The notes below the pieces were generated by a model that saw only the letters and a program-made list of their open reading frames with translations, was not told the DNA's origin and did no database searches. Source: a virus. From it: a stretch of 27,403 nucleotides of DNA. The DNA lies in IMG/VR virus record IMGVR_UViG_3300042691_024812, positions 1-27,403 of that record; one strand, written 5' to 3'. Both the position numbers and the translations under genes were made by a program. Below, in pieces: positions 1 to 27,403 of this stretch (position 1 is its first letter; each line of letters begins with the position of its first letter).

Positions 1-62
1 AATATCTCTGATGCGTTTTGTGTGCGGTTGTAATCTCCATAATCAACGAAATACCTTTTCAT
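1..62 (-). CDS. Hypothetical protein, 5' part only
   Basis: The window edge cuts this gene; only the first 20 codons are visible, starting MKRYFVDYGDYNRTQ. The start is chosen because an A-rich leader (AAAACAACACACAT just before ATG) matches the leader of the next upstream gene, which starts at 762. The same frame stays open to another ATG inside the hairpin element at 84-127, so a longer start cannot be ruled out. It is the last visible gene of a minus-strand set of small genes. No function can be given. Confidence 0.5.
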   Translation of the reverse strand, partial: MKRYFVDYGDYNRTQNASEI

Positions 63-83
63 ATGTGTGTTGTTTTGATGAGG

Positions 84-127
84 AACTGAGGGTGGTAACG
101 AACCACCTTCGCACATTGCTCTCAGTT
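84..127 (-). other. tRNA-like minihelix element 3
   Basis: On the minus strand, AACTGAG (127-121) pairs with CTCAGTT (90-84), 7 bp. Directly stacked inside it GGTGG pairs with CCACC, 5 bp, around the 7-nt loop TTCGTTA. This is the exact 7+5 bp geometry of a tRNA acceptor stem plus T arm. The D and anticodon arms are replaced by a 13-nt bulge, so it is not a tRNA. It lies between the stop at 205 and the start at 62, after element 1. Confidence 0.5.
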
Positions 128-158
128 CGGGGGGTATAACTGGCGTTAATTGGTTTAG

Positions 159-201
159 AAGGGCGGGGTGGAGTCGAACCACCCCTGCAACCATTGCCCT
201 T
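159..201 (-). other. tRNA-like minihelix element 1
   Basis: Minus strand: AAGGGC (201-196) pairs with GCCCTT (164-159), 6 bp; stacked inside, GGGGTGG pairs with CCACCCC, 7 bp, around the T-loop TTCGACT, which fits the TTCRANY rule of tRNA T loops. A 10-nt bulge, AATGGTTGCA, sits on the 5' side. The 3' side runs on as CTAAACCA. It begins 3 nt after the stop codon of the 185-aa gene. No U tract follows, so it is not a standard terminator. Confidence 0.6.
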
Positions 202-204
202 GAA

Positions 205-762
205 TTACTTTGCCCACTTGAAGTTGATGTCGGCAAACCTCCCCATCTCATCGATGTCGTTCTCAGCGTCATCAGCATCATGGTAGCCTTCAATGTCATC
301 AAGGGCGGTGCTGAATGAGATGCTGAACATCTTATTGCCATCCCTATCTACTCCACCATCGACTATCTGAGCATCGACAGACTCAGCAGTCAGGTTTACA
401 CGCCATATGGCATTGAGGCATCCCGAAGTGGCATCGAACTTGTTCTTGTACACCTCCCAACAATAGCAGTAGTATCCGATGGGATAATGCCTCTCACCTT
501 CAATCATTGTGGGATGGATGACCTCATGTGTTGCTGAACCTGACTCATAATAGACCTCAACCAACTGCTGAGAGGACTCATCCCATGTATAAGTCGTGCC
601 ATCCTCATTAACGTCAGCGAGGATGTCAAATAAGGCACATATACGCCTTGTATTGGCCTCATTGAAGTATGGAGTACACCAACCGTTCCAACGGTTGGAA
701 TTGTCGTGGTATCCCTCCACGGGAGGCACAACTGAATCAAGAACGAATAATGCCTTAGTCAT
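205..762 (-). CDS. Hypothetical protein (185 aa)
   Basis: The protein starts MTKALFVLDSVVPP. The frame is open further upstream, but that extension would run through the minihelix element at 787-830, whereas the ATG at 762 has an A-rich leader (ACAGAAAACAC) typical of Bacteroidota genes. The product is acidic and rich in Tyr and Trp, with a central YYCYCWEVYKN segment and an acidic stretch near the C terminus (HDADDAENDIDEMG). There is no signal peptide or membrane segment, and I do not recognise a family. It lies in a minus-strand set of small genes separated by tRNA-like elements, with one element on each side. Function unknown. Confidence 0.75.
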   Translation of the reverse strand: MTKALFVLDSVVPPVEGYHDNSNRWNGWCTPYFNEANTRRICALFDILADVNEDGTTYTWDESSQQLVEVYYESGSATHEVIHPTMIEGERHYPIGYYCYCWEVYKNKFDATSGCLNAIWRVNLTAESVDAQIVDGGVDRDGNKMFSISFSTALDDIEGYHDADDAENDIDEMGRFADINFKWAK

Positions 763-786
763 GTGTTTTCTGTTTAATTGGTTTAG

Positions 787-830
787 AAGTAGGGAGGGGA
801 GTCGAACCCCTCCATAAGACCATCCTACTT
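787..830 (-). other. tRNA-like minihelix element 2
   Basis: Minus strand: AAGTAG (830-825) pairs with CTACTT (792-787), 6 bp; GGAGGGG pairs with CCCCTCC, 7 bp, around the T-loop TTCGACT. An 11-nt bulge, GATGGTCTTAT, shares ATGGT with element 1, and the 3' side again reads CTAAACCA. Stem bases differ from element 1 while pairing is kept. The stop codon TAG of the 82-aa gene (825-827) lies inside the 5' strand of the outer stem. Confidence 0.6.
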
Positions 831-1073
831 GGCGTGAAAGCGGCACTTGCTGCCCGAAACCTTAACCACCATGGCACATGGCTTACCATCCTTCTTAACC
901 GCACCACATTTGGGCGTGGAAGGATTGTGCGACCTGCAATAGCCTGAGGCAGCACTCACAATAGTTGACTGGCATTTTCTGCCATCCTTCTTCACGCCCT
1001 TGCAAGGCACTATGGCGGCTACAGATGTCAAGGAGAGGACTGAGAACGCAAACAGGACGATTGACTTTTTCAT
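825..1073 (-). CDS. Secreted Cys-rich protein with two CxxH-type repeats (82 aa)
   Basis: The start at 1073 gives MKKSIVLFAFSVLSLTSVAA, a clear N-terminal export signal, so the mature protein should leave the cytoplasm. The rest is two copies of one unit: C..VKKDG.(K/P)C, then a spacer, then C+.H, at about residues 24-49 and 56-80. Each unit offers three Cys and one His, as expected for a small metal-binding or disulfide-stabilised knuckle. Similar C....G..C...C..H units occur in many small Bacteroidota proteins of unknown role. The longer open frame upstream overlaps the neighbouring gene and is not used. Its stop codon is part of a tRNA-like element. Binding partner and target are unknown. 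Confidence 0.75.
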   Translation of the reverse strand: MKKSIVLFAFSVLSLTSVAAIVPCKGVKKDGRKCQSTIVSAASGYCRSHNPSTPKCGAVKKDGKPCAMVVKVSGSKCRFHAK

Positions 1074-1089
1074 ATACTTGCTTATTTGG

Positions 1090-1347
1090 TTAGAGAATGT
1101 CGAACAAATTATCGTTGTCATCTTGAGCGGACAGGAACGCCTCGACACTATCGTATCGGCATATGAAGAAGGCGAAATCCGTGTACTCCTCAAAGCAATC
1201 ATCCAATACTGCCCGTGCCTCCTCTTCTGTACTGAATACCTTGGCTTCAATGGCACTATACACAACCCCATGTGGGAATGTGTCACCTTGGGCGTAGTAG
1301 CCGCCACCATCGTTCTGCAAGACGTAAGCATGGTTAGTAACTGTCAT
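1090..1347 (-). CDS. Hypothetical small acidic protein (85 aa)
   Basis: First gene after the minus-strand promoter at 1386-1416. The ATG at 1347 is preceded by the leader CCAAATAAACAGTAT, a near copy of which precedes the gene starting at 1073; this decides the start over an upstream ATG inside the promoter region. The protein (MTVTNHAYVLQNDGG...) is acidic, has an EEEARAVLDDCFEEY helix and ends NLFDIL. It looks like a compact alpha/beta protein without membrane segment or signal peptide. Family and function are not recognised. Confidence 0.65.
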   Translation of the reverse strand: MTVTNHAYVLQNDGGGYYAQGDTFPHGVVYSAIEAKVFSTEEEARAVLDDCFEEYTDFAFFICRYDSVEAFLSAQDDNDNLFDIL

Positions 1348-1385
1348 ATACTGTTTATTTGGGGTGAATAACTCAATTGAGAATA

Positions 1386-1416
1386 CGAAGATAGGTACTC
1401 TTTGCCACATGGCAAA
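1386..1416 (-). promoter_or_regulatory. Minus-strand promoter overlapped by a perfect palindrome
   Basis: Reading the minus strand, TTTG (1416-1413), a 19-nt spacer and TATCTTCG (1393-1386) resemble the Bacteroidota -33/-7 promoter (TTTG, TAnnTTTG) with one mismatch. The -33 box lies in the perfect 7+7 dyad TTTGCCACATGGCAAA (1401-1416), which looks like a repressor site. A second palindrome, CTCAATTGAG, lies at 1372-1381 near the expected transcript start. It would serve the small genes at 1-1347. Confidence 0.55.
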
Positions 1417-1445
1417 GAAATATTTGCAGGATTGGAGTAATGCCC

Positions 1446-1675
1446 TGATTTATACCCTTCGCCATACCGTGAATCACCAAAACTCCCATGATTTATACCA
1501 TTTGTTGTTGCCGTATTGATTTTGACCGTGTTTTTAAGTGGTGAAGGGGGGGAATTAGTGGTCAAACGGTCGTTCGGTGGGAATTTGCGATCCGAATATG
1601 CCCATTAATCATGTCCTGGTGGGAATTTGTTACACGTTTGTTGCCATTAATCGTGGCTTAGTGGGGAATGCAACC
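1446..1675. repeat. Degenerate tandem repeats, period about 42-43 bp
   Basis: TGATTTATACC occurs at 1446 and 1489 (period 43). GGTGGGAATTTG occurs at 1576 and 1618, with a weaker copy (AGTGGGGAATG) at 1660, period exactly 42. The latter copies also share CCATTAATC about 27 nt further on. No reading frame runs through the array. Such an array in a long intergenic region fits an iteron-type origin or a multi-site regulator-binding region; which one cannot be told from sequence. Confidence 0.5.
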
Positions 1676-2131
1676 ATATTTAGATTGATTGTACTTCTGA
1701 GTACGTATTCCAAGACAGAATCGAATAAGCATTGATAGTCAATGCATTGCAATGAGTAGTTGACATGGCGTTGACTTTCCCCCTCCCCAAGGGTTGCCCA
1801 TTCATTGACCCCAAACCCGCAATGGCCTTGCGTTTCAGCCATTGCCGCATATAGTTTGCCACTTGACCTTTGCCCAATTCAGAACCATGAATCAAGAACG
1901 AGAAATGCAGAACTTTGCCAGTAAAGATTTTCGGGGTACGGCCTTGGCAGAACCGACTTCCCCTTCCTGGACCCCGGTCGCTTCGCACCGGGGATTCCCC
2001 ACGCACCTACACCTATCAATTTTTTTTCTACTCCCACTCCCACTTCCCCACAGACACCCCCATACTAATTATTTTTGTAGTCCACCTCTGCTATTTTTTT
2101 TCTACGCCTGTTCTTTTTTTTTGTGGGAAGT
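1676..2131. other. Non-coding stretch with GC hairpin and T tracts
   Basis: No convincing gene. Frames that stay open here give proteins dominated by Phe and Ser from T tracts and lack any domain. Visible structure: a hairpin CCCCGGT (1972-1978) / ACCGGGG (1987-1993) with an 8-nt loop, the palindrome GGGGATTCCCC just after it, and T8 tracts at 2020 and 2094. The T tract at 2020 lies about 26 nt after the hairpin, too far for a standard terminator. Confidence 0.4.
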
Positions 2132-2575
2132 GGATAGAATATACTAATACCTATCCGACCCCGAGCCGGGTATGGGTCCAGAAGTTGATCCTACGGCGGT
2201 ACACGGCGATAACTCTGGCTTCTACGTATCTGTGGCTCAAGTATGCTGAAACCGCCTTAAATCGCCTTAAAATAGCTTGTACGCCTACCGACCATGATCT
2301 GACTATGATCGCCATAGGTGGCGGTAGCCAGTCGGCCTTGATTCTCCGAATCTCGGATATGGCCCGAACGGGTATGAATTCAGGGATTGAGGATACGTTT
2401 ATACCTGATCGGATACAGGGTTAGACCAAGGGCCAATTATTTTTTTTACGCCTTTACTCTGAATTGATTCTCTACGGTCAGGATATGGCCAAGATCTTTA
2501 TTGGAGTACCAGGCATCTCGCTGCGCTCGATGGGTCGCTGCGCTCCTCCCCCAAGGCTATTTAATTTTTTCTACG
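2020..2575 (+). repeat. Four dispersed T-tract repeats, T(6-8) then CTACG
   Basis: The plus strand carries T8CTAC (2020-2031), T8CTACGCC (2094-2108), T8ACGCC (2440-2452) and T6CTACG (2565-2575), all in the same direction, and nothing alike was noticed inside the genes. The third follows the hairpin-rich stretch and could act as its U-rich 3' end. The fourth runs directly into the first TTCTACGATTTATAGAA site. Function unknown. Confidence 0.45.
2132..2452 (+). ncRNA. Candidate structured RNA ending in a U tract
   Basis: Many short helices can be drawn: GGATAG/CTATCC (2132-2137, 2151-2156), GACCC/GGGTC (about 2157-2178), GGCGGT/ACCGCC, CTACCG/CGGTAG (2285-2290, 2322-2327), GATTC/GAATC near 2340-2352, and a long-range GGCCTTG/CAAGGGCC pairing whose 3' half runs into A/T and T8. 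The open frame across this stretch has no domain character. It lies in the control region between divergent operons. This is a reading by eye, without a fold energy or relatives. Confidence 0.35.
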
Positions 2576-2585
2576 ATTTATAGAA
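2569..2585. promoter_or_regulatory. Operator-like dyad, site 1
   Basis: TTCTACGATTTATAGAA is an imperfect palindrome with TTCTA/TAGAA arms and a 7-nt centre. It is the most distant of three near-identical 17-bp sites upstream of the promoter at 2762. Confidence 0.5.
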
Positions 2586-2718
2586 ATTTTCCTTGGCCGA
2601 AAAAGGTCTAATATAATATAATATAGGAGCATCCGATACGAATTTTTGTAATATGTGCTGTAACCCTTTGCTGTGGCGGGTTTCAGGGTAGCATATTTTT
2701 TAGGCGTGTCTAAAGGAA

Positions 2719-2757
2719 TTCTACGATTCATAGAACGATGTTCTATGATTTATAGAA
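2719..2757. promoter_or_regulatory. Operator-like dyads, sites 2 and 3
   Basis: TTCTACGATTCATAGAA (2719-2735) and TTCTATGATTTATAGAA (2741-2757) match site 1 at 15-16 of 17 positions. Their starts are 22 bp apart, about two helical turns, so two dimers would bind the same face. Site 3 ends 4 bp before the -33 box, a position that suits an activator as well as a repressor. The binding protein is not identified; several winged-helix proteins in this window are candidates. Confidence 0.6.
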
Positions 2758-2761
2758 ATTC

Positions 2762-2792
2762 TTGCAAAACTGAAGTATAATACATATCTTTG
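2762..2792 (+). promoter_or_regulatory. Bacteroidota-type promoter of the first plus operon
   Basis: TTG (2762-2764) and TATCTTTG (2785-2792), with a 20-nt spacer, match the TTG / TAnnTTTG consensus of the Bacteroidota primary sigma factor. GCGTAAG follows the -7 box, as at other promoters here. The first gene starts 21 bp further on. Confidence 0.8.
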
Positions 2793-2813
2793 GCGTAAGC
2801 TAAAACATTATGT

Positions 2814-3755
2814 ATGGAGGGTACAAGTAAGGTCGCCGAATGGGATGAACTATCCCCCAAGATAAAGATTATGCCGGGCCAAAAACTGATCGGCAAACTT
2901 GACAAGAAAACTTACATGGCTCTCCCGTCTGGGGGAAGCCTTGAGCAGGGCGAACTGTATCTGGTGGTCCCTGCACCCGACAATGGCGGGATACCGGACA
3001 CAAAAAACGGCACTTGGTTTTCATACCGATCCCTGTTTGATTTTTTTTATGTCACGACCGGGTTTGTTGACCCGCCAAAGGCCCCCGACAGTGGGTTGGT
3101 TTTAAGACCCCACTTGGATGGCACAAAAGAGGTGGGGATTAATCTTTCAAAAGAAAACCCCATGGCCGGGTTTAAGCCTTGGCCAAAACTCCACGACAAC
3201 CTTGCTGAGGTTAAGTACGGTAAGGGTGAGTTCGCCTCCGCCCCGCAACCCATTGATGCTAAGGCGCCGGAAGATGTTCGGGTCGGCAAGAACGGGGGGA
3301 ACCCTATCAAGTCCTACGATTTCAAGTCTTACCTGTCCGGGATCCCAGACCGCCTCCCCGACCCGTTGCCCAACCCCTGGCCGAAGTACCCCGAAGCCTG
3401 GGGCGATTACCGTAAATATCCATGCCCCTTCCAGGAAGGCGACTTCATTAAAGACCAGCGTGGATCAACCTTTAAGGTGACAGAATCTCGCACTTTGGGT
3501 ATTTTATGCCAAAACGTGGCCACAAAAGAAACGGGATATATCTCAATGTCAAATTATGGCAAATACACCCACACTCCGCCTCCGGTGTGTTGTCACGAAA
3601 CCCCGAATCCCAGCCCGGTCCCCCCGGAAACAGGGAAATTCTTCACTCTTCCCTTCGAAACCGCAGTTGAGGTAGCTATGGGCCTGATGAGAAACGAGAA
3701 GGTCCGGGACGAGGTGTATCAAAGAATCTTAGACGAGGAGGGAATTAGGCCATGA
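2814..3755 (+). CDS. Hypothetical Pro/Gly-rich protein (313 aa)
   Basis: First gene of the plus operon, right behind the promoter. The start MEGTSKVAEWDELSPK is the ATG in frame with the whole open frame; an ATG four bases earlier is in another frame. The product is rich in Pro, Lys and Gly and soluble in appearance. A segment near residues 200-245 (FQEGDFIKDQRGSTFKVTES) looks like a small beta-barrel, and the C terminus is a charged helix (MGLMRNEKVRDEVYQRILDE). There is a CC pair near residue 257 and no catalytic motif. No family recognised. The last bases overlap the next start. Confidence 0.75.
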   Translation: MEGTSKVAEWDELSPKIKIMPGQKLIGKLDKKTYMALPSGGSLEQGELYLVVPAPDNGGIPDTKNGTWFSYRSLFDFFYVTTGFVDPPKAPDSGLVLRPHLDGTKEVGINLSKENPMAGFKPWPKLHDNLAEVKYGKGEFASAPQPIDAKAPEDVRVGKNGGNPIKSYDFKSYLSGIPDRLPDPLPNPWPKYPEAWGDYRKYPCPFQEGDFIKDQRGSTFKVTESRTLGILCQNVATKETGYISMSNYGKYTHTPPPVCCHETPNPSPVPPETGKFFTLPFETAVEVAMGLMRNEKVRDEVYQRILDEEGIRP

Positions 3756-4096
3756 AAAATTTAATACTTATAGAAAACCCAAGCGGAAGGGGGGTAGAAG
3801 AGGTAAGGGAGCATAGCCCACTTAATTCCGCTCTTGAATTGACCCGTATGTTCCACCACCCAAGACGGGTATACACCCCCTTTCTTGATATGGTAGTGGA
3901 GGGAAACAGGATTAGTGAGGCGGCAAAAAGGGCAAGAAAGAGGGGTGTATATAATATCAGGATAGCAACAAGCAAGGTAAAGAAGTTGGGAGGGCTGAGA
4001 TATAAGCACTTGACACAGTTTGAATACAATGCGTTGCAGAAAGTCAGAAGGCAGGGGGCATACTATTATGAAAAAAAACGGAGGCAGGAGCCATGA
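3752..4096 (+). CDS. Hypothetical basic protein (114 aa)
   Basis: Starts inside the stop region of the previous gene (ATGA overlap), so it is probably translationally coupled. The protein is strongly basic, with NRISEAAKRARKRG in the middle and a C-terminal half carrying KVKKLGGLRYKHLTQFEYN and KVRRQGAYYYEKKRRQEP. It may bind nucleic acid, but no named fold is recognised. No signal peptide or membrane segment. The C-terminal codons overlap the next start at 4093. Confidence 0.7.
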   Translation: MKNLILIENPSGRGVEEVREHSPLNSALELTRMFHHPRRVYTPFLDMVVEGNRISEAAKRARKRGVYNIRIATSKVKKLGGLRYKHLTQFEYNALQKVRRQGAYYYEKKRRQEP

Positions 4097-4416
4097 TACC
4101 AATTTACTACGAAGAAGTCAGGACAAGTATTGGTATGCCTGTTGTAAAGGCGTACATACGCCTAAACGGCGGGACCAAGGTGGTGTACGGGCGGACTAAG
4201 GCGGAGGCCAGGGAAAAACTAATCGATTGGATGAGTGATTACGACTACGACCTCGCGCCAGAGTCTTTTGTTACGCTGCCTGGCCCTGATCTGTCGGGGC
4301 CAAGGCCACCCCTACGCAGGAACGTGGTGGACGGCTTAACCCTTATGATACTCGCATTTGTGGTAGCGGCGGCATTATCATTCCTGTCGCAGTTGATTGA
4401 TGGCCTAATCAAGTAG
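4093..4416 (+). CDS. Hypothetical protein with C-terminal membrane anchor (107 aa)
   Basis: Overlaps the previous gene by 4 bp (ATGA). Residues 1-60 form a small alpha/beta region with a YGRTKAEAREKLIDWM helix, similar in pattern to the N-terminal DNA-binding region of some integrases but too short to assign. After a Pro-rich link (PGPDLSGPRPPLRR), one hydrophobic segment follows (LTLMILAFVVAAALSFLSQL, about residues 82-101), so it is probably a tail-anchored membrane protein with the N terminus in the cytoplasm. Function unknown. Confidence 0.7.
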   Translation: MIPIYYEEVRTSIGMPVVKAYIRLNGGTKVVYGRTKAEAREKLIDWMSDYDYDLAPESFVTLPGPDLSGPRPPLRRNVVDGLTLMILAFVVAAALSFLSQLIDGLIK

Positions 4417-4419
4417 TGT

Positions 4420-5040
4420 GTGCGGAAGATATCTGACTTCAGGCAGTACGAGTCTTCGCCGTTCCCGATCTCGGGTATGGAGCAGAAGGTAGTCACCAAG
4501 CCCGGCAAGACCGCGACCATGGTTTCGGGGGATGGGGCAGAGATGTACCTGCAGGAGGCCGGGAAGGAAAGGTCAATCGTACACGACCAAGAGCAGTACG
4601 TCAAGGTCTTTAAATACGGGCTGGATACGATGAAGCACCTGAACCAGAGGTCGCTCTGCTTGGTAATGATGATCATGGCCCATATCCAACCCAGGCGAAA
4701 CACGGTTGAGTTGACCAGGGCAAAGGCAGAAGCCTTCAGTTCTAAGCTGGCCGGGGCATCATACTACGTTGCCGTGGTCGGACTCTTGGACTTGGGCGTC
4801 ATTGCGAGGACCAGTAATAAGAAAACCTTTTTCGTCAACCCGAATATGATATTCAATGGCGACAGGAGGGGCTTAATTAAAACCAAAGAAACAGAATATG
4901 GGGGCGAGGTTAATAGTGATCATAGACGGGCAGGAGTACCTCAACAGGTCATTCGAAGACAGCAAACTCAGAGCAAAATACCAGGCGAAGCAAGCGGCCC
5001 GTGTGTTCCTGAGCAAGTACAAGAAGATGCTGGCGAATAA
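4420..5040 (+). CDS. RepL-like winged-helix protein, possible replication or control protein
   Basis: Begins with GTG three bases after the previous stop. Residues about 60-150 form a winged-helix unit: helices around YVKVFKYGLDTMKHL and SLCLVMMIMAHI, a recognition-helix region (VELTRAKAEAFSSKLAGAS), a wing (LLDLGVIARTSNKKT) and the ending FFVNPNMIFNGDR. That ending is the pattern I associate with RepL-type plasmid and phage replication proteins. Residues after about 155 look non-globular (Gln/Arg/Pro-rich) and overlap the next gene by 143 bp in another frame, so the functional protein may end near residue 155. A role in replication initiation or as a transcription factor is inference. Confidence 0.6.
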   Translation: MRKISDFRQYESSPFPISGMEQKVVTKPGKTATMVSGDGAEMYLQEAGKERSIVHDQEQYVKVFKYGLDTMKHLNQRSLCLVMMIMAHIQPRRNTVELTRAKAEAFSSKLAGASYYVAVVGLLDLGVIARTSNKKTFFVNPNMIFNGDRRGLIKTKETEYGGEVNSDHRRAGVPQQVIRRQQTQSKIPGEASGPCVPEQVQEDAGE

Positions 5041-5314
5041 AAAGTATGAGGTCTTTATTGATGTTGACGGCGAAGACATAAGGGGATACCAGAGGACGCC
5101 CGTTGTTATCGAAGCCAATGGCAAAAGATTATTCTTTACATCCATAGGGGAGGCAATGAAGGCCTTGGGGCTAAACCAGAAACAAGTATTTAAAAATAAC
5201 CTAATTGATGAAGCAATTGATAGCGCAGCAGAAAGCAACAGGATCCGGCGGGATGAAGCCCGTAAGGAACAAGATCATTGTATCCGTGAATATGTCGCAG
5301 AAAAACAACTTTGA
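4898..5314 (+). CDS. Hypothetical protein (138 aa)
   Basis: Starts inside the preceding gene in the +1 frame and is more protein-like than the tail it overlaps: RLIVIIDGQEYLNRSF then a Lys-rich helix (KLRAKYQAKQAARVFLSKYK), a second beta segment (KYEVFIDVDGEDI) and a helix (SIGEAMKALGLNQKQVF). The +1 frame is open back to 4877, so fusion to the upstream protein by frameshifting is formally possible, though an ordinary ATG start is simpler. The 3' end overlaps the GroES-like gene by 62 bp. No family recognised. Confidence 0.65.
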   Translation: MGARLIVIIDGQEYLNRSFEDSKLRAKYQAKQAARVFLSKYKKMLANKKYEVFIDVDGEDIRGYQRTPVVIEANGKRLFFTSIGEAMKALGLNQKQVFKNNLIDEAIDSAAESNRIRRDEARKEQDHCIREYVAEKQL

Positions 5315-5885
5315 ATTCGTAACCGATGGCGGCCTGCAGCTCTGGGGTAACAAAGATTTTGGGTTTGACGGCAAAAAGACACAGCCAGTACTGACCACGA
5401 TTATATCTACTGGTGATAAGCCGCTCGGACTCCTACCACAGGATGTTGTAATTTGTCATCACAACACATTTCGGCGTGAAGTGGGCAAGGGCTATATGCA
5501 TGGGGATACGGGAGTAAAAACGCCAAAAGGCGAGGCCGTATTCGCCATAGAGCCGCATCAAATCCAATGCAGAGTTGATCCCAGTACCGGAGATCCCCTG
5601 CCACTGCAGGGATTCGTGTTGGTTGAGCGCATACCAATAGAGTACAGGAGTAGCATTATTGTTACCCCTGATCATGACCAGTACATCCCAAATCAGTTCA
5701 AGGTTGTAGCCGCTGGCGGCGGCGTAGATGAGTATGCGGATGTTGTAATTAACCCTGGTGACATCATCATTACCTACGAAAAGAGTGACTACGACATTGA
5801 GTATGTCTATGACATGAAAATGAAGTCAGCGGTCAGGGTGAAGTACGCCGATGTTTTAGCCATTTCAAAACAAGTTTACATATGA
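5253..5885 (+). CDS. Two-domain GroES/Cpn10-like co-chaperonin (210 aa)
   Basis: The start MKPVRNKIIVSV at 5253 is preferred because it opens directly into a GroES-type first strand; an earlier ATG at 5205 adds an unrelated Gln-rich lead. Residues about 1-108 and 118-206 look like two Cpn10 barrels in tandem. The first has PVLTTIISTGDKPLGLLPQD and VFAIEPHQIQ. The second has FVLVERI, FKVVAAGGG, VVINPGDIIITYE and the typical GroES ending VKYADVLAIS. GroES is normally about 97 residues with one barrel; the double form recalls chloroplast Cpn20. Residues 22-45 could serve as a long mobile loop. The expected partner is host GroEL, perhaps for folding the capsid protein. Assigned by pattern, not by alignment. 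Confidence 0.65.
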   Translation: MKPVRNKIIVSVNMSQKNNFEFVTDGGLQLWGNKDFGFDGKKTQPVLTTIISTGDKPLGLLPQDVVICHHNTFRREVGKGYMHGDTGVKTPKGEAVFAIEPHQIQCRVDPSTGDPLPLQGFVLVERIPIEYRSSIIVTPDHDQYIPNQFKVVAAGGGVDEYADVVINPGDIIITYEKSDYDIEYVYDMKMKSAVRVKYADVLAISKQVYI

Positions 5886-6307
5886 GTAAGAAGGTTTATC
5901 TCGCTATCCCGTACAGTTTTAACCCGGAACTGAGTCACAGGGTTGCCAACTTTTCTGCCTCGCGCCTGATGGAGGTTGGCGATATCGTTTTCTCCCCCAT
6001 TTCACACTCCCATCTTATAGCGGACCACCTCAGGCCCGAAACAAGATTCGATCACGAGTTCTGGATGAAACAGGACCTGCCGTTACTGGCGTGGGCCGAC
6101 GAGGTCGTGGTGATTAATATCGGGGACAACGAGGAGGGCATGAAGCTGATTAAGCAATCACGCGGCGTACAAGAAGAAATCCTGACCGCCCAGAACCAGG
6201 GCAAGCCTGTGTGGGTCATGGGCGTGACGGTGCGTAAAGATGGCGGGATGGAGTGGGATGACACATGGGTTCCTGAATACCAATACGCAGGAGGTCTCCA
6301 TGCTTAA
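5882..6307 (+). CDS. DUF1937-like nucleoside 2-deoxyribosyltransferase-fold protein (141 aa)
   Basis: Overlaps the preceding stop by 4 bp. YLAIPYSFNPE at the N terminus, VFSPISHSHLIA (about residues 36-47), FWMKQDLPLLAWADEVVV and a later GVQEEI are the conserved blocks of DUF1937, a relative of nucleoside 2-deoxyribosyltransferases and phage nucleotide hydrolases. The Asp in QDLPLL and the Glu in GVQEEI sit where catalytic acids are found in that fold. A role in cleaving or exchanging the base of (deoxy)nucleotides is likely; the substrate is not evident. It is paired with the kinase-like gene that overlaps its end, which supports a nucleotide-pool function. Confidence 0.75.
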   Translation: MSKKVYLAIPYSFNPELSHRVANFSASRLMEVGDIVFSPISHSHLIADHLRPETRFDHEFWMKQDLPLLAWADEVVVINIGDNEEGMKLIKQSRGVQEEILTAQNQGKPVWVMGVTVRKDGGMEWDDTWVPEYQYAGGLHA

Positions 6308-6788
6308 GATTCTCATTATCGGCCACGCCCAACACGGGAAGACTACGGTAGCCGAGATACTAAACCAGTCGTATTGGTACAAAGGCGAGGATTCGTCTCG
6401 CGCATCCCTTCGACTTTTTTTGTTCGACATCCTCAAAGAAAGGCATGGATACCTCAGCCATGAAGAGGCGTATCTGGATCGTGTAAATCACAGGAGCGAA
6501 TGGTATGATGAGATATGTAAGTACAACGAGAAAGACAAAGCCAGGCTCGGGAAGGGGATTATGGCCAGCAATGACATCTACATCGGGATGCGTAGCCATG
6601 ATGAAATACGGGCTTGCAAACGTGCCAAACTATTTGATATCGTCCTCGGTGTATTTGACCCCAGGAAACCACTTGAACCCAAAACCTCATTTACGATTGA
6701 CTTATGGGAGGAGTCTGATGTAGTCCTGGTTAACAACGGGACGAAGTCAAAACTTGAACGCAGTATCAATTTACTCAAATTTTTATAA
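6300..6788 (+). CDS. P-loop kinase, probable deoxynucleoside monophosphate kinase (162 aa)
   Basis: The ATG at 6300, 8 bp before the end of the previous gene, gives MLKILIIGHAQHGKTT, with a Walker A motif at residues 8-16 (GHAQHGKTT) immediately at the N terminus as in nucleotide kinases. The block SEWYDEICKYNEKDKARL and DIYIGMRSHDE is the pattern I associate with phage dNMP kinases, where the Arg contacts the nucleotide. FDIVLGVFDPR and SDVVLVNNG follow as later strands. It would phosphorylate dNMPs to dNDPs for phage DNA synthesis. An upstream ATG in the same frame adds 20 residues that overlap the previous gene and lack strand character. Confidence 0.75.
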   Translation: MLKILIIGHAQHGKTTVAEILNQSYWYKGEDSSRASLRLFLFDILKERHGYLSHEEAYLDRVNHRSEWYDEICKYNEKDKARLGKGIMASNDIYIGMRSHDEIRACKRAKLFDIVLGVFDPRKPLEPKTSFTIDLWEESDVVLVNNGTKSKLERSINLLKFL

Positions 6789-6796
6789 CAAACACC

Positions 6797-7147
6797 ATGG
6801 TTTTTACAAACTCAATACCGCTCGGGGAGGAACACCTCCACACCAGGGATAGTACTTGCAACTGTGAGCCGGAGGTCGTGTTTACTGAAGATGGCGATAT
6901 GTACTTCAGGCACAACCAACTCTGCAAGGCACAGGAACCGATCCCCCCCAAGGAGGATACCCTGTCGTTTGACGCATACCTGTGTGTGGCCTTGGCTGGA
7001 CTGATAACGCTTGGCGTGTTTATGGCATGGGCGTTTGTTACGATTTTATTTGGCATCAGCGCGGAGACGACTATACTGTTCCTGGTTGGAGGGTTATCCT
7101 TCTACTGTGGGGTAATAGGCGGGTGCTGGTTAAAATCAAAGCCATGA
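6797..7147 (+). CDS. Small membrane protein with Cys/His-rich N terminus (116 aa)
   Basis: The start follows the kinase by 8 bp. The N-terminal half has STCNCEPEV, YFRH and QLC, a pattern of Cys and His found in small phage proteins that could bind a metal. Two hydrophobic segments follow: about residues 62-85 (LCVALAGLITLGVFMAWAFV) and 90-112 (TTILFLVGGLSFYCGVIGG). The short loop implies a hairpin in the inner membrane. No holin signature can be claimed. The stop overlaps the next start (ATGA). Confidence 0.7.
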   Translation: MVFTNSIPLGEEHLHTRDSTCNCEPEVVFTEDGDMYFRHNQLCKAQEPIPPKEDTLSFDAYLCVALAGLITLGVFMAWAFVTILFGISAETTILFLVGGLSFYCGVIGGCWLKSKP

Positions 7148-7449
7148 CAGATAAGGACAGGATACGGGAACTGGAGATAGAGCTTGCCAAATACAAGGAA
7201 AGCCCATACGCCAAAATGTACATGGGTCTAAAGAAGCAATGGGATAATGTTGCCACCGAACTCGATAATGAGATTACTGTCAGCTTTACAGATGACGGCG
7301 ACTTATTTGATCGGTTCATGGACACCATGGACAAGCTGAAGAAGATGGGCGAGAATCTGGAATGGCTGAGGAGAAAGGTAGGCCTGGAGGGCGATGACAA
7401 CAGAGAAGAAAAGAGGCCAGTTAACCCAATTGAACAAAGAGCGAGATGA
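7144..7449 (+). CDS. Predicted coiled-coil protein (101 aa)
   Basis: The ATG at 7144 overlaps the previous stop; the frame is open upstream, but that part overlaps the membrane protein and is not protein-like. The product is highly charged, with heptad-like runs DKDRIRELEIELAKYKE near the N terminus and FDRFMDTMDKLKKMGENLEW in the second half, so it probably forms a helical dimer. No catalytic motif. The position two genes before the terminase does not define the role. Confidence 0.65.
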   Translation: MTDKDRIRELEIELAKYKESPYAKMYMGLKKQWDNVATELDNEITVSFTDDGDLFDRFMDTMDKLKKMGENLEWLRRKVGLEGDDNREEKRPVNPIEQRAR

Positions 7450-7889
7450 TCAGTAGAGACTTAACACCCAATGAGTGCAAGGGGGCTATGAGGGGACTTA
7501 GGGCTGAATGCTTTGTCATGCTGAACGAGAACATCGCTGACTGGCTGGGATTCCGACACGCATACATCCATTTCCTTTTGTTCAAACTTAACCAGTTTGA
7601 ATCCATAAAGGCTTGGGAATTATTTACACTAATGGAGGGTATCAGTATTCACCAGGTCAAAAGGACGCTAAACCTGTTCCAAAAAAGGGGGTGGGCGAGT
7701 AACTATCAACTGCAGGGAGAGATGGAGACTAATTACTACATTACCGAAGAAGGCAGGCAGACGATTACGAAAATCAAGAAAAAGGCAAAAGTTTTAAAGA
7801 GAAAATACGCATCACACTATGTCGAAGAAAGAAGTCGTTTACGGCGTTCAGTACTCTTTGCCCAGCATTCCGCACAATCGGGATATTGA
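7446..7889 (+). CDS. Winged-helix protein; regulator or small-terminase candidate (147 aa)
   Basis: Overlaps the previous gene by 4 bp. Residues about 38-110 form a MarR/PadR-like winged helix: YIHFLLFKLNQFESIKAWEL, the recognition region GISIHQVKRTLNLFQKRG and a beta wing ending NYYITEEGRQTI. The C-terminal 23 codons overlap the terminase gene by 71 bp. Small terminase subunits often lie directly before the large one and use helix-turn-helix DNA binding, so this is a candidate, but the fold fits a transcription factor at least as well. A dimerisation helix (TITKIKKKAKVLKRKY) follows the wing. Confidence 0.6.
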   Translation: MISRDLTPNECKGAMRGLRAECFVMLNENIADWLGFRHAYIHFLLFKLNQFESIKAWELFTLMEGISIHQVKRTLNLFQKRGWASNYQLQGEMETNYYITEEGRQTITKIKKKAKVLKRKYASHYVEERSRLRRSVLFAQHSAQSGY

Positions 7890-9876
7890 AAACTATACCA
7901 AACCCAAGCGGGAGCAGAAGTTTGAGCGTGTAGATTTTGAACCCATCTTCCGCAATCTCGACTTTGATGAGGAGGGTAATCCCTTGTTTACGGATGAGAT
8001 GATTGCTTTTATCAATCGGGAATTGGACAGGATTGATGACGGCTACTGGTTCTACAATAACGGGAGTCTGACTTATATTACGGGTCACCATTATATGTAC
8101 ATGAACTACTGGACCCTGGAAAATGGTGATCAGCCAGACTATCGGGACTGCGACAGACGGTGGTGGTACTTCAAGGATTACTGTGAAAAGACCACCCATG
8201 TTGATGGCATCATTAGGTCCAAGAAACGTAGGGAGGGCGCTACATCACAGGAGTGCTGTGATCTGGTCCGCACCGCACTCAGGCAAAAGAAGGCTTTCTG
8301 TGGAGTGGTGAGTAAGACCGGAGATGATGCCAAGACGGCGTTTATTGACATGATCAAAAACGGGTTTGAGAAGCTGCCGATCTTCTTGGTCCCGCTGGAC
8401 GTAGAGGACCCAGACTCGCAGACCTCCATTGTATTCCGTAAGCCCAAGAACAGGAACGCGAAGAAGACCAAATCCAACAGGCGCAGGGGGCAGGTATTTG
8501 AGGACGACAAGGGTATTGGGTCGAGGGTTAATTACAAGGCAACGAAACTAAACTCCTATGACTCCGGGCGTCTGACAGAGGTAATGATCGACGAAGGAGG
8601 AAAATTTCCAACCGATGTACCCGTGAATGAATACTGGCCGATTGTGAGGAAAACTTTAAAGATGGGCGGCAAGCGTGTCGGGTTCGCGGTACTGCCATCA
8701 ACATCAAATAAGTTGACAAAGGGTGGTCGCGGCTTTAAGGTGCTGTGGGACGACAGCAACCACTTCGAGAACAAGGTGACAGGTACGGGCTTGTACAGAT
8801 ACTTCTGCCCCGCCTATGATGGGTATGTGCCTTATATCGATGAGTACGGGATGTCTATTCTCGACAAGCCCACTAAGGAGCAGGCAAAGTACATGAAGGA
8901 GAAGTATGGCGCCGACGATCTGCAGTGTTCAATGTCTGCTAAAGAATATCTTCTGCACCTCAGGAGCATGATCAGAGATCCCGCCACCAGGAATGAAGAG
9001 ATAAGGATGAATCCACTAAACGAGGGGGAGGCCTTTGATTTTGACGATAACAGCAACATCTACAACATGACCAATATCCGTGACCAGAAAGAGAGGATCA
9101 TGGAGGTCCGGCCCAAGATCAGGCAGGTCCGGTTCACCCGGGACGGCGAGGGCATGGCTACCTGGGTTGATGATAAAGACGGTATGTGGTGGGTCCTTGA
9201 TGGCGGACTCCCGTCTGACGAGGAGAAGAACAAGGTGATCAAGGATCCGTTCTACGGCACACTTATTCCTGGGAACAAGAGCAAGTACGCTCACACTGCC
9301 GACCCATACAAGAATACGATCATTACCGGACCTGGGTCAAAGGGCGCCGGGTTTATATGGAAGAAGCTGAACCCCTTGGATAAGGAGAACTCAGGGATGC
9401 CTGTGGCCATGTTCTGGGGCAGACCTCGGCGCAAGCGAGTATTCCATGAGCAGCAGTTATTGGCGGCTGAATATTGGGGGTGCGAGATGTGTTACGAGTC
9501 TGATTATGACGAATACATTGAATTCCTGGAGGGCGAGGGTAAGATGATTTACGCCATGGTCAGGCCCAAGAATACCATTGACCCCAACAAGAAGAAGGGT
9601 CCGAACAAGAAGAAGGAGTATGGCATTAAGTCCGGTGACGGATTCTCGTATACGATGATGATCGACAAATCAGTCGAGTATATCGATTTCTACTGCGGCA
9701 AGATATGGTTCTTGGCCTTGCTGGAGCAACTTGAGGAGTACGATGTGGACGAGAGGACAAAGTTTGACTTAGCGGTGGCATTCCAGCTCGGGACTGTAGT
9801 CATCTCGGAGCAGGTCCAGAAGAAGCCAGCATCCACTAAGCCTATACAAATAGTTAAGACCTACCAATTAACGTAA
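7819..9876 (+). CDS. Terminase large subunit (685 aa)
   Basis: DNA-packaging motor: an ATPase translocates phage DNA through the portal and a nuclease cuts it. Residues 134-143 (SKKRREGATS) are a deviant Walker A, 254-261 (EVMIDEGG) a Walker B with catalytic Glu, and 291-297 (VLPSTSN) the coupling motif III. The C-terminal RNase-H-like nuclease shows AHTADPYKN (Asp near 495), CYESDYDEYIEFL (acidic residues near 560) and TKFDLAVA (Asp 650), the expected three-acid layout. The length is usual for Bacteroidota phages. It ends the plus operon and is followed by a terminator. The portal gene lies 8.5 kb away, separated by two accessory blocks. Confidence 0.92.
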   Translation: MSKKEVVYGVQYSLPSIPHNRDIENYTKPKREQKFERVDFEPIFRNLDFDEEGNPLFTDEMIAFINRELDRIDDGYWFYNNGSLTYITGHHYMYMNYWTLENGDQPDYRDCDRRWWYFKDYCEKTTHVDGIIRSKKRREGATSQECCDLVRTALRQKKAFCGVVSKTGDDAKTAFIDMIKNGFEKLPIFLVPLDVEDPDSQTSIVFRKPKNRNAKKTKSNRRRGQVFEDDKGIGSRVNYKATKLNSYDSGRLTEVMIDEGGKFPTDVPVNEYWPIVRKTLKMGGKRVGFAVLPSTSNKLTKGGRGFKVLWDDSNHFENKVTGTGLYRYFCPAYDGYVPYIDEYGMSILDKPTKEQAKYMKEKYGADDLQCSMSAKEYLLHLRSMIRDPATRNEEIRMNPLNEGEAFDFDDNSNIYNMTNIRDQKERIMEVRPKIRQVRFTRDGEGMATWVDDKDGMWWVLDGGLPSDEEKNKVIKDPFYGTLIPGNKSKYAHTADPYKNTIITGPGSKGAGFIWKKLNPLDKENSGMPVAMFWGRPRRKRVFHEQQLLAAEYWGCEMCYESDYDEYIEFLEGEGKMIYAMVRPKNTIDPNKKKGPNKKKEYGIKSGDGFSYTMMIDKSVEYIDFYCGKIWFLALLEQLEEYDVDERTKFDLAVAFQLGTVVISEQVQKKPASTKPIQIVKTYQLT

Positions 9877-9880
9877 CCTA

Positions 9881-9907
9881 AAAAACCCCGATGTTTTCGG
9901 GGTTTTT
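9881..9907. terminator. Bidirectional intrinsic terminator
   Basis: AAAAACCCCG (9881-9890), loop ATGTTTT, CGGGGTTTTT (9898-9907): a GC stem flanked by A5 and T5, so it works on both strands. It ends the terminase transcript on plus and the small gene at 9932-10159 on minus. Confidence 0.9.
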
Positions 9908-9931
9908 GTCATTAAGGTTAGAACTGATCTC

Positions 9932-10159
9932 TTATGCGTTCGCTGCGGTCACCAATTGAGCAACAGTCTCAACAACGCCGAATTTCTGCGGCCTGCCAAA
10001 TACTGAAGTCTCGATGATGCCATACAAAGAGGCATTAGCGCCATCTGCGTTCTGCACGAATGGACGGAATCCACTTTGTGCTACGGGGAAACCCCTACGA
10101 ACTACAGGAACGGCATTACCGTCAATGTTGTAGACGTTGATCGAAATTGCTTGAGCCAT
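9932..10159 (-). CDS. Hypothetical small protein (75 aa)
   Basis: A lone minus-strand gene between a shared terminator and a divergent promoter. It starts MAQAISINVYNIDGNAVPVV after the A-rich leader TTTTGAACC. The product is neutral, rich in Ala, Val and Gly, without Cys, membrane segment or signal, with probable beta strands (ISINVYNI, ASLYGIIETSVFG). Its own promoter and terminator suggest strong independent expression, as for a minor virion or decoration protein, but that is inference. No family recognised. Confidence 0.75.
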   Translation of the reverse strand: MAQAISINVYNIDGNAVPVVRRGFPVAQSGFRPFVQNADGANASLYGIIETSVFGRPQKFGVVETVAQLVTAANA

Positions 10160-10187
10160 GGTTCAAAATTTTTTAGTTACAAATTTG

Positions 10188-10207
10188 TTACGCAAATATA
10201 GTGTAAT
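10188..10207 (-). promoter_or_regulatory. Promoter for the small minus gene
   Basis: The minus strand reads TTACACTATATTTGCGTAA, with the -7 box TATATTTG at 10200-10193. The same extended sequence stands before two structural genes (21653, 24296). No clear -33 box. The gene starts 34 bp downstream. Confidence 0.65.
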
Positions 10208-10223
10208 TCATTTGTAATTTACC

Positions 10224-10231
10224 TATCTTTG
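10224..10231 (+). promoter_or_regulatory. Promoter -7 box of the 10252 operon
   Basis: TATCTTTG followed by GTGTAAATG closely resembles the promoter at 2785 (TATCTTTGGCGTAAG). A -33 TTG at the expected distance is not seen. The ATG of the glycosyltransferase follows 20 bp after the box. Confidence 0.6.
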
Positions 10232-10251
10232 GTGTAAATGTATGGAATTTT

Positions 10252-11058
10252 ATGGAGGTATCATTTAAGCACTCGGGTAATGCTGGAGACATCGTTTACG
10301 CCTTAGCAGCTATTAAGACCTTTAAGGACGCCCACCGGGACGCAGTTATTAAACTTTATCTTAATCTGAACACACCCGCCTTTTACTACAAGAATGCGGT
10401 TCACCCTGTCAAGGATGATGGCGGACAAGAGGTTATGCTTAATGCGAAAATGGCCTCCATGTTGACGCCGTTACTGCAGCGGCAGCACTGCATCGACTTG
10501 GTCGATATTTATGACCGCCAGAAAGTTACTATCGACCTAGACAAGGTACGGAGAGAGGACTGCGGTATGCCCTACTTGCCGATTCAGCGTTGGTACGCCT
10601 ACCTATTCCCAGACCTGTATTGCGACATCGCCAAGCCTTGGCTGAGTGCGGGGTTGGCTGCCCCGGCATCTGGTAAGATCGTGATCAACCGCACATTCAG
10701 GTACACCAATCCATGGATTGATTTTAAGTTCCTTCGGGATTACGACCCCGAGCGGTTCATGTTTGTGGGCCTGGAGGAGGAGTGGAGTAAATTCAATTCT
10801 GATTTCGGGCTGGATATACCCCATTACCCCGTTTATGATTTTAACGAACTCGCTGGGGTAATCAAGGCATCCGCCTTTTTTATCGGGAACCAGAGTATGG
10901 CGTTCGGAATCGCGGAAGGCTTGAAGGTCCCCCGGATACTGGAAAGTTGTGTGTTTGCCCCCAATGTCATCCCGGCAGGACCAAACGCTTACGACTTTCT
11001 GTATACAGAGGGGCTGAAATACTGCTTTGAGAAACTGTATAAACAATTTGCGGCGTGA
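10252..11058 (+). CDS. GT-B-type glycosyltransferase-like protein, heptosyltransferase relative (268 aa)
   Basis: The N terminus MEVSFKHSGNAGDIVYALAAIK has the Gly-rich GDI.YALP-like loop of family 9 type (heptosyltransferase-like) GT-B enzymes. The C-terminal half has FMFVGLEEEW, then ELAGVIKASAFFIGNQSMAFGIAEGL, the usual nucleotide-sugar-binding region in which such enzymes place a conserved GN.S....A. The likely reaction is transfer of a sugar from a nucleotide donor; donor and acceptor are unknown. It is shorter than typical LPS heptosyltransferases (about 320-350). It opens an operon with two methyltransferases, which suggests modification of a glycan, a nucleotide-sugar or DNA. Confidence 0.65.
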   Translation: MEVSFKHSGNAGDIVYALAAIKTFKDAHRDAVIKLYLNLNTPAFYYKNAVHPVKDDGGQEVMLNAKMASMLTPLLQRQHCIDLVDIYDRQKVTIDLDKVRREDCGMPYLPIQRWYAYLFPDLYCDIAKPWLSAGLAAPASGKIVINRTFRYTNPWIDFKFLRDYDPERFMFVGLEEEWSKFNSDFGLDIPHYPVYDFNELAGVIKASAFFIGNQSMAFGIAEGLKVPRILESCVFAPNVIPAGPNAYDFLYTEGLKYCFEKLYKQFAA

Positions 11059-11324
11059 AGGCAAAGGCAATAGACATAGTCTATAAGTGCGTTGCTAACC
11101 ACAAGAAGGTGACAATGTATGGCATCGCCCACGCCACGGGACTTCCAAAATCCGTGGTAGAAAGGTCGGTGGCAGACCTCGTCACCTTGGGCAGGGTCAA
11201 AGAAAGGAGTTGGATACACAGGGGTGACAAGGTATCCATCCCATGCTACGTCCCAAACGAATTATTTAAACAACCAAACCTATTGTTCAATGACGATATG
11301 CAAGCACAGGTGGGAGAAGAGTGA
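11055..11324 (+). CDS. Small helix-turn-helix protein (89 aa)
   Basis: Starts with GTG overlapping the glycosyltransferase stop (GTGA). Residues 3-60 read as a winged helix: AIDIVYKCVANHKKVTMYGI, then GLPKSVVERSVADLVTLGRV as recognition helix and the following turn, then a short wing with VSIPCYVP. It could regulate the operon, but it is also short enough to be an accessory DNA-binding subunit. The 3' end overlaps the methyltransferase start by 35 bp. Confidence 0.6.
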   Translation: MKAKAIDIVYKCVANHKKVTMYGIAHATGLPKSVVERSVADLVTLGRVKERSWIHRGDKVSIPCYVPNELFKQPNLLFNDDMQAQVGEE

Positions 11325-12003
11325 TATCCATGGCTACAACAGGTGCAAGGATTGTGGGACCTATACCCTGATCAACGCTCCGGATACGGGTATTTACAAG
11401 GCCGACTACTGGAGCCATGATCACAACCGAAGTACGCTGGAGGAGCAGTTCAACAACCTGAACTGGGAGTACAATGATGTCAGCAAGGCAGATAAAGTCA
11501 TGTCTTTTGTCGGTGGCGGCAACAAGGCTTTGGAGATCGGCTGCGCCCCGGGTAATATTCTGCAGAAGTTGGCAGACACCCACACCATGGCCTATGGTAT
11601 CGAGGTGGACGCCAAGAATCTGCCAGAAATCAAGCGCATCACTAACAGGGATAACACCCGCCTATGGGAGGGATTCTTCCCATACGACTTCTTTGGTCTC
11701 AGGGATGGCGTCTTTGACACGGTTATAGCTATGGATGTGCTTGAACACGTTGATGATCCGGAATGGTTTGTATCGCGTTGTGCCGACATCATGTCTGGCA
11801 CGGGTACGCTGGTTGTGATGACGCCTATTCTGCAGCCTGGTGTTGATATGCCTGTGAGGATGTGGAACACGGAGGAGCATACATGGGTATTCAGTCTGGA
11901 ACACATTATGCAGATCTTTACCAAGTTCTTCTCTGTGGTTGAGACCGACTCTTGGCATCCTGGCCATGAAATTATTGTTGGTAAAAATAAGCGCCAGAAA
12001 TGA
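11290..12003 (+). CDS. SAM-dependent methyltransferase with N-terminal zinc knuckle (237 aa)
   Basis: The ATG at 11290 gives MTICKHRWEK...RCKDCG, with C4, H6, C19 and C22 as a likely zinc site; earlier ATGs in this frame lie within the HTH gene. The class I Rossmann core follows: motif I LEIGCAPGN (81-89), an acidic YGIEVD strand end, and AMDVLEHVDDPEWF (about 147-160), the motif typical of Methyltransf_11/23 enzymes. GTLVVMTP is the next strand. The neighbouring glycosyltransferase suggests a sugar or lipid acceptor rather than DNA. Members with such a zinc lead often act on nucleotide-linked sugars; the substrate here is unproven. Confidence 0.75.
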   Translation: MTICKHRWEKSDIHGYNRCKDCGTYTLINAPDTGIYKADYWSHDHNRSTLEEQFNNLNWEYNDVSKADKVMSFVGGGNKALEIGCAPGNILQKLADTHTMAYGIEVDAKNLPEIKRITNRDNTRLWEGFFPYDFFGLRDGVFDTVIAMDVLEHVDDPEWFVSRCADIMSGTGTLVVMTPILQPGVDMPVRMWNTEEHTWVFSLEHIMQIFTKFFSVVETDSWHPGHEIIVGKNKRQK

Positions 12004-12833
12004 TTGCGTTCGTTGACGATGGCCACAAGTATGTATCGGTCTCGCCCGAATTACAGGGCGTGAACTGGATATCGGGAACGAAGTTCGCGTCCATGTTCCA
12101 CGACAAATTTGATCCAGCCTTGGGGGCGGCTAAGTCGAGCCAGAACAAGAGATCAAAATGGTTTGGGATGTCGCCGGATCTGATCCAGGAAATCTGGAAA
12201 CGGGAGTCCAAGCGAAGTACTGACACCGGGACCCTGCACCATCTGGCGATGGAGAAGAAGTATCTGTCCATGGAGACCATGGATCTCTTTGGCCGGAAGC
12301 TGAAGGTTTACCACCCGACCCATGATGACGCCGGACGCAAGCTATCCCCGGATCAGTCGTTCCCTGAAGGTGTACACCCGGAGGCTTTGCTGTATCATAG
12401 GCTAACCGATAACTTGGGCATCTGTGGCCAGTCTGATACCGTAGCCACTTATGAGGATTTGGCGAATATCAGCGACCACAAGAGCAATAAGAAGATGAAG
12501 ATGCAGGGGTACTACGACAAGTGGTCCGGTAAAACGCAGATGATGCATTGGCCGTTCCAGTTCCTGGATGACTGCGACTTCTCCAAGTACACGATTCAGA
12601 TGAACCTCTACCTCTACATCTTACTGAAGAATAACCCGAACCTAAGGCCCGGCAAGCTGGTCTTGCGCCATGTCAAATTCAAAGTTGAGAGCGAGGACGA
12701 GTTCGGATTCCCGACCCATGTATTCGAGGATGGCCTACCTGTTGTGGACCAGGTCGTAAAGTATGACGTTCCCGTGATTCCGATGTCAACTATGGATAAA
12801 GCAATTAATCACTTAATCGAAAATTATAACTGA
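12000..12833 (+). CDS. PD-(D/E)XK nuclease, RecB/Cas4-like (277 aa)
   Basis: Overlaps the methyltransferase stop by 4 bp. Motifs in order: GTLHHLAMEKKYL (His near 80), an acidic residue in FPEGVHPEALL (about 122-131), GQSDTVA (Asp 146), DHKSNKK (159-165) with the catalytic Lys, and YTIQMNLYLYIL (Gln near 200). This is the order H, E, D, (D/E)xK, QxxxY of RecB-like exonucleases such as lambda exonuclease relatives. A role in phage recombination or end processing is likely. No Cas4-type Cys cluster is seen. There is no single-strand annealing protein next to it, which would be the usual partner. Confidence 0.8.
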   Translation: MIAFVDDGHKYVSVSPELQGVNWISGTKFASMFHDKFDPALGAAKSSQNKRSKWFGMSPDLIQEIWKRESKRSTDTGTLHHLAMEKKYLSMETMDLFGRKLKVYHPTHDDAGRKLSPDQSFPEGVHPEALLYHRLTDNLGICGQSDTVATYEDLANISDHKSNKKMKMQGYYDKWSGKTQMMHWPFQFLDDCDFSKYTIQMNLYLYILLKNNPNLRPGKLVLRHVKFKVESEDEFGFPTHVFEDGLPVVDQVVKYDVPVIPMSTMDKAINHLIENYN

Positions 12834-13429
12834 TGGCAGAAACGACGAAAACACGCAGCCGATGGAGAAGTTCTAATCATGGAGACTACCAGTGGCTTTT
12901 GTTTGACGAACTTGAATCAGGCCACGGAATCGACATTGGCTGCGGTCGCCTGCAAACCTTTGATGGCGCGGATCCATTGTTCCCTGAAGATATGTGTGTC
13001 CACCACGATAGCGATATGGCAGACGGGCATACCATGGAAATCTTTCAAGACGGCCAATTCGACTACGCCTGGGCATCGCATATCCTAGAGCATTTGGAGA
13101 ACCCCGTTCTCGCCATTCAGAACTGGTACAGGATTGTAAAGCCCGGCGGCCTGATCTGCATCTTTGTCCCGTCCGGCTACAGGTACGAGAAAAAGTTAAG
13201 CATACCCGACTCCAGGTGGAACCTGGATCATAAGAGGTTCTATACGCCAGGGTCGTTACTGGCCGAGATTGAGGCGGCATTGAAGCCGAATACATACTAC
13301 ATTGAGCGGTTAATGGATTGCATGGATGGATATGACTGGAGTATCCCTCCCGACCAACATCCCGTAGGCGAATACCAGATCGAGTGCGTGATCAGAAAGA
13401 TTAATCCACCGGATTGGGAATTGGTTTAG
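12833..13429 (+). CDS. SAM-dependent methyltransferase, Methyltransf_11-like (198 aa)
   Basis: Overlaps the nuclease stop by one base (TGATGG context). Motif I is IDIGCG (33-38), followed by the acidic end of strand 2 (VHHDSDM), FDYAWASHILEHLENP (about 76-91) and RIVKPGGLICIFVP (100-113), all usual for small-molecule class I methyltransferases. RWNLDHKRFYTPGSL is a late motif seen in enzymes acting near glycan genes. It is the second methyltransferase of the operon and has no DNA-methylase motifs (no DPPY, no PCQ). The gene ends 7 bp before the opposing minus-strand gene, without a visible terminator between them. Confidence 0.75.
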   Translation: MAETTKTRSRWRSSNHGDYQWLLFDELESGHGIDIGCGRLQTFDGADPLFPEDMCVHHDSDMADGHTMEIFQDGQFDYAWASHILEHLENPVLAIQNWYRIVKPGGLICIFVPSGYRYEKKLSIPDSRWNLDHKRFYTPGSLLAEIEAALKPNTYYIERLMDCMDGYDWSIPPDQHPVGEYQIECVIRKINPPDWELV

Positions 13430-13436
13430 GCAGCGG

Positions 13437-14183
13437 TTATAGGTTGTCGGTTTCACAAAAAATAGTACAACTATAAGACTTTATTTTCCCTCCTTTTATG
13501 TCTTCAGGCAACTCATCAAGGAATATTCTCTTCCCCTTATATCTGACTAATCTTACCCCAAGCCGTCTGCTCTGCTCTGCTCTGGCAGCAAACACATCAG
13601 GGTTCTTGTCCCTAACCAGCTTCCAGTATTTCGGGGAGGTTGCCTTTACGCAGCCGATGCAGTTAGCGTTTGGATAACCCATTGAATACGCCTTGGGGAG
13701 TTTAATTCCGGCTGATGTTACAATTTCAAAGCACATCTGCTTCGTGATCTCTGCATCTATTAGAACGGGCAAAACATTATCCCTTTCGTATTTTACAAAC
13801 CTATCATGCCTTCGCTTTTCCTCATGTGTAAAGCCTAAAACGTGGTAATCTATATTGCGGGACCTCTCAAACTCTTGCCTTGCTTCTTTTTTTAAAATCA
13901 ATGTACATGGCGCACCCTTAATACCGGACATATATTTTCTTCTCTCCCAAACCTCAACCGCAGACGTCGTTCCTATCTTGGTGTTTTTGGCAAATAATAT
14001 CTCTTGCCCAAGCCATTTTTCTACATCGTCCAGAAACCGCTTATTGTCGGCGTCTTCCTCATCCACCGGGTTGTTGACAATGAGAATAGTGTTTTCGTTG
14101 CCGTACTTTTCAATGGTCTTTTTTGCCGCTACTGCTGATGCTGCGCCGCAAGAGAACCATACTGCTATTGTTTTGTCTTCCAT
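13437..14183 (-). CDS. PAPS-reductase-like PP-loop protein (248 aa)
   Basis: The start at ATG 14183 (MEDKTIAVWF) has the A-rich leader AAAACAAACC; a GTG at 14207 would add eight residues. VWFSCGAASAVAAKK at residues 8-22 is the PP-loop for adenine nucleotide binding in the PAPS reductase/QueC/DndC superfamily, here with Cys-Gly-Ala in place of Gly-Gly. APCTLILKKE, HVLGFTHEEKRRHDRF and the Cys pair NCIGCVKA, plus CTIFC at the C terminus, resemble phage members that carry an Fe-S or zinc site. It may move sulfur or activate a substrate. It shares an operon with two DNA cytosine methylases, so a DNA- or nucleotide-modifying role is plausible; true sulfate assimilation is less so. Confidence 0.75.
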   Translation of the reverse strand: MEDKTIAVWFSCGAASAVAAKKTIEKYGNENTILIVNNPVDEEDADNKRFLDDVEKWLGQEILFAKNTKIGTTSAVEVWERRKYMSGIKGAPCTLILKKEARQEFERSRNIDYHVLGFTHEEKRRHDRFVKYERDNVLPVLIDAEITKQMCFEIVTSAGIKLPKAYSMGYPNANCIGCVKATSPKYWKLVRDKNPDVFAARAEQSRRLGVRLVRYKGKRIFLDELPEDIKGGKIKSYSCTIFCETDNL

Positions 14184-14211
14184 GGTTTGTTTTTCTAATA
14201 ATCGCACTGGT

Positions 14212-14439
14212 TTATTGTGCAGTAGTGGCTATATCGTTCCCGAATATTTTTAACAGTCTCTTCCCGGTCTTGCCAGTAATGCGCGCCCCGTATCTGCTTA
14301 CGACCGTGACGAGGGTTCGCTCCCGGCCTTGGTCATCGATCACAGTTCTTTCAGTGACTGTGTCAGTCCCGTCATCGATCCTGGTTATATCCGGATTCCT
14401 GCTTTTGACGCAATTCATTTTTGCTACTTTTTGACTCAT
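14212..14439 (-). CDS. Hypothetical protein (75 aa)
   Basis: The ATG at 14439 gives MSQKVAKMNCVKSRNPDITR. It lies between the first methyltransferase (19-bp gap) and the PP-loop gene (28-bp gap) in the same direction. The middle is beta-strand-rich and full of Thr and Val (TVTERTVIDDQGRERTLVTV). The end, YGARITGKTGKRLLKIFGN, is basic. No Cys pair, membrane segment or recognised domain. A nucleic-acid-binding role is possible but unsupported. Confidence 0.65.
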   Translation of the reverse strand: MSQKVAKMNCVKSRNPDITRIDDGTDTVTERTVIDDQGRERTLVTVVSRYGARITGKTGKRLLKIFGNDIATTAQ

Positions 14440-14458
14440 ATTGTTGTAGTTGACTCCA

Positions 14459-15367
14459 TTATTGCTTGTTATTGGGCATGAGGGAACCGCCTCCAAGGCT
14501 TGTCGGCAAATCCTCATACGCCTGTATGGACTTAAAGATTTGGAAAACCACCTGGGGTACTACTGCGTTTCCGTAGGCTTTGATGGACTCTTGCGCCCAG
14601 GCAGAAAAGGTAATTCCGTCCAATCCTTGGGGAATCCCATCATTTGCCCTACGAACTGGGGGTTCAGTGGGCCATCCCATACCATCGAAAGCGATATAGT
14701 TTTCCCAATCTCCGCCCTCCTCAGTACCGCCCCGCTTCCCGGACCTCCCCGGTCCCTGTTGTCTGAGGCTGTTGGTGTCGGAAGCATCATTGTCACCAGC
14801 CTCCTCATTACCCTGCCCCCCTTGTCTGCCTTGGCCAGCGAGTCCCAGTTCACATTGTAATCCTTGATCTCTGACGCCGATGGCGTGGGCAACAATAAAG
14901 ATCCGATCCCTTCTGTGCGGTGCGTTTTGTGAACAAGCCGGGAGAACAATCGGGAGGACTGAGAAGCCTTCATTTTCCAGGTCAGCGCACACCGTGTCGA
15001 GTACCACTCCCCCGTTCCAATTAATAAGTCCATATACGTTCTCGCCCAAGACCCAGCGGGGGCGTACTTCTCGTATAACACGGAGCATTTCCGGCCAAAG
15101 GTATCTGCTGTCCCCGGTCCCCTTTTTTTCTCCAGCGGAGGAGAAGGGTTGGCAGGGGAAGCCGCCCGAAAGGACGTCAATTCGTCCTCTGTGAATAGAG
15201 AAGTCTGTTTTAGTAATATCATGGTAAGAAGTTGCTTTAGGCCAATAATGATTTAATATTTTTTGACAGAACGGATTCCATTCGCAATGGAATACGTTTT
15301 CCCATCCCATCCATTCGGCTGCGAGGTCAAAGCCTCCGATTCCTGAGAATAGTGATCCGTGTGTCAT
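14459..15367 (-). CDS. DNA (cytosine-5) methyltransferase, copy 1 (302 aa)
   Basis: Methylates C5 of cytosine in DNA. Starting at ATG 15367: motif I LFSGIGGFD, motif IV GGFPCQP with catalytic Cys 72, motif VI GENVYG, motif VIII NAPHRRDRI and motif X GNAVVPQV are all intact. The target-recognition region between VIII and X is short and Gly/Gln/Asp-rich (DASDTNSLRQQG) instead of a normal domain. About 68% identical to copy 2 over 114 core residues, counted by hand. The frame is open to 15421, but the start used overlaps a 12-codon leader frame by ATGA. A second long frame, +1, overlaps most of it (14560-15222). Target sequence unknown; protection from host restriction is the usual phage role. 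Confidence 0.9.
   Translation of the reverse strand: MTHGSLFSGIGGFDLAAEWMGWENVFHCEWNPFCQKILNHYWPKATSYHDITKTDFSIHRGRIDVLSGGFPCQPFSSAGEKKGTGDSRYLWPEMLRVIREVRPRWVLGENVYGLINWNGGVVLDTVCADLENEGFSVLPIVLPACSQNAPHRRDRIFIVAHAIGVRDQGLQCELGLAGQGRQGGQGNEEAGDNDASDTNSLRQQGPGRSGKRGGTEEGGDWENYIAFDGMGWPTEPPVRRANDGIPQGLDGITFSAWAQESIKAYGNAVVPQVVFQIFKSIQAYEDLPTSLGGGSLMPNNKQ
14560..15222 (-). CDS. Overprinted protein in the +1 frame of methyltransferase copy 1 (220 aa)
   Basis: A frame of 220 codons lies wholly inside the methyltransferase gene, +1 to it. It starts MILLKQTSLFTEDELTS and has GSWARTYMDLLIG (57-69), GEWYSTRCALTWK (71-83), LPTPSASE (111-118), LPTPTASD (147-154) and the ending MMGFPKDWTELPF (194-206). 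The same blocks in the same order, and the same frame offset, occur in methyltransferase copy 2; the first 112 residues align without gaps at about 46% identity by hand. It looks like a conserved second protein rather than a chance frame. The MGFP..WT ending recalls motif IX of cytosine methylases. The function may be as a partner or recognition subunit (inference). Confidence 0.6.
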   Translation of the reverse strand: MILLKQTSLFTEDELTSFRAASPANPSPPLEKKRGPGTADTFGRKCSVLYEKYAPAGSWARTYMDLLIGTGEWYSTRCALTWKMKASQSSRLFSRLVHKTHRTEGIGSLLLPTPSASEIKDYNVNWDSLAKADKGGRVMRRLVTMMLPTPTASDNRDRGGPGSGAVLRRAEIGKTISLSMVWDGPLNPQFVGQMMGFPKDWTELPFLPGRKSPSKPTETQ

Positions 15368-15402
15368 AAAAAAAATCCCCCCTTGCACATTGTTATGTCC
15401 AT
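15364..15402 (-). other. Micro reading frame before methyltransferase copy 1; remnant of a Cys-rich gene start
   Basis: The minus strand encodes MDITMCKGGFFL and stops at a TGA that overlaps the methylase ATG (ATGA). Its first six codons are identical to the start of the Cys-rich gene at 15834-16037 (MDITMCNGG). The 21-bp stretch at 15383-15403 recurs exactly at 16018-16038. It may be a leftover of recombination that now couples translation of the methylase. Confidence 0.5.
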
Positions 15403-15411
15403 AGTTTAATT

Positions 15412-15495
15412 TTATCCCCATTGTTCTGCCATTGCTTTAGCTATCCCAGGAAATGTTTTAGATCTCAATTTTGCTCTGTCCTCACTTGGCGGCAT
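15412..15495 (-). CDS. Possible very small protein (27 aa)
   Basis: An ATG within the last codons of the 99-aa gene opens a short frame, MPPSEDRAKLRSK then TFPGIAKAMAEQWG, stop TAA. The overlap with the upstream stop and the compact charged/amphipathic sequence look protein-like, but the length makes chance plausible. It lies just before the micro frame and methyltransferase copy 1. No function can be suggested. Confidence 0.35.
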   Translation of the reverse strand: MPPSEDRAKLRSKTFPGIAKAMAEQWG

Positions 15496-15781
15496 CCTCC
15501 ATATCTTCTGCTCCCTGCCATCTACTATTTCGGTCGGTTACTTGGTCAGGGGATTGGTTCATGTCATACCCTTTTGCGATTAACTCCTGTCGCAAATATT
15601 GGCTATAATTGAGACAATCCTTGTGGTCGCAATTTGCGGCTTCAAGTTCTTTGGCTTTCTTTATGTTTCTCTCAAGAGTGTCTGCAACCCCCCATCTGTA
15701 TAAATACGCAGAAGCATTTCTCTTTTTAATCACATCCAATTCCCCCTCCATCCATTCAATGAGTTCATTTAGTTTGTTCAT
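15482..15781 (-). CDS. Hypothetical helical protein (99 aa)
   Basis: The ATG at 15781 follows the leader AAAACAAATTAAG, typical here; the frame is open upstream, but that part overlaps the Cys-rich gene. The product is helical and charged: MNKLNELIEWMEGELDVIKK, then TLERNIKKAKELEAANCDHK. A Cys/His cluster (CDHKDC, about residues 51-56) stands before NYSQYLRQELIAKGYDM. No membrane segment. It lies between the two methyltransferase genes; family unknown. Confidence 0.7.
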   Translation of the reverse strand: MNKLNELIEWMEGELDVIKKRNASAYLYRWGVADTLERNIKKAKELEAANCDHKDCLNYSQYLRQELIAKGYDMNQSPDQVTDRNSRWQGAEDMEDAAK

Positions 15782-15833
15782 CTTAATTTGTTTTAGGTAA
15801 TCATCGGCTTGGCTGTTGGATACTTCCCACAAA

Positions 15834-16037
15834 TCAGCCGTTATTGTCGGATATATCCACATTACCGTTGCGGATGGCAGCGTTGAGCATTTGCCTAACA
15901 GGCCAATATTGTTTACACTTCCCTTTCCGATGTGGCGGCTTGACAAAGTAGGACTGCCATTTACCTGGGATAGCCATAAATCGGTAACAAGTCTCTTTTA
16001 ATGGACACTTACCGCCATTGCACATTGTTATGTCCAT
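15834..16037 (-). CDS. Small Cys-rich protein (67 aa)
   Basis: Starts MDITMCNGGKCPLKETCYRF and overlaps the 3' end of methyltransferase copy 2 by 29 bp. Four Cys (C.{4}C.{5}C, then KGKC) with aromatic and basic residues (YFVKPPHRKGKCKQYWP) suggest a small metal- or Fe-S-binding protein, as is common in small phage proteins of this look. Its first codons are duplicated in front of methyltransferase copy 1, where the frame stops after 12 codons. Function unknown. Confidence 0.7.
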   Translation of the reverse strand: MDITMCNGGKCPLKETCYRFMAIPGKWQSYFVKPPHRKGKCKQYWPVRQMLNAAIRNGNVDISDNNG

Positions 16038-17292
16038 ATTGCTCTATTGCTTTAAAGATTTGGTAAACTACTTGTGGGACGATTGCGTTACCTGCTGCTT
16101 TGATTGATTCGTTTCTCCATTTTGAAAAGGTAATTCCGTCCAGTTCGGAGGAAAGCCCATCATCTCCAGTACAAACGGGGGATTGAGATGGGAACGTGTC
16201 CCAACTGGGGCGAGCATATTTAGATTCTCCTGGTGTGTGTTGCTCGTTGTTTTGAAGCCGTCTGCTGCTGCCGGTGTCGGTAACATTGTTACCCATTTGG
16301 CTATGTGTTCCTCCAGATTCCCTTTGTTCCTGTTGGCTAAACTTTCGGAGTTCAGGTCGCATCCATTCACCTGGTTGGCTCTCGGTGTCGGCAGCATCCC
16401 GCTTACCGCATACGTCCCTAAGTTTGCCGTTGTCTTGCCTGTGTTCTTTGGGTTGCCCGAACGCTCCATCCGCTTCTTCCAATCCTCGTAATTCTCCTCT
16501 ATTTCTGTTGCCTTTGGTGTCGGCAGCATCCCCAACACCATTGCGACATCCGTCATCCGACTGCCAAACTCCGTCCCCGTTGTTTTGCTCACTCTGACAA
16601 ATCTGCCGTTCTTCATCTGAGTTTGATTTGGTTGCCCATCCTTTGTGTCCATCGCCGTTGGTGTCGGCAGCATCCCCGCCCAAACCGCATAATCCAACGG
16701 GCTGAACTGTCTGGCTTTCCCGTCCTTCGTTCTTCGGTAATACAAAGGCTTGCCCTCCTCCTTCAACTGTTCCGCTACATCCGTCCGATGGCGTTCCACC
16801 GCATTTGGAGTAGGCCACAAACCAAATTCTATCTCGGCGGTGGGGAGCGTTGACGGATACAGCTGGAAGTACATACGGCCATACTTCGTACCCCGCAGCT
16901 TCCAGGTCAGCTTGCACCTCGTGGAATACCAATCCCCCTGACCAATTAACAAGGCCGAAAACGTTTTCGCCCACGACCCAACGTGGCTGAATTTCTCTAA
17001 TTGCTCTAAGCATTTCTGGCCAGAGATGTCGCTCGTCTTCTTTGCCTTTTCGTTTTCCTGCCATTGAGTATGGCTGGCAAGGGAATCCTCCGGTGAGGAT
17101 GTCGATGTGTCCTCTGTGAATAGTGAAGTCTGTTTTAGTAATGTCATGATATGAAATTGCTTTAGGCCAATAATGATGTAATACTTTTTGTCCAAACTCG
17201 TTCCATTCGCAATGGAATACGTTTTCCCATCCCATCCATTCGGCTGCGAGGTCAAAGCCTCCAATACCTGAGAATAGTGAGCCGTGGTTCAT
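16009..17292 (-). CDS. DNA (cytosine-5) methyltransferase, copy 2 (427 aa)
   Basis: All core motifs are present: LFSGIGGFD (6-14), GGFPCQP with Cys 72, GENVFG (108-113), NAPHRRDRI (148-156) and GNAIVPQV (401-408). Between VIII and X lie about 240 residues dominated by Gly, Asp, Asn, Gln and Ser, with repeated DAADT blocks, unlike a folded recognition domain; this composition is what the overlapping frame (16068-17147) would impose. The start at 17292 overlaps the DnaA-like gene by 4 bp (ATGA). The last residues (YGHNNVQWR) arise from the direct repeat. Specificity unknown; likely a solitary phage methylase, since no restriction enzyme is seen nearby. Confidence 0.9.
   Translation of the reverse strand: MNHGSLFSGIGGFDLAAEWMGWENVFHCEWNEFGQKVLHHYWPKAISYHDITKTDFTIHRGHIDILTGGFPCQPYSMAGKRKGKEDERHLWPEMLRAIREIQPRWVVGENVFGLVNWSGGLVFHEVQADLEAAGYEVWPYVLPAVSVNAPHRRDRIWFVAYSKCGGTPSDGCSGTVEGGGQAFVLPKNEGRESQTVQPVGLCGLGGDAADTNGDGHKGWATKSNSDEERQICQSEQNNGDGVWQSDDGCRNGVGDAADTKGNRNRGELRGLEEADGAFGQPKEHRQDNGKLRDVCGKRDAADTESQPGEWMRPELRKFSQQEQRESGGTHSQMGNNVTDTGSSRRLQNNEQHTPGESKYARPSWDTFPSQSPVCTGDDGLSSELDGITFSKWRNESIKAAGNAIVPQVVYQIFKAIEQYGHNNVQWR
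16018..16038. repeat. 21-bp direct repeat (second copy; first at 15383-15403)
   Basis: The two copies are identical over 21 bp, TTGCACATTGTTATG then TCCATA, and lie 635 bp apart, one just before each end of the region between the two methyltransferases. Each covers the start codon of an MDITMC reading frame. The layout suggests duplication of a methylase plus neighbour, or recombination between related cassettes. Confidence 0.7.
16068..17147 (-). CDS. Overprinted protein in the +1 frame of methyltransferase copy 2 (359 aa)
   Basis: An ATG at 17147, in the middle of the methylase DITKTD segment, opens 359 codons without a stop, fully inside the methylase gene. It starts MTLLKQTSLFTEDTSTSS, then GSWAKTFSALLIG (57-69), GDWYSTRCKLTWK (71-83), five (L/W)PTP repeats (111, 160, 208, 252, 289) and the ending MMGFPPNWTELPF (329-341). 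Each LPTP.A repeat is the same DNA as a DAADT block of the methylase. The frame is open further upstream to 17264, but the copy 1 product starts at the equivalent ATG. With equal codon use, a stop-free run this long has a chance of about 3 in 100 million. Function unknown; no membrane segment. Confidence 0.65.
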   Translation of the reverse strand: MTLLKQTSLFTEDTSTSSPEDSLASHTQWQENEKAKKTSDISGQKCLEQLEKFSHVGSWAKTFSALLIGQGDWYSTRCKLTWKLRGTKYGRMYFQLYPSTLPTAEIEFGLWPTPNAVERHRTDVAEQLKEEGKPLYYRRTKDGKARQFSPLDYAVWAGMLPTPTAMDTKDGQPNQTQMKNGRFVRVSKTTGTEFGSRMTDVAMVLGMLPTPKATEIEENYEDWKKRMERSGNPKNTGKTTANLGTYAVSGMLPTPRANQVNGCDLNSESLANRNKGNLEEHIAKWVTMLPTPAAADGFKTTSNTHQENLNMLAPVGTRSHLNPPFVLEMMGFPPNWTELPFQNGETNQSKQQVTQSSHK

Positions 17293-17768
17293 AAATACTT
17301 CCTCACTACTTTTTCGTGTTCGGAAATAGTGCGCTCCCGCAATCTGATTGGGGCCTGACTGCGATAAATCGTAACCGGAACCGCCACCCTATCAATCTTT
17401 GGCATCCTCCTTACCAGCGTAGGATTCTCCAATTCGGCCATGATGTAGGCTAAGTCCTGTTTGAACTTGGGATCACTTTCTGCCAAGTCGCAGACCTGCT
17501 TAATACTATGCCGTACAGTAGTGTGCTTTGGTAGGCTTACCAGATTAGGGCAATCAAATTCCGCGGCAATTTCATTCAACGTCATGCCGAGGTATGAGTA
17601 CATAAGCGCCATGCATATCTGGCGTGGGACACAAAACTCCCTTTTCTGATTTACGGCCATATCCAACTTGTTCAGGTTGAAATAGCCGGCAACAAAATCG
17701 ATAATCCTTTCAGGGGTAATGCTTCCGTCTGTAATTCTGGGCGTAATCCACTTTCTATTTTTGTCCAT
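17289..17768 (-). CDS. DnaA domain IV-like DNA-binding protein (159 aa)
   Basis: The ATG at 17768 gives MDKNRKWITPRITDGSITPE. Residues about 18-95 follow the DnaA C-terminal domain: ITPERIIDFVAGYFNL, then VPRQICMALMYSYLGMTLNEI (47-67) and KHTTVRHSIKQV (81-92), the counterpart of the DnaA-box-reading signature DHTTV.HA..KI. The AAA+ ATPase part of DnaA is absent, so it can bind DNA but not melt it alone. It leads the minus cassette and overlaps methyltransferase copy 2. It could be a transcription factor, an origin-binding protein or a rival of host DnaA. Confidence 0.75.
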   Translation of the reverse strand: MDKNRKWITPRITDGSITPERIIDFVAGYFNLNKLDMAVNQKREFCVPRQICMALMYSYLGMTLNEIAAEFDCPNLVSLPKHTTVRHSIKQVCDLAESDPKFKQDLAYIMAELENPTLVRRMPKIDRVAVPVTIYRSQAPIRLRERTISEHEKVVRKYL

Positions 17769-18172
17769 AACTCCATTTTTGCATACATGAGGGCGCAAGG
17801 CTTGTCATTCGCTCAAGGCTGTACGAACTCTATTCAAGCACTCCTCTTAGGTCGCCTGTTTGAATCGCATTGTACCTTACCCACTCCCTGTAGAACTAAG
17901 GATTAACTATCCCTATGGCCTACTTAGTACCGATTCCAGGTCTTATTGTCAATGCCCGAACCAGAGATAAGGTTTCCCGTCTTGCCTTGCCTGGCTTGTG
18001 CTTTTTGTCTGGAGTCGTCAGTTCGATGACGTTGCTCCTACGGGATGGGTAGAAACCCACAATACGAATAAGTCATTTTCTTGAGTTGTGCCAGGGTTTT
18101 CTGCCTGATCCGGTCGAGCTTTACGAACACCGGACTTATGTCTGGTATCCCGGTCTTGGTTCTGGGCCAAAT

Positions 18173-18208
18173 AAAAAACCCCCAAGGTTATAAGGGAACC
18201 TGTGGGGG
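18173..18208 (-). terminator. Possible minus-strand terminator (same hairpin A)
   Basis: Read on the minus strand, the stem of hairpin A is followed by T6 (TTTTTTAT, 18178-18171), the form of an intrinsic terminator. It would stop antisense transcripts leaving the portal region before they enter the DnaA-like gene. On plus, the tract after the stem (TATTT) is weak. Confidence 0.45.
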
Positions 18209-18284
18209 TATTTACTGAAGGTCACATACGATGATGTCCCTTGGGGAAATACCCCGATTTCGATTTCCCTTATAAATCGTAATC
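18179..18284 (+). promoter_or_regulatory. Two hairpins with perfectly complementary 7-nt loops
   Basis: Hairpin A: CCCCCAAGGTT (18179-18189) / AACCTGTGGGGG (18197-18208), loop ATAAGGG. Hairpin B: GATTTCGATTT (18256-18266) / AAATCGTAATC (18274-18284), one T-T mismatch, loop CCCTTAT. The loops are exact reverse complements, so a 7-bp kissing contact can form. Competing helices are also possible: CCCCAAGG (18180) with CCTTGGGG (18239), and GGGGTATTT (18205) with AAATACCCC (18247). This is the pattern of a switching leader. Confidence 0.5.
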
Positions 18285-18310
18285 GGAATACAGGACAAAT
18301 CTACTCCGTT

Positions 18311-18344
18311 TTTGCATTACTTACAAATTTATTGCGTACTTTCG
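18311..18344 (+). promoter_or_regulatory. Weak promoter before the portal gene
   Basis: TTTG (18311-18314) and TACTTTCG (18337-18344), spacer 22 nt, resemble the -33/-7 boxes with one mismatch in the -7 box. GGTAAAA follows, like the GCGTAA after the other boxes. The GTG start lies 15 bp downstream. Confidence 0.45.
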
Positions 18345-18359
18345 GTAAAATATTTTTTT

Positions 18360-20732
18360 GTGGCTGATAACAATCCCTTAAGTCAGGAACTTTTAAAGTT
18401 TCATACCTCCTCCCCCACGAAGAAGTCTGATCCGGCTTACGGGGCTATTGTGGCCAAGAAGTTGCTTGACACCATTACTGGCAGCGCGAACAACTACTAC
18501 TACGCAAGGAATAGGAAGTTTGCTGACTTGAGGCGTATTGCAGAGGGGAATGCCGACATGAAGGAGTTCCTGGACTTGATGAATATCGATGGCAAGCAGG
18601 CGTTTGCAAAGATTGACATGACGCCTCCCAAGATTCTGCCAAAGTTTATCGACATCGTGGTGGAAAGGTTTATGGAGATGGAGGAAAGGCCAACGGTAAA
18701 AGCTGTGGACGACAGGAGTAAGAAGCAGAAGCAGCGCGACATGGACGAGGCTGAGTTTGTCATGAATAACTCCATGATGATCCAAGGCCTGGAGGAGGAA
18801 GTGGGACTGCCATTAGTGGACCCGCAGCAGTATGTGCCGGAGAGTTATGAGGACTTTGCCCTGTATTTTGACTACGAATACAAGCAGCCCGAAGAAATAA
18901 GGTTCCAGAGGAAAATTAGGGATACGTTGGCCGATAGTGATTCTGAGTCTATTAAGCGCCAGGTCTTGTATGATCACGCCATAGTCGGGTTTGGGGCAAT
19001 GTGGGTGTATAAGGACGCGAACGGAAACAAGAAGTACAAGAGGCTCATCCCCGAAAACGTGGTTTACGGGTGGTCGAATAAGGATAACTTCTCAGACTGC
19101 ACCCTGATCGGTGAGATCGAAAAGATGAAGGTGTCGGACGTCAGGTCGTACTGGCCTAACCTGACCGAGAAGAAGCTATACGAGATGTGGAAGGGGACTG
19201 ATCAGGGATCAAAGGTTTCCCTGGACTGGAGCAATGACTTCCAGCTTTCCCTGATCAGGCCGTATGACGATGCCCTGATCGAGATCTTCCACTTCCAGCT
19301 CACGACTACCGAATCCCATATGTGGGTTGAGAAAAAGGATAAGTACGGCAAACCCGTACTTGACGCCAAGAAAGAAAGGCCACAGCGTTTGGGCGAGGAC
19401 AAGGTGCTACACGCAAAAGAACTGGGGGTAATCTATTCCGGCTGCTACTCCAAGTCCACCAATGAGATATTGGAATGGAAGAAGCAGGAGAACATGATCA
19501 AGCCACACTACGCCTTGCATGAGGTGTTCAGTAACTATGTGCTGCACATGACCAATAACCGGGACATGAACAATGTGAGCCTGGTCGAGAGGGCTATTAC
19601 GCCCGTGCGTATGATGACATTGACGCTGATGAAGCTGCAGCAGATCGTGGCTAAACTGCGTCCCGATGGGTACGCTGTTGATATCCGTGGACTGCATGGT
19701 GTTAATCTTGGCCTTGGCCAGGATGAGTTTGCGTCTCCCATGCAGTTGGTTAGTATTGCGGACCAGACAGGCGTTGTGATATACAACGGTATTGGCGAGG
19801 ATGGTGAGACCCGACAAAACATCCCGATTACGCCTATCACAAACGACTCAAATGTCAATAAGATAACGGCTTTGGTCGAGCAGTACAACCATTGGTTGAG
19901 CAGGCTGAGGGACGACTTGGGCGTAAACGAGTATGTCGAGGGTCAAGCCGTTAACCCCAAACTTGGGCTGGGCGTTATGCAGAGCCAAGTCGCGGCATCC
20001 AACCGGAGTACCAACTTCATCTACAGGGCATACCTGAGCATGATGAAGGAGGTGTCTAAGAGGATAGCGATCATGGACTGGTATGATGTGGTCGAGAACG
20101 GGGATGATCGGTACGGCATTAAGGCGGAAGACTTTGAGGATCGCATATTCGACATCAACTTTGATATGGCGCCTACCGATCAGGACAGGCAGTACATAGA
20201 GCAGATGGCCCAGACTGCATTGAGTGCTGGCCTCATTACGTTTGAGGAGGCGGTCAAGATCAGGAGAATAGCCAAGGAGGATGTTAAGCTGGCGGAGATT
20301 TACCTTGGCAAGTACGAGTCCAAGCGTAAGCGCCAGATGCAAGATGAGGCCAACCAGAACTCGCAAACCCAGGCCCAGATCCAGAATCAAGTGGCCCAGA
20401 ACAAGGCGCAGGCAGATGCCCAGGCGTACCAACTCAAGGGACAGATCGACATCGCCAAGCAAGATAAAGTCAATGCCGGAACCAATACACAGGTTTTGGG
20501 GACGATCATAAACACAACCATAGCAGAACTGCTGAAGCAGGGCAAAGGCATACAGGATATGCCTGAGGAGTTGAAGCCAATCTTTGCTGCCTTCATGCAG
20601 AATATGGGCATTACGCAGCAGGCTCAGGCCCAGATGCAGATGCAAGAACAGCAGGCCCAAGCCCAGGCTGAACAGCAGGCTATGGAAGAGCAGAATCAGG
20701 AACCAGATCAGGAACAGCAAATGTCAATGTAA
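18360..20732 (+). CDS. Portal protein (about 790 aa)
   Basis: Dodecameric vertex ring through which DNA enters and leaves the capsid. The GTG at 18360 (VADNNPLSQELLKF) is preferred over an upstream ATG at 18312, which would lie inside the -33 box. Evidence for a portal: the large size, the N-terminal helical clip/wing region (IDIVVERFMEMEERPTVKA), beta-rich middle (IVGFGAMWVYKDANG), the long-helix region near RAITPVRMMTLTLMKLQQ and a very Gln/Ala-rich C-terminal tail (residues about 650-790) as in long portals of Bacteroidota phages. Three putative structural genes and the capsid gene follow. The stop overlaps the next start by one base. Confidence 0.85.
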   Translation: MADNNPLSQELLKFHTSSPTKKSDPAYGAIVAKKLLDTITGSANNYYYARNRKFADLRRIAEGNADMKEFLDLMNIDGKQAFAKIDMTPPKILPKFIDIVVERFMEMEERPTVKAVDDRSKKQKQRDMDEAEFVMNNSMMIQGLEEEVGLPLVDPQQYVPESYEDFALYFDYEYKQPEEIRFQRKIRDTLADSDSESIKRQVLYDHAIVGFGAMWVYKDANGNKKYKRLIPENVVYGWSNKDNFSDCTLIGEIEKMKVSDVRSYWPNLTEKKLYEMWKGTDQGSKVSLDWSNDFQLSLIRPYDDALIEIFHFQLTTTESHMWVEKKDKYGKPVLDAKKERPQRLGEDKVLHAKELGVIYSGCYSKSTNEILEWKKQENMIKPHYALHEVFSNYVLHMTNNRDMNNVSLVERAITPVRMMTLTLMKLQQIVAKLRPDGYAVDIRGLHGVNLGLGQDEFASPMQLVSIADQTGVVIYNGIGEDGETRQNIPITPITNDSNVNKITALVEQYNHWLSRLRDDLGVNEYVEGQAVNPKLGLGVMQSQVAASNRSTNFIYRAYLSMMKEVSKRIAIMDWYDVVENGDDRYGIKAEDFEDRIFDINFDMAPTDQDRQYIEQMAQTALSAGLITFEEAVKIRRIAKEDVKLAEIYLGKYESKRKRQMQDEANQNSQTQAQIQNQVAQNKAQADAQAYQLKGQIDIAKQDKVNAGTNTQVLGTIINTTIAELLKQGKGIQDMPEELKPIFAAFMQNMGITQQAQAQMQMQEQQAQAQAEQQAMEEQNQEPDQEQQMSM

Positions 20733-21610
20733 TGGCAGACGAAAAGAACCCGACATCGAAACCGAAATCAACCCTACCCAAAAACAAGTCTGCTGCAGTT
20801 GCCATGACCGGGAAGGCGGCCAAAAATATGAGGGAGGTGGAGAAGAAACTGCTGTCGGGGTATTGGGATACCGAAATCCCCTTGGACAAGAAGAAGGTCA
20901 GGGACCTGGTCCAGACCGCCGCAAAGCAGGCCGGGATTAGGCCGGAAACACTATATGCCTCCTCCTATCAGGAGGGGTTAAGGAATGCGCAATACATTGG
21001 GACGGATCAGGCATACGGGGAGGAGATGTCTCCGGATGATGATTATCCCGTTAATGGCTTCTTCCAAATGGGGGTAGACACCTTTGGTGACGCTGCGGAG
21101 AGGCTAAAGAAAAAGGGCTATATCCCGCAGGATTTTGATTACCAGCCATACAAGGCTACCAATGAAAAGAGCCAAGACGTAAACTCTGGGCTTTTTAAAA
21201 CCGTACAGGATGGCTTGATAGCGAAGGCCGCCATGATGCGGGACCTTCAGGACCAGGTTTCAGAATATGCCAGCAAAAAAGGGCTAAAGGTGGATGGGGA
21301 CGAGTTGGATTATCTGACTATGGCTGGGTTTAATGGCGGCTTTGGGAGGGTGAAGCAAATGGTGGACGAAATCACTACGCAGCACCGAGGTGACGCCAAG
21401 GCTTATGTCAGAGGCGGCAAGACCTCTTTAACGGGGATTCATAAAAATATTTCACCTCGGATGCGGTACATGGAAATCATGCGCGAGGTAATGGATGACG
21501 AAAAATCCAGGTCTGTGATGGCGAAATCCGTTGGCGCCCCCGCCGAGAACCCCGGCCAACTCCGGCTTGGTAGCCCACTTTTAGCAATTATTAAAGGCAA
21601 ATCGTTTTAG
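20732..21610 (+). CDS. Virion protein, possibly transglycosylase-like (292 aa)
   Basis: Overlaps the portal stop by one base. The N-terminal 35 residues are basic and disordered. Then VRDLVQTAAKQAGIRPETLYASSYQEGLRNAQ places a Glu (81) like the catalytic Glu of lysozyme/SLT folds, and NGFFQMGVDTFGDAA (108-122) resembles the G.FQ......FG block of such enzymes. LTMAGFNGGFGRVKQMV fits the late N.G..V block. A peptidoglycan-opening protein carried in the virion is therefore plausible, but the spacing is unusual and the call is tentative. The C terminus (GSPLLAIIKGKSF) is unremarkable. The gene is followed by its own promoter-containing gap. Confidence 0.6.
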   Translation: MADEKNPTSKPKSTLPKNKSAAVAMTGKAAKNMREVEKKLLSGYWDTEIPLDKKKVRDLVQTAAKQAGIRPETLYASSYQEGLRNAQYIGTDQAYGEEMSPDDDYPVNGFFQMGVDTFGDAAERLKKKGYIPQDFDYQPYKATNEKSQDVNSGLFKTVQDGLIAKAAMMRDLQDQVSEYASKKGLKVDGDELDYLTMAGFNGGFGRVKQMVDEITTQHRGDAKAYVRGGKTSLTGIHKNISPRMRYMEIMREVMDDEKSRSVMAKSVGAPAENPGQLRLGSPLLAIIKGKSF

Positions 21611-21652
21611 CAATAAATATTTTCTAAAATAATTACGCATTCAATAAGTATT

Positions 21653-21671
21653 TTACTTTATATTTGCGTAA
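21653..21671 (+). promoter_or_regulatory. Late promoter for scaffold and capsid genes
   Basis: TTACTTTATATTTGCGTAA with -7 box TATATTTG (21659-21666) matches the extended form at 24296 and at 10207 (minus). No clear -33 TTG. The next ATG is 20 bp after the box. Confidence 0.65.
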
Positions 21672-21685
21672 GTAAGAACTTGTAT

Positions 21686-22777
21686 ATGGAAGATATCAGG
21701 AACGAAGAGGGTAGTGTTGTATTGCCGCAAAGTCAATACAACCCAATTGATCCGGTTAATGGGGCGGTATACTTAAAAGACGAAGAGTATGAGGCGGTAA
21801 AAGCCAAAACGACTCTCGACACTCCAAAGAGTGAGAACCCATCGCAGGCCGGAACAGGACCGACGGAACCTGATACCACAACCCCATCTGTCGATTACGA
21901 TGCTATCGTAAAAGAAAAGACCGGAGGCAAGTTTGAAAAGTGGGACGATCTGATAAGCAAGGCCGATAAGCCCGGTCTTGATTTAGACGATACCGCGAAA
22001 CAGATCATTGAAAATTTACAACAGGGGAAGTACGCAGAGGTAACAACATTCCTCACCCAGCAGCAGATTCTTGGTAGCCTGGACAAACTGGGCGACGAAG
22101 ATGCTATCAAGCTGAGGATCCAGATCGAGAATCCGGATTACACAGATGAGGATGTTGCCGATGAGTACGACCAGAAGTACGGCATAGGTGTTGACAAGGA
22201 AGATGTAAGTGACGAGGAGTTTGCGAAACTCGAAAGAAGGGTTAATCGCAAGCAGAAGTCTGATGCCAAAGAAGCCAGGGAGGCGTTGGGTAAATTGAAG
22301 ACAGAAATTAGGTTGCCAAGCCTCGCCCCACAGTCTGATCCTGAAGTAGATGATTTCGTAAAAGAGGTCAACGGCCTGAGCGAAGAGTTCGCAAAGGCAT
22401 TAGATACAACTCTGCCGCAGTTTACAAAACTCGACTTAAGCATTAATGACAAGGATGTTCAATTTGCCCATGAGTTTTCAATAGACGACGCAGAGAAAGC
22501 AGAATTAGGGAACGTGGCCAAAGATTTTTGGTCACACATACAAAGTCGATACTACAAGGACGGTAAGTACGACACCCAACAATACCTGAAGGACCTGTAC
22601 ATACAGCGAAACTTCGGTAAAATCCTAAAATCTGCAGTTACAAGAGCCATTAATCTGGGCAAGATTGATGTGGCTAAGGGTGTCGCAAATATTACCGATC
22701 CGAAGACGAACAATCCTTCCACCAGTTTTGCTGAAGATGCACGAAGAAAGGGCATGGAAGAATTTGCCTACTCCTAA
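21686..22777 (+). CDS. Acidic scaffold-like protein (363 aa)
   Basis: The ATG at 21686 (MEDIRNEEGSVVLPQ) follows the promoter closely; an in-frame TTG six bases earlier is less likely. The protein is very acidic, rich in Asp, Glu and Lys, with long helices in the middle (EFAKLERRVNRKQKSDAKEA) and in DDFVKEVNGLSEEFAKALD. It has no Cys and no enzymatic motif. Position directly before the major capsid gene, size and composition fit a capsid scaffolding protein that is removed on maturation. It contains no obvious protease domain. Assignment by context. Confidence 0.65.
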   Translation: MEDIRNEEGSVVLPQSQYNPIDPVNGAVYLKDEEYEAVKAKTTLDTPKSENPSQAGTGPTEPDTTTPSVDYDAIVKEKTGGKFEKWDDLISKADKPGLDLDDTAKQIIENLQQGKYAEVTTFLTQQQILGSLDKLGDEDAIKLRIQIENPDYTDEDVADEYDQKYGIGVDKEDVSDEEFAKLERRVNRKQKSDAKEAREALGKLKTEIRLPSLAPQSDPEVDDFVKEVNGLSEEFAKALDTTLPQFTKLDLSINDKDVQFAHEFSIDDAEKAELGNVAKDFWSHIQSRYYKDGKYDTQQYLKDLYIQRNFGKILKSAVTRAINLGKIDVAKGVANITDPKTNNPSTSFAEDARRKGMEEFAYS

Positions 22778-22783
22778 GTGCTG

Positions 22784-22841
22784 ATTGATGAAATGGCTGT
22801 GGCGAACCCACAAAAAAAGAGTTATTAAACCATTCATCAAT
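22784..22841 (+). promoter_or_regulatory. Stem-loop in the capsid gene leader
   Basis: ATTGATGAAATGG (22784-22796) pairs with CCATTCATCAAT (22830-22841): 12 bp with one bulged A. Inside lies a second hairpin, TGTGG (22798-22802) / CCACA (22808-22812), loop CGAAC. It sits between the scaffold stop and the capsid start, with no promoter box in the gap. It may be a processing, stability or translation-control element. Confidence 0.55.
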
Positions 22842-22855
22842 TAAAGCGAATTAAT

Positions 22856-24211
22856 ATGCCACATGAGGCGTCACAACCCACAGTAATATCAGGCGGCGCA
22901 AACCGGGCGTTTGTCTCTGGCCTGAACATTTTTGACCGTTCTTATTCCGACAAACTCGTACAGAAGTACGGCAACGAAAAGTATTCCCAGGTTCTGGAAA
23001 TGCTTGGCCTCAAAGTAAAGACCGAAAACCGCGATTTCTACCACTATGAAAGGCGCAGGCGCCATGCATCCGTGAAGGTTGCGTCCCTGTCCGGTGGCGG
23101 ATCACCAGGCGTTAACGCCTTGGTTACGGTTAGTTCCGAGAACCACTACGACTCTGGGTCTAAATCTCCTGGCCGCTTGGGCGAGGTGGTTCAGGCTGGC
23201 GTTACTGGTATCCTTGGAAAGATCACCGCGATCAACGTAACTACGCCAAACGCGCACGTTTACACCATAGCACCTCTAAGGTCTACAGAACGGTTTAATC
23301 CCGGTGCTGGCGACTTCCTGTTCTTCCATGGTCTTCAGCACATTGGTGAGGCGTCTACAGCCCAGACCGCTATGCAGCCCCTGGTTGATAAGATCACCAA
23401 CTCCATCACTGAAATCCGCGAGGACTACGACATTACCGACAAGGCTGCCATGGAGAAAATCGAATGGCGCGATCCAGATAGCGGTATGACCTACTACAAG
23501 TACTATGGTACTTCGGAGGCTGAGGCCCGTTGGCTGAACAACCGTGAACTCTTGGCGATGTTTTCTGTTGACGTAACCAACACTGGTATCACATCCAATG
23601 GCACAGTTGGTACAAAGGGCATCCTCGACCAGGTTAGGGCTGCTGGCGCAACCCTGCAGTACACTCCCGGCTCTCTTGCCATCTTTGATTGGCAGCGTGT
23701 AAGCCGCGAAATGGACTTCAACGGAGCGAGTGCCGAAGCGCACGTTCTGTCTGACACGTTCCAGAATCAGGAATTGAACAGATCTCTGTTCTCTGCCTTC
23801 GATGATGGCGCCGTGCTTTGGGGTTCTGCTGGTGGCAGCAAAGAAGTGGCTGCGAAGCTCGGCTTCTCTTCTTTTGCCATCGACGGTGTTACCTTCCACT
23901 TCAAGAAGTACTACGGATTCACTCCTGAGAAAATGTACGGTGTTGCTCCTACGCTCACAACTGCGTACAGGAACTACGGCCTGATCATCCCTCAGGGTTA
24001 CGGAACCGACCCGATGACCGCTCAAAAACTCCCAACCATCTGTCTGCGTTACCAGGAAATCAAGCCTGGCATGGAAATGAACGTATACGAATACGGTGGC
24101 TTGGCTGAGACCAACAAGACTCCGGAGCAGAAGTTGAGCAACGTCATTGTTGGACACTACGGTGTTCAGGTGCAGGCTGCCAACCAGTGCGTGATCTTCC
24201 AGGGTCAGTAA
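22856..24211 (+). CDS. Major capsid protein (451 aa)
   Basis: Likely HK97-fold shell protein. The support is order (portal, scaffold-like, this, then a strong terminator), size, and an even, Gly/Ala/Val-rich globular sequence without signal or membrane segments. VQKYGNEKYSQVLEMLG and the basic RRRRHASVKV lie near the N terminus, in the place of the N-arm and E-loop; FDWQRVSREMDFNG and IPQGYGTDPMTAQKL are later segments. Codons here are rich in C-ending, well-translated forms, as for a highly expressed gene. The start ATG has the A-rich leader AAAGCGAATTAAT. Confidence 0.8.
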   Translation: MPHEASQPTVISGGANRAFVSGLNIFDRSYSDKLVQKYGNEKYSQVLEMLGLKVKTENRDFYHYERRRRHASVKVASLSGGGSPGVNALVTVSSENHYDSGSKSPGRLGEVVQAGVTGILGKITAINVTTPNAHVYTIAPLRSTERFNPGAGDFLFFHGLQHIGEASTAQTAMQPLVDKITNSITEIREDYDITDKAAMEKIEWRDPDSGMTYYKYYGTSEAEARWLNNRELLAMFSVDVTNTGITSNGTVGTKGILDQVRAAGATLQYTPGSLAIFDWQRVSREMDFNGASAEAHVLSDTFQNQELNRSLFSAFDDGAVLWGSAGGSKEVAAKLGFSSFAIDGVTFHFKKYYGFTPEKMYGVAPTLTTAYRNYGLIIPQGYGTDPMTAQKLPTICLRYQEIKPGMEMNVYEYGGLAETNKTPEQKLSNVIVGHYGVQVQAANQCVIFQGQ

Positions 24212-24255
24212 GCAAGTTTCCATCTTCCATACATAATGGCTTAACCATCGGCCAC

Positions 24256-24287
24256 GACCCCGGTTTCTACCGGGGTCTTTTGTTTTT
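24256..24287 (+). terminator. Intrinsic terminator after the capsid gene
   Basis: GACCCCGG (24256-24263), loop TTTCTA, CCGGGGTC (24270-24277), then TTTTGTTTTTT. It ends the scaffold/capsid transcript. The loop and arrangement are nearly the same as in the terminator at 25248. Confidence 0.9.
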
Positions 24288-24295
24288 TAAAATAA

Positions 24296-24314
24296 TTACG
24301 CTATATTTGCGTAG
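24296..24314 (+). promoter_or_regulatory. Late promoter for the 24333 gene
   Basis: TTACGCTATATTTGCGTAG, with -7 box TATATTTG at 24302-24309, matches the promoter at 21653 at 16 of 19 positions. The start codon lies 24 bp after the box. Confidence 0.65.
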
Positions 24315-24332
24315 ATTAAAACATTTATACAG

Positions 24333-25193
24333 ATGGCAAAGTCAGATGTGATGGAAGCGCCTCCGACAAAGGAGCGTACTCCGATTAAATTTCAGGAGGG
24401 TCCTGTTACCTTCCAGCTTCTACAGCAGATAACGCCGAGAATTAAGGGAGAGACCCCGTACCAGGCCAAATTAGAGATGTCCAGTTCAATCTTATCCTAC
24501 GATCCCGAGACCGGGGAGAATCGTGTATTGCGATTCCTGGAAGGGATTAAGTCGCCATGGAAGGATGAGCAGCAGAAGGATATTAAGGAGGAGGCCGCCA
24601 AGGGTATAGAGTGGTTGCCGACATTTGTCAAGGGCGCCCTGGTGTTGCGCTGGCCGGAAGACAAGCCCAAGATATTGTACATGATAAGCCGAGATGATTT
24701 TGACGGCAAGGAAAGAAGGATTGCACAGAAGCCGCCCACGTTCACGCTTGTGAATAAAGAGGTTGAGTTTGAGTCACAGATGTCGTTCATCGAATCCCGT
24801 CACAAGGCAGAGGGCATCGCCATGGCAGCCAGCTACGAGGATGTGGTTCAACACGCGATATGGTTGAACATCCGTCTTTTGGACGGCCTGCGCGAGAAGA
24901 GTGAAACCGAAATCCGTACAGAGTATGTCAACGCAGCGTCCAATGATCCGAAGCTGTTCCTGAAGACCTATGACTCTCCGGTCATGAAGGTGGCATCGAA
25001 CATTAAGCAGGCCATTAACAAGGGCCTAATCGATCTGAACCACGTTCAGGGCGAGGCCAGGTGGATGGAAGGTAAGGGGATGATTACTACGCTGGACCCG
25101 AAGGAGGAAACCCTGAAGCAATTGACGGACTTCGCCATGAGCAAGAACGGGGATGTGTTTCGAAAGAAGGTGTCCGAAGCCATAAAAAAATAG
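24333..25193 (+). CDS. Hypothetical structural protein (286 aa)
   Basis: A single-gene transcript: its own promoter before and terminator after. The start is MAKSDVMEAPPTKERTPIKF. The middle has alternating strand and helix segments (FVKGALVLRWPEDKPKILYM) and later helices (YEDVVQHAIWLNIRLLDGLR, SNIKQAINKGLIDLN). The sequence is soluble, charged and without Cys. It follows the major capsid gene, so a capsid-to-tail joining or head-completion role is a reasonable guess. No family recognised. Confidence 0.75.
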   Translation: MAKSDVMEAPPTKERTPIKFQEGPVTFQLLQQITPRIKGETPYQAKLEMSSSILSYDPETGENRVLRFLEGIKSPWKDEQQKDIKEEAAKGIEWLPTFVKGALVLRWPEDKPKILYMISRDDFDGKERRIAQKPPTFTLVNKEVEFESQMSFIESRHKAEGIAMAASYEDVVQHAIWLNIRLLDGLREKSETEIRTEYVNAASNDPKLFLKTYDSPVMKVASNIKQAINKGLIDLNHVQGEARWMEGKGMITTLDPKEETLKQLTDFAMSKNGDVFRKKVSEAIKK

Positions 25194-25247
25194 TAAATTT
25201 GCAGTTCTCAGTTTTGTGTGTGAACATATAACTGTTTATTTGGTTCC

Positions 25248-25276
25248 GACCCCAGTTTCTACTGGGGTCTCTTTTT
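25248..25276 (+). terminator. Intrinsic terminator after the 24333 gene
   Basis: GACCCCAG (25248-25255), loop TTTCTA, CTGGGGTC (25262-25269), then TCTTTTTT. One base pair differs from the terminator at 24256 (A-T/T-A changes kept paired), which suggests a common origin. Confidence 0.9.
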
Positions 25277-25319
25277 TGCCCTGTGCTAAATAGATTTAGC
25301 AATTGTTACGCAGTTTTTG

Positions 25320-25327
25320 TATATTTG
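25320..25327 (+). promoter_or_regulatory. Promoter -7 box of the 25344 gene
   Basis: TATATTTG, followed by ACCTCAAATAAGCGTA and the ATG at 25344. TTTA at 25294-25297 lies at about the right distance for a -33 box. It lacks the TTAC and GCGTAA flanks directly at the box. Confidence 0.5.
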
Positions 25328-25343
25328 ACCTCAAATAAGCGTA

Positions 25344-26543
25344 ATGCCTTTTATTGTTGGTAAAGAGTCGGTATCCGCCACTATTGGCTACTATAAGGGC
25401 AATCCTTTTGAGCAGCAATTCCTTGTTTTTGGGGATATCCCCCCAACCAATGTTGCTGGCAAAATTTCGAGAGTTGGCGATCCGGACATGGAGCCTCTTG
25501 TTAGTTTTTCTGACGGCAACGGCTTGTCTGTTTCATTCCAAGAAATTACGCTCACAAAGACTGCACAACAAATGGTTATGCCGCCAGGGCAGTATGAGTT
25601 GGCTCTTGAAGCCAGCATAGGCGGGGTGTCCATGAAGTTGCTAAAGCACTCGTACTTTATTGTTTTTGATTCTATAGCAGGGGCCTTGCCCAATACATCC
25701 TCCATTGTTGCCACGGCAGTATCTGACTCCGTTGTTAATGTGGCGTTTTCTGCTATTGCGGGGGCGACTACATATACATTGCGGAGGTCCTTGGATGGCC
25801 TAATATGGTCTGTTATCTACTCCGGCCCGAACACTAATTTTATTGACACGGGCTTAGAGCCGTCTACGCAGTACTACTATGACGTATCTGGGTCAGGTCC
25901 TGGTGTGGGGAACAGCCCGTATTCGCAGACAAACACAACCACGCTCCCTGCTTCCGGCGGGTCCGCCATACCCCGCATCGTATTTGGGTTTGTGAATCCG
26001 AGCGATTCAAATGTGGTTCGGATTGTGTTTTCTAAGGATGTGCAAATCACTAATGCCAACGGGGTGAGTATTAGTAGTCCGACCAGTAACCCAATAACTG
26101 GCGTGGCAGGTAGTGGCGGCAACTTCCTCGACTTTACCGTCACGAATCCGATTGCATCTGGATCCGTGGTTTCGTTTTCATACAACCCGTCTGTGGGCGA
26201 CTTGAGAGATCTTGCTACTCCACCGAATGAGTTGCCGTCTGTCGTGAATTACCCCGTGGCGAATTGGGTTCCATCGGCAAGGGTGATCACCCTTTCTTTG
26301 ACAGAGGATGGCGTCCAGGCTATTCCTGCAGGAACTCTGATTCAGTATATAGTTGCCATCCCCGAGGACACTTTGCCAGGCATGAGGGTTGGCACGGTTA
26401 ACGGGGGAGAAGACATCTCTATTGAGCAACCCTACGTTGTAGGGGCTAATACAATAGCTGTCAATACATATTACCCAACTGCGGTCAATGTCTACTTCAC
26501 GGGCGTTACATCAAATACTACAATATTCATCTACTATGCGTAA
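25344..26543 (+). CDS. Fn3- and Ig-like-domain virion protein (399 aa)
   Basis: Residues about 1-108 form a beta-rich N-terminal unit (MPFIVGKESVSATIGYY...) like those joining to a baseplate. Residues 119-200 are a fibronectin type III domain (VNVAFSAIAGATTYTLRRS, then LEPSTQYYYDVSGSG). Residues 208-310 look like a SwmB-type bacterial Ig-like domain (VVRIVFSKDV, FLDFTVTNPIASGSVVSFSY). Residues after 315 are another beta unit. Fn3 and Ig-like domains on phage virions bind surface glycans weakly or serve as spacers. It overlaps the SPRY gene by 8 bp, so the two are co-expressed tail or adhesion proteins. Confidence 0.7.
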   Translation: MPFIVGKESVSATIGYYKGNPFEQQFLVFGDIPPTNVAGKISRVGDPDMEPLVSFSDGNGLSVSFQEITLTKTAQQMVMPPGQYELALEASIGGVSMKLLKHSYFIVFDSIAGALPNTSSIVATAVSDSVVNVAFSAIAGATTYTLRRSLDGLIWSVIYSGPNTNFIDTGLEPSTQYYYDVSGSGPGVGNSPYSQTNTTTLPASGGSAIPRIVFGFVNPSDSNVVRIVFSKDVQITNANGVSISSPTSNPITGVAGSGGNFLDFTVTNPIASGSVVSFSYNPSVGDLRDLATPPNELPSVVNYPVANWVPSARVITLSLTEDGVQAIPAGTLIQYIVAIPEDTLPGMRVGTVNGGEDISIEQPYVVGANTIAVNTYYPTAVNVYFTGVTSNTTIFIYYA

Positions 26544-27403
26544 ACTTATTTTTATATTGGCCATGGCCTGTTCGTTTGTCGGTATTGGGCAAACCAACGT
26601 CACCATGACCCAACTCAGGGCCATTACTTCAGCTACCCCTGGGCAGACTTACTTTGTGACAGACGCAGGTAAGCAGGGGTTGTACGGGTATGACGCATCT
26701 GATGTTACTACCCGCCCGAACACGGGTACGGTGGTAATTGCAAACGAAGGCACACCTACACCTGTGGTCACATGGAATCCGGCGGATAAGGTTTTCAATA
26801 TGGTTTTGAGTAACGGAAATCTGACGGCTACGGGTGCGCCATTTTCCGGCGGTAGCGTTAGGGCTACTTTGGGAAGAAGTACTGGTAAGTGGTATTGGGA
26901 GGTGCGGGTGAATGCCCTGAACGGTTCTACCGATAATCGTATTGGTGTGGCTACGGCGGCTGCATCGCTGACGAATCATATCGGTAGCAGCGCACAAAGT
27001 TGGGCATATTTATTTGCCAGCGGTAACAAGATCACCAATAGTAACCCGCTATCTTATGGCACTCCACTGACTGATAATGATGTGGTAGGAATTGCGCTTG
27101 ATATGGATGCGGGAACGCTGAAGTTTTACAAGAACGGAACTGATCTTGGTGTGGCTTACTCGGGGTTAACAGGCACTCTTTTCCCTGCATTTTCTTATTC
27201 AGATAACACTTCACAGATAACGGCAAACTTCGGAGCAACAGCATTCACTTGGCCCATTCCTTCCGGCTTTTCTGCACTTGGAGGCAACGGGATCATTCCC
27301 GGCCTTCGGATGAAAAGATTGAACTCAGCGGGAAACTTCATCAATCCAGCAACGGACACGGTGAATATTACTTGGTTTGGGTGTAACGGTACAGATACAA
27401 CCT
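26536..27403 (+). CDS. Secreted-type protein with SPRY domain, 3' end missing (289 codons seen)
   Basis: The ATG at 26536 overlaps the previous stop by 8 bp; the frame is open to the window end. Residues 1-19 (MRKLIFILAMACSFVGIGQ) form an export signal, odd for a virion protein. Residues about 25-70 (TYFVTDAGKQGLYGYDASD) look like the head-binding part of phage tail spikes. Residues 117-246 form a SPRY (B30.2) domain: GKWYWEVRV, DVVGIALDMDAGTLKFYKNG, FPAFSY and ITANFG. It may be a host-binding fibre or spike; the missing part prevents a firm call. Confidence 0.7.
   Translation, partial: MRKLIFILAMACSFVGIGQTNVTMTQLRAITSATPGQTYFVTDAGKQGLYGYDASDVTTRPNTGTVVIANEGTPTPVVTWNPADKVFNMVLSNGNLTATGAPFSGGSVRATLGRSTGKWYWEVRVNALNGSTDNRIGVATAAASLTNHIGSSAQSWAYLFASGNKITNSNPLSYGTPLTDNDVVGIALDMDAGTLKFYKNGTDLGVAYSGLTGTLFPAFSYSDNTSQITANFGATAFTWPIPSGFSALGGNGIIPGLRMKRLNSAGNFINPATDTVNITWFGCNGTDTT

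Follow-up and report, generated by a model that had tools for sequence, protein, structure and literature searches.

Nested reading frames in phage methylase genes point to split C5-cytosine DNA methyltransferases with exchangeable putative recognition modules

The tandem pair of methylase genes in the viral DNA analyzed here (IMG/VR record IMGVR_UViG_3300042691_024812, 27,403 nucleotides, hereafter the window) very probably encodes split, nested C5-cytosine DNA methyltransferases (C5-MTases) that follow the M.EcoHK31I type of division and are most likely used against host restriction. In both copies, the longer chain (alpha) possesses motifs I–VIII and X and lacks motif IX, while a second reading frame nested within it (beta) possesses LPTP modules and motif IX; in actinophages and one Brevibacillus locus, beta also carries motif X. 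This distribution points to a C5-methylase whose target-recognition domain (TRD) and motif IX belong to a subunit encoded in the alternative frame.

A sequence-only reading of this DNA had proposed a second protein overprinted on copy 2 of the methylase. Such a protein appears to be real, to lie in the +1 frame and to be under constraint, but it does not seem to be an unrelated gene: its membership of phrog_1008, its motif IX and the fusion to motif X in actinophages mark it as the probable target-recognition/motif-IX part of the same methylase. What looked like a de novo overprint thus becomes a widespread architecture, in which the two halves of an enzyme would be drawn from one DNA in two frames, with selection switching along the gene. 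The sequences directly support the openness and conservation of both frames, the switch in selection, the division of the motifs, the homology to sequentially split methylases and the exchange of modules.

A catalytic chain without motif IX

The genes of both copies and the motif X of alpha2 are located as follows.

16009–17292, minus strand: alpha2, catalytic-subunit gene of 427 aa, with motifs I–VIII at aa 1–163, a linker at about aa 175–375 and motif X at aa 397–408
16069–16104, minus strand: alpha2 motif X (IKAAGNAIVPQV), with GNA.VPQ near-invariant in alignments A2 and A6
16068–17147, minus strand: beta2, nested +1-frame subunit, 359 aa from the ATG, with putative target-recognition modules and motif IX; phrog_1008, E 5e-27
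14459–15421, minus strand: alpha1, second copy of the catalytic-subunit gene, 320 aa; PF00145, E 1e-44, over aa 20–179 only
14560–15222, minus strand: beta1, +1-frame subunit nested in alpha1, 220 aa; phrog_1008, E 1.5e-21

The alpha2 product carries GGFPCQPYS, GENV and APHRRDR, and thus the C5-MTase motifs I–VIII with the Pro-Cys catalytic loop. Its match to PF00145 (E 2.3e-43) is confined to aa 2–163, which span these motifs, and the TRD and motif IX that accompany motifs I–VIII in a single-chain C5-MTase are missing from it. The same holds across the family: motif X occurs in 152 of 161 alphas, and motif IX in a single one of the 161, a chance match.

The AF2 model of alpha2 has pLDDT values above 90 in most of the core (residues 1–172), below 50 at residues 175–375 and confident again in the C-terminal helix. 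Compared with M.HhaI, 194 residues align (Z 20, 3.0 Å), with residues 1–426 set against 12–327 and matched at both ends; the model is consistent with the part of M.HhaI that has no alpha2 counterpart being its small DNA-recognition domain. The roughly 200-residue middle of alpha therefore resembles a predicted-disordered, out-of-frame linker, and the evidence suggests that it is held open to reach motif X. The locus L126 of Brevibacillus, in which motif X has moved to the beta frame and stops abound in that of alpha after motif VIII, likewise suggests that the middle stays open only for this reason.

The nested frame and its openness

Beta2 runs on the minus strand from an ATG at 17147 to a stop that ends at 16068, and comprises 359 codons. 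Its frame is +1 relative to alpha2, since the 145 bases from 17292 to 17147 equal 1 modulo 3, so that the coordinates and frame first read from the sequence are confirmed. The organized segments described in that reading, namely WYSTRC.LTWK, five (L/W)PTP repeats and an ending of the form MMGFP..WTELPF, are also present, as WYSTRCKLTWK, one WPTP plus four LPTP, and MMGFPPNWTELPF.

To evaluate openness, the methylase protein was kept fixed while its synonymous codons were either shuffled or redrawn with the codon usage of the window, in 20,000 trials each. The stop-free run of the beta2 frame is 406 codons, a length reached in 0 of 20,000 shuffled trials and 1 of 20,000 redrawn trials; the 230-codon run of copy 1 was reached in 6 and 20 of 20,000, respectively. 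A chance origin of the open +1 frame is unlikely. The probability of 3e-8 first attached to the run was nevertheless overstated, because the +1 frame of these methylase genes has a mean open length of about 95–130 codons anyway.

The evidence for beta2 does not cover its whole length, as can be seen in two of its segments.

16980–17147, minus strand: first ~56 codons of beta2, open, with undetectable beta-frame constraint (alpha-synonymous divergence ratio 0.9–1.07) and the start ATG at 17147
16899–16979, minus strand: dual-coded block, holding the alpha2 motif V–VIII region and the beta2 conserved core GSWAKTFSALLIG..WYSTRCKLTWK

As constraint is undetectable over the ~55 N-terminal codons, the ATG at 17147 is a candidate start only. 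Constraint is thus seen beyond the start, but the proposal of a 359-codon protein is not borne out for every one of its codons. The core residues of the dual-coded block are nearly invariant in 102 betas.

The nested reading frame of copy 1, absent from the earlier reading, was found on re-examination. Beta1 has the same WYSTRC.LTWK as beta2, along with two LPTP units and MMGFPKDWTELPF; its two modules have their LPTP at 14881–14892 and 14773–14784, and its motif IX lies at 14620–14667.

Nesting across homologous loci

Viral contigs were scanned with the beta2 product, which yielded 497 relatives, of which 80 were kept; together with annotated phages and the window, these form a set of 89 betas. 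Loci were collected via beta, so its presence was conditioned on, while the presence and openness of alpha were not. The +1 frame of an alpha ORF holds beta in all 89 loci of this set. Among bacterial genomes, 75 of 83 loci have beta in the methylase +1 frame; the other eight consist of a sequence gap, a rearranged locus, an indel and five cases in which alpha is broken. Alpha matches also overlap the beta region in 16 of 16 further loci (two of them in reference genomes, the others in a sample of the class that includes G001); scattered stops occur in some of these loci.

Stop codons are distributed very unevenly among the frames. Across 128 loci, the alpha frame contains no stop where beta holds the TRD, against 601 expected with shuffled beta codons, whereas the unused third frame of the same loci contains 1,055 against 976 expected. 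Of 112 loci, 83 have a beta-frame ATG near the DITK of alpha, where 44 would be expected to have one. Stops scattered through the +1 frame of homologues, which would have spoken against a second protein, were seen in no homologue set. It is this comparative evidence, more than the openness statistics, that we regard as decisive in taking the beta frame to be real.

Three bacterial loci appeared to fuse alpha and beta, and L126 is the sole real rearrangement among them: the apparent fusion in L095 is a run of N, and that in L152 looks like a one-base indel shifting both frames. In four loci from Bacteroides genomes (L130, L131, L162 and L163), alpha, from about position 2853, contains TGA at two conserved Trp (AAE*MGW and FSR*RQ) and a third TGA in its linker. 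Beta is open in these loci; the methylase has either decayed or is translated with TGA read as Trp. In the Escherichia phage Dru_SM5 (L196), beta alone is annotated, as a “macromolecule metabolism and synthesis protein”, and the surrounding alpha frame is unannotated.

Selection switches frame along the gene

In the +1 arrangement, the third position of an alpha codon is the second of a beta codon, and the first position of alpha is the third, or wobble, position of beta. Position-wise divergence, measured over 23 disjoint pairs, can therefore be assigned to either frame. At alpha positions 1, 2 and 3, the pairs differ at rates of.075,.062 and.272 upstream of the beta ORF and of.070,.035 and.258 downstream of it, the usual pattern; in the LPTP region these rates become.203,.061 and.065. 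Here the excess falls on the beta wobble base in 20 pairs against 1 (21 informative). Wobble divergence thus tracks the alpha frame over motifs I–VIII and X but shifts to that of beta between these two parts.

Alpha-synonymous divergence, expressed relative to non-overlapping codons, follows the same course. The ratio is about 0.9–1.07 over the first ~55 codons of beta, falls to 0.55–0.67 over GSWAKTF...WYSTRC.LTWK and to 0.3–0.5 over many repeat segments, and reaches 0.19–0.30 over motif IX, a stretch conserved in alpha and beta alike. The onset of beta-frame constraint precedes motif VIII of alpha (alpha codons 135–180). These reduced ratios and the wobble reversal bear out the constraint on the +1 frame for which a selection test had been suggested.

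Since divergence in the LPTP region falls on the beta wobble base, constraint in that region acts on beta, with alpha as the passenger; the Gly/Asp/Asn/Gln-rich stretch of alpha is therefore beta coding sequence read out of frame. The initial suggestion that the middle of the methylase was “paying” for the second protein has the direction reversed in this part of the gene.

Identity of beta and its sequentially split relatives

By profile match, the beta family is phrog_1008, a family named DNA methyltransferase. The LPTP.A.D repeat proteins that the earlier reading placed beside phage methylases are this same family, which is regularly annotated as a second “DNA methylase”. Motif IX was recognized in 148 of 161 betas and in beta2 lies as follows.

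16140–16187, minus strand: beta2 motif IX (LNPPFVLEMMGFPPNW), assigned by hhalign to motif IX, with both frames conserved

The assignment comes from actinophage betas, to whose motif IX the LNPPFVLEMMGFPPNW stretch was aligned by hhalign with an E of 9.7e-9. The one local profile match of beta to single-chain MTases also falls on motif IX, LNPPFVLEMMGFPPNW against LTPRECARLMGF of Dcm-like enzymes, and is weak (hhalign probability 0.6%). No family in Pfam, NCBIfam or PADLOC was matched by beta, and a Pfam search of 102 betas at E ≤ 10 returned scattered chance names only. The beta profile found no match among PDB sequences, and Foldseek searches of the PDB and of viral models with the AF2 model of beta, itself poor (mean pLDDT 62), gave none at E ≤ 0.001.

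Relatives in which the two parts follow one another clarify the relationship. In actinophages, the methylase ends after motif VIII, and the next gene, which either adjoins or partly overlaps it, encodes LPTP units together with motifs IX and X. One such gene product, DarthPhader gp22, matches phrog_1008 with an E of 4.8e-73. Actinophage betas align with Dcm-like enzymes over motifs IX–X (E 2.6e-4) and match the MTase family phrog_116 at 415–490, a family that alpha2 matched at 208–374. Alpha and beta are annotated as separate genes in actinophages and in Paenibacillus phages. Within L126, at 2300–3700, it is the beta frame that carries motif X, and many stops close the alpha frame after motif VIII; we read this as a natural transition from a nested to a sequential arrangement of the split gene.

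Exchangeable modules

Betas contain one to seven LPTP-headed units, with a median of 39 residues, in the stretch that separates the conserved core from motif IX. Those of beta2 are listed below.

16671–16817, minus strand: module 1 (WPTPNAVERHRTD...)
16527–16670, minus strand: module 2 (LPTPTAMDTKDG...)
16395–16526, minus strand: module 3 (LPTPKATEIEEN...)
16284–16394, minus strand: module 4 (LPTPRANQVNGCDLNSESLANRNKGNLEEHIAKWVTM), common to other loci, in an 8-member module cluster
16188–16283, minus strand: module 5 (LPTPAAADGFKTT...)

The 385 units collected group into 61 clusters of at least two members plus 118 singletons, and units of the same type recur at differing positions of the array. 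Module 4 of the window and module 3 of L008 are 99.1% identical in nucleotides, while the corresponding alpha cores are only 82.8% identical; ten further pairs likewise combine a near-identical module with a divergent methylase core. Judged from these sequences, beta modules do recombine between phages as DNA cassettes, and, as in multispecific MTases, several exchangeable modules stand between motifs VIII and IX.

C5-methylases hold target recognition in the variable part that separates motif VIII from motif IX, and for this reason the LPTP units are best read as recognition modules. From their position, variability and exchange, we infer that each may recognize a DNA target, and the exchange suggests a swappable, perhaps multi-specific, recognition array.

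Proposed mechanism and alternative explanations

According to the explanation we favor, frame 0 would yield alpha, with a SAM-binding and catalytic domain (motifs I–VIII), a long disordered linker and the motif X helix, and translation starting at an internal ATG of the +1 frame would produce beta. Beta would then supply the conserved core (GSWAKTF...WYSTRC.LTWK), a variable number of LPTP modules and motif IX, that is, the small domain missing from alpha. Both chains would assemble into one enzyme methylating phage DNA, most likely against host restriction. The DNA of the TRD region would be shaped by beta, with the alpha reading kept stop-free there only to reach motif X, and cassette exchange between phages probably changes or adds target sequences. 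From sequence patterns, we infer that beta is translated and assembles with alpha, that the pair methylates DNA, that the modules recognize targets and that the enzyme counters restriction. More tentatively, with a confidence somewhat short of even, we suggest that the nested frame serves as a recombining array of TRD cassettes, whose specificities could be swapped, gained or lost, so that one enzyme might face several restriction systems while the catalytic gene acquires only a longer disordered linker.

Beta could instead be a protein in its own right, overprinted on a methylase that is already complete, for instance an anti-restriction or regulatory factor unrelated to methylation, which would agree with its having no Pfam, NCBIfam or PADLOC family and no fold match. 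This is very unlikely, since the methylase is not complete, motif IX being missing in 160 of 161 alphas and the middle of alpha2 predicted to be disordered, and since beta has motif IX, belongs to phrog_1008 and is fused to motif X in actinophages and in L126. Equally unlikely is a programmed +1 frameshift that would join motifs I–VIII of alpha to the TRD and motif IX of beta in a single fused chain, with no separate beta. Such a chain would have the TRD and motif IX following motif VIII, as in ordinary methylases, but beta-frame constraint starts before motif VIII of alpha, so that this DNA has to serve both frames at once; the upstream beta-frame ATG is enriched, and actinophages and Paenibacillus phages have separately annotated genes. 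Given the dual constraint ahead of motif VIII and the ATG enrichment near DITK, a separate beta chain is favored over a frameshift fusion.

Finally, the open +1 frame could be an untranslated by-product of codon bias and conserved methylase sequence, and both the open codons that this frame averages anyway and the unconstrained beginning of beta would be expected from it. The 406 open codons obtained in 0–1 of 20,000 shuffles, the reversed wobble periodicity of the LPTP region and the protein-like modules that are exchanged make this explanation almost inconceivable; the wobble reversal, together with the lowered alpha-synonymous divergence, already refutes most of it, and a chance or codon-bias origin is rejected on the shuffles, the wobble reversal and the 0 against 601 alpha-frame stops.

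The split, nested methylase also accounts for the fact that gene callers report either half of a locus of this kind, or both halves as two overlapping “methylases”. Should specificity be set by the LPTP modules, beta might allow methylation motifs to be predicted, and module shuffling would prove to be tolerated by a long dual-coding region.

Comparison with known systems

M.EcoHK31I and M.AquI recognize YGGCCR and CYCGRG, respectively. Lee et al. (1995) are said to have described the gene for the small chain of M.EcoHK31I as lying within that for the large chain in another reading frame, the same nesting of the small-subunit gene as in the window. Both two-polypeptide enzymes were traced through PMC3404938 and PMC3439449. 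In M.EcoHK31I, the large subunit carries motifs I–VIII, X and the predicted TRD, and the small one motif IX only, while M.AquI is a C5-MTase split in the variable region, with motifs IX–X on the small subunit (PMC3404938).

By this published description, the window shares with M.EcoHK31I a large chain with motifs I–VIII and X and a small chain with motif IX. It differs in that selection on the TRD region follows the beta frame, with alpha predicted to be disordered there, whereas the predicted TRD of M.EcoHK31I is on the large subunit; furthermore, the window genes are phage-borne, form a tandem pair and have two and five exchangeable LPTP modules. The order of M.AquI is shared by L126 and by actinophage pairs such as DarthPhader gp21/gp22, which belong to the same beta family. 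Both window copies depart from it, in contrast, by having motif X on alpha and beta fully nested, where M.AquI has motifs IX and X on the small subunit.

Multispecific C5-MTases of SPbeta-group Bacillus phages (phi3T type) are single chains with several exchangeable TRDs between motifs VIII and IX. The window family resembles them in its one to seven exchangeable modules at the same position, but here the modules are in the other frame and their recognition role is putative. M.BsuMI (YdiO/YdiP) is a two-subunit C5-MTase, and one alpha/beta locus of a Paenibacillus phage is annotated as a BsuMI subunit, a likeness by annotation and description. Existing phrog_1008 annotations and the overlapping “DNA methylase (x2)” entries of Paenibacillus and mycobacterial phages correspond to the beta family, although they record no subunit role, frame-switching selection or module exchange, and often only one gene of the two is annotated.

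No paper on a nested methylase family in phages was found in the literature, which is weak evidence of absence as the search covered open-licence papers only. A split, nested C5-MTase is itself a known if rare arrangement, attributed to a single bacterial enzyme; the breadth of the nested split, the frame-switching selection and the exchangeable module array are new.

Neighborhood of the methylase genes

Several further features of the window deserve mention, all of them on the minus strand. A 67-aa Cys-containing ORF (MDITMCNGGKCPLKETC...) at 15834–16037 starts at the end of alpha2, and a copy of its first ~20 bases (ATGGACATAACAATGTGCAA) occurs at about 15380–15403, just before alpha1, perhaps as a trace of tandem duplication. 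Adjoining the methylases, at 13437–14207, is a gene of the PAPS-reductase family (phrog_424, E 2.4e-42, with a weak SspD match in PADLOC); a gene of this family also lies beside the alpha/beta gene in the Bacteroides phages BS-TP4 and BKO1-TP3. Elsewhere in the window, a 315-aa ORF at 23276–24223 is antisense to the gene at 22856–24211, and a 290-aa ORF at 19848–20720 is antisense to the portal gene.
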